In this document: positions 1 to 64,000 of the stretch, in pieces | How the letters are laid out: the number at the start of each line of letters is the position of its first letter | Position numbering within the stretch: the stretch's first letter is position 1 | Source of the DNA: Porticoccus sp. W117 | GTDB taxonomy: Bacteria; Pseudomonadota; Gammaproteobacteria; Pseudomonadales; Porticoccaceae | Assembly (NCBI RefSeq): GCF_030341905.1 | Contig: NZ_JATAAF010000001.1 | Location: forward strand, 186,001 to 250,000 | Length of the DNA stretch: 64,000 nucleotides | Reading direction: 5' to 3' | Position numbers and translations under genes: made by a program | Notes under the pieces: generated by a model | The model's input: the letters and a program-made list of their open reading frames with translations, nothing else | Told to the model about the DNA's origin: nothing | Database searches by the model: none

Positions 1-5
1 CCTGT

Positions 6-1235
6 TTACTCGTATCTCAACTCATCCGCCGGCCTAACCTTGCCCGCCCGCCAGGCCGGATGCAAAGTAGCCAACATATTCAGGGTAAAAGCCACCGCTA
101 CCACCACGCCCACATCGCTCCACATCAGGTGCGATGGCAACACATCTACCGGGTAAACCTCTGTGTTGAGCAATGTCACACCCAATTTGTTTTCCAACCA
201 TTTGGCCCACTGGCCCACATAGCTGGCAATCAAAACTCCAAGGCCAGCACCAATGGTGCAGCCCATCAGGCCAATCAAGGTACCTTTAACAAAGAAAATA
301 CCCAGTATGTCGCGGGTGCTGCACCCAAGAGTTTTGAGGATGGCGATGGCTGGGCGTTTGTCCGACACCGCCATCACCAGCATGGAAACCACATTAAAAG
401 CAGCGATAGCGACGATCAGGAAAATCAGAATCAATACCAAATTGCGCGAGCCTTGAATGGCCTGGTAGAGATTGCCGTAGCGGCTGCTCCAGTTGCGCAC
501 AAAGGTGCCGGGAATATCTCGTTGCAGCAGATAGCCCTGCTGGCTGGCGGTAAAAATATCTTCCACTTGCACCTGCAACGCCTGCGGTCTGCCCCCCTGC
601 CCCGCTAACTCACTGGCCAGTTGCAAGTGGGTAAAGGCCAGTTGTTGATCCAGTTCGGTACCGGTATTGAACAACCCCACCAGAGTAAACGCCACAATAC
701 GGGAGGCACGGCCACCACCGCTGTAATCGGTAGCCGCAGGTACCACCATACGCAATCGCTCGCCAACGGCAACACGTAACTCGGCAGCCATCTTCTCGCT
801 GATATAAAGGGGCTTATCAATGCCTTCAGCAGCGGTTAAGTCCAGTTGGTTTTGCAGGGCTGGGTTACCGGCGCCAAATTGCTCTCCATGCAGCACCACA
901 GGCTGAACCTGGCCGCGATGACTGAGCATACCGGTGACATCGGTAAACGGTGTTACCGAGAGAATCCCCGGTCGTTCACGAACTTTGCCCGCCAGCAATT
1001 GCCAGTCATCAATGCCACCGTGCTCGTATACCTGAATATGCGTCACCAGATCGAGAATGCGGGTACGCAGTTCCCGATCAAAACCGTTCATTACCGCCAA
1101 CACCACAATCAACAGCGCCACACCGCACACCAGGCCTGTCACTGCCAGGCCGGAGATAAACGACACCAGTTTGTTGCCAGAGCTGGCAAAGAAATAGCGC
1201 AGGCCAATAAACAGCGGGATTGATTTAAACACCAC
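6..1235 (-). CDS. lolE: Lipoprotein-releasing system permease LolE
   Basis: This 409-residue protein is an inner-membrane permease of the LolCDE ABC transporter, which lifts outer-membrane lipoproteins from the inner membrane and hands them to LolA. It starts with the family hallmark PLFIGLRY, followed by a first membrane segment near residues 25-50 ending in [10 protein letters not shown] large periplasmic domain follows to about residue 265, then three membrane segments, and it ends in RPADELRYE, matching the family's usual C-terminus (PAEALRYE). Its ATG overlaps the end of lolD by 11 bases, so the two are translationally coupled. It is called LolE rather than LolC from its place as the third gene of the lolC-lolD-lolE order; sequence alone separates the two paralogues poorly. 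Confidence 0.93.
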
Positions 1236-1917
1236 TGACTTCCAGCAGTTGCCCGTGGTCCAGCTTCAAGGTACGAGACATTTGCGCCGCCACATGGCGA
1301 TCGTGGGTGACAATCACAAAGCTGGTTTCCCGCTCCCGGTTAAGGCGCAGCAGTAGCTCCAATATGGATTCTGCGGTATCGGAATCCAGATTGCCGGTAG
1401 GCTCATCCATCAGCACACAGCTCGGCCCGGTTACCAATGCGCGCGCAATGGCCACTCGCTGGCGCTCACCGCCAGACAATTCCGACGGTTTGTGCTTCAG
1501 CCTCTCTGCCAGGCCAACCTGGGAAAGTATTTCAGTCGCTTTGGCACGGGCTTCAACCACAGGGGTTTTGCCAATCAGCAACGGCATAAACACATTTTCC
1601 AGGGCAGTAAATTCCGGCAATAAATGATGGAACTGATAGACAAAACCCAAGTGGCGATTGCGCCAACTGGCACGCTCATTTTCCGAACAGGGGCCAATAT
1701 CTTTACCGGCAATGCTTACCGTACCCTCAGTAGGATCATCAAGCCCACCCAACAAGTTCAGCAATGTGGTTTTACCAGAACCGGAAGCACCAATAATGGC
1801 AATGGACTCACCACGCGCCACGTCCAAATTCAAGCCACTGAGCACATCGATGGTCTCCGGCCCCTGGCGGTAGGTTTTGGTGAGGTCGGCACATTGCAGT
1901 ACGGCGCTTTTATTCAT
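1225..1917 (-). CDS. lolD: Lipoprotein-releasing system ATP-binding protein LolD
   Basis: This 230-residue ABC ATPase powers LolCE-dependent lipoprotein release at the cytoplasmic face of the inner membrane. Visible motifs are a Walker A (GASGSGKTT, about residues 42-50), the signature [15 protein letters not shown] (about 147-161) and a Walker B ending in VLMDEP, followed by the switch histidine in VIVTHD. Length and motif spacing are normal for LolD. The gene lies between the two permease genes; its 3' end overlaps lolE by 11 bases. The 140 bases between it and lolC are almost filled by a long inverted-repeat element (1940-2047), which could affect how lolD and lolE are expressed relative to lolC. 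Confidence 0.96.
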
Positions 1918-1939
1918 TATCTCTTCCAGAAAAGGGCAA

Positions 1940-2047
1940 GCTAAATGCTGGGTTAAGTGTTTGTGACCGTTGCCAGCAGGGATGCTGGCAACGAGCCCGC
2001 ATGGACGGGTTTACGGCGTGTCGCAAATACTTAACCCTGCATTTAGC
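1940..2047. repeat. Long hairpin element with conserved core (copy 1, between lolC and lolD)
   Basis: Two 28-base arms, 1940-1967 and 2020-2047, are reverse complements at about 25 of 28 positions. Inside sits a perfect 10-bp stem (1969-1978 with 1983-1992) closed by a GGGA loop, then a core reading GAGCCCGCATGGACGGG and TTTACGGCGTGTC. The same core occurs in the elements at 26282-26386, 26447-26556 and 33121-33245. Here the element lies inside an operon, between two co-directional genes. Confidence 0.85.
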
Positions 2048-2057
2048 GTATTGCCAA

Positions 2058-3314
2058 CTAATGGTCATATCGCAACGCCTCCGCCGGCTGCACTCGCGAC
2101 GCCTGCCAGGCGGGATACACCGTCGCCAGCAAGCTCATCAACACCGCGCCACCACAGACTGCCAGCACGTCCTGGGACAGCAATATGGAAGGCAACGTGG
2201 TGGTGTAATACACATCCGGGTCAAATACCGTAGCCCCCAACAACTGCTCGAACCAGGCCACCACATCCCCCACCGTTGCCCCCAGCAGGCAACCAACCAA
2301 CGCCCCCACGGCAATACCAAACAAACCGGTCATGGTGCCCTGCACCATAAAGATACCTACCACCTGCCCGGCAGAGGTACCCATGGAACGCAATACAGCA
2401 ATATCCTTGCGTTTTTCCGACACCATCATCACCAGATTGGCAACGATGTTAAACGCCGCTACCGCAATCACAATGGCCAGTAACAACCCCACCACCACCT
2501 TTTCCATACGAATGGCGGCGGACAAACTGCCCAACTGCTCCTGCCAGTCCACCAGCCGATATTCCTGAGGCAAGTTGGTACGCAGACCTTGAGCGATATC
2601 CACTGCCGCCATAGGCTCTGCCAAACGCATCCGCAAACCATCGACATTATCGCCACGGCGATAAAGCCGCTGGGCATCCGTCAGGTGCAGAAACAGCAAG
2701 CCACTGTCCACTTGAGCGCCCACTTCAAATACGCCGATCACGGTAATATTTTTTTCGCGAGCAAACACGCCCATGGGTGTGGCAGACACAATCGGCAGCG
2801 TCATGCGTATACGATCCCCTACCACAGCGCCCAGTGTGCGGGCAGTCTGGGCGCCGATAATGGCACCGAACTCGCCGGGAGCCAGCAGGGAAAAATCCCC
2901 CAGCAACATCTGATTGTCGATCTCGCTGACCGCTTGCTCACGAGCGGGATCGATGCCCTGCACCTGCACCCCTTCGCTGCGGTTTTGCAGGCGCAGCATG
3001 GCGTAGCCTTGCACAAAGGGCGCCACAGCCTGCACCGAGTCATCTGCCAGCAATTGCTCACCCTGACGCTGTATATCCGCCAGTGGTGCACTGGTGCCGT
3101 CGGCGCTTTGCAACACCATATGAGGCACCACGTTGAGCACACGGCTGTAAATCTGCCCCGCCAGACCGTTCATTACCGAGAGCACAATAATCAACGCCAT
3201 CACCCCAAGCGCCATGGCACCAAAGGAAAAGCCGGAAACAAAAGACACAAAGCCGGTGCGACGTTTGCTGCGGATATAGCGCAAGCCGATAAACAGGGGC
3301 AGATTTTGCATCAT
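2058..3314 (-). CDS. lolC: Lipoprotein-releasing system permease LolC
   Basis: This is the first permease of the LolCDE transporter and a paralogue of the 409-residue permease at 6-1235. The chosen start gives [17 protein letters not shown], which aligns with the conserved PLFIGLRY opening of the family. The reading frame stays open upstream to 3392, but the extra 26 residues match nothing typical. Membrane segments are visible at about residues 25-50 and in three C-terminal stretches around a conserved VAAFNIVANLVMMV; the C-terminus is PAEALRYDH. The gene heads the operon lolC-lolD-lolE. The choice between the two adjacent ATG codons (3314 or 3311) is open, because no clear ribosome-binding site decides it. 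Confidence 0.92.
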   Translation of the reverse strand: MMQNLPLFIGLRYIRSKRRTGFVSFVSGFSFGAMALGVMALIIVLSVMNGLAGQIYSRVLNVVPHMVLQSADGTSAPLADIQRQGEQLLADDSVQAVAPFVQGYAMLRLQNRSEGVQVQGIDPAREQAVSEIDNQMLLGDFSLLAPGEFGAIIGAQTARTLGAVVGDRIRMTLPIVSATPMGVFAREKNITVIGVFEVGAQVDSGLLFLHLTDAQRLYRRGDNVDGLRMRLAEPMAAVDIAQGLRTNLPQEYRLVDWQEQLGSLSAAIRMEKVVVGLLLAIVIAVAAFNIVANLVMMVSEKRKDIAVLRSMGTSAGQVVGIFMVQGTMTGLFGIAVGALVGCLLGATVGDVVAWFEQLLGATVFDPDVYYTTTLPSILLSQDVLAVCGGAVLMSLLATVYPAWQASRVQPAEALRYDH

Positions 3315-3409
3315 GTGGGCGCTATAGTTTTTGAGGAAAGTGCCGGGATTAAAGCGAATTAACGGTGCCAGTACAACTGTGATGTGGCGCAACTTATATC
3401 AGTCTTTAC

Positions 3410-3440
3410 TTGCACTTTAACGCCGAACACCTACTATAAG
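3410..3440 (+). promoter_or_regulatory. Candidate sigma-70 promoter for the small secreted protein
   Basis: TTGCAC (3410-3415) lies 16 bases before TACTAT (3432-3437), or 19 before the overlapping TATAAG (3435-3440). This is about 35 bases upstream of the ATG at 3474. The match is moderate and no transcript data support it. Confidence 0.4.
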
Positions 3441-3473
3441 GGTTGAGTGGATGAACCGATGGTGGACAAGCTT

Positions 3474-3779
3474 ATGAAAATAACAATAACGACTCTCTCC
3501 CTGATCGCAGGCACTGCTTTATTTTGCAGCACCGCCAGCGCCGATGAAGTTCGCATTCCCGTAGGTCAACAAGGGGCCGAAAAGCAGAACATTGAAAAAC
3601 CCCGCAACGGCCAGACCAAGCAGCAAGTTCAGGACAAATTTGGCGAGCCTCAAAAACAAAATGGCCCGGTGGGCGACCCACCGATCTCCTCTTGGGAATA
3701 CAGCGACTACGTGGTGTACTTTGAGCACGACCGGGTATTGCACGCGGTGTTGAAAGGTTCTGCCAAGGCCGTCAATTAA
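3474..3779 (+). CDS. Small exported protein of unknown function
   Basis: This 101-residue protein has a clear Sec signal peptide: MKITITTLSLIAGTALF, then CSTASA as a likely signal peptidase I site near residues 19-24. The mature part carries NGQTKQQVQDKFGEP, reminiscent of the SmpA/BamE-like pattern (small domain, G-x-x-x-x-x-V-x-x-x-F-G-x-P), and ends with a predicted strand-rich WEYSDYVVYFEHDRVLHAV. I do not recognise a named family and infer only a periplasmic location. The frame is open nine codons further upstream, but the start at 3474 places the signal peptide at the N-terminus. A strong bidirectional terminator follows. The gene is divergent from lolC. Confidence 0.8.
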   Translation: MKITITTLSLIAGTALFCSTASADEVRIPVGQQGAEKQNIEKPRNGQTKQQVQDKFGEPQKQNGPVGDPPISSWEYSDYVVYFEHDRVLHAVLKGSAKAVN

Positions 3780-3800
3780 GCATTATGGAACGAACATAAA

Positions 3801-3830
3801 AAAACGGGCACTCAATGGAGTGCCCGTTTT
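3801..3830. terminator. Bidirectional rho-independent terminator
   Basis: A perfect 13-bp stem (3801-3813 with 3818-3830) with a 4-base loop has A/T-rich outer pairs, so it reads as a terminator on both strands. It separates the convergent small exported protein gene and the cold-shock gene. Confidence 0.92.
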
Positions 3831-3851
3831 TCGTTATCCAGCAGGTAAACC

Positions 3852-4058
3852 TTATTCAGGATTTACGTTCTCTGCTTGTGGGCCTTTTTGGCCTTGAACA
3901 ACGTTGAAGCTAACCGCTTGGCCTTCGGCCAGGGTTTTAAAGCCGTCGCCCTGAATCGCACTGAAGTGTACGAATACATCGGGGCCAGATTCTTGCTCAA
4001 TAAAACCAAAACCTTTGGATTCATTGAACCACTTTACTTTACCAGTAGTTTGAGACAT
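3852..4058 (-). CDS. Cold-shock protein, CspA family
   Basis: This 68-residue protein is a single cold-shock domain that binds single-stranded RNA or DNA. It shows both nucleic-acid-binding motifs, KGFGFI (RNP1) and VFVHF (RNP2), in the usual spacing after GKVKWFNE. The start at 4058 ([11 protein letters not shown]) is preferred over an in-frame ATG five codons upstream, because AAGGAAAG sits just before it. A sigma-70 promoter at 4203-4230 would give a leader of about 135 bases, in the range seen for CspA-type mRNAs. Which paralogue it is, and whether it responds to cold, cannot be told from sequence. Confidence 0.95.
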
Positions 4059-4189
4059 GGATCTTTCCTTCAAAATTACACATTACTGCCTTCCGGCGTG
4101 GAATGGAAAACAGGTGTTGCCTATGGAGCTTAACGAATGTGTATCTGTGGAAAGAGTACACGACCTTTAACGTACCAAGGTAAAAACTG

Positions 4190-4230
4190 AATCCCAGCCG
4201 GGATTATAGCTATCAGGGGGAGAGGGTCAA
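4190..4230 (-). promoter_or_regulatory. Sigma-70 promoter and leader start for the cold-shock gene
   Basis: Read on the minus strand, TTGACC (4230-4225) is followed after 16 bases by a perfect TATAAT (4208-4203). A short hairpin, AATCCC-AGCC-GGGATT (4190-4205), covers the predicted start of transcription. The leader from about 4196 to 4059 contains no convincing reading frame. Confidence 0.75.
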
Positions 4231-4280
4231 TGACTATATTGTGACAAAACAAGCCGCTAGTAGCGGCTGCATTGCGGGCA

Positions 4281-4520
4281 TTAAGGGCGTTTTTTCGTGG
4301 CGTCGTAGGACAAATCAGCGGTATCCGGCTCACCATTTTGCAGGGATTCGCACTTGTTCGGGTCACCGCCGCACAGATCGCACTCGTAATCCTTTTCCCC
4401 CAGGGCGGCGCCAACGCCACCGCAAGAACCCGCCAGTGGTTTGCGGCCCATAATCACACCGATGGCCATGCCGGCAATCAGCAGGATAATCAATCCAATG
4501 GCGAGTAGAAATGTCAGCAT
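4281..4520 (-). CDS. nqrM: Na+-NQR maturation protein NqrM
   Basis: This 79-residue protein has one N-terminal membrane helix (about residues 3-23) and then a cysteine-rich tail: GSCGG, CDLCGG and NKC. That layout is the NqrM (DUF539) family, needed to insert iron into the membrane part of Na+-translocating NADH:quinone reductase. The motif GRKPLAGSCGGVGAALGE is typical of the family. It follows apbE on the same strand, as is common in nqr clusters. A GTCAT...ATGAC element fills the gap between it and apbE. Confidence 0.92.
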   Translation of the reverse strand: MLTFLLAIGLIILLIAGMAIGVIMGRKPLAGSCGGVGAALGEKDYECDLCGGDPNKCESLQNGEPDTADLSYDATKKRP

Positions 4521-4540
4521 GTGGTTGTCTCTGTAGCACT

Positions 4541-4643
4541 GTCATCCTGAGGGAGCCTTTCCATATAAAGAAAGGCGACCGTGAGGATCTCACAACTTTC
4601 ACACTTTGAGATCCTCACGTCGGCTGCGCCTCCTCAGGATGAC
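4541..4643. repeat. GTCAT...ATGAC inverted-repeat element (copy 1)
   Basis: The element starts GTCATCCTGAGG and ends CCTCAGGATGAC; an inner pair, GTGAGGATCTCA and TGAGATCCTCAC, forms a second stem. It overlaps the last three codons of apbE and supplies its stop codon. Related elements lie at 46796-46878 and 52175-52258. Confidence 0.9.
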
Positions 4644-5665
4644 GGCGAAGAATTCAAGTACGGCTCAAAATAGGTGCTATGGCGGGCCTCAAAACCATCA
4701 CCTTGTTTGACCAGCAAATACACCGGCAGTTGCAGCTTTTCCGCCAGGGCCAGGGCGCGCTCGGTACCCATCACCATAAACGCCGTAGCCAGGGCGTCAG
4801 CGCGGGCGCAATTATCGGCGATTACCGTCACCGACGCCAGTTTGTGAGTGACCGGGTAGCCGGTTTGCGGGTCGATGGTGTGGGAATAACGCACCCCATC
4901 GCGCTCGAAATAGTTGCGGTAATCCCCAGAAGTGGCCACCGCTGCATCGGTAACGTCCACGCCAATACGAATAGCTCTAGGGCCTGTGGTAGGTTTTTCG
5001 ATGCCGATACGCCAGGATTTACCGTTGTCCTTGGTACCGCTGAGGCGCATTTCACCGCCCACTTCCACCAAAAAGTTGCTCAACCTATGGGAGATCAGCA
5101 ACTCACTCACCAAATCCACCGCATAGCCCTTGGCCACAGCGGAGAGGTCAATACGAATATCAGCGGTTTTGTGGGCTTTCAGGCCTTCCAAGATTAATTT
5201 ATCAAAGCCAATACGGCTTTTGGCCTCTGTAATCAGGCTTTCATTGGGTATCAAGCTGCGAGATTCAGCAGCTCCAAACCCCCACAACTCGACCAAAGTT
5301 CCAACTGTTGGCTCAAATGCCCCTTCACTGTCACGATATATGCCCTGGCTGATGGCCAGAACTTCCATCAGCTCCGGTGCCAACACCATACTTTTACCCA
5401 CCTGTAAATCATTCAGTTGGCTCAATTGGGAATCTGGTGAATAGGTGCTCATCAGGCTGTTAACCCGATCCAACACGGCCTGAATCTGCTTCGGCAAATC
5501 AGCGGGCAAGTCAGCCGCAATCACTGTGACGTGATAAGTGGTGCCCATAGTGGCACCGGCGAATTTGTGGATTTTTGGAGTGGGCTGGCAGGCGGTTAAC
5601 GCTGTAAGCAAAACTGTTAGGAGGCTGACAGAAAAGAGCTTTGTTAGAGTGGTCGCACGTCGCAC
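4634..5665 (-). CDS. apbE: FAD:protein FMN transferase ApbE
   Basis: ApbE attaches FMN through a phosphoester bond to threonines of NqrB and NqrC, using FAD as donor, in the periplasm. Family motifs are clear: GATMGTTYHVTV, VDLVSELLISH, VEVGGEMRLSG, and the metal/flavin segment SHTIDPQTGYPVTH. The start is the weak point. The lipoprotein signal (LTKLFSVSLLTVLLTALTAC, lipobox LTAC) has no ATG just before it; the nearest candidate is a GTG at 5665, which lies inside a 7-bp repeat array. That start gives 343 residues, close to the family norm. The open frame continues through the repeats to 5923, but those extra residues are repeat and terminator sequence. The stop codon lies in another repeat. 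Confidence 0.85.
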   Translation of the reverse strand: MRRATTLTKLFSVSLLTVLLTALTACQPTPKIHKFAGATMGTTYHVTVIAADLPADLPKQIQAVLDRVNSLMSTYSPDSQLSQLNDLQVGKSMVLAPELMEVLAISQGIYRDSEGAFEPTVGTLVELWGFGAAESRSLIPNESLITEAKSRIGFDKLILEGLKAHKTADIRIDLSAVAKGYAVDLVSELLISHRLSNFLVEVGGEMRLSGTKDNGKSWRIGIEKPTTGPRAIRIGVDVTDAAVATSGDYRNYFERDGVRYSHTIDPQTGYPVTHKLASVTVIADNCARADALATAFMVMGTERALALAEKLQLPVYLLVKQGDGFEARHSTYFEPYLNSSPSS

Positions 5666-5813
5666 GTCGCACGTCGCACGCCAAAACCAAGCACCCTGTA
5701 GGTCGGGCTTTAGCCCGTCAAAGGATTGTACTACGTAGCTCCTTATTTGACGGCCTAAAGGCCGACCTACGGAGTGCCAAACAAAAGCGTGCGACGTCCG
5801 ACGTCCGACGTCC
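5652..5813. repeat. Inverted heptad array 1 (apbE 5' side) with nested hairpin
   Basis: Four exact tandem copies of GTCGCAC (5652-5679) face GTGCGAC, GTCCGAC, GTCCGAC, GTCC (5789-5813), largely their reverse complement. Nested between them is a palindrome with arms 5698-5722 and 5746-5770, whose right end shares 19 bases (GGCCTAAAGGCCGACCTAC) with 33299-33317. The array sits between the nqrF terminator and the apbE coding region and contains the likely apbE start codon. Confidence 0.85.
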
Positions 5814-5818
5814 AGCCA

Positions 5819-5848
5819 AAAAAACAGGGCCATAAGGCCCTGTTTTTT
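5819..5848 (-). terminator. Rho-independent terminator after nqrF
   Basis: A 13-bp stem (5819-5831 with 5836-5848) with an ATAA loop is flanked by T-runs, 20 bases after the nqrF stop codon. It would separate transcription of nqrABCDEF from apbE-nqrM. Confidence 0.88.
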
Positions 5849-5867
5849 AACTACGAAGTAGCGAGAA

Positions 5868-7094
5868 TCAACCACCAAAGTCATCCAGGAAGATGTGGTC
5901 GGGCTCAACACCCATATCCTCAAGCATCTTGATCACGGCGGCGTTCATCATGGGCGGCCCACACATGTAGTATTCACAGTCTTCCGGCGCCTCGTGGTCC
6001 TTGAGGTATTGCTCGTACAACACGTTGTGGATAAACCCGGTAAGGCCGTCCCAGTTGTCTTCCGGTTGCGGGTCAGACAGGGCCAGGTGCCACTCGAAGT
6101 TGTCGTTCTCTGCTTGCAGCATGTCGTATTCGTCGTCGTAGAAGCATTCGCGCAACGAACGGGCACCGTACCAGAAGCTCATCTTGCGCTTGCTCTTGAG
6201 GCGCTTGAGCTGGTCGAAGATGTGCGAGCGCATGGGCGCCATACCGGCACCGCCGCCGATAAACACCATCTCGTTATCGGTGTCTTTGGCGAAAAACTCA
6301 CCAAAGGGGCCATAAACACGCACTTTGTCCCCAGGCTTCATATTGAAGACGTAGGAAGACATCTTGCCGCAAGGGATGCCCTTGGAGCCGGGAGGCGGTG
6401 TGGCGATACGGATATTGAACTTCACCACGCCCTTTTCTTCCGGGTAGTTCGCCATGGAGTAAGCGCGAATCACGGTGTCATCCACTTTGGATTCCAGATC
6501 GAAGAAACCAAAGCGCTCCCAGTCGCCGCGGTACTCTTCTTCAACATCGAAGTCTTTGTACTTGACGTGGTGGGGCGGGCACTCCAGCTGCACGTAACCA
6601 CCAGCGCGGAAGTCTACGTTCTCTCCCTCAGGCAGTTTCAGGGTCAGCTCTTTAATAAAGGTGGCCACGTTGGGGTTGGATTCCACCGTGCACTCCCACT
6701 GCTTGACGCCGAACACTTCTTCCGGCACTTCGATCTTCATGTCTTGCTTGACAGGAACCTGGCAGGACAGGCGCCAGCCTTCATTGGCTTCACGTTTAGT
6801 GAAAGCAGATTCCTCGGTGGGCAGAATAGAGCCACCACCGGATTGCACGACGCAGCGACACTGGGCACAGCTGCCGCCGCCGCCACAGGCAGAGGGCAGG
6901 AACAGGCCGGCTTCCGCCAGGGTTTGCAGCAATTTGTCGCCAGCGGCAACATGAATGGTTTTCTCGCCGTTGATGTCGATAGCCACGTCACCACTGGAAA
7001 CCAGCTTGGAACGGGCGCTGAGAATAAACGCCACCAGCGCCAGCACGATGATCGTGAACATAGCCACGCCGATAACGATAGTCATATTTTCCAT
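5868..7094 (-). CDS. nqrF: Na+-NQR subunit F, NADH dehydrogenase flavoprotein
   Basis: NqrF takes electrons from NADH through FAD to a [2Fe-2S] cluster, the entry point of the Na+-pumping NADH:quinone reductase. The 408-residue protein has one N-terminal membrane helix (about 5-27) and a ferredoxin domain with cluster cysteines C70, C76 and C79 plus a later cysteine in RLSCQV. Next come an FAD-binding domain with RAYSMANYP and a ferredoxin-reductase NAD-binding domain with [12 protein letters not shown]. The C-terminus ends in FLDDFGG, as expected. It is the last gene of the nqrABCDEF operon, 21 bases after nqrE, and is followed by a terminator. Confidence 0.98.
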
Positions 7095-7115
7095 AGTGCA
7101 ATCTACTCCTATCGC

Positions 7116-7733
7116 TTACAGGTCGATGCCGCCGAAGGACATAAAGCCCAACGACATCAAGCCAACGGTGATAAAGGTAATGCCCAGGCCACGCAGGCCA
7201 TCGGGGACATCGCTGTACTTCATTTTCTCGCGGATACCCGCCAGGGCAACAATGGCCAGTGCCCAGCCAACGCCGGAGCCCAAGCCAAACACCACAGACT
7301 CGCCGAAGTCATAATCCCGCTCAACCATAAACAGCGAGGCACCCATAATGGCGCAATTCACCGTAATCAGCGGCAGGAACACACCCAAGGCGTTGTACAA
7401 CGCAGGCATGTACTTATCCAGCACCATTTCCATAATCTGAACAATGGCGGCAATTACGCCGATGTAGGACAACAGCCCCAGAAAGCTCAGGTCAATGGAT
7501 TCGGCACCGGGAATGCCAGTCCAGGCCAGCGCCCCTTCGGCCAACAAACCAGAATAGATCAGGTAGTTCACCGGTACGGTAATGGTGAGCACCACAATAA
7601 CGGCGATACCCAAGCCCAGTGCAGCCTGTACTTTTTTGGAGATGGCCAGGAAGGTACACATCCCCAGGAAGAACGCCAGCGCCATGTTTTCAATAAACAC
7701 CGCGCGAACGAACAAACTCAAATACTGTTCCAT
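7116..7733 (-). CDS. nqrE: Na+-NQR subunit E
   Basis: This 205-residue membrane subunit opens with [30 protein letters not shown] and shows six hydrophobic helices. NqrD and NqrE form the inverted pair that holds an intramembrane [2Fe-2S] centre and the sodium path; a conserved cysteine lies in GMCTFLA and another in NCAIMGAS. The ATG overlaps the stop codon of nqrD by one base (TAATG on the minus strand), so translation is coupled. Confidence 0.97.
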
Positions 7734-8398
7734 TACGCTACCTCCGCCGGTGCTGAATTCTTGGCCATTTTAAATTCTGGCTCCTCAACCTGATCTTTGT
7801 GCTTCTGACGAATAGCCCAGATAATCAGGCCAATCAGGAAGAACGCGATCGGTGGCAGCAGCATCATGCCGTTAGGCACATACCAGCCGCCGTTGTTTAC
7901 AGTGACGAAAATCTCGTAGCCCAACAGCTTGCCGGAACCAAACAGTTCGCGGATTACCGCCAGCACGATCAGGATAAAGCTGTAACCTAGGCCATTGCCG
8001 ATGCCGTCGATAAAACTGGGCAACGGCGGGTTCTTCATGGCAAAGGCTTCGGCGCGACCCATCACAATACAGTTGGTGATAATCAGGCCCACAAATACCG
8101 ACAGGGTTTTACTGATCTGGTAGCTGAACGCCTGCAATATCTGATCCACCACAATCACCAGAGAGGCGATGATGGTCATCTGCACAATAATGCGGATGCT
8201 GCCAGGAATGTGGTTGCGCACCAGGGACACGAACAGGTTGGCAAACGCACAAACTGCCGTCAGCGCCGCACACATCACCAGAGAAACGCTCAGGCTGGAG
8301 GTAACCGCCAGCGCCGAACAGATACCGAGAATCTGCAGGGCAATGGGGTTGTTCTTGAATACCGGGTCAAACAAAGTGTCTTTGGTTTTACTCGACAT
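7733..8398 (-). CDS. nqrD: Na+-NQR subunit D
   Basis: This 221-residue polytopic subunit is homologous to NqrE and to RnfE/RnfA. Typical segments are [30 protein letters not shown] (with the conserved cysteine in the second half of the membrane pair) and [17 protein letters not shown]. It lies three bases after nqrC and overlaps nqrE by one base. Function within the Na+-pumping NADH:quinone reductase is as established for the family. Confidence 0.97.
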
Positions 8399-8401
8399 AG
8401 C

Positions 8402-9169
8402 TTAGGCCTCCCCTGCTTTCAGGTTTGCCAGGAAAGGCGCAAAACCGCTGTCGCCCATCCAGAATTGCATCAGATTGTGAACGCCCTTGCTGGTGAGAGT
8501 GGCGCCGGAGAGGCCGTCCACCTGGTACAGCGCTTCGGGCTTGCTGTTGTCCACAGCCCCTTTGATAACGGAAATCGCCGTCTGGTCGCCATTGTAGATC
8601 TGCTTACCAACCCACAGGGCTTTCCAACTGGGGTTATCTACTTCACCACCCAGTCCCGGCGTTTCCTTGTGCTCGTAGAAGCCAAGGCCGGCCACGGTAT
8701 TGAAATCACCTTCCAAAGCCACAAAGCCGTACAGGGTAGACCACAGGGCGTAACCCTTGATGGGCAGAATCATCTTCTCAATGCCGTTGTCACCTTCCAC
8801 CATATATACGGTGGCGTACTTCTCTTTGCGACCAATCTTGGCTATGTCCTGGTCAGCGGAGAGCTTGTCCGACAGTGCCGGGTCTTTCGACGCCTTGCGC
8901 TGATCGAAGCTGGCCACATCCACCGCATCGGTAAAGCGGCCAGTGCTGAGATCAACCACCTTCGCGGTCACAGTTTTAAACTGCTCGTCGATGGACACAC
9001 CTTCCTGATAGAGGCCAGCGGCCTTGAGGATGTTGCCCTTCTTGTCTTCCTCTTTGTTGGCTTTTTGCATATCGCGCAAGCCAACCGCTGCACCGGATAC
9101 CACCACGGAGCAAACCAGGCAGAGTATCAGGGCAACCAGTATCGTATGTTTTACCGTATCTTTAGCCAC
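8402..9169 (-). CDS. nqrC: Na+-NQR subunit C, covalent FMN carrier
   Basis: NqrC carries an FMN bound through a phosphoester to a threonine. The attachment motif [10 protein letters not shown] is present near the C-terminus. One N-terminal membrane helix ([23 protein letters not shown]) anchors a large periplasmic domain. I place the start at a GTG at 9169 ([11 protein letters not shown]), because GGAGG lies nine bases upstream and related proteins begin there. An ATG at 9205 in the same frame would add twelve residues out of nqrB coding sequence. With the GTG start the gene overlaps nqrB by eight bases. Length is about 255 residues, normal for the family. Confidence 0.95.
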
Positions 9170-10382
9170 GTGCCAGCCTCCGTTTGATGTTGCTTTCCAC
9201 CACAAAGTGGTCGATCAGGGGCGCGAACAGGTTGGCGAACAGAATCGCCAGCATCATGCCCTCAGGGAATGCGGGGTTGAGTACACGAATCAGTACTACC
9301 ATCACACCGATGAGCATACCGAAGTAAACTTTGCCGGTATCGGTCATGGAAGCGGACACCGGGTCGGTGGCCATAAACACCATGCCGAACGCGAAGCCAC
9401 CAACAACCATGTGCCAGTACCAGGGCATATGCATCATCGGGTTGGAGCTGTCGCCGGCCACTGCGTTCAACAACGTAGACAGACCGATCATACCCAGCAT
9501 CACACCCAGCATAATGCGCCAGGAGGCAATTCTCATGGCCAGCAAAATGGCGCCGCCGATAAAGATGGCCAGAGTAGAGGTTTCGCCAATGGAACCCTGG
9601 ATATTGCCGTAGAAGGCATCCAGCCAGCTGATTTGCTGCTCCAGCACGGCAATGCCGTCGCTGTAGGCAATAGACAGCGCCGTAGCGCCAGTAAAGCCAT
9701 CCACCATAGTGGCAGCGCCAGTAGCCCATACCGCATCACCGGACATAGACGCCGGGTAAGCAAAGAACAGGAAGGCACGGCCGGTAAGCGCCGGGTTAAG
9801 GAAGTTTTTGCCGGTACCGCCAAACACCTCTTTGCCGATCACCACACCAAAGGTAATACCGATGGCGGCCATCCACAGGGGCAGGTCAGGTGGGCAAGAC
9901 AGGGCGAACAGGATAGAAGTTACAAAGAAGCCTTCGTTGACTTCGTGACCGCGCTTCATGGCAAACAGCACTTCCCAGAAACCGCCGACAATAAAGGCGA
10001 CAGCGTAAATAGGCAGGAAGTACATGGCACCGTGAATGATGCAGTCGTAAATGCTGTTGGGGCTAAAACCCGCCAGCGAAGCAGTAGCCGCTATACGCCA
10101 GCCTTCAACCGCTGCAGGATCTGCCAGAGTCGACAGCCACAGGTTGGCCTGGTGGCCAACGTTGTACATGCCGTAGAACATGGCCGGGAAAGTGGCCAGC
10201 CAAACGGTGATCATCACCCGCTTGAGGTCAACACCATCGCGCACGTGAGAGGCGTTCTTGGTGGTTGCCTTGGGCGAGAAGCAGATGGTGTCAATGGCTT
10301 CGTACAGTGCAAACCACTTTTCGTGCTTGCCGCCCTTATGGAAGTCGGGCTCGATCTTTTCGAGATAATTGCGAAGACTCAT
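9162..10382 (-). CDS. nqrB: Na+-NQR subunit B
   Basis: NqrB is the large membrane subunit that binds riboflavin and a second covalent FMN and takes part in sodium movement and quinone reduction. The FMN attachment motif appears as [10 protein letters not shown]. The 406-residue protein has about ten hydrophobic segments and begins [32 protein letters not shown], typical of the family, with [16 protein letters not shown] following. It lies five bases after nqrA and overlaps nqrC by eight. Confidence 0.97.
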
Positions 10383-10387
10383 CGCGA

Positions 10388-11746
<1,359 letters not shown>

Positions 11747-11971
11747 CTACTCACGCAGTATTAAAAAGAAGACTTTATGGTATTCCGTAGCACTCAGTCA
11801 GAGCCCCGGAACACGCCAATTCATTTGCATTTTAGGTATTATCAGCGGCCTGAAAATTACAGACCAAACGGCGCCGAATTATAAAGGCAGGCGCGCTTGA
11901 TTACCAGACATCGGTCGGGGTTATTACCACCCTTAACGGGCAGGAAGCACCGAGGAAATCAAAGACTTATC

Positions 11972-12054
11972 GGTTGCGGGTTATGTGTTTCGGGTTGCGG
12001 ATTTAGGGTTTCGGCTGCGAACTGCCCGCAACCCGTAACGTGCGACACGAAACA
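11972..12054. repeat. Inverted heptad array 2 (between gap and nqrA)
   Basis: Seven consecutive 7-base units (11972-12020) vary around GGTTGCG: GGTTGCG, GGTTATG, TGTTTCG, GGTTGCG, GATTTAG, GGTTTCG, GCTGCGA. They face four units on the other side (12027-12054): CGCAACC, CGTAACG, TGCGACA, CGAAACA, which are near reverse complements. The unit differs from those of the other arrays, but the architecture is the same. Confidence 0.75.
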
Positions 12055-12062
12055 AAAAGCAA

Positions 12063-12086
12063 AAAACCCCGCCGAAGCGAGGTTTT
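12063..12086 (-). terminator. Rho-independent terminator after gap
   Basis: On the minus strand a 10-bp stem with a TTCG tetraloop (12063-12072 paired with 12077-12086, one G-T wobble) is followed by a T-run, about 30 bases past the gap stop codon. Confidence 0.85.
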
Positions 12087-12116
12087 CCAAGGGTTCAGAT
12101 CGGACAAAACGCCCTA

Positions 12117-13583
12117 TCAAACCTCCTTCGGATACACATCCCAGGAAACGCCGGCCATTTCTTCCAAGCAGCGCACTACCTGGCAGCTGTAGCCAAATTC
12201 ATTGTCGTACCAGCAGTACAGCACCGCGCTGTCACCGGAGATAATGGTGGCCTTGGCATCGTAGATACAGGCGTGGCGGGAACCGACAAAGTCGCTGGAT
12301 ACCACTTCCGGAGATTCGGTAAAGTCGATCTGCTGCTGCAACGGTGAGTGCAGCGCCACGGAACGCATGTACTCGTTAAACTCGTCCTTGTTGCTGGCGC
12401 TGCCCATCTTCAGATTGAGGATCGCCATAGACACATTGGGCGTAGGTACGCGAATGGCGTTGCCGGTGAGTTTGCCTTCCAGTTCTGGCAGTGCCTTGGA
12501 AACCGCGCTGGCAGCACCGGTTTCGGTAATCACCATATTCAGTGGCGCGGCGCGGCCACGGCGCTCGGCACTGTGGTAGTTATCGATCAGGTTCTGGTCG
12601 TTGGTAAAGGCGTGTACGGTTTCTACATGGCCGTGTTCAACGCCGTACTTGTCCATCACCGCTTTCAACACCGGGGTAATGGCGTTGGTGGTACAGGACG
12701 CGGCAGAGATGATTTTGTCTTCCGGCAGAATATCTTTGTGGTTGATGCCGTACACCACATTTTTCAGGCTACCCTTGCCCGGTGCCGTCAGCAACACTTT
12801 GGAAACACCCGGGCATTCCAGGTGCTGGCCCAAGCCCGCTTCATCGCGCCACACACCGGTGTTGTCCACCACAATGGCGTTATTGATACCGTATTCGGTG
12901 TAGTCCACTTCTGACGGGTTGTTGGCATAGATAATCTTGATGGGGTTGCCGTTACACACCAGCACTTCGTTTTCTTCGTCGATGCGAATGGTGCCGTGGA
13001 AGGTGCCGTGCACCGAATCCCGGCGCAGCAGGCTGGCGCGTTTTACCAGGTCGTTCTTGGCCTTGCCGCGGCGTACCACAATAGCCCGCAAACGCATCAC
13101 ATCACCACCACCGGCTTTCTCAACCAGCAGGCGCGCCATCAAGCGACCAATACGGCCAAAACCGTACAGCACGACATCCTGAGGTTGAGGCAGTGGCTTG
13201 GAATCGCTATTCAGGGCATCCGCCAGCTCTACCCGTAGGAATTCTTCCGGCGACTGACCGTTACCCTGATCCATGTGCTTGGAGGTGAGCTTACCCAGGT
13301 CGATATGGGCGTGACCCAAATTGAGGTTCAGCAGCGCTTGCAGCATGGGGTAGGTTTCAAACTCAGAAACCTCGTTGTGCTCAACCTGGCGCACCCGGCG
13401 GTGGGCCTTCATGATATCGATCACAGACTGGTTCACCAGGGTGCGATCGTAAAGGTAAATCCCCACATTGCGCTCACGGTTGAGCTTGCCAATGATGGGA
13501 ATCATCGCTTCTGCCAGTGCTTCACGCTCTTTCCAGTCAGCGAAGAAGTCGGCGGGTTGGGGTCTTGGGTCGGTCACGGTCAT
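12117..13583 (-). CDS. gap: Glyceraldehyde-3-phosphate dehydrogenase, long form
   Basis: This enzyme converts glyceraldehyde 3-phosphate to 1,3-bisphosphoglycerate. The 488-residue protein is about 150 residues longer than the classic enzyme. An N-terminal extension of roughly 130 residues precedes the Rossmann motif YGFGRIGR (about 140-147), and the catalytic cysteine is C297 in SAASCTTN. A long form of this kind is found in Pseudomonas and relatives. The C-terminal WYDNEFGYSCQVVRCLEEM is canonical. Its neighbourhood of nqr on one side and mfd further away recalls the Pseudomonas order. Cofactor preference cannot be read from sequence alone. Confidence 0.95.
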   Translation of the reverse strand: MTVTDPRPQPADFFADWKEREALAEAMIPIIGKLNRERNVGIYLYDRTLVNQSVIDIMKAHRRVRQVEHNEVSEFETYPMLQALLNLNLGHAHIDLGKLTSKHMDQGNGQSPEEFLRVELADALNSDSKPLPQPQDVVLYGFGRIGRLMARLLVEKAGGGDVMRLRAIVVRRGKAKNDLVKRASLLRRDSVHGTFHGTIRIDEENEVLVCNGNPIKIIYANNPSEVDYTEYGINNAIVVDNTGVWRDEAGLGQHLECPGVSKVLLTAPGKGSLKNVVYGINHKDILPEDKIISAASCTTNAITPVLKAVMDKYGVEHGHVETVHAFTNDQNLIDNYHSAERRGRAAPLNMVITETGAASAVSKALPELEGKLTGNAIRVPTPNVSMAILNLKMGSASNKDEFNEYMRSVALHSPLQQQIDFTESPEVVSSDFVGSRHACIYDAKATIISGDSAVLYCWYDNEFGYSCQVVRCLEEMAGVSWDVYPKEV

Positions 13584-13690
13584 GTCCTGCCATTGCGGTG
13601 AAAAAAGTGGGCGTTATTATCCGGGCTCAAACCCGGCTATGCAACAAAATGGTCACAAAACAGGCAATCAAATTGGGGTAGCGATTTACG

Positions 13691-13790
13691 GTCATTGCGA
13701 GCCACGAAGTGGCGCGGCAATCTCGTGACTTTGGAGTGCTTTAGGCAGGCGCGCTGTGGATGGAGATCGCCGCGCTGCGCTCGCGATGAC
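13691..13790. repeat. GTCAT...ATGAC inverted-repeat element (copy 2)
   Basis: The element begins GTCATTGCGAGCCACGAAGT and ends GCGCTCGCGATGAC. It lies between the start of gap and the end of the SLC13 permease gene and ends seven bases from that gene. It resembles the element at 62363-62452 most closely. Confidence 0.88.
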
Positions 13791-13796
13791 AGTTAC

Positions 13797-15632
13797 CTAA
13801 AAGCCATACATCTGCGGCAACAACCAACTAATGGTGAGCCACAAAATCACGGTTAAAGGCACACCAACGCGCACAAAGTCCATAAAGCTGTAACTACCGG
13901 TGTTCATCACCAGCAAATTGGTCTGGTAAGCCATGGGCGTGGCGAAGCTCATGTTGGCGCCAAACAACACCGCCAGCACAAAGGCTTCCGGGGGCAGTCC
14001 CAGCTGCTGGGCAATGCTGATGGCGATGGGGGTACCAATAACTGCAGCGGCGTTGTTGGAGACCACATTGGTGAGTATCGCCATTAACAGCACCAGGCCG
14101 GCAAACAGACCGTGGATGGGTAAATAAGCGGCAACTTTGACAAACCCGGAGGCCAGCCAATCTGTTGCCCCCGTGGATATCAGGGCATTACCCAAGGCCA
14201 AGCTGGCCACCACGATCAGCACCACTTGCGCACTCAAGGCCCGCTGCACATCCCGCCAGGTCAGGCAATTGGTAAACATCATCAACAGCGCGCCACAGAC
14301 CGCACTGATGGCGATGGGCAAAATCCCCAGCGCCGCCACCACAATCACCGCAGCCATCACCCACAACGCCCGGTGGGCACGATGGGAATGGGGCAATTCG
14401 GTGGTGGCATCCAGCACCAGCAATTGGCCGCTGCGGCGGATATCTTCAATGTTCTCGCCAGGGCCTTGAATCAACAACACATCCCCCAGGCGCAATTTCA
14501 CCTTGGCAATGCCATAGGGCATTTCTTCCAGCACCCGGCCCTTGCGGTGAATGGCGATTACCGCCACCTGATAACTGTGCAAAAAGCGAATCTCGTTAAG
14601 GGTGCGGCGCACCAGTGGCGAGCCGCGATCCACCACCAGCTCCGCCATATGTTGATCCGGGGCGGTAAGGGGGTTTTCCTCATCCACCACCTTGCCCGAG
14701 GAAAACAGTTTGCCACTGAGCAGGGATTCGTACTCTTTCAGTTTGCTGGGGGTATCCCGAACCAGCAGGCGATCCCCTGCCCGCACCGTGGCATCCGGCA
14801 GCGGGAATACATAGTTCTGTTTGCTGCGGCGTATACGGGTAATCTGAATATTGCCGTCGGTTTTCTCAATAATCTCGCGCACCGTGCAATCCACACAGTG
14901 GCTGTCTTCAGGGATATAAATATGAGCCGTAAAAATGCGCGGCGAATCGTCGTCCACCAGTGCACCGCGAGTGGGCAACAGGCGCGGGGCAATCAGCCAC
15001 AGGTACAACACCCCTACCCCCATCATCACCAGGCCGGGGACAAAGAAATCGAACATGCCGATTTGCTCCAGCCCCAAATCCGCTGCCACGCTCACCACCA
15101 ACAGGTTGGTGGAGGTGCCGATGGTGGTGAGCATGCCGCCCAGAATGGTGGCAAAGCTGATGGGCATCAGGGTGCCGGATACCGACGTTTTGGTGCGACT
15201 GGCCACCGTTACCAGAATGGGTAACAGCAGCACCACAATGGGCGTGTTGTTCACAAACGCACTCAGCAGCGCTGCCACCACCAGGGCCACAAACAGCGAC
15301 AGGAACGGGCTGTAGCCCCACAACTTGGCCAATACCCGGCCTACTGGCTCCAGCGCACCGGTGCGCACAAGGCCATGGCCCACAATCATCAGCGCACAGA
15401 CCGCAATCAATGCCTGGTGGCCAAAACCGGAGAAAAAACTGGTGGGGCTAAGGGCAACGCCCTCGGCGCTGGTGTAGGGAAACAGGGTAAAGCCGATGGT
15501 AAGCAGCACCACCACAAACAAACTGGAAGTTTCCAGGGGAATACGTTCACGGGAAAACAGAAACAGCGCAAATGCGGTCAAAATCATTGACGCAATAGCG
15601 TGGCCATTCAGGGTTCCAGAAACAATTTCCAT
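13797..15632 (-). CDS. SLC13-family permease with two TrkA-C domains
   Basis: This protein of about 611 residues has two blocks of membrane helices flanking a soluble middle. The first block includes VNNTPIVVLLLPI and the second VVSNNAAAVIGTPIAI, the paired NxxP/NNAA hairpin motifs of the divalent anion:Na+ symporter superfamily. The middle carries two TrkA-C (RCK-C) type domains, ITRIRRSKQNYVFPLPDATVRAGDRLLV and VAVIAIHRKGRVLEEMPYGIAKVKLRLGDVLLI. Substrates of such proteins range from sulfate to dicarboxylates, and I cannot assign one. The start at 15632 (MEIVSGTLNGHAIAS) is chosen over an ATG 12 codons upstream, as it puts the first helix near the N-terminus; neither has a strong ribosome-binding site. 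Confidence 0.88.
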   Translation of the reverse strand: MEIVSGTLNGHAIASMILTAFALFLFSRERIPLETSSLFVVVLLTIGFTLFPYTSAEGVALSPTSFFSGFGHQALIAVCALMIVGHGLVRTGALEPVGRVLAKLWGYSPFLSLFVALVVAALLSAFVNNTPIVVLLLPILVTVASRTKTSVSGTLMPISFATILGGMLTTIGTSTNLLVVSVAADLGLEQIGMFDFFVPGLVMMGVGVLYLWLIAPRLLPTRGALVDDDSPRIFTAHIYIPEDSHCVDCTVREIIEKTDGNIQITRIRRSKQNYVFPLPDATVRAGDRLLVRDTPSKLKEYESLLSGKLFSSGKVVDEENPLTAPDQHMAELVVDRGSPLVRRTLNEIRFLHSYQVAVIAIHRKGRVLEEMPYGIAKVKLRLGDVLLIQGPGENIEDIRRSGQLLVLDATTELPHSHRAHRALWVMAAVIVVAALGILPIAISAVCGALLMMFTNCLTWRDVQRALSAQVVLIVVASLALGNALISTGATDWLASGFVKVAAYLPIHGLFAGLVLLMAILTNVVSNNAAAVIGTPIAISIAQQLGLPPEAFVLAVLFGANMSFATPMAYQTNLLVMNTGSYSFMDFVRVGVPLTVILWLTISWLLPQMYGF

Positions 15633-15772
15633 GGTAATTATCTTTATTGTGACCCGGAGGATTGGCATGCTAACACGTCAAAGCACGCTACTGAACCGCA
15701 GTCCGTACCCATAAAGTAGAGGCATTCAAGAATGGCACTCTTAAGGGCAATTTTCGCCTTATCCTGAAAAAA

Positions 15773-16417
15773 TCACGCCTCCGGTGGGTCAAGGTTTAAC
15801 TTGCCCACCGCGAGCGCCACCTGGGTGCGTGAGCGCACTCCCAATTTGCGAAAAATCGCCGTCATATGCGCCTTGATTGTGGCTTCGGTGACATCCAGTT
15901 CGTAGGCAATTTGTTTGTTGAACAGCCCTTCTGCCAACATGGTCAGTACCAGGTACTGTTGTGGCGTCAGCGTCGCTATGGCCTCCATGATGCGGGTTTC
16001 GTCTTCATCCGGCGCCAACCCCTGGCCAATCTCCGCAGGCAACCATTGTTGACCGTTATTCACCGTTTCAATAGCGGTGGCAATCTGTTCAGGGCTGGAC
16101 GATTTGGGCAAAAAGCCCCGCGCCCCAAACTCCATGGCGCGGCGCACCACTTCCGGACGCTCATCGCCAGACACCACCAGCACAGGAATACCCTCGTGGT
16201 GGCCTTTCAGGTAAGCCAGGGCACTAAAACCGTGAGCGCCAGGCATATGTAAATCCAATAACACCAAGGTAGCGTCCGGGTGCTCTGCCAGCGTTGTTTG
16301 CAAACTCTGCATACTGTCCGCTTGCAGCATTTCTATGTCACTGTCCAGGTTGTTCAATAATTGGGATATGGCCGTGCGAAACAGCGGGTGGTCGTCAGCA
16401 ACGATGGTTTTTTTCAT
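15773..16417 (-). CDS. LuxR-type response regulator, CrbR-like
   Basis: This 214-residue protein has a receiver domain with phosphoacceptor D55 (in LLDLHMPG) and acidic pair DD near residues 8-9. A C-terminal LuxR/FixJ helix-turn-helix follows (LTPQQYLVLTMLAEGLFNKQIAYELDVTEATIKAHM). Its ATG overlaps the end of the hybrid kinase by four bases, so it is the likely partner. The kinase's symporter-like input domain and the adjacent symporter genes match the CrbS/CrbR (Vibrio) and MxtR/ErdR (Pseudomonas) systems, which switch on acetyl-CoA synthetase and acetate use. The assignment is by architecture and context. A likely operator is the 12-bp motif at 19953, 23557 and 26585. Confidence 0.85.
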   Translation of the reverse strand: MKKTIVADDHPLFRTAISQLLNNLDSDIEMLQADSMQSLQTTLAEHPDATLVLLDLHMPGAHGFSALAYLKGHHEGIPVLVVSGDERPEVVRRAMEFGARGFLPKSSSPEQIATAIETVNNGQQWLPAEIGQGLAPDEDETRIMEAIATLTPQQYLVLTMLAEGLFNKQIAYELDVTEATIKAHMTAIFRKLGVRSRTQVALAVGKLNLDPPEA

Positions 16418-19400
16418 GTTTTGTCACCTTTAATGGTTTGTAAAATCGCCGCGAGACGCTTTGTATCCACTGGTTTGAACATCTGCTGATAGCCTGCAGC
16501 TGTGACTTTATTGGCCACTTGTTCGCTGGCGTCGGCGCTGATAACAATCACCGGCACATCACTATAGGGCTGCGGTAATTGCGACAGCAGTTCGACACCG
16601 TTGAGGCGTTGCTCCAGGTGATAATCCAACAGCCACACATGGGGGGGTTGCTGCAATGCCACCAGCTGCTCAACCTCCGTGCGGTTTTGGGCGCAACTAA
16701 CCTGACAACCCCACTGCTGCAACAGGCTTTGCATACCGCGCAGAATATCCTCCTCGTTATCCACGCAGAACACTCTGAGTCCCTGCAAATTTACTGCCTG
16801 CTGATTCTCCGAAGGCACATCCACTGCTCCCTCGCCCACTTCGCCGCGATTCAGTTCAACACTGAAAACCGAACCATTGCCAGGTTCGGATTGCACTTGA
16901 ATACGGTGCTGCAATAACTTGGCCATGCGGCGGGCGATAGTCAGCCCCAGGCCGAGCCCTTTATCGACTCCGCGGGCTCCTGGGCTCAGGCGCTCAAATT
17001 CCTCAAAGATTTTTTCCATGGCATCGCTGCCAATCCCCGGCCCGGTATCCCACACCTCCACACGCAGCTGCCGGTTCACCCGACGGCAACCCAACAGCAC
17101 CCTCCCGCGTCTGGTGTAATGTATGGCGTTGCTGAGAAAATTCTGCAGTATTCGCCGCAGTAAATGCCGGTCGCTCCACACCCACACTGAGCAAGGCACC
17201 GAATGCAGGGCAATGCCTTTGGTTTCTGCCACCAGGCGAAATTCAACCGCCAGTTCTTCCAACAACTCACCAATATTGAAATTGCAAAATTGCGGCACCA
17301 GCTTGCCGCTATCCAGGCGGGATATTTCCCGCAGCGCGGCAATTAAATTTTCAGCAGCGGTGAGCGATTTGTCGATATAACCCAACTGTTGTTCAACTTC
17401 TCCAGAATCGGTTTTGTCCGGCTGATTTTTGAACACGTCCAGAAACAGGCGTGCGGAACTGATGGGCTGTAACAGGTCGTGGCAAGTGGCCTGCATAAAA
17501 CGGGTTTTGCTGACGTGCACCTGATGCAGTTCGAGGGTGCGCTCGGCAATGCGTTCTTCCAGGTTTTCCTTGGCTTTTTCCAGCTCGTTTAATACCAGCT
17601 GATAATCACTGATGTCTGTATAGGTGGTTACGTACCCCCCGTTGGGCATGGGGTTACCCACCACCTGCAAGGTAATGCCACTGGGCAGAGTGCGCTCTGA
17701 GCGATGCGTGGATCCAGCGCGCAGCTGTTCCAGGCGCTTGTCGATTTCTGCCGGAGTGTTACCGCCGTTTCCGAGTAGCCCCCGCTCGGCGTTGTAGCGA
17801 TATACCTCGCGAATGGGGCAGCCCACGTAGAGCAAGCGAGGTGGGTAATCAAATAACTCCTGATAGCGGTGGTTCCAGGCAACCACTCGCAATTCGCTGT
17901 CCACTACCATAATGCCCTGGGTGACAGTTTCCACCGTTGTCTGCAACAGTTCACGGCTGAATTGCAACTGTTGCGAAGCGCCACCAACCAGCGCGGCAAT
18001 ATCACGCAATTGCAGCTGTTTGGCACTGGCCAGGCGTTTGATGGTGCTGCGTGCGGAAGCGGCGCCAATAAACCCCGCCAGTGATTGCTCCACCCGATTA
18101 ACCACAAACTCCGGCGCCCAGTCGTCGTCCAGCAATCGCTGGCGCGCCTGTTCCTCGCAATCGCGCCACAACTGATGTCGCTGCTCAGCGCTGAGAAACG
18201 GGTCAATCACCAGGCGTAGCCTGCCGGTTTGAATACTGGACAACGCCAGCGGTTGCTGTGATTGTCCAGGCTGAAAATCCAGCCCTACAAAAGCATCTGC
18301 CTGGGTAATATCCTGCTCGCCAGGCCTGCTGCCATAAGACACCAGCACCATAAACAACATATTGGGCAACAGACTCCACAGTACCCCGTGACTGAGCGGG
18401 TCAAGGAAGTCCACGCCAAGCAACGCCTGAGGACGCAACCAACTGATTCCGGCGGGGCCGTCACTGAGTATGGGGCTGTTATCCGCCAGCAACAGCGGCC
18501 ACAACAAACAGTAAAACCAGGCCAGTAAACCCACCACCAGCCCCACATAAATTCCGCGGGCGTGAATGCGACGCCAGTAAATACCTGCCACCAATGCCGG
18601 GGCCAGCTGGGCAAAACAGGCGAAAGACACCAGGCCGATTCCCGCCAGGCTTTCGTTGCGAATAATCAACTGGTTGACTGCCCAGCCGCCCCACATCATG
18701 GCGAGAATGCAGATACGCCGAATCCAGCGCAGATTGCGGCCCAGGCTTTCAGGGCGGAACCAGCGGCTGCACCAGCGCAGCAGCAATGGCACCAGAATTT
18801 CGTTGGAAATCATCACCGACAGGGTGACAACCGCAACAATCACCATGCCACTGGCGGCGGAGAAACCACCGATAAATGCCAGCTGGCTCAACAGCGGGAA
18901 GCCGCTGTCCATAGGCAAACGCAATACAAAGGTTTCTGCCGATACATCACTGCCCAAAAAGTAATGTTGCGCCACAAAAGTAATGGGCAATACCACCAAC
19001 ATAATCAACAACAGATACAGCGGAAACAGCCAGCGGGATTTTGTCAGATCGCGGCGATCCTGGTATTCCACCACCATCACATGAAACTGTCTGGGCAGGC
19101 AGATAATCGCCAGCAGTGCCAGCAAACCCATGGTGACGTAACGGCTGTTAAAGGGTGTGTCTGCCCAGGCTGAATAATTGCTCTCGACGATGGCCTGTAT
19201 GCCGGCCGGGTTGCTGTTCACATCAAAAGCGATCATCAGGGCAAGACCGGCAACCGCCAACAGGGCAAACAGTTTCACCACTGATTCGAACGCCAGCGCC
19301 GACATCATGCCGCGGTTGCGCTCCCGGCCCTCAACGTGGCGAGTGCCAAAAATCATGGAGAACAACGCCAGCAACAGTGCCACCATCATCACACTGTCGA

Positions 19401-19872
19401 ATTCGTAACCGGCAATGGCATCGCTGTCTATGGGCGTGCCCAGGGTATCCATGGCCAGCGACACCGCTTTCAATTGCAAAGCGATATAGGGCAGAGAACC
19501 GATAACCGCCACCAGGGCAACACAACCTGCCAGAATCTGCCGTTTGCCATAACGAGTGCCGATAAAATCTGCGATGGAGGTGGTCTTATGGCGCGCACCG
19601 GTCCATACCAGTTTTTGCAAAAAGCCCATACCAAACACAAACAACAGCGCTGGTGCCAGGTAGATGGGCATGTATTCCCAGGTGTGCTGAGCAGCAGTGC
19701 CCACCGCGCCAAAATAGGTCCAGGAACTGCAGTACACTGCCAAGGTAAGACTGTAGATATAAGGATGCAGCCGGGAAAACCAGCCGGTACGACGCTCTGC
19801 CCACCAGGCGATGGACACCAGCAGCACCATGTAACTCAGCGCCAATAGCAGTAAGAACGATTGTGTTGTCAC
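16414..19872 (-). CDS. Symporter-fused hybrid sensor histidine kinase, CrbS-like
   Basis: This 1152-residue protein joins a sodium:solute symporter-like membrane domain (about 1-500, roughly 13 helices) to signalling modules: a linker, a PAS domain (about 645-760, TVETVTQGIMVVDSELRVVAWN), and a HisKA domain with phospho-histidine H798 in CHDLLQPISSARLF. The ATPase domain follows with NFLSNAIHYT, DTGPGIG and GLGLGLTIARRM, then a C-terminal receiver with D1083 and K1133. This matches CrbS/CbrA-like sensors, in which the transporter-like part senses or couples to a solute. The start is a GTG with no obvious ribosome-binding site, but an upstream stop leaves no earlier option. A candidate operator lies 80 bases upstream. 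It overlaps the regulator gene by four bases. Confidence 0.92.
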   Translation of the reverse strand: MTTQSFLLLLALSYMVLLVSIAWWAERRTGWFSRLHPYIYSLTLAVYCSSWTYFGAVGTAAQHTWEYMPIYLAPALLFVFGMGFLQKLVWTGARHKTTSIADFIGTRYGKRQILAGCVALVAVIGSLPYIALQLKAVSLAMDTLGTPIDSDAIAGYEFDSVMMVALLLALFSMIFGTRHVEGRERNRGMMSALAFESVVKLFALLAVAGLALMIAFDVNSNPAGIQAIVESNYSAWADTPFNSRYVTMGLLALLAIICLPRQFHVMVVEYQDRRDLTKSRWLFPLYLLLIMLVVLPITFVAQHYFLGSDVSAETFVLRLPMDSGFPLLSQLAFIGGFSAASGMVIVAVVTLSVMISNEILVPLLLRWCSRWFRPESLGRNLRWIRRICILAMMWGGWAVNQLIIRNESLAGIGLVSFACFAQLAPALVAGIYWRRIHARGIYVGLVVGLLAWFYCLLWPLLLADNSPILSDGPAGISWLRPQALLGVDFLDPLSHGVLWSLLPNMLFMVLVSYGSRPGEQDITQADAFVGLDFQPGQSQQPLALSSIQTGRLRLVIDPFLSAEQRHQLWRDCEEQARQRLLDDDWAPEFVVNRVEQSLAGFIGAASARSTIKRLASAKQLQLRDIAALVGGASQQLQFSRELLQTTVETVTQGIMVVDSELRVVAWNHRYQELFDYPPRLLYVGCPIREVYRYNAERGLLGNGGNTPAEIDKRLEQLRAGSTHRSERTLPSGITLQVVGNPMPNGGYVTTYTDISDYQLVLNELEKAKENLEERIAERTLELHQVHVSKTRFMQATCHDLLQPISSARLFLDVFKNQPDKTDSGEVEQQLGYIDKSLTAAENLIAALREISRLDSGKLVPQFCNFNIGELLEELAVEFRLVAETKGIALHSVPCSVWVWSDRHLLRRILQNFLSNAIHYTRRGRVLLGCRRVNRQLRVEVWDTGPGIGSDAMEKIFEEFERLSPGARGVDKGLGLGLTIARRMAKLLQHRIQVQSEPGNGSVFSVELNRGEVGEGAVDVPSENQQAVNLQGLRVFCVDNEEDILRGMQSLLQQWGCQVSCAQNRTEVEQLVALQQPPHVWLLDYHLEQRLNGVELLSQLPQPYSDVPVIVISADASEQVANKVTAAGYQQMFKPVDTKRLAAILQTIKGDKT

Positions 19873-19952
19873 GTATTATTTTTGTGCGCTTTTAAAACGC
19901 CTATCTACCCACCTTGCTGACAAAATGTCAGATTTTGCAGCCGCGCAAAATC

Positions 19953-19964
19953 CGACATTGGTCG
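19953..19964 (-). promoter_or_regulatory. Candidate CrbR-like operator, site C (upstream of the sensor gene)
   Basis: Read on the minus strand the site is CGACCAATGTCG, identical in all 12 positions to the site upstream of the prpE-like gene. It lies 80 bases before the sensor gene's start codon. An adjacent hairpin (TGTCAGATTTTGC at 19926-19938 with 19945-19957) partly overlaps it. Confidence 0.6.
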
Positions 19965-20026
19965 AACATCCTACCATCCAGCATTTTTTTGTTATTGACG
20001 TGGAGCAACCCTCCTATCCGGCAAGT

Positions 20027-20064
20027 AAAAAAAGGCCGCCCCATGAATTCAAACAAGGGCGGCC
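20027..20064 (-). terminator. Rho-independent terminator after the symporter gene
   Basis: GGCCGCCC (20034-20041) pairs perfectly with GGGCGGCC (20057-20064), and on the minus strand it is followed by a seven-base T-run (20033-20027). It closes the porin/DUF4212/symporter transcript before the sensor gene. Confidence 0.88.
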
Positions 20065-20101
20065 AAACAGGTAGGTAATAGTTGATAACGGTATTTATGG
20101 A

Positions 20102-21808
20102 TCAGTGCACATGAGCCTCACCCGCTCCTTTCGGGTAACGCAGGCTTTCCACCAGTTCGCCAATCTCGTCCGGGGTCTTGGCGGTAAAGCGTTGAACCAC
20201 CAGGGCAACCACAAAGTTCAGCAACATACCCAGGGTGCCAATGCCCTCTGGGGAAATACCAAACCACCAGTGCTCGGCGCTGTTCAGTTCCGGGTGCACA
20301 AACTTGAAGTAGATGATGTAGGCGGCGGTAAAAATAATACCGGTCAACATGCCTGCAATCGCTCCTTCCTTGTTCATGCGTTTGGAGAATATCCCCAGAA
20401 TAATGGCCGGGAAGAAACTGGCCGCCGCCAAACCGAACGCGAACGCCACCACCGATGCCACGTAATCCGGCGGATTAATCCCCAGATAAGAAGCCGCAGC
20501 CAGCGCCACCGCAGCGGCAATACGGGCGTAACCCAACTCCTGGCGATCGCTGATATTGGGCATTAAATTGCGTTTTAACAGGTCGTGGGAAACGGACGTA
20601 GAGATCACCAACAACAACCCTGCCGATGTGGACAACGCCGCAGCAATGCCACCGGCAGCCACCAGCGCTATCACCCAGTTGGGCAGTTGAGCGATTTCCG
20701 GGTTGGCCAGTACCATGATGTCGCGGTCGATTTTCATTTCGTTGCGCTCATCGCCGGAATAGAACATACGCCCATCCTGGTTTTTATCTTCCCACTTGAT
20801 CAATCCGGTTTCCTGCCAATTGGTCACCCATTGAGGAGACTCCTCCTGCAAGGTACCAGCGCCGTCGGTGCCGTTAATGGTTTCGATCATGTTCACCCGT
20901 GCAAAGCTGGCAACGGCCGGTGCAGTGGTGTACAGAATGGCGATAAACAGCAGCGCCCAACCGGCAGAGCGGCGGGCATCGTGAACTTTCGCCACCGTAA
21001 AGAAGCGCACAATCACATGGGGCAAACCGGCGGTGCCGACCATCAGCGCGGCGGTAATAAAGAACACATCAATAGTGCTTTTCTTGCCATCCGTATAAGC
21101 GGTAAAGCCCAACTCTTTCGACAAGCCGTCGAGCTTGTCCAGTAACGACACTCCGGAGCCATCCGCCAACTCGCTACCGAAACCCAACTGTGGCACGGGG
21201 TTGCCCGTCATCAGCAGGGAGATAAAAATCGCCGGTACCATATAGGCAAAAATCAGCACACAGTACTGCGCCACCTGTGTGTAGGTGATGCCCTTCATAC
21301 CGCCGAGTACGGCGTAGAAAAACACGATCACACCACCAATGATCACACCCCAGGTGACTTCCACTTCCAGGAAGCGGGAAAACACCACACCCACGCCGCG
21401 CATTTGCCCGGCAATGTAGGTAAAGCAAATAAAGATGGCACAGATAACCGCTACCGTGCGCGCCAGCTGGGAATAATAGCGGTCGCCAATAAAGTCCGGC
21501 ACGGTAAATTTGCCGAACTTGCGCAGGTAAGGTGCCAGGCACAGTGCAAGCAATACATAGCCGCCGGTCCAGCCCATCAGGTAAACGGAAGCGTCATAAC
21601 CCAGGAAGGAAATAATTCCCGCCAGAGAAATAAATGAAGCCGCCGACATCCAGTCCGCTGCAGTGGCCATACCGTTGGCCACCGCGGGAACGCCGCCACC
21701 AGCCACGTAAAATTCTTTGGTGGAACCGGCGCGAGCGCGAATGGCAATGCCAATGTACAACGCAAACGACAAACCGATCAGCAGATACGTCCAAACTTGA
21801 ATACTCAT
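20102..21808 (-). CDS. Sodium:solute symporter, VC_2705 subfamily
   Basis: This 568-residue SSS-family transporter has about 13 helices. Family features include [43 protein letters not shown] and [23 protein letters not shown]. It differs from acetate permease ActP by a large insertion (about residues 315-365, [27 protein letters not shown]) and by pairing with a DUF4212 small subunit encoded 13 bases upstream; both traits mark the VC_2705 subfamily. A GGGGG stretch lies just before the ATG. The partner regulator system suggests a short-chain carboxylate such as acetate as substrate, but this is inference. Confidence 0.92.
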
Positions 21809-21821
21809 TGTTGCCCCCTAC

Positions 21822-22094
21822 TTAGTCGTCGTCTTCGTGAAGATCGTATTTGCGATCGAGCTTTTTCATAGCGCGGATGTAGACAAAAATCAGTGCCACA
21901 AATACGTACATGGAACCCTGTTGGGCAAACCAGAAACCGAGCTTGAAGCCCGCCAGGGGAATGGTATTCAAAGCATCCACCAACAGAATGCCGAAGCCGT
22001 AGGAAACCACGAACCACACGGCCAAAAGAATCAGCATCAACCGCAAATTCTCTTTCCAGTAAGCCTTGGATTTTTCACTCGTTACCAAGCTCAT
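21822..22094 (-). CDS. DUF4212 symporter small subunit
   Basis: This 90-residue protein has two membrane helices (about 20-45 and 52-75) and the family start SEKSKAYWKENLRLMLILLAVWF. It ends in an acidic tail, YDLHEDDD. DUF4212 proteins are encoded directly before VC_2705-type symporters and are taken to be their small subunit. A GAGG ribosome-binding site precedes the ATG, and the next gene begins 13 bases later. Confidence 0.93.
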   Translation of the reverse strand: MSLVTSEKSKAYWKENLRLMLILLAVWFVVSYGFGILLVDALNTIPLAGFKLGFWFAQQGSMYVFVALIFVYIRAMKKLDRKYDLHEDDD

Positions 22095-22140
22095 AACTAC
22101 CTCACTATCGTTGCTTTTGTTGTTTCGTAATACTCTACAT

Positions 22141-22164
22141 CGTCATCCCTGCGCGGGAATGACG
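22141..22164. repeat. Short GTCAT...ATGAC hairpin (copy 3)
   Basis: CGTCATCCCTGCGCGGGAATGACG is a compact relative of the longer GTCAT...ATGAC elements, with no interior. It lies six bases past the porin stop codon and may act as a processing site or weak terminator before the DUF4212 gene. Confidence 0.75.
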
Positions 22165-22169
22165 TTCGT

Positions 22170-23492
22170 TTAAAACGCGTACTTACCCATAAATTGTAAG
22201 CGCTTTAAGTCACCACTCTGGCCATTGGCCAACTCTCTCTCTGCATCGATGTACTCAACACCAAACGACAATTTCGGCGTGGGCGAGTAAATCAGATTCA
22301 CGTTGTAGTTGGACACCGATTCGGTATTGGCTAGCGAGGCCCCGGCGGGAATATCGGTATCCGCCATGGCATACATAAAGGTGCTGCGTAGTTTGTCGTT
22401 CCACTTGTGACGATAAGCCACGTAGCCTCCGGTTTGGTCGATGGTAGATATATCGCCACCAGTTTCTGATGCCGCCGCGCGGAATGGTTGCAGCGCCAGG
22501 AAGCGCCCCAGCGGACCATGATTAAACTGGAATTTCAGGTCGTCGCCATTAGCAAACAGGTATTTGCCCGCCAGGCTGAAGCCCACGCCGAAGTCCTCTG
22601 CGGAAGTCACACCATTATCAAAGCCCACTTCGGTGCCCAGCAGCGCCAAACCGTATGTCAGGTTCCCCGCCTTGCCATCATAGCGAACCACCAGGTCTGG
22701 CAGGGTGCTGTCGTCAAAGTTGGCACCAGAAATACCGCCTCCTGCATCCAGAACACTGCTGGAGGGATTTTCCAAAGCCACTTTTACTGCGCCGCCAGCG
22801 GCCAGCTTTTTAGTCCAGCGAATTTGCGACTGGCGGTTGAAAATCACACCGGAGGTAGGGCCAATAAAATCTACCGCTTCAGGTAATGCACCGGGGGTCA
22901 TCAACGTAGACCAGGTTTGCCCCACCAATAACGAAGCGTCTTCGGCGTAATGCCAGTTCAGGTAAGCGTGACGCACACGGGCACCGGCGGAATTGGAAAT
23001 CCGTTCGTTGCCTTCGGCGGTAAGAAAATCCAGCTCAATATGACTATCAATGGCTCCGGCGGCGGTATCGGTGCTGGTTTTAAACCAGAAGCGGGAAGTT
23101 TTGATATGGCTGTCCAAACGGGAAGCGCCATTGCTGCCGCCAACCGGAATCACCGAAGGCACCAGAATTTCATCACCGATGCCGGCATTGGCCCGCTCGC
23201 CGCCGGAATAGTTACTGTACATAAAGTCGGATTTGATAAAGCCCCCGTAATTAAAACTGGTGCCACTTTTGTTTTCGCTTTTTGCCACTGCCGCTTGCAC
23301 AGCCGCAGCCTGTTTTTTCTGTTCTTCGCCCTGTTTCGCCAATGCGGACTTGACCGCGCTCAATTCTTGTTCAAGTAATTTAAGTTTTTCCAACAATTGA
23401 CTGTTATCGTCACCCAGTGCAGTGGCAGAGCACAGTACCATTGGCGCCGCCAGTGCTGAAATTAGTATTTTCTTCTTGTTGTTGGTTTTCAT
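22170..23492 (-). CDS. DcaP-like outer-membrane porin
   Basis: This 440-residue protein has a signal peptide (KKILISALAAPMVLCSATALG) and a coiled coil (about residues 30-70, SQLLEKLKLLEQELSAVKSALAKQ). A beta-barrel of alternating strands follows and ends in a terminal phenylalanine (QFMGKYAF). FNYGGFIKSDFMYSNY and VGQTWSTLMTPGALPEAVDFIGP match the DcaP-like trimeric porin family, which takes up carboxylates in relatives such as Acinetobacter. As first gene before the DUF4212/symporter pair, it plausibly supplies the outer-membrane pore for the same solute. The start has moderate upstream support. Site A (23557-23568) lies 64 bases upstream. Confidence 0.88.
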   Translation of the reverse strand: MKTNNKKKILISALAAPMVLCSATALGDDNSQLLEKLKLLEQELSAVKSALAKQGEEQKKQAAAVQAAVAKSENKSGTSFNYGGFIKSDFMYSNYSGGERANAGIGDEILVPSVIPVGGSNGASRLDSHIKTSRFWFKTSTDTAAGAIDSHIELDFLTAEGNERISNSAGARVRHAYLNWHYAEDASLLVGQTWSTLMTPGALPEAVDFIGPTSGVIFNRQSQIRWTKKLAAGGAVKVALENPSSSVLDAGGGISGANFDDSTLPDLVVRYDGKAGNLTYGLALLGTEVGFDNGVTSAEDFGVGFSLAGKYLFANGDDLKFQFNHGPLGRFLALQPFRAAASETGGDISTIDQTGGYVAYRHKWNDKLRSTFMYAMADTDIPAGASLANTESVSNYNVNLIYSPTPKLSFGVEYIDAERELANGQSGDLKRLQFMGKYAF

Positions 23493-23556
23493 TACTTCCC
23501 CTCGCAGTTCTTTTGAGTGCCGCTATATGTAAGGGAATTGCCTGCCACCAACCATA

Positions 23557-23568
23557 CGACCAAGGTCG
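23557..23568. promoter_or_regulatory. Candidate CrbR-like operator, site A (porin / DUF294 divergent region)
   Basis: CGACCAAGGTCG is a palindrome (CGACC-AA-GGTCG) apart from its two central bases. It differs at one position from the identical sites at 19953-19964 and 26585-26596. It lies between divergent genes, 64 bases from the porin start codon and 110 from the DUF294 gene, and could serve either. Confidence 0.6.
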
Positions 23569-23678
23569 CAAAATAGACTTATAGCTAATGACAAAAAGCG
23601 CTGCTATTAGACGTTTGTGTAATGGCACAAACAGCCCACAGGAGAGACAGTTGTGGTGGGAAAAAGTGAGGAAGCCCA

Positions 23679-25538
23679 ATGACCATCAGCGTAGAAATTC
23701 AGGCAGTACGGGATTTTATTCAAACCTGCCCGCCATTCGATCAATTGCCGGATGACCTGGTGACAATGGCCGCCTGCAATATCCAGATTGATTACTACCG
23801 CAAAGGCAGCGATCTCAACCTCACCGCCCAGGAAACACCCCGCTTGTACATAGTGCGCAGTGGTGCCTTTGAAATTCGCAATGAAAACGATGAACTGCTG
23901 GACCGAGCCGAACCCGGCGGCTACTTTGGCTTTCCTTCCCTGCTGACCGGCCACGCCATCACCAACCACGTTCACGCTCTGGAAGATGGTTTGGTGTACC
24001 TGCTGAATGAAGACATATTCGCCAGACTGCGCGCCAGCAACCGCCCCTTCGACCGCTTTTTTAACCAGGCCCACGCCAAGCGCCTGCGCGGCGCCCTGCG
24101 AGTACGTGACAACAGCTTCCACTTAACCCAGCGATTATCCGAACTGATTGGCCGCGAACCTGTAGTGGCACACCACACCGAAACCGTAGCCCAGGTAGCC
24201 CAACGGATGACAGAACAACGGGTTTCGGCGGTGATGGTGGTGGACGACGACAAACTCTGCGGTCTGGTCACTGACCGCGACCTGCGCGCCAGGGTACTGG
24301 CCGAAAACCGCGATTACAGTACCCAGGTCCACGAGATTATGACCCACAACCTGGCCACCATTAGCGCCGACAGCCTGGTATTCGAAGCCACCTTGTTAAT
24401 GACCGAGAAAGACATTCACCATGTGCCCATTGTGGGCGGTAACGGTAAAAAACCAATCGGCATGATCACCGCCACAGACCTGGTGCGTTCGCAAAAATCC
24501 GACCCGGTGTATTTAATTGGTGAGTTGGGCAAACAAACAGACGCCGAAGGCCTGCAAAAAGTGTCGCGGGACATTCCCGAACTATTGCGCAACCTGATAC
24601 AGGCAGACGCCACCGCCGAACAAATTGGCCGTTTGCTCACTTCCGTCACCGACGCCCTCACCCGCCAGTTAATTACCCAGGCCACGGAAAAATTGGGACC
24701 TGCACCAGTGCCGTTTGTGTGGCTGGCATTTGGTTCCCAGGGGCGCCGTGACCAGACCGCCGTATCCGACCAGGATAATGGCCTGTTAATCAGTAACAAC
24801 CTGAAAAAACAAGATGCCCCTTACTTTCAGCAACTGGCCCGCCACGTCAACGACGGCCTCAACCTGTGCGGCTACAAATACTGTCCCGGCGACATTATGG
24901 CCAGCACCCTGCGCTGGCGGCAGCCACTGGAGCAATGGCACAAAGAGTTTATGCAGTGGATTCACCAACCATCCAGCAAGGCATTAATGCACGCCAGTAT
25001 TTTTTTCGACATGCGCCCGGTGTACGGTGCCGATTATTTATTTGAAGAACTGCAACAGGGCATATTAAACGCAGCTCGCAGCAACAATATTTTTCTGGCC
25101 CAGCTCACCGCCAACGCTTTGCAACTGACTCCGCCTCTGGGGTTTTTCAAAAATTTTGTACTGGAACACAGCGGTGAGCACAAAAACCGCTTTGACGTAA
25201 AACTGCGCGGCATCATGCCGCTTACCGATCTTGCGCGCATCTACGCACTGGCCAGTGGCGATAGCGAAATCAGCACTCGGCAACGGCTGCTCAACGCCGT
25301 GGACAACAACGTGTTGTCGTTAAAAAGCGCCCGCAATTTGCTGGATGCCCAGGAATTTATTTCCCACCTTCGACTGGAACATCAAGGCGAGTTACTGACT
25401 CAGGGAAAAACAGCAGACAACCACATCGACCCCCGTTCTTTATCCAGCCTGGTACGTCACCAGCTGCGTGATGCCTTTGCAATGATTGTGGATGCGCAGT
25501 CGGTAATGCGCAGGGAATTCACCAGTGGATTGATGTAA
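23679..25538 (+). CDS. cNMP-binding / CBS / DUF294 nucleotidyltransferase-like protein
   Basis: This 619-residue signalling protein has three recognisable parts. Residues about 12-130 form a cyclic-nucleotide-binding-type domain (DLNLTAQETPRLYIVRSGAFEIRNENDELLDR). Residues about 155-280 form a CBS pair (TVAQVAQRMTEQRVSAVMVVDDDKLCGLVTDRDLRARV). Residues about 290-610 carry the DUF294 nucleotidyltransferase-like domain with FGSQGRRDQTAVSDQDNGLL and its C-terminal helical region. The gene is commonly found next to acetate-type symporters and an exonuclease gene; its biochemical role is not settled. GAGGAAG precedes the ATG, and the exonuclease gene begins 14 bases after its stop. Confidence 0.92.
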   Translation: MTISVEIQAVRDFIQTCPPFDQLPDDLVTMAACNIQIDYYRKGSDLNLTAQETPRLYIVRSGAFEIRNENDELLDRAEPGGYFGFPSLLTGHAITNHVHALEDGLVYLLNEDIFARLRASNRPFDRFFNQAHAKRLRGALRVRDNSFHLTQRLSELIGREPVVAHHTETVAQVAQRMTEQRVSAVMVVDDDKLCGLVTDRDLRARVLAENRDYSTQVHEIMTHNLATISADSLVFEATLLMTEKDIHHVPIVGGNGKKPIGMITATDLVRSQKSDPVYLIGELGKQTDAEGLQKVSRDIPELLRNLIQADATAEQIGRLLTSVTDALTRQLITQATEKLGPAPVPFVWLAFGSQGRRDQTAVSDQDNGLLISNNLKKQDAPYFQQLARHVNDGLNLCGYKYCPGDIMASTLRWRQPLEQWHKEFMQWIHQPSSKALMHASIFFDMRPVYGADYLFEELQQGILNAARSNNIFLAQLTANALQLTPPLGFFKNFVLEHSGEHKNRFDVKLRGIMPLTDLARIYALASGDSEISTRQRLLNAVDNNVLSLKSARNLLDAQEFISHLRLEHQGELLTQGKTADNHIDPRSLSSLVRHQLRDAFAMIVDAQSVMRREFTSGLM

Positions 25539-25552
25539 GTGAGCGGATATAA

Positions 25553-26242
25553 ATGATACGCCGTTGGTTAAACAATCACCGTCGTCAACAGCTGCTGCAA
25601 CAGTGCAGTGACAACTGCATGCGCAGCTATCTGGCCACTCTGCCACCATCACCAAAGGCAGACTTTCGCGATGCCGAATACCTGGTAGCGGACTTGGAAA
25701 TGACCGGTCTGGATGCGAACAAAGACCACATTTTAAGCATTGGCTTTGTGCCGGTTATTAACGGCAAAATCATCCTCGCTGAAGCAAACCATATTCTGGT
25801 CAACAGCCATCTGGGCGTTGGGCAAAGCGCCACCATCCACGGCATACACGACAGCGAATTGAAAAATGCCCTGCCCATTGCCGACGCCATAAAACACTTG
25901 TTAAACGCTTTGCGCGGGCGGGTACTGGTTTTACACAGTGGCGCCATTGATCTGTCTTTTATCCAGCCAGTGTGCAAGCAGTTGTTTAACGTGCCACTGC
26001 TGGCACAGCTTGTTGACACGTTGGAGATTGAAAAAAAACGCCTGGCCGGTAACGGCCAGATGGAACAACTGCCCCAGGATGGCCTGCGCCTGTTCAATTG
26101 CCGGGAGCGCTACAACCTGCCCAGCTACAACGCCCACAACGCCCTGGCAGATGCCCTGGCTACGGCGGAATTATTTTTGGCGCAAGTGAGTTATATCTGC
26201 GATCAACGCCAATTGCCGTTGAAGTATTTTTTGAAAAAATAA
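25553..26242 (+). CDS. DnaQ-like DEDDh 3'-5' exonuclease
   Basis: This 229-residue protein shows the exonuclease motifs Exo I (VADLEMTGLDANKDHILSIG), Exo II (LHSGAIDLSFI) and Exo III with the histidine (HNALADALATAELF). It resembles PolC/epsilon-like exonucleases but lacks any polymerase or clamp-binding extension. About 40 residues precede the catalytic domain. It forms a tight pair with the DUF294 gene, an association seen in many gammaproteobacteria near carboxylate transport genes. Why a nuclease belongs in this context is unknown. Confidence 0.9.
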   Translation: MIRRWLNNHRRQQLLQQCSDNCMRSYLATLPPSPKADFRDAEYLVADLEMTGLDANKDHILSIGFVPVINGKIILAEANHILVNSHLGVGQSATIHGIHDSELKNALPIADAIKHLLNALRGRVLVLHSGAIDLSFIQPVCKQLFNVPLLAQLVDTLEIEKKRLAGNGQMEQLPQDGLRLFNCRERYNLPSYNAHNALADALATAELFLAQVSYICDQRQLPLKYFLKK

Positions 26243-26281
26243 ATTACTTTTTAACGTGGCAGTCATTTTATATGCGGCGTC

Positions 26282-26386
26282 AGCCCGAGGTACTGAGATT
26301 TCCAGACACGCTGTAAATACATCCCTGTACGCTCCTTGGCCGCTATCCCTGCGGCCAAAGGTCTGAAAACCTCAGCACCTCAGGCT
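26282..26386. repeat. Long hairpin element with conserved core (copy 2, inverted orientation)
   Basis: Arms 26282-26307 and 26361-26386 pair at about 22 of 26 positions. Read on the minus strand the interior shows GGCCGCAGGGATAGCGGCC, then GGAGCGTACAGGGATG and TTTACAGCGTGTC, the core shared with copies 1, 3 and 4. The arm sequences differ from those of the other copies. Confidence 0.8.
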
Positions 26387-26446
26387 GTAGCAGGTTTGTC
26401 AGTCATTCCAACCAAAAATACAAAAAGGCGCGATGTCCGGCATGAA

Positions 26447-26556
26447 GATCAGAAGCTGGAGGGGCTTTTCCAGACTGTATGCGACAGGGACGTCGCATCC
26501 AAGCCTACATGGACGTATTAACGGCGTGTCTGGAAAAGCCCCTCCGGCTTCTGGTC
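26447..26556. repeat. Long hairpin element with conserved core (copy 3)
   Basis: Arms 26447-26475 and 26528-26556 pair at about 27 of 29 positions. The inner stem ATGCGAC...GTCGCAT surrounds AGGGAC, and the core CCTACATGGACGTATTAACG leads to GCGTGTC. Its arms are similar to those of copy 4 (33121-33245), unlike copies 1 and 2. Confidence 0.85.
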
Positions 26557-26584
26557 GCCACCACAGCTCCCTTCAAACAAAACC

Positions 26585-26596
26585 CGACCAATGTCG
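26585..26596 (+). promoter_or_regulatory. Candidate CrbR-like operator, site B (upstream of prpE)
   Basis: CGACCAATGTCG is identical to site C. It ends 65 bases before the prpE ATG. If the GATAAT at 26632-26637 is the -10 box, the site centre would be near -53, a usual place for a LuxR-type activator. The -35 region is poor, which fits activator dependence. Confidence 0.62.
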
Positions 26597-26661
26597 AATT
26601 CTTACCTCCGCAGTTCTCTACTACAGTAATGGATAATTAGAACGGTAATCGAGAGACAACC

Positions 26662-28560
26662 ATGGCCAGCACACAGCCTTACCAACAGCACTATCGCCAA
26701 TTCAGTGACAACCCGGAACAGTTCTGGCGCGAACAGGCGGACTTGATTCAGTGGTATCGCAAGCCGCAAACCATTCTCAGCAAAGACAACAACGACTACT
26801 ACCGCTGGTACAGCGATGGTGAATTGAACACCAGCTACCTGTGCCTGGATTACCACATTGAACAGGGCCGAGGTAAGCAGGCCGCCATAATCTACGACTC
26901 ACCGGTAACCGATAGCCAATACACACTCACCTATGAAGAACTGCGCGATCAGGTGGCAACACTTGCCGGTGGCTTGCGCCAACTGGGAGTGGAAAAAGGC
27001 GACCGGGTGGTAATTTATATGCCCATGGTGCCGGAAGCAGCGGTTGCCATGCTCGCCTGCGCCCGATTGGGGGCTGTGCACTCAGTGGTTTTTGGCGGTT
27101 TTGCGCCCCACGAATTGGCAGTGCGCATCGACGACGCCAAGCCCAAAGTGCTGATCACCGCCTCCTGCGGCATTGAAGTAGACAAAGTCATTGCCTACAA
27201 ACCCATGGTGGATCAAGCCATTGCCGAAGCCGGGCACAAACCGGAACACACCGTGTTGCTGCAACGGCAGCAATGCCAGGCCGAGATGCAAACACCGCGG
27301 GATATAGACTGGCATCAGCTAATGGCCAACGCGCAACCGGCAGACCCGGTAGCGGTTTCAGGCAGCGATCCGCTGTACATTCTCTATACCTCCGGCACCA
27401 CCGGCAAACCCAAAGGAGTGGTACGAGACAACGGCGGCCACGCTGTGGCCATGCGCTACAGTATGAAAACCGTTTACGACGTACAGGCCGGAGATACCTA
27501 CTGGGCCGCTTCCGACGTGGGCTGGGTAGTCGGCCACTCCTACATTGTTTACGCGCCGCTGCTCACTGGCTGCACCACCATTCTTTTTGAAGGCAAACCG
27601 GTACGCACACCAGACGCCGGAGCGTTCTGGCGGGTATGCGCGGAACACAACGTCAAAGTCATGTTTACCGCGCCCACCGCTTTCCGCGCAGTACGCAAGG
27701 AAGACCCACAAGGGCTGTTGCTACAAGGGCAGGATTTAAGCAGCCTGGAGCGCATATACCTGGCTGGGGAACGTCTCGACCCCTCCACTTACAATTGGCT
27801 CAGCAAACATACCGGGCTGCCGATACTCGACCATTGGTGGCAAACAGAAACCGCCTGGGCCATTGCCGGCAACCCCGCCGGGCTGGAACTGCTGGAACCC
27901 AAGGCCGGCTCTGCCACCGTGCCCATGCCCGGCTATCAGGTGCGCATACTCGATGAAATCGGCGAGCCGCTGCCCGCCAACAACCGGGGGCTTATCGCCA
28001 TAGAGCTGCCCCTGCCTCCCGGCACACTGGCTACCATCTGGGGCAATCACCAACGTTTTGAAGCCGGTTACCTGAAGCAATTCCCCGGCTACTACGTCAC
28101 CGGTGACGAAGGCTACAAAGATGACGACGGTTATTTATATGTGATGGGCCGCGCCGACGATGTCATTAACGTGGCCGGCCACCGCCTCTCCACCGGTGAA
28201 ATGGAAGAAATAGTCGGCGCTCACAAAGCGGTGGCCGAATGTGCCGTGATCGGCGTGGCCGATGAACTCAAGGGTCAAATGCCCATGGGGTTAGTGGTGC
28301 TGAAAGATGGCCAGGATATCGACCCCGCGGCCCTGTCGGAACAACTGCGCCAGGACGTGCGCAGCCGAATTGGCGGCATCAGCTGTTACAGAACGACGTT
28401 GGTGGTGGATCGCCTGCCAAAAACCCGCTCCGGTAAAATACTGCGCCGTACCATGCGCCAAATTGCCGATGGCCGGGACTATCAGGTACCCTCAACCATC
28501 GACGATCCAGCCATACTGGACGAAATCAAACAACAACTGGCAGCAGCCAGTGGGGCCTGA
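26662..28560 (+). CDS. prpE: Propionyl-CoA synthetase-like acyl-CoA ligase
   Basis: This 632-residue AMP-forming acyl-CoA synthetase activates a short-chain acid with ATP and CoA in the cytoplasm. The P-loop is YTSGTTGKPKGVVRD (about residues 238-252), SDVGWVVGHSYIVYAPLL is typical, and the catalytic lysine is K592 in PKTRSGKILRR. Several stretches (GHSYIVYAPLL, DDVINVAGHRL, TIDDPA near the C-terminus) agree with propionyl-CoA synthetase PrpE rather than acetyl-CoA synthetase Acs. Substrate breadth in this group includes propionate, acrylate, 3-hydroxypropionate and acetate, so the true substrate is open. K592 may be controlled by acylation, as in relatives. The acuI-like gene starts nine bases downstream. 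Confidence 0.85.
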   Translation: MASTQPYQQHYRQFSDNPEQFWREQADLIQWYRKPQTILSKDNNDYYRWYSDGELNTSYLCLDYHIEQGRGKQAAIIYDSPVTDSQYTLTYEELRDQVATLAGGLRQLGVEKGDRVVIYMPMVPEAAVAMLACARLGAVHSVVFGGFAPHELAVRIDDAKPKVLITASCGIEVDKVIAYKPMVDQAIAEAGHKPEHTVLLQRQQCQAEMQTPRDIDWHQLMANAQPADPVAVSGSDPLYILYTSGTTGKPKGVVRDNGGHAVAMRYSMKTVYDVQAGDTYWAASDVGWVVGHSYIVYAPLLTGCTTILFEGKPVRTPDAGAFWRVCAEHNVKVMFTAPTAFRAVRKEDPQGLLLQGQDLSSLERIYLAGERLDPSTYNWLSKHTGLPILDHWWQTETAWAIAGNPAGLELLEPKAGSATVPMPGYQVRILDEIGEPLPANNRGLIAIELPLPPGTLATIWGNHQRFEAGYLKQFPGYYVTGDEGYKDDDGYLYVMGRADDVINVAGHRLSTGEMEEIVGAHKAVAECAVIGVADELKGQMPMGLVVLKDGQDIDPAALSEQLRQDVRSRIGGISCYRTTLVVDRLPKTRSGKILRRTMRQIADGRDYQVPSTIDDPAILDEIKQQLAAASGA

Positions 28561-28569
28561 CAAACAACG

Positions 28570-29571
28570 ATGAACCAGCAGCACTACACCGCCCTGGTGG
28601 TGGAAGAAAACAACGGCCAATTCGAGCGTTCGTTACAGCAACGCTCTTTGACGGAATTGCTGGCAGAACCACTGACGGATGAGCTACTGATTCGAGTCAG
28701 CTATTCGTCCCTGAATTACAAAGACGCCCTGTCCAGTACCGGCAACAAAGGTGTTACCCGTCACTACCCCCACGTTCCGGGCATTGATGCGGTGGGCGTT
28801 GTTGAACAAAGCAGCAATGGGAATTTTTCAGCCGGTGATACCGTGATTGTCACCGGCTTTGACCTGGGCATGGATACCGATGGCGGCTTTGCACAGTACA
28901 TACGTGTACCGGCCGCCTGGGCACTGCCACTGCCTGCCGGGCTCGATCAGAAACAAGCCATGATTCTCGGCACCGCCGGGCTTACCGCGGGCCTGTGTGT
29001 CAACCATATCTGCAACCAGTTGAAACCGCAGAGCGGCCCCATTGTGGTATCCGGCGCCAGCGGTGGCGTTGGCTCGCTGGCGGTAGCCATGCTGGCAAAG
29101 CTGGGTTATTCAGTGGTGGCCATCTCTGGTAAAGATGCGGATTTTCTTCACCAACTGGGCGCGCAAGATGTCATCAGCCGGGAAGAATTCAACGAAAATA
29201 ACAGCCGCCCACTGCTGAAAGCGCGCTTCGCCGGCGCCGTGGATACAGTTGGCGGCACCATACTCGCCAACATCATCAAATCCTTAAAACCCTGGGGCGT
29301 GGCTACCCTTTGCGGCAATGCCGCCTCTCCCGACCTGCCGTTAACCGTATTCCCATTCATTTTGCGAGGCATCACCGTCACCGGAATAGACTCCCAGGAC
29401 TGCCCATTAGAAGAGCGCACCCAGGTTTGGAATAAGCTAGCTAACGAGTGGCGGCCAGAACAATTGCTGGCGCTGTACAAAGAAATTACTCTGGAGCAGC
29501 TGGAACAAAATATTCAGGGTATCTTGCAGGGGCAGCTGACAGGCAGGACGCTGATTAACCTGAACCGGTAA
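28570..29571 (+). CDS. acuI: Acryloyl-CoA reductase-like zinc-free alcohol dehydrogenase (AcuI/YhdH)
   Basis: This 333-residue medium-chain reductase belongs to the YhdH/AcuI group, which reduces acryloyl-CoA to propionyl-CoA with NADPH. Markers are SSLNYKDALS, HVPGIDAVGVV, the nucleotide motif VVSGASGGVGSLAVAML (about residues 157-173) and ILRGITVTGIDSQDCP. The zinc ligands of classic alcohol dehydrogenases are absent, as in the family. Together with the upstream prpE-like ligase, nine bases away, it would convert acrylate or a 3-carbon acid to propionyl-CoA and remove toxic acryloyl-CoA. That pathway role is inference; other YhdH-type reductases have uncertain substrates. Confidence 0.85.
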   Translation: MNQQHYTALVVEENNGQFERSLQQRSLTELLAEPLTDELLIRVSYSSLNYKDALSSTGNKGVTRHYPHVPGIDAVGVVEQSSNGNFSAGDTVIVTGFDLGMDTDGGFAQYIRVPAAWALPLPAGLDQKQAMILGTAGLTAGLCVNHICNQLKPQSGPIVVSGASGGVGSLAVAMLAKLGYSVVAISGKDADFLHQLGAQDVISREEFNENNSRPLLKARFAGAVDTVGGTILANIIKSLKPWGVATLCGNAASPDLPLTVFPFILRGITVTGIDSQDCPLEERTQVWNKLANEWRPEQLLALYKEITLEQLEQNIQGILQGQLTGRTLINLNR

Positions 29572-29689
29572 ATCCTTCTCGATAGTCACACCCCAGCACA
29601 CCTTGCCCGTCACCAAACTGACACAAATCTGCTACACAGCTGTCATTGCGGGTCGCTAGTTTGTCGAAAAACTGGCTACAGGTTCGCTT

Positions 29690-31393
29690 ATGCTCGACGT
29701 GGAAAATCTGGTGCAGCAGCACTGCCCCAAAGCGGTAGAAAACAAACCGCTGATTGCCCGCCCTCTCACCAAAGTGCTGCGGCTGCTGTTTCACGAAAAG
29801 GATTTCAAACAATTTGAGCAGGACTACGCTCACCTGGAAGGCTTCGACTTTGTCGAACAGTGCCTGGCGCACTTTGGTTTTAGTTACCGGGTGCGTGATA
29901 ACGAGCGCGAATCCATTCCCAATACCGGCCGCGCAGTAATAATTGCCAACCACCCTATCGGCTCGCTGGACGGTTTAGCGCTGTTGAAAATGGTGCGCGA
30001 AATTCGCCCGGACGTGAAAGTGCTGGCCAACGATTTACTCGCCAGCATCAAGCCGCTGCAATCTTTGCTGCTGACCAACCCTTGCAATCGCGAACAGATG
30101 AACGAGGCGCGACAACAGTTGGAAAACGAAGGCGCGCTTATCGTATTTCCCGCTGACAATGTTTCCAGCCCAAGCATCAAAGGGGTGCGCGACAAAAAGT
30201 GGAATTCTACTTTCCTGCGCCTGGCCAGCAGCACCAAATCTCCGGTGTTGCCGGTGTATGTGGACGGCCGCAACTCCGCCTTCTTCTACGCGTTGAGTTT
30301 TATGGCGCGGCCCGTTTCCACCCTGTGGCGAGTACGGGAGATGTTCCGCCACGCCAGCAGCTGCATCGACATTCGCATCGGCGCTCCCATCAGCTACGAC
30401 AGTTACCAGCAGGTCGCAGTACCCATGCGCGGCAAAGTGCGCCTGTTCAAACACCACCTGTACCGCATTGGCAAAGGCAAGCGCGGCGTATTCGGTACTG
30501 AGGTGGCGGTTTCCCACCCGGAAAACCGCGCTCTGTTGAAAGAAGAAATTGAACAGTGCAAACGGCTGGGGGAAACCAGCGACGGCAAGCACATTTACCT
30601 GTACCACTACCGGGCCAATTCCAGCATCATGCGCGAAGTGGGCCGCCTGCGGGAAATCGCCTTCCGCGCGGTGGGCGAAGGCTCCGGCAGCCGCCGCGAC
30701 AACGACCTGTATGACCAGCACTACATGCACCTGCTGTTGTGGGATTCCATCGAGCTGGAAATTGCCGGTGCCTACCGCTTTTGCGATGCCCGCAAAGCGC
30801 TGGACGACATGGGTGAAAGCAGCCTCTACTCCGCCACCCTGTTCAACTACCGCGACACCATGAAGCCTTATTTCGAGCGCGGCCTGGAACTGGGGCGCAG
30901 CTTTGTGCAACCCAAATACTGGGGTAAACGCAGTCTGGAATACCTGTGGTACGGCATTGGCGCCTTTTTGCGTGAAAACCCAGAATACCGCTATCTGTTC
31001 GGCCCGGTGACATTGAGCGACACCTATTCCCAGCACGCCAAAGACATGATCGTGCATTTTTACAGCAACCACTTCCCGGCCCGGCAAAACCTGGTGGACT
31101 GCACTCTGCCCTACACCATCGCCGCGGATCGCAAAGTACAACTGCAACAGCAATTTCCTGGCAAGGACTACCGCGAAGAATTCGCCGCCCTGAAAAGCCA
31201 ACTCAGCCACATGAACTGCAGCGTGCCAACCCTGTACAAACAGTACACGGAAATCTGCGAATCCAACGGTGTGCAGTTTGCCGGCTTTAACATTGACCCG
31301 GATTTCAAAAACGCCATCGATGGTTTGATTATGGTCGACCTGACCAAGCTAAAGCCCAACCGCCGGGAACGCTATCTGGGCATCAGCTCCTGA
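29690..31393 (+). CDS. olsF: Bifunctional ornithine lipid acyltransferase OlsF
   Basis: This 567-residue protein joins two acyltransferases. The N-terminal half (about 1-260) is a PlsC/OlsA-like O-acyltransferase with ANHPIGSLDG (H88, D94) and VFPADNVSS. The C-terminal half (about 290-540) is an OlsB-like N-acyltransferase with EVGRLREIAFRAVGEGSG, LLLWDSIELEIAGAYRFCD and YLWYGIGAFLREN. This order is the OlsF architecture, which makes acyl-oxyacyl-ornithine, a phosphorus-free membrane lipid. Such lipids often replace phospholipids under phosphate shortage, but no phosphate-control site was found here. The gene stands alone, followed by a strong terminator. The start has only a weak ribosome-binding site. 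Confidence 0.88.
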   Translation: MLDVENLVQQHCPKAVENKPLIARPLTKVLRLLFHEKDFKQFEQDYAHLEGFDFVEQCLAHFGFSYRVRDNERESIPNTGRAVIIANHPIGSLDGLALLKMVREIRPDVKVLANDLLASIKPLQSLLLTNPCNREQMNEARQQLENEGALIVFPADNVSSPSIKGVRDKKWNSTFLRLASSTKSPVLPVYVDGRNSAFFYALSFMARPVSTLWRVREMFRHASSCIDIRIGAPISYDSYQQVAVPMRGKVRLFKHHLYRIGKGKRGVFGTEVAVSHPENRALLKEEIEQCKRLGETSDGKHIYLYHYRANSSIMREVGRLREIAFRAVGEGSGSRRDNDLYDQHYMHLLLWDSIELEIAGAYRFCDARKALDDMGESSLYSATLFNYRDTMKPYFERGLELGRSFVQPKYWGKRSLEYLWYGIGAFLRENPEYRYLFGPVTLSDTYSQHAKDMIVHFYSNHFPARQNLVDCTLPYTIAADRKVQLQQQFPGKDYREEFAALKSQLSHMNCSVPTLYKQYTEICESNGVQFAGFNIDPDFKNAIDGLIMVDLTKLKPNRRERYLGISS

Positions 31394-31436
31394 ATCGCAA
31401 ACACAACCGAATTAACCCCCTCGCAATAGTGAGTTT

Positions 31437-31463
31437 GCCCCCTGGAAACAGGGGGCTTTTTTT
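31437..31463 (+). terminator. Rho-independent terminator after olsF
   Basis: GCCCCCT (31437-31443) pairs with AGGGGGC (31450-31456) around a 6-base loop and is followed by seven T residues. It lies 43 bases after the olsF stop codon. Confidence 0.93.
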
Positions 31464-31472
31464 CAATTTTTT

Positions 31473-31545
31473 GTCATCCTGAGCGAAAGCGAAGGATCTC
31501 TTTGCTTAGCTGAATACCAGGATTCTTCGCTACGCTCAGAATGAC
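31473..31545. repeat. GTCAT...ATGAC inverted-repeat element (copy 4)
   Basis: The element begins GTCATCCTGAGCGAAAGCGAAGGATC and ends ATTCTTCGCTACGCTCAGAATGAC in mirrored form. It lies between the olsF terminator and the end of slyX. Confidence 0.85.
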
Positions 31546-31560
31546 AAAATAACAAAAACT

Positions 31561-31791
31561 TCAATAATGCGGTGGCGGTGGTTCTTCGCCACCTTGCCCG
31601 CCAGCACCACCCGCATCTATATCCTTAAAACGCTCAATCAGAGTTTCACAGGCCAGTTGCAATTGATCCAGCTGATCCTGCTGCTTGCACACCACCTGGT
31701 TCAGTGCCTGAATGGTATCTTCCTGGTAAGCCAGCTTGGTTTCCAGCTCAATAATGCGGTCGTTGTCAGTACTCATTGGGGGAGTGCTCAT
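31561..31791 (-). CDS. slyX: SlyX family protein
   Basis: This 76-residue protein is one coiled coil (RIIELETKLAYQEDTIQALNQVV...LDQLQLACETLIERF) followed by a glycine-rich linker and the diagnostic end EEPPPPHY. SlyX is widespread in gammaproteobacteria, with unknown molecular function. The start at 31791 has GAGG about a dozen bases upstream; an internal ATG at 31776 would give 71 residues. The linker GGAGGQGG is longer than in the Escherichia coli protein. The gene is divergent from the opine-dehydrogenase-like gene. Confidence 0.88.
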   Translation of the reverse strand: MSTPPMSTDNDRIIELETKLAYQEDTIQALNQVVCKQQDQLDQLQLACETLIERFKDIDAGGAGGQGGEEPPPPHY

Positions 31792-31905
31792 GGTGGGCGT
31801 TTGTCCTCTGTCAATCAGGCGGGATAATACCTCATTTGATAGGTCCATTCGCGGCAATGAGCGGGTATCATGGCCGGCAAAATAACAATACCCAGAGACC
31901 ACCCA

Positions 31906-33105
31906 ATGAACCCCACGGCCAACATATCCATCAATACACAAACCCCAACCGTTTGCATTATCGGCGGTGGCAATGCCGCCCACGTGCTGGCGGCGCTGTT
32001 GCCGTCGCGGGGAATCAGCACACGGGTACTGGCCACCTTTGGGGACGAGGCGGAGCGTATGGCCAACGGCGTTGCCGAACAAGGCCATATCAGCGCCGAG
32101 TTTGCCGAACACAATCCAGTGAAAGGTACTGTTAACGGCAAACCGGAAATAATCTCCGCCAACCCGACAGAGGTGATTCCCGGTAGTGACGTATTGCTAC
32201 TGCCATTGCCCTCTTTCGCCTACCAGAGCGTTCTGGAAACCATTAAGCCGCATCTAAAACCTGGCATGGCTATCGGCGTCACTCCTGGCCAGGGAGGCTT
32301 CGACTGGGTGGCGCGAGAAGTGCTTGGAGACTTGGTGGATCAACTGGTGCTATTTGCTATTCTGCCTATGCCCTTTAACTGCCGCATTACCGATTACGGC
32401 AAGCAGGTGGAAGTTCAGGAGTTCAAGCATAACTACCGGGTGGGTGTGCTACCCACCAGCGCCACCAACGACATCATCGCGCTGAATGAAAAACTGTTCG
32501 GCCACACAGAAAGCTGCGGCCATTTTCTCAGCGCCACCCTGTACCCGGTAAACGCCATCCTGCATCCTTCCCGCCTCTATACCCTTTGCAAAGACTGGCA
32601 GCCGGGACAAACACTGCCGGAAAACCCGCTGTTTTACGAAGGCATGACCGAAGCTGCAGCGGACATGATGAACGCACTAAATAAAGACCTTATAGCTATT
32701 GGTAACGGGCTGGTAGCCGCCGGCAAGGAAGCCATCGAAGTACCCCATATCTACGACTTTCTAACCCGCTATGTGTACGAAGACAATTCGCCAGACCTGG
32801 CGACATTCTTCCGTACTAACCCGGCCTATAAAGGCTTTCGCTGTCCCTTTAAAGAAGTGGAAGGTGGTTGGGAGCCAGACTTCGCCAACCGTTACTTTAC
32901 CGAGGACATTCCTCTGGGATTGTGCGTATACAAAGGTGTTGCCGACCTGGCTAGTGTTGCAACACCGACCATTGATACTGTGATTACCTGGGCCCAACAG
33001 CATATGGGCAAGGAGTATGTGGTAGATGGCAAGCTGTGCGGTCGAGATGTGGGGGAAACTCACGCGCCGCAGCGGTTTGGGATTACGGAACTGGCCCAAC
33101 TGTAG
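31906..33105 (+). CDS. NAD/NADP octopine/nopaline dehydrogenase-family protein
   Basis: This protein of 399 residues has an N-terminal Rossmann fold (VCIIGGGNAAHVLAALLPSRG) and a C-terminal octopine-dehydrogenase-type helical domain with the conserved catalytic-type pair in NAILHPSRLYTL. Members reductively condense an amino acid with a 2-oxo acid, or form metallophores of the staphylopine type; the substrate here is unknown. No transporter or nicotianamine-synthase-like gene lies next to it, so there is no sign of a metallophore operon. The start at 31906 (MNPTANIS) is preferred over an ATG twelve codons upstream because the Rossmann motif then sits at the usual place, but neither has a strong ribosome-binding site. 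Confidence 0.8.
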   Translation: MNPTANISINTQTPTVCIIGGGNAAHVLAALLPSRGISTRVLATFGDEAERMANGVAEQGHISAEFAEHNPVKGTVNGKPEIISANPTEVIPGSDVLLLPLPSFAYQSVLETIKPHLKPGMAIGVTPGQGGFDWVAREVLGDLVDQLVLFAILPMPFNCRITDYGKQVEVQEFKHNYRVGVLPTSATNDIIALNEKLFGHTESCGHFLSATLYPVNAILHPSRLYTLCKDWQPGQTLPENPLFYEGMTEAAADMMNALNKDLIAIGNGLVAAGKEAIEVPHIYDFLTRYVYEDNSPDLATFFRTNPAYKGFRCPFKEVEGGWEPDFANRYFTEDIPLGLCVYKGVADLASVATPTIDTVITWAQQHMGKEYVVDGKLCGRDVGETHAPQRFGITELAQL

Positions 33106-33120
33106 GGCACTCGACATGAA

Positions 33121-33245
33121 GATCAGGAACCGGAGAGGCTTTTCCAGATCTTCTGCGGCAGGGATGCCGCAGAGGAGCCTACACGGATGCTTACTTTATG
33201 AAAGAAAGCACGGCGTGTCTGGAAAAGTCTCTCCGGCTCCTGATC
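33121..33245. repeat. Long hairpin element with conserved core (copy 4)
   Basis: Arms 33121-33149 and 33217-33245 pair at about 26 of 29 positions. The inner stem CTGCGGCA-GGGA-TGCCGCAG (33153-33172) is perfect. The core GGAGCCTACACGGATG is followed by an extra small hairpin (GCTTACTTTATGAAAGAAAGC) before CACGGCGTGTC, absent from the other copies. It occupies the gap before mfd. Confidence 0.85.
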
Positions 33246-33298
33246 GCCACCCAAACCCCAAAGCCACCAGCTTCTGATCGCCCCCAAACATTTGTGTC

Positions 33299-33317
33299 GG
33301 CCTAAAGGCCGACCTAC
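33299..33317. repeat. Palindromic fragment shared with the apbE upstream repeat
   Basis: GGCCTAAAGGCCGACCTAC is identical over 19 bases to 5752-5770, the right end of the hairpin nested in heptad array 1. Here it stands without its left arm, about 80 bases before mfd. Confidence 0.7.
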
Positions 33318-33394
33318 AGGGGAAAGCCCCTTCTAACCCAACACTCACCCCGCTAAAATAGCGCCTCCAACGCACCCGCCAGAAGTAGAACCCC

Positions 33395-36300
33395 ATGCCG
33401 TTACTGCACCCGCCCGAACCCCCTGCCGCTGGCCAAAAGCACCGTTGGGCTGGATTGCAAGGGGCTGGCCCGGCGTTGGCCATCAGCGAAGCGGCGCAGC
33501 AGTTTGACGGCCTGACGCTGGTGATTACCGACGCCGCCAAAGCAGCGACGCAGCTGGAGACGGAGCTGTCGTTCTTTAATAGCGAACTGCCTGTACTGCA
33601 CTTCCCGGATTGGGAAACCCTGCCCTACGATCTGTTTTCCCCTCACCAGGATATTGTCTCCGAGCGGCTGCGCTGCCTGCATCGCCTGCCCCAGGTCAGC
33701 AAGGGCATTCTGATTGTGCCCGCCTCCACCCTGATGCACCGGCTGGCGCCGCCGTCGTTTATCAGCGGCCACTCCTTTGTGTACAAAGCCGGCGATACTG
33801 TGGATGTGGACCGCTTGCGGGAACAGCTGCAACAGGCCGGCTACCAATGTGTGGATACGGTCTACGAACACGGCGAATACGCCGTGCGAGGCGCGCTGGT
33901 GGATATCTTCCCGATGGGTTCCAAACACCCCTTCCGCCTCGACCTGTTCGACAACGAAATCGAATCCCTGCGTAGCTTCGACCCGGAAAGCCAGCGCACC
34001 ATCGACCAGCTGGACGTCATCGACCTGCTGCCCGCCAAAGAGGTGCCGCTGGATAAAACCGGCATCCGTCGCTTTCAAGACAACTGGCACAGCCGCTTTG
34101 AAGTAAACCCACGCAACTCCACCTTGTATCAGGACATCAGCAATGGCGTTGCTTCCCAAGGTATCGAGTACTTTTTGCCTTTGTTTTTTGAGCAGTGCGC
34201 GACTCTGTTCGACTACCTTCCCAGCGATACCCAAGTATTTACCAGTGGGAATCTGGAAAACTCAGCCGAGCAGTTTTGGCAAGAGGCCAGCGGCCGCTTT
34301 GAAGAATACGGCGTCGACCGGGAACGGCCACTGTTGCCGCCAACCGAAGTGTTTGTGCCCGTCAACGAACTGTTTGCCACCCTCAAACAATGGCCGCGAA
34401 TAGATATTAACAGCGGCCAGCAAAGTGGTGCCGGGGCCAGCAATTTTGCGGTACGAACGGCACCGGAAGTAGCGGTGGATTCTCGCGCCAGCAACCCGTT
34501 ACTGGCACTTGAAAGTCACCTGTTGGAACAGCCAAAGCAGCGTATCCTCTTTTGCGCCGAATCCGCTGGCCGCAGGGAAACCTTGCTGGAATTGCTGGCC
34601 GACATCCGCCAGCAGCCCGTAGAGGTTTCCAGCTGGCAGGAATTCTTAAGCAGCGACCACACCAGCGCTATTACTATCGCGCCGCTGGATCGCGGGTTCT
34701 CCCTGGAACAGCCGTCTATATGCTTGATCAGCGAAGGCGACTTATTCGGCCAGCAGGTAATGCAACGCCGCCGTCGCTCCCGCACTCAGGATCAGGCGGA
34801 CAACGTCATCAAAAACCTCACCGAGCTGCGGGAAGGCGCGCCGGTGGTGCATATCGACCACGGCGTAGGCCGCTACCGGGGCTTGCAAACCATCGGCGTC
34901 AACGACGAAATGCAGGAATTCCTGACCCTGGAATACGCCGACGACACCAAACTCTATGTGCCGGTATCCTCCCTGCATTTGATCAGCCGCTACAGCGGCT
35001 CTGAAGAAGACACAGCACCCCTGCACCGGCTGGGCAGTGAAAGCTGGCAGAAAGCCAAAGACAAAGCCGCCAAAGAAATTCGCGATACCGCCGCAGAGCT
35101 GCTGCAGGTGTACGCCCAACGAGCTGCCCGCAAAGGCTTCAGCTTTAGTGACCCACAACAGGATTACCTGTCCTTTAGCCGCGACTTCCCGTTTGAGGAA
35201 ACCCCCGACCAGCAGGACGCCATCGACGCCGTAAAAAAAGACCTGCTGGCGGAACAGCCCATGGATCGCCTGGTGTGTGGCGATGTGGGCTTTGGCAAAA
35301 CCGAAGTGGCCATGCGCGCCGCCTTTATTGCGGTGAGCAATAGCAAGCAGGTAATTATTCTGGTGCCCACCACCCTGCTGGCCCAGCAGCACTACGAAAA
35401 CTTTAAAGACCGCTTCGCCAACTGGCCGGTGACCGTGGAAGTGCTGTCCCGCTTCCGCACCGCCAAAGAACAGGATTCAGTAATCCAGCGCGCCGCTGAA
35501 GGCAAAGTGGATATTTTGATCGGCACTCACAAACTGCTAAATAACAGCATCAAGTACAAAAACCTGGGGCTGCTGATTATCGACGAAGAGCATCGCTTTG
35601 GGGTGCGTCAGAAAGAAGTGATCAAAGCGCTGCGTGCGGAAGTGGATATTCTCACCATGACCGCCACCCCAATTCCTCGCACCCTGAATATGGCCTTTGG
35701 CGGCATACGGGATTTATCCATTATCGCCACACCACCAGCCAAACGATTGGCAGTAAAAACCTTTATTCGCCAGAGCGAAACCCGCCTGATTCACGAAGCC
35801 ATACTGCGGGAAACCCTGCGCGGCGGTCAGGTGTACTACCTGCACAACGAAGTGAAAACCATCGACAATGTAGCCCGGGAATTACAGGAATTGATCCCGG
35901 AAGCCCGCATTGGCATCGGCCACGGCAAAATGCGCGAGCGCGAGCTGGAACAGGTGATGTCCGACTTCTACCACCAGCGCTTTAACCTGCTGGTGTGCAC
36001 CACCATTATCGAGACCGGCATCGATGTGCCCAGCGCCAATACCATTATTATCGAGCGCGCCGACAAATTCGGCATCGCCCAGCTGCACCAACTGCGGGGC
36101 CGGGTGGGTCGATCTCACCATCAGGCTTACGCCTACCTGCTGACACCCCACCCGAAAACCATGACCAAAGACGGCGTCAAACGGCTAGAAGCCGTCAGCG
36201 CCGCCGACCACCTGGGCAGCGGCTTTACCCTGGCCACCCACGACCTGGAAATTCGCGGTGCCGGAGAATTGCTGGGGGACGAACAGAGCGGCCATATCCA

Positions 36301-36841
36301 GCGCATCGGCTTTACCCTGTATATGGAACTGCTGGAAAAAGCCGTACAAGCCATTCAGGATGGCAAAGAACCGGACGTGGAAGCGGCCATGCACGACAAC
36401 GTGGAGATCAATCTGCGTATTCCTGCATTGATCCCCGACGACTACCTGCCCGACGTACCCATGCGCCTGCAGATGTACAAACGCCTGGCCAGCGCCCGCA
36501 ACAGTGCGGAACTGAAAGAGCTGCAGGTGGAAATGATCGACCGCTTTGGCCTGCTGCCTGAATATTTGAAGAACCTGATTCGGGTCACTGAGCTGCGCTT
36601 ACAGGCGGAAGCGCTGGGTATCACCAAGATCGAGGCCAACGCCACAGGCGGCGGCATCAGCTTTGGCCCTAACACTTCGGTGGAGCCCATTACCATCGTG
36701 CAGCTTGTGCAACAGCAGCCAGACCGTTATCGTTTCCAGGGTGCCACTGAGCTGCGCTTTTCCGCCGCCATGAAAACCAGCGATTTGCGTATTAATACTG
36801 TGAAAAAATTACTAGAGACACTGAAGGGAGATGAGAGATGA
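33395..36841 (+). CDS. mfd: Transcription-repair coupling factor Mfd
   Basis: Mfd pushes stalled RNA polymerase off DNA and recruits UvrA to the lesion. The 1148-residue protein has the expected order: UvrB-like domains (about 1-350), a CarD-like RNA polymerase interaction domain around residues 470-545 (HIDHGVGRYRGLQTI), and a RecG-like translocase. The translocase has Walker A GDVGFGKTEVAMRA (about 627-640) and DEEH in LLIIDEEHRFGVRQKE, then motif VI QLRGRVGRSHHQAYAYL. A C-terminal TRCF domain follows. Its last codons (GDER) and stop codon are made of heptad repeat units, and it overlaps the start of the csiV-like gene by four bases. Confidence 0.97.
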   Translation: MPLLHPPEPPAAGQKHRWAGLQGAGPALAISEAAQQFDGLTLVITDAAKAATQLETELSFFNSELPVLHFPDWETLPYDLFSPHQDIVSERLRCLHRLPQVSKGILIVPASTLMHRLAPPSFISGHSFVYKAGDTVDVDRLREQLQQAGYQCVDTVYEHGEYAVRGALVDIFPMGSKHPFRLDLFDNEIESLRSFDPESQRTIDQLDVIDLLPAKEVPLDKTGIRRFQDNWHSRFEVNPRNSTLYQDISNGVASQGIEYFLPLFFEQCATLFDYLPSDTQVFTSGNLENSAEQFWQEASGRFEEYGVDRERPLLPPTEVFVPVNELFATLKQWPRIDINSGQQSGAGASNFAVRTAPEVAVDSRASNPLLALESHLLEQPKQRILFCAESAGRRETLLELLADIRQQPVEVSSWQEFLSSDHTSAITIAPLDRGFSLEQPSICLISEGDLFGQQVMQRRRRSRTQDQADNVIKNLTELREGAPVVHIDHGVGRYRGLQTIGVNDEMQEFLTLEYADDTKLYVPVSSLHLISRYSGSEEDTAPLHRLGSESWQKAKDKAAKEIRDTAAELLQVYAQRAARKGFSFSDPQQDYLSFSRDFPFEETPDQQDAIDAVKKDLLAEQPMDRLVCGDVGFGKTEVAMRAAFIAVSNSKQVIILVPTTLLAQQHYENFKDRFANWPVTVEVLSRFRTAKEQDSVIQRAAEGKVDILIGTHKLLNNSIKYKNLGLLIIDEEHRFGVRQKEVIKALRAEVDILTMTATPIPRTLNMAFGGIRDLSIIATPPAKRLAVKTFIRQSETRLIHEAILRETLRGGQVYYLHNEVKTIDNVARELQELIPEARIGIGHGKMRERELEQVMSDFYHQRFNLLVCTTIIETGIDVPSANTIIIERADKFGIAQLHQLRGRVGRSHHQAYAYLLTPHPKTMTKDGVKRLEAVSAADHLGSGFTLATHDLEIRGAGELLGDEQSGHIQRIGFTLYMELLEKAVQAIQDGKEPDVEAAMHDNVEINLRIPALIPDDYLPDVPMRLQMYKRLASARNSAELKELQVEMIDRFGLLPEYLKNLIRVTELRLQAEALGITKIEANATGGGISFGPNTSVEPITIVQLVQQQPDRYRFQGATELRFSAAMKTSDLRINTVKKLLETLKGDER

Positions 36842-36913
36842 GAGATGAGAGACGGAAAACCCGGTTAGGGAGTGGTTGGCCTTTGCGTCTCCCGTCTCTC
36901 GTCTCTCGTCTCC
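36828..36913. repeat. Inverted heptad array 3 (mfd/csiV junction)
   Basis: GAGATGA, GAGATGA, GAGATGA, GAGACGG (36828-36855) face CGTCTCC, CGTCTCT, CGTCTCT, CGTCTCC (36886-36913), near reverse complements. The left arm encodes the end and stop codon of mfd and the start codon of the csiV-like gene. The right arm encodes part of that protein's signal peptide. Confidence 0.88.
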
Positions 36914-37914
36914 CGCTGCTACTGCTGGCCCTGCCAGCGACAGCCGCTGACGACGCAGAAAAGTGGTATCAGGTGGAAGTCATTATCTTTCAGCAAACCG
37001 ACCACTACGGTCAGGAAAAGCCGCGCCGGGATGTCACACTACAATACCCTGGCAATCACCTGGAGCTATTCGATCCAAACAAGATCATTGACGAAGCGGA
37101 AAGCGAAGAAAACAGTCAGGAAGGCGATTCAGAGGTTGTTGAAGTCGTAGAGCAAGCGCCCGCTGAAACACCGACTTCGATTTTATTCACACAGGAACCT
37201 GAACAGCCCGAACCCGAAAAAGAAAAACCTTTCCAGGTACTGGAATCGGACCAGCGCCAACTCAACAACTACGCCACCGCCCTGCGCCGTCGTTCCGGCT
37301 ATCAGGTGCTCTACCACCAGGCCTGGCGCCAACCGGGTATTGGTTTTGCCCAGGCACCCTGGATTCTTGTACGCGCCGGTGACCGCTACGGCGAGCACTT
37401 TCAACTGGAAGGCAGCTTGCGCCTGGTGCGCTCCCGCTACCTGCATTTGGAAACCAACTTGTGGCTGAGCCGTTTTGTGGAAAACCTGGATCAACAACAA
37501 CCCGGATTCGAGCGATTTGAAGGCTTTGAAAACTTCGAAGGCGCCGAGGATATTTGGCCACTGCTGCCGGAGTACCCCATTGCTGACATAGAGCCGCAAG
37601 TGGAAATTACTGATGAATTGGAGCTGTCCCCAGACAGTCAGAATCCTGGTGAATTTGAAGAACTGACTCTGGAGCCGCTAAACAGCCAACCACTGTTCCA
37701 GATTGGCGAGCTCATTCCAGAGGGGCCGCAATACAAAGCGGACGAAATCAACCTGTTTAAAACCAGCCGCCGCATGCGCCGCGATGAACTGCACTATCTG
37801 GATCACCCGAAAATGGGGGTTCTGGTGCAGGTGACCCATTACGAAGTGCCGGAGCCGAAGGCTGAAGTGGATGAGCCGGTACCGGCACCACTGTTATTGA
37901 AAGGCAGTCAGTAG
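36838..37914 (+). CDS. CsiV-family peptidoglycan-binding protein
   Basis: This 358-residue protein has the family's opening KWYQVEVIIFQQTD just after a signal peptide and the closing SRRMRRDELHYLDHPKMGVLVQVTHYE. CsiV of Vibrio cholerae is a periplasmic peptidoglycan-binding protein that promotes LpoA/PBP1A activity; a homologue follows mfd in Pseudomonas too. The middle is acidic and variable (residues about 75-125, rich in E and P). The N-terminus is odd: MRDERRKTRLGSGWPLRLPSLVSRLP is largely encoded by a heptad repeat array, and the hydrophobic LLLLALPATAA directly after it completes the signal peptide. The start codon overlaps the mfd stop codon. Confidence 0.85.
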   Translation: MRDERRKTRLGSGWPLRLPSLVSRLPLLLLALPATAADDAEKWYQVEVIIFQQTDHYGQEKPRRDVTLQYPGNHLELFDPNKIIDEAESEENSQEGDSEVVEVVEQAPAETPTSILFTQEPEQPEPEKEKPFQVLESDQRQLNNYATALRRRSGYQVLYHQAWRQPGIGFAQAPWILVRAGDRYGEHFQLEGSLRLVRSRYLHLETNLWLSRFVENLDQQQPGFERFEGFENFEGAEDIWPLLPEYPIADIEPQVEITDELELSPDSQNPGEFEELTLEPLNSQPLFQIGELIPEGPQYKADEINLFKTSRRMRRDELHYLDHPKMGVLVQVTHYEVPEPKAEVDEPVPAPLLLKGSQ

Positions 37915-37925
37915 ATTATCAAAGC

Positions 37926-37957
37926 AAAAAAATCCCCGCGATTGCGGGGATTTTTTT
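37926..37957. terminator. Bidirectional terminator between csiV and the TlpA-like gene
   Basis: ATCCCCGC pairs with GCGGGGAT around a GATT loop, with A-run on the left and T-run on the right (37926-37957). It ends both convergent transcripts. Confidence 0.93.
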
Positions 37958-37980
37958 GAATCAGGAATAACCGTAACAAT

Positions 37981-39345
37981 TTATTTCAACAATTCTTCCA
38001 GCTTTTCGTCTAGCTTATGCCCGCGTAGATTGCGAGCAACCACCTTACCGGTTTCACCATCCACCAGATAGTTAGCGGGCACACCAGTTACTTCGTAGAG
38101 CACCGTAGGCTCACTCTCGCTGCCAAAACCGGTGTCGATCCAGGGCATTTGTTCTTCTTCTGAAGCATCGGCCCAGGCGTCCTTGTCATCGTCAATGGTG
38201 AAGGAGAAAATTTCGAACCCCTTGGCGTTGTATTCCTCATAGGCTTTTTTCATATGGGGAATTTCTGCTCGGCACGGGCCACACCATGACGCCCAGAATT
38301 CCAGCAACACATATTTGTTTTTGCCACGGACATCTTTCAGAGAAACCGTTTTTCCCGCCAGAGTTTCAGCATCGAAGTCCTTAATATCACCGCCGACTTT
38401 AGCGATGCTTTCGTTGCGATCTCGCTTGGCGTAATACGCTTCCTGTTTGGCGATATAGCCGTGTACCCATGCATCCTGAGGGGCCATTTCCCGAATTTGA
38501 TAGGCCGACTGCAACATCCAGCGCCCACCAAGCCAGGCAGTCTGGATAGCCAGTTTGCGAGCCAGCACATCCGGGTGAGTCATAGCGACTGTTTTACGGC
38601 CTTCTGTTTCCAGATTCAGCATCTTGTGTTGTGCTTCCGCTGCAGCATCAAGACGAGCGCGCTTTTGTTCTTCTGACTCACCATCTACCGAGCGATACAG
38701 GCGATTCATTTCCGCTTTAGTATCGCGATATTCCGGCGACAGTTTCCAGGAGTTGTACACCGCATCGTTATAGGTGCCGCCTGTTACAGCAAAGGTGCTG
38801 TTTTCATCAAACGACATGGTGAGGTTGCCCGGTTCCAGGATGAAACCCTGACCTTTTGTGGGTGCCAACCGCGCGCCACTTTTGGAGCGAGCGTTTAGCA
38901 CATAAAAGTACACTTGACGGACTTCATCCACTTCACCGGAAAGCGTAAAGCGGCCATCCTCCAGTTTCGCCTCAGCCACAACATTAAGGCTGTTGTACAA
39001 CGCGCTGTCGTCGGCAGGCGCAGACATCGACATTGCCGCACCCATAGCAACAGCACCTGAGCTGGCCTTGGTGGCTTTAGCCGGTTTAGCGGCTTTGGTG
39101 GCTGTTGTGGCTGCAGCCATAGAGCTCATCGTTGCTGCCTTGGCTTTTTGCTTGGGCTCATTTACCCAAATAACCAGGTCGCCACTGACGTAACGGGAAG
39201 ACAAATCGCCGGACAAGGTATAACTACCTGATTGAGATGGCGCTTCTGCCGCTGAGTTTGACGCTTGCTGGCCAGCATTTGTATCGGCATTACAACCGCC
39301 AATTAAAAATGCCAGGCTGGCGGTAAAAGCAAAAAATTTGTTCAT
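37981..39345 (-). CDS. TlpA-like thioredoxin-domain lipoprotein
   Basis: This protein of 454 residues has a lipoprotein signal (MNKFFAFTASLAFLIGGC) and a C-terminal TlpA-like thioredoxin domain with WCGPC (LEFWASWCGPCRAEIPHMKKAYEEY, about residues 345-370) and the cis-proline region VTGVPANYLVD. The middle resembles the DUF4369-like region that precedes TlpA domains in Bacteroidota proteins. An alanine/threonine/lysine low-complexity stretch covers roughly residues 70-115. GGAGGG lies just before the ATG at 39345; the frame is open 14 codons further upstream. It follows the TonB receptor gene on the same strand, suggesting a periplasmic thiol role linked to its substrate, which is inference. 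Confidence 0.88.
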   Translation of the reverse strand: MNKFFAFTASLAFLIGGCNADTNAGQQASNSAAEAPSQSGSYTLSGDLSSRYVSGDLVIWVNEPKQKAKAATMSSMAAATTATKAAKPAKATKASSGAVAMGAAMSMSAPADDSALYNSLNVVAEAKLEDGRFTLSGEVDEVRQVYFYVLNARSKSGARLAPTKGQGFILEPGNLTMSFDENSTFAVTGGTYNDAVYNSWKLSPEYRDTKAEMNRLYRSVDGESEEQKRARLDAAAEAQHKMLNLETEGRKTVAMTHPDVLARKLAIQTAWLGGRWMLQSAYQIREMAPQDAWVHGYIAKQEAYYAKRDRNESIAKVGGDIKDFDAETLAGKTVSLKDVRGKNKYVLLEFWASWCGPCRAEIPHMKKAYEEYNAKGFEIFSFTIDDDKDAWADASEEEQMPWIDTGFGSESEPTVLYEVTGVPANYLVDGETGKVVARNLRGHKLDEKLEELLK

Positions 39346-39455
39346 TAGAACCCTCCAAAAAAATATCAAAATCGCTGTGTTCGTCAAAAGTCCTTATCAA
39401 CGGACACAGTCGATAATAAAAATACACACGTCCCTGTGTGCTTATCAGTCAAGAA

Positions 39456-42400
39456 TTAAAACTCTTTTTGCAGGCGGAGATTGAATACCCGACCGCGAGC
39501 TAGTGCATTCAATACATTGGCACTTCCACGCCTTACATCTCCAGTCTCAGCCACTACCACACTGCTCTCACTGAAATCGTTGGTGAGATTTTCAACACCA
39601 AAGGTTCCTTTAACGCCGTCCATCCAAGCTGGCGCGTCAAATAAACTCCCACTGTCAAAGTCATAGCTCAAAGTAAGGTTTACGGTATCTGCAGCTTTAA
39701 ATACTTCGGTGAATAGAAGATCACCGCCTCCGCCAAAAGTCCTTCTCTTAGTAGTGCTTCTCTGATTAATGTTTAAAGAAGCAGAAAGGCCATCACCAAA
39801 CCAGCTAACCTGTGCATTACCTGAATACTTGGGAACTCCATTAAAACGCGAATCCTCACTGACTCCGACAACATCAATGAGCGTATCGGCAACATCTGGC
39901 CGAAAGGCATGTTTATTGATTTTTGATAACAACAAATCAAAACCGAAATCCCCAGCATCTGTAGACAGTAAATAATTCAAATTAAAATCATATCCAGAGC
40001 GATTAAGGCTTGCTGCATTAGTAAAACGTGTATCCAAAGTAAATGTCTGCTCACCGTCTTCATCAACACCAACGATAACATCGCTGGGAAGGTTATCGAG
40101 ACTAACAATGGCACCATTACTGTTGAGAGTTGTAATACGGTTTACATAATCTGTTTTTGAATGAGCAAGAGTTGCGGTCAAACCGGGAATAAAATCCGGT
40201 GTCAGTTCAATAGAAATATTCCTAGACCGTCCATTTTCATTTTCCAGCCTAGGGTTACCCCCCGCCAGCTGCTGATCAAAGAAAACAAAACCGAGTGAAC
40301 CATCTTCATTTTCTACAAACAAAAATGCGAATGGCCCATCAAATCGAGGATCCGTTGACCTAAAAAGCTGATTCAACTGCGGAGCAAGAAACGAAGTCTG
40401 CCAGTTGGCACGAACTCGAATCTGGTCGCTAACACCCCAAATTAAACCACTACCCCAAGTTCCATCGCCACCAGCTGCAACCGGCGTATTAAAAGCTTCA
40501 AATTCAGCTACCGCTTCAAGGTCAGCGGGATCAGGAAGTGGAACATCCAAACTACGAGTTGCATCCGGCGCGTCATAAGAGTCATAACGACCAGACAGTG
40601 TCAGGTCAAGCGATTGCATCAAAGGCAAACTATTGCTCTCGCCAATTAATGGCACAAGACTTTCAATGTAAACTGACTGGGAGTCTCGACTGATAGAGGC
40701 ATCAAAAGGATTCGCCCCAACCGCAGAAACTGTGTTTGCACTCACTAAAAATTCTGAGGCCGAATTAATTTCCCTGCTCTGCCATTGAACACCTATGGCC
40801 AAACTAACATCCCCAGCGGGTAGCGAGAATAAAGAACCATTAATATTTGCATCAACTACTGTCAATTCATTGCGAGTGTTCGAAAGCTGTTCTGGCAACA
40901 GAAAACCACTCAAACTGGCGAATGGATTAATTGGGTCAGGTTCAGCACAGTCATAAACATCTGTAGATGGTGCACCAAAAAATCCCGGTTGAGTACGATT
41001 AAATACACAATCCGCACTGGGCGCTGGCGCTCCTACAGCAACAGAAACTTCCTGAGTGCCACCATTACTGGCAAATCCATTCCTTATAGTTTCCCGATCA
41101 ACCCTCGGGCCTCTAATTCCATCGATAGTGCTACGGCCATAAGAAAAGCCTGCATCCCAGTGCCAGTCGTTACCAATATCACCGGACAATTCCAAATCAA
41201 GGTTCCAACGATCCGAATCTGCAAAATCAAAACTTCTTGGTGCATCGGATAACAGGGCTACATAATTAAATGTACGATCAAATGGATTAAATGGATTGCC
41301 ATCATCGACACGTTCAAGGATTCCCGGAACACTGCCATTGCTGGTAGTTTCACGAGTTGAGTAATCCAGTGTACCTCTGAAATGGAGACTGTCAGTCAGC
41401 TTTTGATCCAAAGCAAGATTGATGGCATAACTGTCTTCTTCTGGCAGTAGTAACGTTCCAGCATCTGCCTCCCCAGTACCTGTGACCGAATTATCTGTAG
41501 CCATTAGATTGGTGATGTCATTTATATCACTATCCTGGTTAAATCCAGTGGGCAAGGTCACTGCGTTGATAGCAGTGAAGTTAGCTTGGTCAGCGGGGTC
41601 AAGGGCATTAAATTCACTCACTGTGATATTCATGCCATTGCCGTTATACAGTAATGGGCCAGCTACCGCCTGTGGCGTAAAGCCAGGACGAGGCAAATTA
41701 AACAAATTCACGGTATTAGTTTGTGGATCAGTTAATCCAAGCCCGCTTTGGTCCGCTACCAACCCAGTATGTTGGTCATATTCAAATCCTAATTTCAGGC
41801 TCCCTCCTTCCCAGCTAATTCCACCATCGGCAAAGAATTTATATTCATTAAAACCGCCCGATCCTGGTTCGCCAAATTCGACGCCAACATTTACACCCTG
41901 GTAGTCTTTTTTGGTGATAATGTTTACCACACCACCGACTGCATCGGAGCCATAAATGGCTGAAGCACCATCCAATAGAACTTCGACTCGCTCTACCTGA
42001 GACAAAGGAACAATACCGCTAACGTCGGTAACACCGCCGAATAGACCATCGCTGCTGCGACGGCGACCATCTACCAATATCAAGGTAGAATTACTACCCA
42101 AGCCACGTAAGTTAACTGTAGAGGCTCCTGTTAAGTTCGTGGCTCCATTTAATGAACTCCCTGCGAATGCTGATGTACCTTGAAAATTCTGCGGCAACCG
42201 CCTCAAAAAACGCTCAAGAGATGTTTCACCAGATGCCTCAATATATGAGCTGTCATAGGTAAATACTTGACCAGCAATCTTTGACTTATCCGTCGCCAAA
42301 CGACTACCCGTAATAACAACCTCTTCATCCACCTCAATCTTTGTCGCATCCCGGGACTCCGAGCTCTCGGCCGCCTTGATAATCACTGTATCGTCATTGC

Positions 42401-42731
42401 GAAATTCGTAGCTCAAACCAGATTGGGAAAGCAAAGATTCCAAAGCTTTTTCGCTGCTAACCTCTCCCTGGAGAAGTGGAGAATTTAGCCCTCTGAGCAT
42501 GTCGCTGTTAACGATCACCTGCAATCCGCTCTGACTGGAAAACTGTGCCAGGGCTTCGGCCATTCCCTGTGAAGAAATTGAAAATTCGTGTACATCGTCG
42601 GCACCGGCCCATGCCATACCGGCAGTACCGGTCAGTGCGGCCATTAATGCCAGACTCTGAGTTTTTCTTTTAATTACAGATGCCAATCTTTTTTGTTTCA
42701 CACGGGTAACCGGGCGTTTGATTGCATTCAT
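39456..42731 (-). CDS. TonB-dependent receptor with N-terminal STN signalling domain
   Basis: This 1091-residue outer-membrane receptor has a long signal region, an STN domain (about 50-115, FSISSQGMAEALAQFSSQSGLQVIV), a plug domain (LRGLGSNSTLILVDGRRR and LLDGASAIYGSDAVGGVVNIITKK), and a barrel ending in RGRVFNLRLQKEF. The STN domain marks a transducer that signals to the FecR-like protein encoded upstream. The substrate is unknown; the plug resembles receptors of Cellvibrio-like bacteria for complex organic substrates. I choose the second of two close ATGs (42731), because GGAGG is eight bases before it but only two before the first (42737). The gene looks clearly more A+T-rich than its neighbours, which may mean transfer. 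Confidence 0.93.
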   Translation of the reverse strand: MNAIKRPVTRVKQKRLASVIKRKTQSLALMAALTGTAGMAWAGADDVHEFSISSQGMAEALAQFSSQSGLQVIVNSDMLRGLNSPLLQGEVSSEKALESLLSQSGLSYEFRNDDTVIIKAAESSESRDATKIEVDEEVVITGSRLATDKSKIAGQVFTYDSSYIEASGETSLERFLRRLPQNFQGTSAFAGSSLNGATNLTGASTVNLRGLGSNSTLILVDGRRRSSDGLFGGVTDVSGIVPLSQVERVEVLLDGASAIYGSDAVGGVVNIITKKDYQGVNVGVEFGEPGSGGFNEYKFFADGGISWEGGSLKLGFEYDQHTGLVADQSGLGLTDPQTNTVNLFNLPRPGFTPQAVAGPLLYNGNGMNITVSEFNALDPADQANFTAINAVTLPTGFNQDSDINDITNLMATDNSVTGTGEADAGTLLLPEEDSYAINLALDQKLTDSLHFRGTLDYSTRETTSNGSVPGILERVDDGNPFNPFDRTFNYVALLSDAPRSFDFADSDRWNLDLELSGDIGNDWHWDAGFSYGRSTIDGIRGPRVDRETIRNGFASNGGTQEVSVAVGAPAPSADCVFNRTQPGFFGAPSTDVYDCAEPDPINPFASLSGFLLPEQLSNTRNELTVVDANINGSLFSLPAGDVSLAIGVQWQSREINSASEFLVSANTVSAVGANPFDASISRDSQSVYIESLVPLIGESNSLPLMQSLDLTLSGRYDSYDAPDATRSLDVPLPDPADLEAVAEFEAFNTPVAAGGDGTWGSGLIWGVSDQIRVRANWQTSFLAPQLNQLFRSTDPRFDGPFAFLFVENEDGSLGFVFFDQQLAGGNPRLENENGRSRNISIELTPDFIPGLTATLAHSKTDYVNRITTLNSNGAIVSLDNLPSDVIVGVDEDGEQTFTLDTRFTNAASLNRSGYDFNLNYLLSTDAGDFGFDLLLSKINKHAFRPDVADTLIDVVGVSEDSRFNGVPKYSGNAQVSWFGDGLSASLNINQRSTTKRRTFGGGGDLLFTEVFKAADTVNLTLSYDFDSGSLFDAPAWMDGVKGTFGVENLTNDFSESSVVVAETGDVRRGSANVLNALARGRVFNLRLQKEF

Positions 42732-42928
42732 GGACATAACCTCCCCTAGTTAAAAAAATATTCTATTTTTGGGCAGTTTTTAACTGCTTAGTAATAGTTA
42801 CGAACGGGAGGCGTATTTTGGGAATAAAAAAGTAAAATTTTTTCAAATTTTTCGAGAACGCAAAGAACAGATAGCTATCTCAAGCTGTAAAACAGCTAAC
42901 GAGCAGTAAAAAACACAAGGAAATTCGC

Positions 42929-43960
42929 TCAGATGGGGAAGATGTAAACCGCTTCGGATTGATGAACCACTTTGACGTTAAATACTTCGGGCAAAATATT
43001 TAAAAGGTCGTCAATACTGTCGCTGCGCACTGAGCCGGTATAGCGCATGGCTTTCAGCTCTTCGGAGACCACAACAGATTTCTGCCGATAGCGATTTACC
43101 CTTTCAAACACTTCTGACAGGGGTTGATCCACAAAAATCAGCTGCCCCTGCTGCCAGGTGAGCGCCACATTCAGATCGACCTGTTTAACGTCGCCAATGG
43201 CACCTTCTCTGGAAACCGACACCGATTCCCCAGCCACTAAGCGGGGGTAGTTGCTGCCGTCGTAGTTCTGGTCTGAACTGTTCAGGCCTGCCTGAACAAT
43301 GCCTTCAGTGACAATCAGGGTAGAACGGTTTTTGAGCAACTCCACATTAAACACTGTCCCCAACGCCTGATATTGCCCTGCCCCGGCAGACACAATAAAG
43401 GGGCGTTCAGGGTCTTTGGCCACATCAAACATGGCCTCACCCCTTACCAGCGTGATGCGGCGAGACTGATCGTCATAGGCAAACTGAATCTTGGTGTTTG
43501 CACCCAAATTAACTTGCGAGCCGTCAGGGAGTTTGTAGTTGGTGTGTTCGCTGTGAGCAGTCTGCAGCGCCGAAAGGCCCGTCAAAGCCAATACAGGAAT
43601 TTCCTTTTTTACTGGCAGCAGCAAGAAAATCGACAACACCAAAACTGCTGCTGCCGCTGCACTCTGCCAAATCCAATGGGTATTTCTTTTCGGCAGTGGT
43701 ACTACATTATTCTGGACGTCCGACAACAAGTCGTCTGGCACCTGCTGGTGGCTAGACGCTTCGGCGGGCAAGTTGTCCGCCATAGACCACAGGTTGGACA
43801 TTTTTTCATAGGTGTCTCTGTGGTGCGGGCTGGCGTCAATCCAGTTGCGCCATTCCGCCAGAGTATCATCCGCCAGACTGCCCTCATTCAATACCAGCAC
43901 CCACTCGGCGGCCTCGCCTTCAATGCGATCCATTTCTTGTGTAGTCAAACGAGTGTCCAT
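42929..43960 (-). CDS. FecR-family anti-sigma regulator
   Basis: This 343-residue protein has a cytoplasmic N-terminal DUF4880-type domain (EAAEWVLVLNEGSLADDTLAEWRNWIDASPHHRDTYEKM) and one membrane helix (about 94-118, SAAAAAVLVLSIFLLLPV). A periplasmic FecR domain follows (TNYKLPDGSQVNLGANTKIQFAY...VRGEAMFDVAKDPERPFIV), then a C-terminal STN-like domain. It would pass a signal from the TonB-dependent receptor encoded downstream to the ECF sigma factor encoded divergently. The 190 bases to the receptor gene contain no other gene. Confidence 0.94.
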   Translation of the reverse strand: MDTRLTTQEMDRIEGEAAEWVLVLNEGSLADDTLAEWRNWIDASPHHRDTYEKMSNLWSMADNLPAEASSHQQVPDDLLSDVQNNVVPLPKRNTHWIWQSAAAAAVLVLSIFLLLPVKKEIPVLALTGLSALQTAHSEHTNYKLPDGSQVNLGANTKIQFAYDDQSRRITLVRGEAMFDVAKDPERPFIVSAGAGQYQALGTVFNVELLKNRSTLIVTEGIVQAGLNSSDQNYDGSNYPRLVAGESVSVSREGAIGDVKQVDLNVALTWQQGQLIFVDQPLSEVFERVNRYRQKSVVVSEELKAMRYTGSVRSDSIDDLLNILPEVFNVKVVHQSEAVYIFPI

Positions 43961-44155
43961 AAAAAACCTGTCAGGCGATCAGCCAGATACTAATTTCAGA
44001 TACGAATTGGCGCGATTATACAGAACCAGTTTATTTCTGTAGCTTACCTCTATATACGAACCAACCAACCGTTTTGGGAATAAAAAATGTAAAAATTGCT
44101 GATCAACAACAGATAAGCTACTCTTTTGAGACGTTTTCACCCCACTACCAAGCCT

Positions 44156-44734
44156 ATGAGCCCTCGCCACCCCACAGACCAGAAGGACAATGTCATCGAC
44201 ATCCTGTCATCTGGCGGTGATGGCAAAGGCGACAAAACCGCCTATTACAGCCGCCTTTACACCCAGCATCGGGTATGGATGCTGCGCCATGTAAAGAAGT
44301 TTGGCGTGTCCGAAGAGGACGCGGAAGAAATCGTTCAAGAGGCGTTTGTCCGCCTGTTGCGACTGGATGAGCCCGATACGCACAGCTATTTGCGTTCCTA
44401 TTTACAGCGCATTGCCAGCAACATCGCCATCGACCGCTACCGCCGCAACCAGCGCTCACCGGAAGTGCCTGCCAACCCCGAAGACGATAGCCATATTGGC
44501 GTCCATCAATTGTCTCCGGATCGCATCCAGCAATCCAGGGAAGTACTGGATGAACTGCAAAAGTGCCTCGGCAGCCTGTCTGACAAATGCCGGACCGCTT
44601 TTACTCTCTACAAGATCAAGGGCAAAGGCTACCCGGAAATTGCTGAAGCCATGGGAGTGTCAGAAAGCATGGTGCGCAAATACGTATTGCAAGCCCTGCG
44701 CCACTGCTACAGTGAGCTCAAACACCTGTTGTGA
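44156..44734 (+). CDS. ECF sigma factor, FecI-like
   Basis: This 192-residue sigma-70 family protein has region 2 (YYSRLYTQHRVWMLRHVKKFGVSEEDAEEIVQEAFVRLLR, followed by LRSYLQRIASNIAIDRYRRNQ) and region 4 (LGSLSDKCRTAFTLYKIKGKGYPEIAEAMGVSESMVRKYVLQAL). It is the FecI type that works with a FecR protein and a TonB transducer. The ATG at 44156 is preferred; the frame runs ten codons further upstream to a TTG. Unusually, the gene is divergent from the fecR-like gene instead of preceding it in one operon. Its stop codon lies four bases from the end of the convergent phosphopantetheinyl transferase gene. Confidence 0.93.
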   Translation: MSPRHPTDQKDNVIDILSSGGDGKGDKTAYYSRLYTQHRVWMLRHVKKFGVSEEDAEEIVQEAFVRLLRLDEPDTHSYLRSYLQRIASNIAIDRYRRNQRSPEVPANPEDDSHIGVHQLSPDRIQQSREVLDELQKCLGSLSDKCRTAFTLYKIKGKGYPEIAEAMGVSESMVRKYVLQALRHCYSELKHLL

Positions 44735-44738
44735 ACGC

Positions 44739-45435
44739 TCAATGTGGCAACATCAGTAACGTCACAAGATAACCATCCAGGGACAAATAGCGCCCGGAGA
44801 ATGTTTGCCCTTTCTGCCAGCGGCTGTTGAGCGTTTCTCTCAAGGCAATTACAAAGCCCTCTTCCGTCACTTCCAGCAATTGCGCTTTATCAAAACCAAA
44901 GTACTTGTTCACCGTGGGGTACAGGGCTTTAAACAGGCTTTCTTTGGCGGAAAACATCAGGGTAAAAAACCATGGCTTTTGCCAACAGCCGTTGTCAAAC
45001 AGCTGGCTATCCTCCGGGGTGGTAATGGTATCGTAGATGCGTTCGCAGACTTCGTCGCTCACCAGGGTTTCGCAGTCTATGCCAACACCAGCGTAATCCC
45101 GCTGCCAGCCAGCCACAGCCACGGCTTTTCCGGCGGTGTGTGAGATTGAACCAATGGTTTTTTGGGGCCAGATGGGAATGCGGTTTTCACCGCTTTGCAC
45201 ATTCAGGTTATCGCTACCCAGTGCGCTGAGGGCACGAGCGGCACAGTAGCGGCCAGCGAGGAATTCCGCCTGTCGTTTTGGCACTGCTTTGCTGACCCGT
45301 TGCGGCAGAGGAATGTTGAACTGTTGATAACAATCCGGTTGATAAGCCGCAACATCAAAACCGGTGCATTTAATCACCAGTCCTTGTTCAGCTAAAGGTG
45401 CAGCGAAGTCGTCGTTTACCAGGAAAGGGAGGGTA

Positions 45436-45461
<26 letters not shown>
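44739..45461 (-). CDS. 4'-Phosphopantetheinyl transferase, EntD/Sfp superfamily
   Basis: This 240-residue enzyme transfers phosphopantetheine from CoA to a carrier protein. Motifs are RQAEFLAGRYCAARAL, ISHTAGKAVAVAG, the metal-binding GVGIDCE, and FSAKESLFKALYP. The N-terminal extension before RQAEFLAG is of the EntD kind, which serves siderophore or other nonribosomal synthesis. No nonribosomal or polyketide synthase is visible in the window, so the partner is elsewhere, or it may be the cell's general activator. It overlaps the lipoprotein gene upstream by 26 bases. Confidence 0.92.
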
Positions 45462-46878
<1,417 letters not shown>

Positions 46879-46882
46879 AGAA

Positions 46883-47455
46883 TCACTCCCACTCCACCTT
46901 CAAACCATAAATCCCCGGCAAGTTGCGCCAGTAACCCAGGTAGTCCATACCGGAACCGAACAAGTAAAGGTCGCTGGTGGTCAGGCCGACAAAATCCGGA
47001 CGCTGTTTGGCACGCTCTCGATCATGGCGTTTTTCCACCAGTACCGCGGTAAATACTTCTTCCGCCCCCTCGGCACGACAGTGTTCGGCAATGGCTTCCA
47101 GGGTAAAGCCCTCGTCAAAAATATCGTCGAGGATAAGCACGGTGCGGTCTTTCATTTCCAGCTGCGGGCGTGCCAGCCAGTTAATCTCGGCGCCGATCAT
47201 TTCGCCGCGATAGCGGGTGGCGTGCAGGTAATCCAGTTCCAGAGGGAAACGCAGTTGCGGCAACAGTTGGCCAGTAAATACCACACCGCCGTTGAGCACG
47301 CAGATAACAATGGGGTTTTTGTCCGCCAGTTTTTCAGTAATGTCACTGGAAATGCGCTCAATGGCAGCGTCCACTTCATCACCAGAACTCAGTTCCAGGG
47401 CGTAATCGAGAATTTCAACAACATCTGGTAAGTCATTAGCAGGGGAGTCACTCAA
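46883..47455 (-). CDS. hpt: Hypoxanthine-guanine phosphoribosyltransferase
   Basis: This 190-residue purine salvage enzyme makes IMP or GMP from the base and PRPP. The PRPP-binding loop is VLILDDIFDEGFTLEAI, the PPi loop is in VLNGGVVFTGQL, and FVGLTTSDLYLFGSGMDYLGYWRNLPGIYGL matches the base-binding end of the HGPRTase family. It is co-directional with mscS (five bases) and with the methylthioinosine phosphorylase gene, giving a small purine salvage pair. Confidence 0.93.
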   Translation of the reverse strand: MSDSPANDLPDVVEILDYALELSSGDEVDAAIERISSDITEKLADKNPIVICVLNGGVVFTGQLLPQLRFPLELDYLHATRYRGEMIGAEINWLARPQLEMKDRTVLILDDIFDEGFTLEAIAEHCRAEGAEEVFTAVLVEKRHDRERAKQRPDFVGLTTSDLYLFGSGMDYLGYWRNLPGIYGLKVEWE

Positions 47456-47460
47456 AAGGT

Positions 47461-48579
47461 TTATGCCTCTGTCGGGTTAGTGGCTATGCCATTCGGCACA
47501 TGAACAGTGGATGTGGGGAAGGCAATTTCCGCCCCGTGGTTGTCGATAATGGCGGCAATTTTCAGCAATACATCTTGCTTCACTTCGTGGAAGTGTACCC
47601 AGTTGCAGGTTTTGGTAAAGGTGTAGACAAAGAAGTCCACAGAAGATGCCGCAAAGCTGTTGAAATTGACGATTAACGTTTGCCTGGTATCGATCTCGTC
47701 GTGGGCCAGTAGCATGGCTTTGACATCGGCAACAATGGCATCCATGGCGGCGATATCGTCGTAGCGAATGCCGATGGTTTCGTAAATGCGGCGGTTGGTC
47801 ATGCGCGACGGATTTTCGATGGATATCTGGGTGAATACCGAATTGGGAATGTACAGCGGGCGCTTGTCGAAGGTGCGAATACGGGTCATGCGCCAGCCGA
47901 TATCCTCCACCGTACCTTCGATCTCCTGATCCGGCGAACGCACCCAGTCACCCACTTTAAAGGGGCGGTCGAAGTAGATCATCATGCCGCCAAAGAAGTT
48001 GGCCAGCAGGTCTTTGGCGGCAAAACCCACCGCAATACCGCCGATACCACCAAAGGCCAGCAAGCCGGATATATTGACGTCAAACTGATCCATCAGAATC
48101 AGCGCGGCACTGATAACAACCGCCGCTCGCAATAGTTTGCCTACGGCTTTGGCAGTGGTTTCATCTACCGGTGGCGACTGATATTCAGGATCGAGAAAAT
48201 TCTGCTCAGCGCGTTTGATAAAATTAAGCAGGAACAGCATTGGCAAAAACACCATCGCTGTGGTGTTGGCAAGCTGTATCAACTTGCCCCACGCTGTCAG
48301 CTGCTCGCCAACCGGTACCGTCAAAACCACGCCAGCCGCGATGGCAGCCAAGTTGATACCGGATACCCAGATAAACCAGACTACCGGTCGGCGAAAAGCC
48401 TCAATCAGAGCATCATCCCAGACTGTTTTCGTCTTCGCGGCCTGGATTTCGAGACGATCAATCACTTTGTTGACCAGATAACCCAGGAACAACGCAGCAA
48501 AAACAATCAGGAAGATTTCCACGACCAGCACAAATTGTTCGCCGATCAGGCCTTCCAGCCAGTTTTCAAACTCCTGCAC
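47461..48579 (-). CDS. MscS-family mechanosensitive channel
   Basis: This 372-residue inner-membrane channel has about four to five helices; the pore-lining helix is GIGGIAVGFAAKDLLANFFGGMMIYF (about residues 180-205), followed by the beta domain FKVGDWVRSPDQEIEGTVEDIGWRMTRIRTFDKRPLYIPNSVF. Such channels release solutes on hypo-osmotic shock. The extra N-terminal helices and length resemble the YnaI/YbdG branch rather than the short MscS. It begins 11 bases after nagZ and ends five bases before hpt. Confidence 0.92.
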   Translation of the reverse strand: MQEFENWLEGLIGEQFVLVVEIFLIVFAALFLGYLVNKVIDRLEIQAAKTKTVWDDALIEAFRRPVVWFIWVSGINLAAIAAGVVLTVPVGEQLTAWGKLIQLANTTAMVFLPMLFLLNFIKRAEQNFLDPEYQSPPVDETTAKAVGKLLRAAVVISAALILMDQFDVNISGLLAFGGIGGIAVGFAAKDLLANFFGGMMIYFDRPFKVGDWVRSPDQEIEGTVEDIGWRMTRIRTFDKRPLYIPNSVFTQISIENPSRMTNRRIYETIGIRYDDIAAMDAIVADVKAMLLAHDEIDTRQTLIVNFNSFAASSVDFFVYTFTKTCNWVHFHEVKQDVLLKIAAIIDNHGAEIAFPTSTVHVPNGIATNPTEA

Positions 48580-48590
48580 TTTTTACTCTC

Positions 48591-49607
48591 CTATGCCTCT
48601 GGCAGCGCTTGCAGTTGCTGCTGTGTGCTCAAATAACGGGGCATGTCCTGCAATTGCTGCCAATCCACTGCGCCTTTTCCGGCCATGCGTTGCAAACGAT
48701 CAGAGGCAGGCAGTGGTTGTTGTTGGAGGTAATCCAATACTTCCAAGGCTCCCTCACGACAATTGCAAACCAGCACCATATCACAACCGGCACTCAGTGC
48801 CGCAGCGGCTTTTTCAGCGTAGCCACCGGCCACATCGGCGCCTTTCATGGACAGGTCATCGCTGAAGATCACGCCATCGAATGCCAGCTCGCCGCGGAGT
48901 ATTTCCTGCAGCCAGAAACGGGAAAAGCCCACCGACTCGGGCACCACTTTCGGGAACACCATATGAGCAGGCATTACCGCTTCATAACTGCCTGCCAGCC
49001 GTGCAAAGGGAATCAGGTCGTTGGCACGAATGGCATCCAGTGGGCGGTCGTCGTAAGGGGTTTCCAGGTGGCTGTCCGCCAGCACCGCGCCGTGGCCGGG
49101 GAAGTGCTTGCCAGTGGCTGCCATACCCGCTTGCGCCATACCCTCAATAAAGGCACCGGCACAGGCCACCATCTGGTCGGGATTGTCGGAAAACGCCCGA
49201 TCGGCGATCACTTCGCAGGTATCCGTATCCAAATCCAGCACCGGAGCGAAACTGAAGTCGATGCCACAGGCGCGAATTTCGCTGGCCATCAGCCAACCGG
49301 CATCGCGACACAGCGCCAAGCCCTGCTCAGGGCTGCTGCGATACAAATCGCCCAGCTTTTGCATTGCTGGCAGGCGGGTAAAACCGGTTTTAAAGCGCTG
49401 TACCCGCCCCCCCTCCTGATCCACTGCAAGCAGCAGCTCCGGGCGCACGGCACGAACGGCTTCCACAAGCGTACAAATTTGTTTACGGGACTCAAAGTTG
49501 CGGGCGAAAAAAATCACCCCACCCACCTGGGGCTGCTGCAACAGGTGGCGCTCATCAGCGGTGAGGGCAGTGCCCTCCAAGTCGAGCATTAACGGGCCTA
49601 TTGGCAT
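48591..49607 (-). CDS. nagZ: Beta-N-acetylhexosaminidase NagZ
   Basis: This 338-residue cytoplasmic glycoside hydrolase of family 3 removes N-acetylglucosamine from muropeptides in cell-wall recycling. It has the signature GKHFPGHGAVLADSHLETPYDDR with the catalytic histidine loop, the LLAVDQEGGRVQRF segment, and the catalytic aspartate region VIFSDDLSMKGADV. Length is usual for the single-domain enzyme. It heads a minus-strand run (nagZ, mscS, hpt). The adjacency of nagZ with a nucleoside phosphorylase is also seen in Pseudomonas. Confidence 0.96.
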   Translation of the reverse strand: MPIGPLMLDLEGTALTADERHLLQQPQVGGVIFFARNFESRKQICTLVEAVRAVRPELLLAVDQEGGRVQRFKTGFTRLPAMQKLGDLYRSSPEQGLALCRDAGWLMASEIRACGIDFSFAPVLDLDTDTCEVIADRAFSDNPDQMVACAGAFIEGMAQAGMAATGKHFPGHGAVLADSHLETPYDDRPLDAIRANDLIPFARLAGSYEAVMPAHMVFPKVVPESVGFSRFWLQEILRGELAFDGVIFSDDLSMKGADVAGGYAEKAAAALSAGCDMVLVCNCREGALEVLDYLQQQPLPASDRLQRMAGKGAVDWQQLQDMPRYLSTQQQLQALPEA

Positions 49608-49787
49608 ACCAACTAACCTTATCGATCACGGTAAAAGCGGCCACGTTAAGAGCCCCCAACAACAATGTCAACGTGCTATACCACCACCCCAATCTGGTTG
49701 TTTTTCAACCAATGAGTTTTCTGGACTCACTACCGGGTGAAACTTAAAATGATCCCCCTCTTCCATTTCGCTTAGAACGCCTGCCCC

Positions 49788-50981
<1,194 letters not shown>

Positions 50982-51022
50982 GGTTTTTTAATGTGCTGAA
51001 ATTTAGCGCTTCGTAGTTGTGG

Positions 51023-51116
51023 GCCGCACGTCTGACGTCGCACGTCGCACGCTAAAAACGCTACTCTTTCAGCCCTGTGCCATACGGCGTGCGACGTGAA
51101 GCGTGCGACGTGCGAC
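51023..51116. repeat. Inverted heptad array 4 (kbl-tdh)
   Basis: GCCGCAC, GTCTGAC, GTCGCAC, GTCGCAC (51023-51050) face GTGCGAC, GTGAAGC, GTGCGAC, GTGCGAC (51089-51116), reverse complements of the same 7-base unit used in array 1. It lies between kbl and tdh and ends 14 bases before the tdh start codon. Confidence 0.85.
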
Positions 51117-51130
51117 CAGAGGTTTTTACC

Positions 51131-52159
51131 ATGAAAGCACTATCGAAGTTAAAAGCCGAACCCGGCATCTGGATGAGCGATGTGGACAAGCCCGAGATGG
51201 GCCACAACGACCTGCTCATCCGCATTCGCAAAACCGCCATCTGCGGCACCGATGTGCATATTTACAACTGGGATAAATGGTCGCAAAAAACCATTCCCGT
51301 ACCCATGGTGGTGGGCCACGAGTTTTCTGGCGAAGTGGTGGACATGGGCCAGGAAGTGCGCGGTTTTAGCATTGGTGACCGGGTTTCCGGCGAGGGCCAT
51401 ATTACCTGTGGTCACTGCCGCAACTGTCGCGCCGGCCGTCGCCACCTGTGCCGCAACACCGAAGGCGTGGGCGTGGATCGCCCCGGCGCTTTTGCCGAAT
51501 ATCTGGTGATTCCCGCCTTCAACGCTTTCAAACTGCCGGACGATATTTCCGACGATTTGGCCTCTATCTTCGACCCCTTTGGTAACGCGGCACACACCGC
51601 CCTGTCATTCGATCTGGTGGGCGAAGATGTGTTGATCACCGGCGCTGGCCCCATTGGCATTATGGCGGCGGCCATCGCCAAACACTGCGGCGCCCGCTAC
51701 GTGGTGATTACCGACATCAATGAATACCGCCTCGACCTGGCGCGCAAAATGGGCGCCACACTGGCGGTTAACCCCAGCCAGCAAAGCCTGTCACAAGTGA
51801 TGGCAGAGCTGGGCATGATGGAAGGCTTTGATATCGGTTTGGAAATGTCCGGTGTTCCAGTAGCCTTTAACGACATGTTGCAGCACATGAATCACGGCGG
51901 CAGCATTGCCATGCTGGGCATCCCTCCCGGCGATATGGCCATCGACTGGAACCAGGTGATTTTCAAAGGCCTGACCCTGAAAGGCATTTACGGCCGGGAA
52001 ATGTTTGAAACCTGGTACAAAATGAGCACCCTGATTCAGAGCGGCCTGGATCTCAGCCCCATCATTACCCACCACTACGGTATCGACGACTTCCAGCAAG
52101 GTTTCGATATGATGTGCTCGGGGAAGTCGGGGAAAGTGATTCTGGACTGGCAAAAATAA
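51131..52159 (+). CDS. tdh: L-threonine 3-dehydrogenase
   Basis: This 342-residue zinc enzyme oxidises L-threonine to 2-amino-3-oxobutyrate, which Kbl then cleaves. The catalytic zinc site ([23 protein letters not shown]), structural zinc cysteines ([20 protein letters not shown]), and nucleotide motif [20 protein letters not shown] are all present. The start at 51131 matches the family (MKALSKL); the frame runs 18 codons upstream, but only through heptad repeat. Reverse order (kbl before tdh) in one operon is usual. Confidence 0.97.
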
Positions 52160-52174
52160 CGCAACGCGTTTTTT

Positions 52175-52258
52175 GTCACCCTGAGGAGCGCAGCGACGTG
52201 AGGGTCTCACAAATTGCAGTCTATGAGATCCTCACGTCGCTGCGCTCCTCAGGATGAC
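52175..52258. repeat. GTCAT...ATGAC inverted-repeat element (copy 6)
   Basis: GTCACCCTGAGGAGCGCAGC and GCTGCGCTCCTCAGGATGAC form the outer arms, with GTGAGGGTCTCA and TGAGATCCTCAC as inner arms. It lies between tdh and the asparaginase-like gene, 15 bases before the latter's ATG. Confidence 0.9.
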
Positions 52259-52273
52259 AGTATTGGAGAAACC

Positions 52274-52765
52274 ATGAAAATCAATATCATCACCACCGGC
52301 GGCACCATCGATAAAATTTACTTCGATGCAAAAAGCGACTACCAGGTGGGCGACCCGGTAATTGGCGAGCTCTTAAAGCGCATGGAAGTGGGCTTCGAAT
52401 TTGAAGTCACTTCGGTGCTGCGCAAAGACAGTCTCGACCTCACCGACGACGATCGCCAACTTATCGTCGATCAGGTAAAAAACTGCGACAGCGATTATGT
52501 ACTGGTGACACACGGCACCGATGGCATGGTAGAAACCGGCAAGTGGCTGCGGGAACAGGTGCCCGAAAAACACATTCTGATGACCGGCGCCCTGCAACCG
52601 GCCATATTCCGCGAGACCGACGCCATTTTTAATATCGGCTGCGCCCTGGGCGCTCTGCAAGCGGTACAGCCCGGCGTTTATATCGCCATGAACGGTCAAC
52701 TGTTCGACGCCACCAGGGTTGTTAAAAACGTTGCCGCCAATCGCTTTGAACCGGTAAACCCGTAA
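52274..52765 (+). CDS. Short asparaginase-domain protein
   Basis: This 163-residue protein equals the N-terminal half of an L-asparaginase. ITTGGTIDKIYF contains the first catalytic threonine, and LVTHGTDGMVETG the second catalytic T-D pair. The C-terminal half of a full asparaginase (about 160 more residues) is missing, with no trace downstream. Comparable half-length proteins exist as a separate family, so it is not clearly a broken gene. Activity is unknown; the oligomer interface of the full enzyme would be lost. A GGAGAAACC precedes the ATG. Confidence 0.85.
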   Translation: MKINIITTGGTIDKIYFDAKSDYQVGDPVIGELLKRMEVGFEFEVTSVLRKDSLDLTDDDRQLIVDQVKNCDSDYVLVTHGTDGMVETGKWLREQVPEKHILMTGALQPAIFRETDAIFNIGCALGALQAVQPGVYIAMNGQLFDATRVVKNVAANRFEPVNP

Positions 52766-53045
52766 AAAACCTATCCCAAACGTGCGAAAAGGTGCTTGAA
52801 GCACTTTTTCGCCATTATTTCTTTAGATATTTTTTTCATTAAATACTCTCTTTTTATTCTCCTTCCCTATAAGAAAAACTATTTCACAATCGCTAATTGC
52901 TTGAATTTTCTTTGCTTTTAAAAAGCTCGTCGAAAACAAATTATTTCTGGGAAAACGAACGAATGTCTTATGCACACAACGGCAATAGGCAAGCCACTTC
53001 AGCAATGATAGGGTTTTAACTCAATTTCCAATTGGGAGCACTGTC
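52766..53045. other. A+T-rich intergenic region
   Basis: These 280 bases begin with a terminator-like hairpin (52784-52812) and continue with markedly A+T-rich sequence up to the DUF6763 gene. No gene was recognised, and no confident promoter chosen. Confidence 0.55.
52784..52820 (+). terminator. Probable terminator after the asparaginase-like gene
   Basis: GCGAAAAGGTGCT pairs with AGCACTTTTTCGC (52800-52812), one G-T wobble, with a short loop; moderately T-rich sequence follows. It lies about 20 bases after the stop codon. Confidence 0.6.
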
Positions 53046-53360
53046 GTGGCCAAACACTACCCTGAAATTGGTTCCTGGTACCAGGACGCTGAGGAGGATG
53101 TGTTGTTTGAAGTGGTCGCCGTAGACGACAGTGCAGGCACCATAGAAATTCAATTACTGGGCGGCGAAGTCAGCGAGCTGGATTTTGAAACTTGGGGGCA
53201 AATGCTAATTCTTGGCGCCGAAGCCCCGGAAGACTGGCGCGCCTCCTACGAACTCAGCAGCGAAGACAGCCACGAACTCGACGACATCGCCATCCCTGAA
53301 AGCCCCCAGGACCCACTGTCCACACTGGACGTCAATAACGGTTTCCGCCTGGACGACTGA
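53046..53360 (+). CDS. DUF6763-family small protein
   Basis: This 104-residue acidic protein begins at a GTG (GGGAG about eight bases upstream) with AKHYPEIGSWYQDAEEDVLFEVVAVDD. A compact strand-rich core follows (TIEIQLLGGEVSELDFETWGQM), then a disordered acidic tail. It matches the pattern of the DUF6763 family of gammaproteobacteria, whose function is not known. It precedes lexA, but the 150-base gap with its own SOS box suggests separate transcription. Confidence 0.78.
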   Translation: MAKHYPEIGSWYQDAEEDVLFEVVAVDDSAGTIEIQLLGGEVSELDFETWGQMLILGAEAPEDWRASYELSSEDSHELDDIAIPESPQDPLSTLDVNNGFRLDD

Positions 53361-53437
53361 ATAACCCTCACCCCTCCCCTCTAATCTCCTCTATCAGTGA
53401 GGAAATTTCTGCTTGCATCCATACTTTGATCAGACCA

Positions 53438-53457
53438 TACTGGATAAAATAACAGCT
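53438..53457. promoter_or_regulatory. LexA-binding (SOS) box upstream of lexA
   Basis: TACTGGATAAAATAACAGCT matches the gammaproteobacterial SOS box TACTG-N10-CAG-TA (CTG at 53440, CAG at 53453-53455). It lies about 50 bases upstream of the lexA ATG, consistent with autorepression. Confidence 0.82.
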
Positions 53458-53508
53458 GTACATAAATCCAGACCTTCTCATGACTTATGTCTTACAAAGG
53501 AAAAGCCG

Positions 53509-54123
53509 ATGATTGACCTGACCGCACGCCAGCAGCAGATTCTCGACTTGATCAAGGAATACATCAACGATACCGGCTATCCCCCTACTCGTGCCGAAAT
53601 TGCCGACGCACTGGGTTTTCGCTCCGCCAATGCCGCCCAGGAACACCTCAAGGCATTGGAACGCAAAGGGGTCATTGAAATTGTTCCCGGTGGCTCTCGC
53701 AGTATTCGCCTGCTGGCAGAAGACGGAGTGCCCGACGGCCTGCCGGTTGTTGGCCGTGTCGCGGCAGGCAACCCCATTCTCGCCGAGGAAAACATTGAAG
53801 ATTACTACGAAGTACCGGAACAACTATTTTACCCCGCTGCCTCCTACTTTCTTCGGGTACAGGGCATGAGCATGAAAGACATTGGCATTATGGACGGCGA
53901 CCTGCTGGCCGTACACCGGCAACAAACCGCAGAAAATGGCCAGGTAGTGGTGGCACGAGTAGACGATGAAGTAACCGTTAAGCGCCTCAAGCGCACCCGC
54001 AGCAAATACGAAATCCACCTGCTACCAGAGAATGAAGATTTTGAACCCATTGTGGTCAACCTGCGAGAGCAGGACTTCGCTATTGAGGGATTGAGTGTGG
54101 GGGTGTTAAGAACAGAACTCTAA
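53509..54123 (+). CDS. lexA: SOS repressor LexA
   Basis: LexA represses DNA-damage genes and cleaves itself when RecA filaments form. The 204-residue protein has a winged-helix DNA-binding domain ([36 protein letters not shown]), the cleavage site A86-G87 (VAAGNP), and the catalytic pair S121 (GMSMKD) and K158 (VTVKRL). The start at 53509 is set by AAAGGAAAAG just upstream and by family length; the frame is open 32 codons further up but through the operator. No sulA-like gene follows, unlike in Pseudomonas. Confidence 0.98.
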
Positions 54124-54128
54124 GACTC

Positions 54129-54220
54129 GTCATCCCCGCGCAGGCGGAGATCCATATGCAATTTGGCACTAAAGCCCATGAATACTAAGGTCTGTAGATT
54201 CCCGCTTTCGCGGGAATGAC
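54129..54220. repeat. GTCAT...ATGAC inverted-repeat element (copy 7)
   Basis: GTCATCCCCGCGCAGGCGG and TTCCCGCTTTCGCGGGAATGAC form the outer arms. It lies just after lexA, facing the convergent small gene at 54278. Confidence 0.82.
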
Positions 54221-54277
54221 GGCTTTTGAAAGTTTTACCAAAAACTTGGCGTTACGCTCAGGACGACAAACACACCA

Positions 54278-54526
54278 TCAATGCAACAGTCGCGGAGCTT
54301 CCTCGCGTACTTCCTGCTCCGCTTCATCCTCTTCGTTAATCTGCTCCACCACCTCGATACCCGCATCAATCATGGCCTTCGCCACATCGACACTGGAATC
54401 TCTCAGGTAGTGCTGCGCCTCTTTGGAAAATCGAATGCGCACCAGCGGCTCACCACCACCATCGCTGCGCTGCAAAGCGTAGTCACCATCGGAGAGTTGA
54501 ACAATTTCGTAAAGCGTAGAGGACAT
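54278..54526 (-). CDS. Conserved small protein of unknown function
   Basis: This 82-residue acidic protein reads MSSTLYEIVQLSDGDYALQR, then a helical part (KEAQHYLRDSSVDVAKAMIDAGIEVVEQI) and a glutamate-rich tail. The N-terminal strand pattern and the helical segment look like a compact folded protein rather than a chance frame, and codon use fits the neighbours. I do not recognise a named family. It is convergent with lexA and stands alone. Confidence 0.7.
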   Translation of the reverse strand: MSSTLYEIVQLSDGDYALQRSDGGGEPLVRIRFSKEAQHYLRDSSVDVAKAMIDAGIEVVEQINEEDEAEQEVREEAPRLLH

Positions 54527-54830
54527 GAGGTTACATCAATTTCAAGAACTGGGGATAACTGCGAGTCTATCACAAAAGCCAAGCCTTCGTGGTGTGTCCC
54601 CGGTTGAGTAGACACCATAATCCAAAAGTTGACTTCCCTGATTTTAGAGCGAAATTGCCACCCTCGGCATAGCAAAGGCAAACTGTCATGAAAGCTAATT
54701 TAGAGGCCGCAGGCGGCCCATAGTGCGGGCGCCATGGAAGGTGCAAGTCAATCTCCTACTAGGCCCTCGCAGGAAGGCAAAGGCCTACTAGTCTGATCGT
54801 AACCCAAAGTTCGTCGCACAAAGTTCTGTA
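54527..54830. other. Intergenic region with possible mobile-element remnants
   Basis: These 304 bases hold no recognised gene. They include a stretch with GGTGTGTCC...GTAGACACC (54591-54616), a perfect GGCCGC-AG-GCGGCC hairpin (54706-54719) and a segment resembling the 5' end of a group II intron (54723-54800). Confidence 0.5.
54723..54800 (+). mobile_element. Possible group II intron 5' fragment (low confidence)
   Basis: The segment begins GTGCGGGCGCC and continues with GGAAGGTGCAAGTC and then GGCCCTCGCAGG...GGCAAAGGCC. A GTGCG start followed by a GGTGCAAGTC segment is typical of bacterial group II introns, and the preceding hairpin resembles a stem-loop target. No reverse transcriptase or domain V is present, so at most this is a remnant. 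Confidence 0.3.
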
Positions 54831-55901
54831 TTACGCCGCCCTCCGCAGCAACAGCGCCCCAATAAGCATAAACACCGCAATGGGTACCAGTACCGCAATC
54901 ACTGGCGGGAATTCATACACCAGGCTGGAGGGCCCCAACATCTTCTGGCTGATCCAGAAGGTCATGCCAAAAATCACCCCGGTAAAGACTCGAAAGCCCA
55001 TGGTGACCTGGCGCAGTGGGCCGAAGATAAACGAAATCGCTACCAATACCAGGCTCAGCACACTGAGTGGCTGTAACACCTTGCCCCAAAACTCCAGCCA
55101 CAGTGGTTGGGAGTCCTGGCCCTGATCCTGCAAATAGCGAGCGTAGCTGTGCAGCCCACCGATTGAGAGCGATTCCTTGGGAATGGAAATCAGGTTGAGT
55201 AACTTGGGAGACAAGTCGGTTTGCCAGCGCCGCTGTACCTGTTGTTCCACATGGGTGCGGTTGGGTTCGATATGGGTAATGGCAACATTCTCTTCCACCC
55301 AATGATCCCGGCGAAACACTGCGCTTTCCGAAAAGCTGGCCTGTTTCAGGTTGCGCTGATCATCGAACTGGTAGCGAGTCACACCGTAGAGTAGCTCCCC
55401 TCCCGGCGCGACAATATTAAAGTGCATAAACTCGGTACCTTCCTTGTTCCACAAGTTAGAGCGAAACTTTTGCTCCACCTGGCCGCTGCCGCTGCGCTTG
55501 AGGGCTTTGTAAGTAGTCGCAGACTGATCGGCATAAGGCACCAGATATTCCGCCAACATCACGCCAACAAAAATCACCAACAGAGTCGGTCGTATCACAA
55601 ACCAGACAATGCGCAGCAGTGACACACCGGATGCGCGCATAATCACCAACTCGCTGTTGCCTGCCAGAGCGCCCAGACCAATCAGACAGCCGATCAACGA
55701 CGCAAAGGGAATAAATTCATAAATGCGCGACGGCACCGTCATGCCAATATAGGTCATGACATTCAAGTAGGTGTAGTTGGCATTGATAGAGCCAGACTCA
55801 TTGATAAACGCCGTCAGGGCATCAATGCCCACCAAAATGGCCAACACACCCAACAAGCTGGCCAGTACCGAGCGAGCCACATAGGCAGAAAGCTGGCGCA
55901 T
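54831..55901 (-). CDS. lptG: LPS export permease LptG
   Basis: LptG is one of two permeases of the LptBFG exporter that extracts lipopolysaccharide from the inner membrane. The 356-residue protein has six helices and a periplasmic beta-jellyroll middle. RQLSAYVARSVLASLLGVLAILVGIDALTAFINE and MRASGVSLLRIVWFVIRP are typical. The start at 55901 overlaps the lptF stop codon by one base (TGATG on the minus strand); the frame is open 34 codons upstream, inside lptF. LptB is not in the window, as usual. Confidence 0.95.
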   Translation of the reverse strand: MRQLSAYVARSVLASLLGVLAILVGIDALTAFINESGSINANYTYLNVMTYIGMTVPSRIYEFIPFASLIGCLIGLGALAGNSELVIMRASGVSLLRIVWFVIRPTLLVIFVGVMLAEYLVPYADQSATTYKALKRSGSGQVEQKFRSNLWNKEGTEFMHFNIVAPGGELLYGVTRYQFDDQRNLKQASFSESAVFRRDHWVEENVAITHIEPNRTHVEQQVQRRWQTDLSPKLLNLISIPKESLSIGGLHSYARYLQDQGQDSQPLWLEFWGKVLQPLSVLSLVLVAISFIFGPLRQVTMGFRVFTGVIFGMTFWISQKMLGPSSLVYEFPPVIAVLVPIAVFMLIGALLLRRAA

Positions 55902-57013
55902 CAGGCTGTCTCCCCCGCTGCGCGCCGGGAAAACTTGCAACGCAACCGATCCCAGTAAAAAATCGTCACCGCGACCAACAAAAACAACAGGTGGATTCCC
56001 CAAACACCTCCGTAGACGTTAAGCTCACCCTCAGACACCTTGCTCACCCCGGCCTCCACCGCCTGCCAGTAAATAACGTACAGCAGTATGGCGGGCAGCA
56101 GGCGCATATAGCGCCCCTGACGGGGGTTGGTTTTACTCAGCGGAATAGCCGCAATAGTCAGAATCAGCACCATCACCGGCCATGACAGGCGGCGGTGCAG
56201 CAGAGCAATATGCTGGGGATCGTCGGAAGCGGCCAGCTCACGAAAGCCAAGAGATTTTTTCTGTATTTTCTTAATGCGCCAATCGTCTTCCTTGGTTTGC
56301 GCCAGGCGCTTGCCAAACTCATTAAAGTAGGTGATTCGAAATAACGCCTCACCGGGGGTGCCCTCAATGCGGTAACCGTCTTCCAACACCAGAAAATTAT
56401 CCTTCAAATTTTCTGAGCGTTTTTGGTAACCCTTGTGCGCAAGCACCAAAATCTGACCACTGCCGTCCTCGGTGTTGGCTACAGACTCTGTATAAAACAC
56501 ATCTTGCAGTTCGCCGTTGCTCACTTCTTCCGCATAAGCAACGCCGCTGCCTGCCTGTAATTTCTGGAAGCGTTTGGCGGGCATGGAATCCAGCTCTGCC
56601 CGTTGTTGTTGCGCCCGCTCAAGAGCGGTGGCTTTGGCGGCACCACTGGGGGTCAGCTCAATACTCATTAACCCCACAACGGCGGCAACAACCAGAGAAC
56701 TCACCATGGTGTAGCGCAGCACCTGGCTGCGGCTTACCCCACAGCAGGACAGCACGGTCATTTCGCTGTCCAGATAGAGGCGCCCGTATACCAGCAAGAT
56801 AGAGAGGAAAAATGACAGCGGCAACAGTAATTCGAGAAATTCCGGCAGCTTGTAACCCATCAGGGCAAACAACACGTCCGCATCGTATTTGCCCAGAGCA
56901 GCATCCCGGAGGTATTTCACAAACCGGCTGCTCATAAACACCAACAGCAACACAAAGCACACCGCCACGGTACTGCCGAGTAACTGCCTTAAAAGGTAAC
57001 GAAAAATAATCAC
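55901..57013 (-). CDS. lptF: LPS export permease LptF
   Basis: This 370-residue partner of LptG opens with MIIFRYLLRQLLGSTVAVCFVLLLVFMSSRFVKYL and has ALMGYKLPEFLELLLPLSFFLSILL and GVSRSQVLRY, hallmark segments of LptF. Six membrane helices flank a periplasmic domain (about residues 130-270). It is divergent from pepA, as in many gammaproteobacteria, with an 82-base gap holding both promoters. Confidence 0.95.
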   Translation of the reverse strand: MIIFRYLLRQLLGSTVAVCFVLLLVFMSSRFVKYLRDAALGKYDADVLFALMGYKLPEFLELLLPLSFFLSILLVYGRLYLDSEMTVLSCCGVSRSQVLRYTMVSSLVVAAVVGLMSIELTPSGAAKATALERAQQQRAELDSMPAKRFQKLQAGSGVAYAEEVSNGELQDVFYTESVANTEDGSGQILVLAHKGYQKRSENLKDNFLVLEDGYRIEGTPGEALFRITYFNEFGKRLAQTKEDDWRIKKIQKKSLGFRELAASDDPQHIALLHRRLSWPVMVLILTIAAIPLSKTNPRQGRYMRLLPAILLYVIYWQAVEAGVSKVSEGELNVYGGVWGIHLLFLLVAVTIFYWDRLRCKFSRRAAGETA

Positions 57014-57095
57014 GAAGCGATTACTGCCCTTGGTAGCCGCTGGGAATTTAGAATAGACTAGCGCGCAAGTTTAACCATTTGTTCTTGGAGACACC

Positions 57096-58574
57096 ATGGA
57101 ATTCTCACTGCGCACCGCTGACGCCACCACCGCAAAAACCGCCTGCCTGGTTATCGTCGCCGCCGAAGGTAAACTCACCGGGGTAGCCAACGCCGTCGAT
57201 AAAGCCACCAATGGCACCCTTACTGCGCTCGTCAAAAGCGGCGACTTCAGCGGCAAAAAAGGCGAACAACTTTTACTGCCCGTCACCAATGGTCTGGGGG
57301 CCCAGCGTGTACTGCTGGTGGGTGCAGGCAAAGACGCCCTGAATGACCAGGGTTTTATTAAACTGGTGAAGGCTGCCGCCAAGAAACTGGTGGCTCTGAA
57401 AGTGAAAGACGCCCTGCTTTGTGTGGAAGACCTGGACGTGACCGGCCGCGATATGGCCTGGCGCGCACAGCAGGCAGCCCGCCTGTGTGGCGAAGCCGTT
57501 TACCAGTTCACCAAATTCAAATCCAAAAAACCGCCAAAAGTCGCCCTGAAAAAAGTGACCTTGCAGAGCAGCAAAGGCAGCGCCACCATTAAAAATGCCC
57601 TGGCCAATGGCCGCGCCATTGCCAGCGGCGTCAACCTGGCCCGTGAACTGGGCGACCTGCCGGGCAATGCTTGCGATCCATCCTACATGGCTACTCGCGG
57701 CCGGGCCTTTGCCAAAAACAACCCAAAGGTCACCACCAAGGTGCTGGATGAAAAGCAGATGAAAGCCTTGGGTATGAATTCCCTGCTGTCTGTTTCCGCT
57801 GGCTCCGACAATCCCGGCAAAACGGTGATTGTCGAATACAAGGGTGGCAAGAAGACAGACAAGCCAGTAGTACTGATCGGCAAGGGGGTTACCTTCGATT
57901 CCGGTGGCATCAGCCTCAAACCGGGCCAGTCCATGGACGAAATGAAGTACGACATGGGCGGTTCCGCCACCGTTTACGGCACCATGCAAACTGTTATCGA
58001 GATGGGATTGCCCATCAACCTGGTGGCCATCGTCGGCTGCGTGGAAAACATGCCCAGCGGCAAAGCCACCAAACCCGGCGACATCGTTACCTCCATGTCC
58101 GGCCTGACCATTGAAGTGCTCAATACCGACGCCGAAGGCCGCTTGGTATTGTGTGACTGCATGACTTACGCCGAACGTTACAAACCACAAGCGGTAATCG
58201 ACGTTGCCACACTCACCGGCGCCATTATCATAGGTTTGGGCCACCACCCCACCGCGATCTACTCCAACAATGATGAGCTGTCAGAGCAACTGGTTGCCGC
58301 CGGTAACGAATCCGCCGACCGCGGCTGGCCAATGCCCCTGTGGGACGAGTATGGCGAAGAGCTGAAATCCCCGTTTGCCGACCTGCAAAACATCGGTGCC
58401 GGTCGCGCCGGTGGCTCCATCACCGCCGCCGCCTTCCTGGCAAAATTCGCCACCAAGTACAACTGGGCCCACCTGGATATTGCCGGCACCTTCTGGAACT
58501 CCGGCGCCAACAAAGGCGCCACCGGCCGACCAGTGCCGATGCTGGTTGAGTACCTGAGCAAGGTGGCCAAATAA
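57096..58574 (+). CDS. pepA: Leucyl aminopeptidase PepA
   Basis: This 492-residue M17 metallopeptidase has the metal- and substrate-binding motifs VLIGKGVTFDSGGISLKPGQSMDEMKYDMGG, the signature NTDAEGRLVL, and the C-terminal ITAAAFLAKF. It removes N-terminal residues and, as a DNA-binding protein, aids site-specific recombination in enteric bacteria. Length is normal. The stop codon is followed at once by heptad array 5. The gene is divergent from lptF. Confidence 0.97.
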   Translation: MEFSLRTADATTAKTACLVIVAAEGKLTGVANAVDKATNGTLTALVKSGDFSGKKGEQLLLPVTNGLGAQRVLLVGAGKDALNDQGFIKLVKAAAKKLVALKVKDALLCVEDLDVTGRDMAWRAQQAARLCGEAVYQFTKFKSKKPPKVALKKVTLQSSKGSATIKNALANGRAIASGVNLARELGDLPGNACDPSYMATRGRAFAKNNPKVTTKVLDEKQMKALGMNSLLSVSAGSDNPGKTVIVEYKGGKKTDKPVVLIGKGVTFDSGGISLKPGQSMDEMKYDMGGSATVYGTMQTVIEMGLPINLVAIVGCVENMPSGKATKPGDIVTSMSGLTIEVLNTDAEGRLVLCDCMTYAERYKPQAVIDVATLTGAIIIGLGHHPTAIYSNNDELSEQLVAAGNESADRGWPMPLWDEYGEELKSPFADLQNIGAGRAGGSITAAAFLAKFATKYNWAHLDIAGTFWNSGANKGATGRPVPMLVEYLSKVAK

Positions 58575-58577
58575 AAA

Positions 58578-58655
58578 ACGAGAGGCGAAAGAGGGAAGAC
58601 GAGAGACGCAACCGCGTTTTCTCATCTCTCATCTTTCGTCTCCCATCTCTCATCT
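58578..58655. repeat. Inverted heptad array 5 (pepA-holC)
   Basis: ACGAGAG, GCGAAAG, AGGGAAG, ACGAGAG, ACGCAAC (58578-58612) face CTCATCT, CTCATCT, TTCGTCT, CCCATCT, CTCATCT (58621-58655). The array fills the pepA-holC gap and ends one base before the holC start codon. Units resemble those of array 3 but have drifted more. Confidence 0.8.
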
Positions 58656-58656
58656 C

Positions 58657-59073
58657 ATGACCGACATCCAGTTCTATAACACCTGCCAGCCCCTTGCAGA
58701 TGCCCTGCTCTACTGCTGCCGCCTGATCGAAAAAGTCAGCGCTCGCGGCCTGCCCATTCTGGTGCATGCGCCGAACGAAACCGTTGGCAAACAACTGGAT
58801 GAGTTGCTGTGGTCGTTTCAGGAAAGCGCCTTTATCGGCCACGCCACTGACGATGAGCATCAACAGGTAAACATCAGTTGGGGGGACAACCCCGGCGAGC
58901 ACCACCACGTTCTCATCAACCTTGGGACACAAGTCCCATCCTGGCACGGCCGCTTTGAGAAAGTGCTGGAGATTATCTACGATCAAAAAGACGTTATCGA
59001 AAGCAAGCGCAACAGCTTTCGCTACTACAAGGAACGCGGTTATCCGCTGCGCTACCATGATCTAAGTAAGTAA
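58657..59073 (+). CDS. holC: DNA polymerase III chi subunit
   Basis: This 138-residue clamp-loader accessory protein links the polymerase to single-strand-binding protein. It has the family layout: TDIQFYNT at the start, CRLIEKVSARGLPILVHAPNETVGKQLDELLWSFQESAFIGHA, and FEKVLEIIYDQKDVIESKRNSFRYYKERGYPLRYHDL at the end. The ATG comes immediately after heptad array 5, whose pyrimidine-rich units leave no usual ribosome-binding site, so initiation is puzzling. It follows pepA and precedes valS, a common order. Confidence 0.93.
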   Translation: MTDIQFYNTCQPLADALLYCCRLIEKVSARGLPILVHAPNETVGKQLDELLWSFQESAFIGHATDDEHQQVNISWGDNPGEHHHVLINLGTQVPSWHGRFEKVLEIIYDQKDVIESKRNSFRYYKERGYPLRYHDLSK

Positions 59074-59091
59074 AAACTGAGGATACCTGCC

Positions 59092-59271
59092 ATGTACGGC
59101 ACACCAGACTCAAAGGAAAACACTGAAATCCCTGTTCTGGAAACACCCGCTGCCGATATGGTGACCGACCAATTGCTGGACGAACTGGATATTCCCATCC
59201 TCACAACTCCTGCCGCTGACGTCGTCAACCACGGTACAGACGCTCCCCAAGGCGACAACAAGACTATATAA
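59092..59271 (+). CDS. 59-residue protein with internal repeat
   Basis: A good ribosome-binding site (GAGG, eight to ten bases upstream) precedes an ATG that opens a 59-residue acidic frame, 18 bases after holC. It contains an obvious duplication, IPVLETPAADMV and IPILTTPAADVV, separated by TDQLLDELD. No membrane helix or signal peptide is seen. Its location between holC and valS, codon use like that of the neighbours, and internal repeat argue for a real gene, possibly a small linear-motif protein. Function unknown. Confidence 0.68.
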   Translation: MYGTPDSKENTEIPVLETPAADMVTDQLLDELDIPILTTPAADVVNHGTDAPQGDNKTI

Positions 59272-59312
59272 TTCCGCCCTTTACCCTAATGCTGCTCATT
59301 TAAGAAACTCCC

Positions 59313-59385
59313 GTCATTCCCGCGCAGGCGGGAATCCACCATTTCGGTCTTTGTCGAAATGGATCCCCGCCTTCGCGGGGATGAC
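59313..59385. repeat. GTCAT...ATGAC inverted-repeat element (copy 8)
   Basis: GTCATTCCCGCGCAGGCGGG and CCCGCCTTCGCGGGGATGAC are the outer arms; ATTTCGGTCTTTGTCGAAAT forms the closing hairpin. It lies between the small gene and valS. Confidence 0.9.
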
Positions 59386-59474
59386 GCTGTAGCTTCACAT
59401 TAGATCATCAGCATTGCTCAACCTTTATTTCCCCTGTGCAGCCCAAAAGGCAGCGGCAGGCTATTGGATTTGTA

Positions 59475-62354
59475 ATGGACAAGAATTACCGCCCGCAAGA
59501 CATCGAACAGAACTGGTACCAAACTTGGGAACAGAACGGCTACTTTGCGCCCTCTGGCGAGGGAACTGAGTCGTTCTCGCAAATGATTCCCCCGCCAAAT
59601 GTTACCGGCAGCCTGCATATGGGTCATGCCTTCCAGCACACCATTATGGATGCCCTTACTCGTTACCACCGCATGCAGGGCAAAAACAGCCTGTGGCAGG
59701 TGGGTACCGACCACGCCGGTATCGCCACGCAAATGGTGGTGGAACGCAAACTGGCGGCTGAAGGCAAAAGCCGCCTGGATCTGGGCCGCGACGCTTTTAT
59801 GGACAAAGTGTGGGAGTGGAAAGAAGAATCCGGCGGTACCATCACCCAACAAATGCGCCGCCTGGGCAACTCCGTGGATTGGGATACCGAGCGCTTCACC
59901 ATGGACCCCGGCTTTACCAAAGCGGTTCAGGAAGTGTTTGTGCGCCTCTACGAAGACGGCCTGTTGTACAGGGGCAAGCGCCTGGTGAACTGGGACCCGA
60001 AATTGCACACCGCCATCTCCGATTTGGAAGTGGAAAACAAAGAAGTCAAAGGCAAGATGTGGCACCTGCGCTATGCCCTTGCCGACGGTGCTACTACGGC
60101 GGATGGCAAAGACTATCTGGTAGTGGCCACCACCCGCCCGGAAACCATGCTGGGGGACACCGGCGTTGCGGTAAATCCGGAAGACCCGCGCTACAAAGAC
60201 CTGATTGGCAAAGACATTATTCTGCCGCTGGTAAATCGCCGTATTCCCATCGTCGGTGACGAACACGCGGATATGGAGAAAGGCACCGGCTGCGTAAAAA
60301 TCACCCCGGCCCACGACTTCAACGATAACGAGGTGGGCAAGCGCCACAGCCTGCCGATGATTAACGTATTGACCTTTAACGGGGATATTCGCGACAGCGC
60401 CCAGTGCTTTAATTCCGATGGCAGCGTTAACGATACCCTCGACCCCACCCTGCCAGAGAAGTATCAAGGTATGGAGCGCTTCGCCGCCCGCCGGGAAATT
60501 GTTGCAGACTTCGAAGCCCTGGGTTTGCTGGAAGCCATCGAAGAAAACGCCATGACCGTGCCTTACGGGGATCGTGGCGGCGTGGTGATCGAGCCCATGC
60601 TCACCGATCAGTGGTACGTAGACGCCAAAACCCTGGCCAAGCCTGCCATCGAAGCGGTGGAAGACGGCCGCATCAAGTTTGTACCCCAGAACTACGAAAA
60701 TATGTACTTCGCCTGGATGCGCGACATTCAGGACTGGTGTGTGTCCCGCCAGCTGTGGTGGGGCCACCGCATCCCTGCCTGGTACGACGAGCAAGGCAAC
60801 GTCTACGTAGGTCGCGACGAAGCCGAAGTACGCGCCAAACACAATCTGGGTGATGCCCCGCTGCAACAGGACGACGATGTACTGGACACCTGGTTCAGCT
60901 CTGCCCTGTGGACTTTTGGCACCCTGGGCTGGCCCGCCGATGACCCGGCAACGCTGGAGCGCCTGAAAGCCTTTCACCCCACTGATGTGTTGGTGACCGG
61001 GTTCGACATTATCTTTTTCTGGGTGGCGCGCATGGTAATGATGACCATGCACTTTATGAAAGACGACGATGGCAACCCGCAGGTGCCGTTCAAAGCGGTG
61101 TACGTGACCGGCCTGATCCGCGATGACCACGGCCAGAAGATGTCCAAATCCAAGGGTAATGTGATCGACCCGCTGGATATGATTGACGGTATAAGCCTGG
61201 ACGATCTGGTGGCCAAGCGCACCGGTAATATGATGCAGCCGCAGCTGGCAGAAAAAATCAAAAAACGCACCGAAAAAGAGTTCCCGGAAGGCATTGCCGC
61301 ACACGGTACCGATGCCCTGCGCTTTACCCTGGCGGCACTGGCCTCCACCGGCCGCGATATCAACTGGGATATGAAGCGCCTGGAAGGCTACCGCAATTTT
61401 GCCAATAAAATCTGGAATGCGTCCCGCTATGTGTTGATGAACGCTGAAGGGCAAGATTGCGGGCAACTTTCTATAGATGGAAAGTGCGAAGAAGTTGAAC
61501 TGTCACTGGCAGACCGCTGGATTGCCAGCAAACTGCAAACGGTGGAAGCGGAAGTGTCGCGCCATTTCGATCAATACCGCTTCGACCTGGCCAGCCAGAC
61601 ACTCTACGATTTTATCTGGAATGAATACTGCGATTGGTATTTGGAGCTGTCGAAACCGGTGCTGTGGGACGAAAACGCCACCCCAGAAGCCAAACGCGGT
61701 ACCCGCCGCACCTTGGTACGTGTGCTGGAAACCATAATGCGCCTGATGCACCCGCTGATGCCTTACCTCACTGAGGAAATCTGGCAGGCCATTAAAGAGC
61801 TGGCGGGCAAACAAGGCGACACCATCATGTTGCAGCCCTATCCGAAAGCTGTGGACAGCAAGCGTGACTCCGACGCAGAAGCGGATATCGAGTGGCTAAA
61901 ACAAGTGATTATGGGTGTGCGCACCATTCGCGGTGAAATGAATATCCCGCCGGCCAAACAGCTATCCGTGTATTTTTCCAATGGCAGCGACGCCGACCTG
62001 AAACGGTTGGATGACAATCGCCAATTCCTGTTGAAACTGGCCAGCCTGGAATCCATCACCTGGCTTAACGACGGTGACGAAAAACCTCTTTCTGCCACCG
62101 CCCTGGCCGGAGAGTTGGAAATTCTAGTACCCATGGCCGGTCTGATTGACAAAGACGCAGAACTGACTCGCCTGCAAAAAGAGATCGACAAAATCAGCAA
62201 AGACTTCGCCCGCGTGGAAGGCAAGCTGAACAATCCAAAGTTTGTCGACAAAGCCCCGGCAGAAGTGGTGGATAAAGAGCGCGCCAAAATGGCGGATATG
62301 CAAACTGCTATTGGCAAGTTGGAACAGCAGAAAGCGGAGATTGCCAACCTTTAA
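59475..62354 (+). CDS. valS: Valyl-tRNA synthetase
   Basis: This 959-residue class I synthetase charges tRNA-Val. The signature HIGH appears as HMGH ([11 protein letters not shown]), KMSKS as KMSKS in [15 protein letters not shown], and the editing domain lies about residues 190-335. [14 protein letters not shown] is typical. A C-terminal coiled coil ([33 protein letters not shown]) closes the protein. The start at 59475 ([19 protein letters not shown]) fits the family; an ATG 13 codons upstream is in frame but adds unrelated residues. Confidence 0.98.
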
Positions 62355-62362
62355 CATTCCCC

Positions 62363-62452
62363 GTCATTGCGAGCCGCGCAGCGGTGTGGCAATCTCCATA
62401 AGGTTTCTATCACTCACATTGAGATTGCCGCGGCCTTCGGCCTCGCAATGAC
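62363..62452. repeat. GTCAT...ATGAC inverted-repeat element (copy 9)
   Basis: GTCATTGCGAGCCGCGCAGC and GGCCTTCGGCCTCGCAATGAC form the outer arms, with AATCTC...GAGATT inside. It lies between valS and the response regulator gene, 15 bases before the latter. Confidence 0.9.
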
Positions 62453-62466
62453 GTTGGGAAAACTCC

Positions 62467-63153
62467 ATGTCCAGCACCATCCTTATCGTCGAAGACCACA
62501 GCGACCTGGCCGCCAATATTGGCGACTTTCTTGAGGCCGGTGGTTTTACCGTGGACTTTGCCGCCAATGGCCCACTGGCGGTGCAATTGGCAGCGAACAA
62601 TCACTACGACGCCGTGGTTCTGGATATTATGCTGCCCGGCATCGACGGCTATGAGGTATGTCATCAGCTGCGCAACCAACTGGGGTTGGGCATGCCGATT
62701 ATTATGCTCACCGCCATGGATACATTGGACGACAAGCTAACCGGCTTTGATCGCGGTGCCGACGACTACCTGATCAAGCCATTCGAGTTAAAGGAACTGG
62801 AAGCGCGTATTCACGCCTTAATTCGTCGCCAGCGTGGCGAGCTGGAAAACAGCATTCTCGCCATTGGCGGACTCACCTTTGATACACAAACCATGCAGGT
62901 AAGCCGCGCTGGTAAAAGCCTGAAGTTATCCCCTACCGGATTAAAAATTCTGCGTCTGCTGATGCGCGAATCACCCAAGGTGGTGACTCGTGAACAAATC
63001 GAAATGGAAATATGGGGAGACGACGCCCCGGACAGCGATGCACTGCGCAGCCACCTGTATACACTGCGCAAAGTGATCGATAAACCCTTTGATCAGCAAT
63101 TACTGCACACCATTCCCGGTGTCGGTTTTAAGTTGTGCGACGATAGCCAATAA
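62467..63153 (+). CDS. OmpR-family response regulator
   Basis: This 228-residue regulator has a receiver domain with phosphoacceptor D53 (VVLDIMLPGIDGYEV), acidic pair ED near residues 9-10 and K in YLIKPFELKELEARI. A C-terminal winged helix follows (LSPTGLKILRLLMRESPKVVTREQIEMEIWGDDAPDSDALRSHLYTLRKVIDKPF). No histidine kinase gene is adjacent: valS lies upstream and a convergent gene begins three bases downstream, so the partner is elsewhere. The target genes are unknown. Confidence 0.93.
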   Translation: MSSTILIVEDHSDLAANIGDFLEAGGFTVDFAANGPLAVQLAANNHYDAVVLDIMLPGIDGYEVCHQLRNQLGLGMPIIMLTAMDTLDDKLTGFDRGADDYLIKPFELKELEARIHALIRRQRGELENSILAIGGLTFDTQTMQVSRAGKSLKLSPTGLKILRLLMRESPKVVTREQIEMEIWGDDAPDSDALRSHLYTLRKVIDKPFDQQLLHTIPGVGFKLCDDSQ

Positions 63154-63155
63154 AT

Positions 63156-63485
63156 TCAATCGCTACCGTCACAACCCTCGCCCACCGGCTTTGGCGATAA
63201 AGGAACTCGCAAACCATTGCCCATGGTATTCACCGGCTGCCCTACCATTTCATCGTAGGCACTTTGCTGAATCAACCACATGGCCTCTACATGAATGCCG
63301 GAAAAGTCGTTTTTGATGTCCTCAATGGAGCGTCGACTGTACTCTTTGCCAGTTGCGGTAGACAAGCTGTAATAGCGGTCATTCACTTTGGCCTGCACCA
63401 CGTAAAGCGCGCCATCCAGCGAGTGCAGTAACAGCTCTTCAACAGACCCTTGTCGCAACAGCTGAGTGATTTTAATTTTTTTCAC
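63156..63485 (-). CDS. DUF6482-family small protein
   Basis: This 109-residue protein begins at a GTG at 63485, with GGAGG six bases upstream (KKIKITQLLRQGSVEELLLHSLDGALYVVQAKVNDRYYSL). An ATG twelve codons earlier lies inside the SDR gene and lacks such support. The sequence fits the DUF6482 family, common in Pseudomonas and relatives, with no known function. It starts nine bases after the SDR gene, so the two are probably co-transcribed. Confidence 0.78.
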   Translation of the reverse strand: MKKIKITQLLRQGSVEELLLHSLDGALYVVQAKVNDRYYSLSTATGKEYSRRSIEDIKNDFSGIHVEAMWLIQQSAYDEMVGQPVNTMGNGLRVPLSPKPVGEGCDGSD

Positions 63486-63493
63486 AGCGCCTC

Positions 63494-64000
63494 CTACCAG
63501 GGAATGGTCTTTCCCTGCCAATCCAGATAACTCAGTTGCCCATCCGGCTCCAGGTGATCAACGATAGACAGCAATTGCTGAGCGACAAACTGCGGCGAAA
63601 ATAATTTGCCGCCCGGAACATTGGTCTGAAAAGGCTTCGAAAGAGGAGTATCTGTCGTACCCGGATGAAACAGTATCAGCTTTACTTGTTTGGCGCGGCG
63701 CGCGTACTCAACTGCAGCGGTTTTAACCGCCATATTAAGCGCCGCCTTGGACGCGCGATAGCTGTACCAACCGCCCAGGCGATTGTCACCAATGCTGCCC
63801 ACACGGGCGCTAAATAGCGTCACCGTACAGGGATCATCTTGATTGAGCAGTGGCAACAAGTGCTTCAACCACAGCAACGGTATCAGGGTATTGCTGTTTA
63901 TAGCCTGCAGAAAATGGCTGCCAGAAATATCTTCAAGGCGTTTTTCTGGCATATGAGCGTCGCTGTGAAGCACACCATTGCAAATAAATACCTGGGTGAT
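63494..64000 (-). CDS. Short-chain dehydrogenase/reductase, 5' end outside the window
   Basis: Only the last 169 codons are present; the N-terminal part with the cofactor-binding glycine motif lies beyond position 64000. The visible part shows VFICNGVLHS near the edge (the usual NAG-like strand), a serine-containing segment TLFSARVGSIGDN, and the catalytic YxxxK as YRASKAALNMAVKTAAVEYAR. FHPGTTDTPLSKPF is typical of C-factor-like SDRs. The substrate cannot be told. Confidence 0.88.
   Translation of the reverse strand: MTQVFICNGVLHSDAHMPEKRLEDISGSHFLQAINSNTLIPLLWLKHLLPLLNQDDPCTVTLFSARVGSIGDNRLGGWYSYRASKAALNMAVKTAAVEYARRAKQVKLILFHPGTTDTPLSKPFQTNVPGGKLFSPQFVAQQLLSIVDHLEPDGQLSYLDWQGKTIPW

Follow-up and report, generated by a model that had tools for sequence, protein, structure and literature searches.

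A putative split, divergent cell-surface-signalling cassette with a TlpA-like partner in Porticoccus sp. W117

The 64,000-nucleotide stretch of Porticoccus sp. W117 DNA analysed here (the window) carries a TonB-transducer cassette composed of a TlpA-like putative lipoprotein, an STN-containing receptor and a FecR-type anti-sigma factor, with an ECF sigma gene pointing away from them. The best overall explanation, which is probably correct, is a split, divergent signalling cassette that was inserted in this lineage, in which a box shared by the fecR and receptor genes is the promoter of the sigma factor and TlpA acts as a reductase.

Layout of the cassette and orientation of the sigma gene

The receptor gene (39456–42737) and the gene of the FecR-type anti-sigma factor (42929–43960), both assigned by ORF calling and domain scan, lie on the minus strand, as does the TlpA-like gene (37981–39345 from its ATG; a longer ORF from a TTG reaches 39387). 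The ECF (FecI-type) sigma gene lies on the plus strand, running from ATG 44156 to 44734, and encodes sigma-70 regions 2 and 4. This ATG is the likelier start, the earliest possible one being TTG 44126, and its use reproduces the divergent gap of 195 nucleotides (43961–44155) given in the original prediction. The TlpA-like gene was counted in the title of that prediction but fell outside its coordinates, 39456–44734. The inverted repeat at 37925–37958 (no strand assigned), 15 bp long, perfect and flanked on both sides by A/T runs, is likely a bidirectional terminator that separates the cassette from the CsiV-like gene converging on it; CsiV, Mfd, KBL and similar names are those that the respective genes presumably carry. 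A hairpin followed by a T run in the interval between the receptor and TlpA genes (39424–39441, minus strand) is a candidate weak terminator or attenuator. A terminator scan around it gave a score no higher than shuffles, and a stronger hairpin is present at the equivalent position in the congener G001.

The domain content of the cassette resembles that of FecI/FecR/FecA: the sigma factor is of the ECF type, FecR comprises DUF4880, FecR and FecR_C domains, and the receptor consists of STN (about residues 50–122), plug and barrel. A scan of genome contigs with this receptor alone as query returned no relative. A co-directional sigma-fecR pair is the usual FecIRA layout and no strict requirement. 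As the original prediction had noted, sigma genes usually stand directly before fecR and the one in the window does not; this co-directional order was found in 18 of the 19 FecR loci recovered as ORFs in the own genome (G000) and in 41 of 42 in G001, where the sole divergent pair is the ortholog of the pair in the window. These counts include three sigma genes that are masked by a longer antisense ORF and were regained by tblastn, and exclude one FecR hit per genome (of 20 and 43, respectively) that was missed by the profile. The gap of co-directional pairs has a median of -4 nt and is at most 5 nt in 52 of the 56 measured pairs. As its sigma and fecR genes do not form a single co-directional unit, the locus is a variant of the wider cell-surface-signalling kind, not a copy of FecIRA.

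A repeated promoter-like box and its proposed regulatory role

The same box, TTCCCAAAA-N11-TTCGT[A/T], is present upstream of both fecR and the receptor gene and is oriented away from the sigma gene. The copy on the fecR side (44055–44080, minus strand) lies within the divergent gap, 94 nt upstream of the fecR start, and the copy on the receptor side (42799–42824, minus strand), which reads TTCCCAAAA-N11-TTCGTA, lies 61 nt upstream of the receptor start. These two exact copies compare with none in 100 shuffles of the window and are the only ones in the whole 3.28-Mb genome, where the number remains two at one mismatch. In the window, no box faces the sigma gene at up to 3 mismatches. A sigma-70-like TTGCTG-17-TACTCT picked out by eye at 44096–44124 is absent from the hits of the scan and is not claimed here.

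G001 contains five exact copies, each facing a start codon 30–108 nt downstream (for three of the five genes, a chosen later in-frame start). The boxed genes encode FecR, a receptor ortholog lacking STN, a Trp-halogenase-like flavoprotein, a second TlpA and an unlinked thioredoxin with a signal-like N-terminal start. Among the 390 genomes of the order, the exact box is found in six, of which four have a single copy each, against two in G000 and five in G001. Allowing one mismatch adds one site in G001 and reveals two in G002, which are outside the reported counts; G002 has no sigma ortholog. At one mismatch, a reversed-pattern control matched once each in G000 and G103. As the cassette is known from two genomes only, the whole footprint consists of seven sites.

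The box is best read as a promoter at which the divergent sigma factor acts. Its nine invariant bases, fixed 11-nt spacer and TTCGT would equally fit the operator of a classical DNA-binding repressor or activator with no sigma promoter involved, an unlikely reading, as all seven copies share one orientation at 30–108 nt ahead of a start codon and the box is not palindromic. In addition, the only multi-copy genomes of the 390 bear the closest sigma genes of the 144 relatives searched, the third match being 38% identical, and the domain scan revealed no other DNA-binding regulator among the four cassette proteins. The original prediction had the sigma factor possibly driving both directions from the gap. 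The motif search that it called for in both directions detected the box toward fecR and the receptor and none toward the sigma gene; the only repeated promoter-like element thus faces away from the proposed second target, and the sigma gene is probably not self-driven.

With the box as a sigma promoter, the sigma factor probably drives its own anti-sigma factor and the receptor, with its own gene excluded, in a manner like HasI/HasS. Ligand binding by the receptor would allow the STN domain to act on FecR, releasing the sigma factor, which would then transcribe fecR and receptor-tlpA, its own gene excepted. Freshly made anti-sigma factor would build up against a fixed amount of sigma factor, so that the response would be damped and rapidly shut off once the ligand is gone. 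The inclusion of tlpA in this response is an assumption, since no box precedes tlpA itself, which lies behind the hairpin. In G001, where the receptor ortholog lacks STN, another receptor must signal; the STN receptor beside it shows no exact box on its side. If the seven-site rule holds, it assigns a small regulon to a single ECF sigma factor, with rewired feedback in which the anti-sigma factor is induced and the sigma factor is not.

In the Has system of Serratia, HasI drives hasS and hasR and not hasI (PMC9249621). The cassette would share with Has a common sequence upstream of the receptor gene and of the anti-sigma gene, which is observed, and the placement of the anti-sigma factor in the regulon of a sigma factor that does not activate itself, which is predicted here from the box layout (PMC9249621). 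It differs from Has in its divergent sigma gene and in the presence of a TlpA enzyme in the unit, and its four genes include neither a haemophore nor a haemophore exporter. In the ferric citrate system, fecI and fecR are transcribed as a single mRNA that is not autoregulated, and fecA is followed by a hairpin, as is the receptor gene of the window (PMC9249621). Unlike fecR of that system, fecR of the window has its own box and a divergent sigma gene.

The TlpA-like protein and thioredoxin-fold partners

The original prediction of a thioredoxin-type partner is confirmed by the AhpC-TSA/thioredoxin and DUF4369 domains of the product of 37981–39345, a TlpA/ResA-like protein with a CGPC active site. 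Its WC, PC and P423 are invariant in both TlpA alignments, and the predicted structure adopts a ResA-like thioredoxin fold, with Bacteroides domains and ResA as the best solved relatives. A lipobox-like IGG-C followed by N, read by eye, suggests a putative lipoprotein sorted to the outer membrane. The G001 ortholog, inspected in the same way, shows no convincing lipobox, its sole early Cys being residue 11.

Thioredoxin-fold genes directly 3′ of the receptor gene are found in 21 of 42 FecR loci in G001 and 8 of 19 in the own genome, a partnership that points to a reducible cargo. TlpA may work in the periplasm as a thiol-disulfide reductase whose substrate is the imported cargo itself or else a disulfide or metal-thiolate derived from it, a weaker proposal than that for the box. 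Among its candidate roles, cargo reduction appears likeliest, ahead of FecR or the folded receptor as target, because FecR has no cysteine and the two cysteines of the receptor are predicted to be extracellular. FecR is cysteine-free in both genomes, which rules out a FecR disulfide as a redox gate. The only cysteines of the receptor, C577 and C597, lie in a long barrel loop (544–616) bordered by strands with short turns, in a model of low confidence there.

This pair raises a rather unlikely alternative, in which TlpA serves receptor biogenesis by forming or isomerising a C577-C597 disulfide in the outer loop of the receptor ahead of insertion; the G001 ortholog has two cysteines at the corresponding position, and C577 is near-invariant (at least 90%) across a 20-sequence alignment. 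Several TlpA-linked receptors, however, are entirely cysteine-free, and thioredoxin-fold partners also accompany the cysteine-free receptors G001_L065, G001_L058_15458, G000_L061 and G000_L064. The CGPC site and the DsbD neighbours suggest a reductant, not an oxidase: of 24 related loci, 11 have a DsbD homolog close to TlpA, with domains confirmed in the four loci scanned.

A metal module, for example for copper, in which the receptor imports a metal complex and TlpA either reduces a metal site or acts as a metal carrier through a Met-rich insert, is improbable. It would draw on the Met-containing inserts (MSMS) in TlpA of both genomes, and on a Stenotrophomonas pair of receptor and periplasmic thioredoxin that is reported to be under MntR control and induced when Mn and Fe are limiting (PMC13217887). 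Against it, the insert (77–108) is disordered in the structural model and missing from that place in the second TlpA of G001, the receptor plug has no cysteine, and no metal transporter occurs among the four cassette genes. The Stenotrophomonas TBDR-pTFP pair resembles the window in that a TonB receptor gene is followed by a thioredoxin-fold gene, whose product is periplasmic in Stenotrophomonas; that pair has a CQNC plug motif, a CAPC active site and MntR control, and its description, in the part available, names no STN, FecR or sigma factor (PMC13217887). The receptor of the window, unlike that one, has no plug cysteine, and its partner carries CGPC.

Among the 16 G001 homologs of the boxed thioredoxin (itself included), 14 have a fecR hit at a distance of 10 kb or less, compared with 23% expected randomly, and the boxed thioredoxin is the sole one lacking any fecR within 16 kb. 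G001 also contains a paralogous system, built on a sister receptor, in which a homolog of this thioredoxin follows the receptor and TlpA genes on the same strand. As a tentative extension, less likely true than not, the genus may have expanded sigma-FecR-receptor importers that come as standard with their own exported thioredoxin-fold enzyme, for cargo that needs periplasmic reduction (disulfide peptides or thiol-bound metal); the sigma factor of the cassette would have split off and would control in trans its anti-sigma factor, its receptor and, for the congener, also thiol enzymes. Among the best-ranked open-access matches listed (for example the best 20 of 402 and 10 of 59), the combination of such rewired sigma feedback with thioredoxin-fold partners of receptors is unreported in Gammaproteobacteria, which is no proof of absence.

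Base composition, relatives and origin

The receptor gene is A+T-rich, as originally predicted, with a GC of 0.454 and a GC3 of 0.370, whereas the 178 other ORFs sampled stand at 0.612 (sd 0.074), only two of them lower than the receptor (0.333 and 0.368); it is the lowest of 15 sampled receptor ORFs (mean 0.533, sd 0.064). The composition check proposed with that prediction bears it out for the receptor; FecR and sigma have an ordinary GC3. Sampled receptors of both genomes have GC3 below that of other genes, with 0.424 for the G001 ortholog, so that the low GC is partly a trait of the class. Recognisable ribosomal ORFs have a GC3 of about 0.54–0.64, and high expression therefore does not explain 0.37.

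In two congeners, the flanking genes are present with no cassette between them, and an insertion of the cassette in this lineage, with the CsiV-like gene on one side and the PPTase gene on the other, is thus likely. The empty site is no clean pre-insertion state, because a different small ORF stands there in each of the two. Mobile-element ends were considered and rejected: the two end regions of the cassette contain no direct repeats and share no word of at least 8 bases, and the domain scan found no integrase among the four proteins.

Acquisition in some form thus agrees with the original prediction, whereas the Bacteroidota origin hinted at there does not. In the quick trees now built for both proteins, TlpA falls in a largely gammaproteobacterial clade, and the receptor groups with gammaproteobacterial receptors, apart from the only four Bacteroidota rows included, suggesting a gammaproteobacterial source. 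Thioredoxin-fold partners are, moreover, frequent in this genus. Direct transfer from Bacteroidota is very improbable: Bacteroidota loci (L099, L100, L128 and L134) do contain divergent sigma/fecR pairs and DUF4369-TlpA proteins, and the low receptor GC3 would suit it, but both trees, though made by a quick method and with four Bacteroidota receptor rows, put the genes with gammaproteobacterial sequences, FecR and sigma GC3 is ordinary, and no SusD domain occurs in the four proteins. The locus is likewise not of the SusC/SusD type, the receptor neighbours being FecR and TlpA. The TlpA-like protein shares domain order and thioredoxin fold with Bacteroidota TlpA/ResA-like DUF4369 proteins and differs from them in its separate clade and in having no SusD partner in the cassette.

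Outside the genus, the nearest relatives of the receptor and of TlpA come from receptor-TlpA (and in part DsbD) loci of gammaproteobacterial metagenome bins. Unlike in the window, no sigma factor or FecR was detected in the 24 loci examined, and STN is absent from all 18 receptors of their clade. Outside these 24 loci, bin L093 contains a co-directional row of sigma, FecR, receptor, TlpA and TlpA genes.

Architecture of the cassette and orientation of its sigma factor gene

The locus adds a new variant to the forms of cell-surface signalling, one whose candidate regulon is well defined and whose thiol partner is recurrent and unexplained. According to open reading frames (ORFs) and domains, the cassette consists of a TlpA-like gene (37981-39345), a TonB-dependent receptor gene with an STN signalling domain (39456-42737) and fecR (42929-43960) on the minus strand, and an ECF sigma factor gene (44156-44734) on the plus strand. 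The TlpA end of the cassette is closed off from a convergent, presumably CsiV-like gene by an inverted repeat (37925-37958) that is perfect and carries runs of A and T. At the other end, a 4'-phosphopantetheinyl transferase (PPTase) gene (44739-45461, minus strand) is convergent with the sigma gene, 4 nt from its end; searching 61 family genomes at E 1e-8 detected this gene in five, including Porticoccus sp. W117 and its congener G002, and not in the congener G001. T-run hairpins between receptor and TlpA, which differ in sequence between W117 (39424-39441, z -2.4) and the G001 locus L007 (about 14370-14400, z -5.5), might be attenuators that keep tlpA below the level of the receptor; scanning this part of the window for terminators by a simple method gave no excess over shuffles (7 vs 7.2).

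Regarding the orientation of the sigma gene, the FecR loci of W117 and G001 were fetched and genes were mapped around each match, 19 and 42 being recovered as ORFs. ORF maps placed a co-directional sigma gene directly before fecR in 16/19 and 40/42 loci, respectively, and tblastn added three sigma genes (two in W117, one in G001) masked by a longer antisense ORF, giving 18/19 and 41/42. Over the 56 measured pairs the median gap is -4 nt, and it is at most 5 nt in 52. Against this background, the noted divergence of sigma from fecR holds. Only the window locus and its G001 ortholog depart from this pattern, which makes the split a real, lineage-specific feature conserved in both. Divergent pairs also occur in some Bacteroidota loci (L099, L100, L128, L134), so the layout is not unique in nature. 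The sigma-FecR-receptor sets are large in G001 (43 FecR matches) and W117 (20), with genomes of approximately 3.1-3.3 Mb, and G002 (2.9 Mb) has only six matches, a strong expansion or loss inside one genus.

A bipartite box and its candidate regulon

Reading of the sigma-fecR gap and of the region before the receptor gene revealed the same bipartite sequence in both. The pattern TTCCCAAAA-N(7-13)-GTTCGTA matches twice in the window (none in 100 shuffles) and twice in the 3.28 Mb genome, both times in the cassette, with no match for the reversed-pattern control; loosening it a little to TTCCCAAAA-N11-TTCGT[A/T] gives five exact matches in G001. All seven copies share spacing and a single orientation, with a start codon 30-108 nt downstream. 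They precede fecR and the receptor gene in W117, and in G001 fecR, the receptor ortholog, a PF04820 Trp-halogenase-like gene, a second TlpA gene and an unlinked thioredoxin gene. For G001 fecR, the second TlpA and the thioredoxin, a later in-frame start was chosen over the longest ORF, which in the thioredoxin gene would take in the box. When one mismatch is permitted, W117 still has two sites, G001 gains one and G002 has two, the reversed control giving one each in W117 and a further genome, G103; the extra sites were left out of the count, including that of G001 (L057 4551-4576, plus strand), about 170 nt before a 202-codon ORF. Exact matches occur in six of 390 genomes of the order (two in W117, five in G001, one in each of four others), and a single match is at chance level because the reversed pattern gives, by our reading of the table, nine scattered single matches. 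Sigma relatives at E 1e-25 or better were found in three of the 144 genomes searched, W117 included, the third being 38% identical.

We infer from sequence that the box is a promoter belonging to the divergent sigma factor. The upstream motif check revealed nothing box-like directed toward the sigma gene, leaving the original idea that sigma may drive both directions unsupported. According to a review, iron-uptake sigma factors do not activate their own genes or those of their anti-sigma factors; the exception is HasI, under whose control hasS and hasR, though not hasI, are transcribed (PMC9249621). In the same source, fecIR is a single mRNA without autoregulation. The box layout predicts HasI/HasS-like logic, with putative control of anti-sigma factor and receptor and a sigma gene without a box, reached here by splitting the sigma/anti-sigma pair. 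As the receptor has an STN domain and FecR a FecR_C domain, the path from receptor through FecR to sigma could be completed within the cassette. Recent work on Pseudomonas systems found that the anti-sigma factor stays bound to, and protected by, the signalling domain as long as the signal has not arrived (PMC11637429). The G001 receptor ortholog lacks STN and an adjoining receptor carries it, so sensing there may have moved to the second receptor.

The G001 Trp_halogenase-family flavoprotein gene (L007 15965-17479, minus strand) has its box 30 nt before the start; for this family, W117 yielded only two partial matches (E about 1e-12, over the Pfam cut-off, in one 433-codon frame) and a search of G002 none. 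The boxed thioredoxin allows the G001 regulon to be checked independently: among its 16 G001 homologs at E 1e-5 or better, itself counted, 14 have a fecR match no more than 10 kb away vs 23% for random positions, and it is the only one without fecR inside 16 kb. Such a thioredoxin gene also follows receptor and TlpA, on the same strand, in a paralogous system of G001 with a receptor that is sister to the pair formed by the window receptor and its G001 ortholog. W117 has two, weaker homologs.

Probable insertion site and origin

In both congeners, the cassette-flanking genes lie together without the cassette, and the site holds a small ORF different in each (135 and 159 codons); G001 has no PPTase gene there, and its own cassette is some 430 kb from the corresponding site. 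G002 is the closest relative, being 95% identical in a gene that we take to be Mfd (84% for G001). We conclude that the cassette was probably inserted at this site in the W117 lineage. Loss from G002 combined with relocation is a possible alternative, and divergence alone cannot separate transfer from relocation because W117-G001 identities of the cassette (sigma 63%, FecR 41%, receptor 51%, TlpA 62.5%) compare with the 45-90% of five neighbour genes.

As for the source of the cassette, a quick tree of TlpA proteins (105 rows) places the window protein and its G001 ortholog within a 22-row set including 18 Pseudomonadota, one Planctomycetota bin and one Bacteroidota on a long branch. In an equally quick tree of receptors (51 rows, with a small Bacteroidota sample of four rows), the window receptor joins G001 and then 18 gammaproteobacterial receptors, the Bacteroidota standing apart; profile search found no STN in those 18, and Pfam agrees for the four scanned. 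The source most likely lies within Gammaproteobacteria. The suspected acquisition survives in altered form, as insertion at this site, and the hinted Bacteroidota origin is not supported by the trees. As anticipated, the receptor has the lowest GC3 of the cassette (0.370 vs 0.524 for TlpA, 0.598 for FecR and 0.653 for sigma), and the order is the same in G001 (receptor 0.424, TlpA 0.464, FecR 0.507, sigma 0.596).

The thiol partner and its probable substrate

In the TlpA-like enzyme, a helical middle part stands between a DUF4369 domain and a thioredoxin domain that is ResA-like and has a CGPC motif; the W117 protein looks like a lipoprotein, and inspection of the G001 ortholog by eye found no convincing lipobox. 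A thioredoxin-fold gene, as classed by a profile made here from TlpA and thioredoxin sequences that does not imply export of each, lies directly 3' of the receptor on the same strand in 21/42 G001 and 8/19 W117 FecR loci, and among the next three genes in 23/42 and 9/19. In the 24 loci examined out of a set of 79 (L067-L091 except L088; one bin is labelled Planctomycetota, and the other 23 are gammaproteobacterial or unclassified), blastp at E 1e-6 detected no sigma or FecR inside the available stretch, and a DsbD homolog lies close to TlpA in 11, with DsbD_N, DsbD_TM and thioredoxin domains in all four loci scanned. Two other FecR-receptor loci of G001 likewise contain DsbD_N domains, and the chemistry of the thiol partner is therefore probably reductive. 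A further bin, L093, has a co-directional row of sigma, FecR, receptor and two TlpA genes.

FecR contains no cysteine. The two receptor cysteines lie in a long loop (residues 544-616; mean pLDDT of the model 69, lower in the loop). Because the neighbouring connections are short turns, the modelled loop would be extracellular by the usual rule for such barrels. Several receptors with a thioredoxin-fold partner have no cysteine at all. The cargo thereby becomes the likeliest candidate substrate of the thiol partner.

Four receptor/TlpA loci of metagenome bins (L067, L068, L073, L076) have in common a large protein, presumably of FG-GAP/ASPIC-UnbV type, beside the receptor or TlpA. Proteins of approximately 500 aa that share an 'ILYVG' segment and a signal-like start, a group assembled by eye, are encoded near FecR-linked receptors (L167 7155-8681, for which, as the only one scanned, Pfam gave no match, and L169 5576-7078). 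Small proteins are encoded beside genes similar to these, and that at L186 13192-13710 is a DsbD_N domain.
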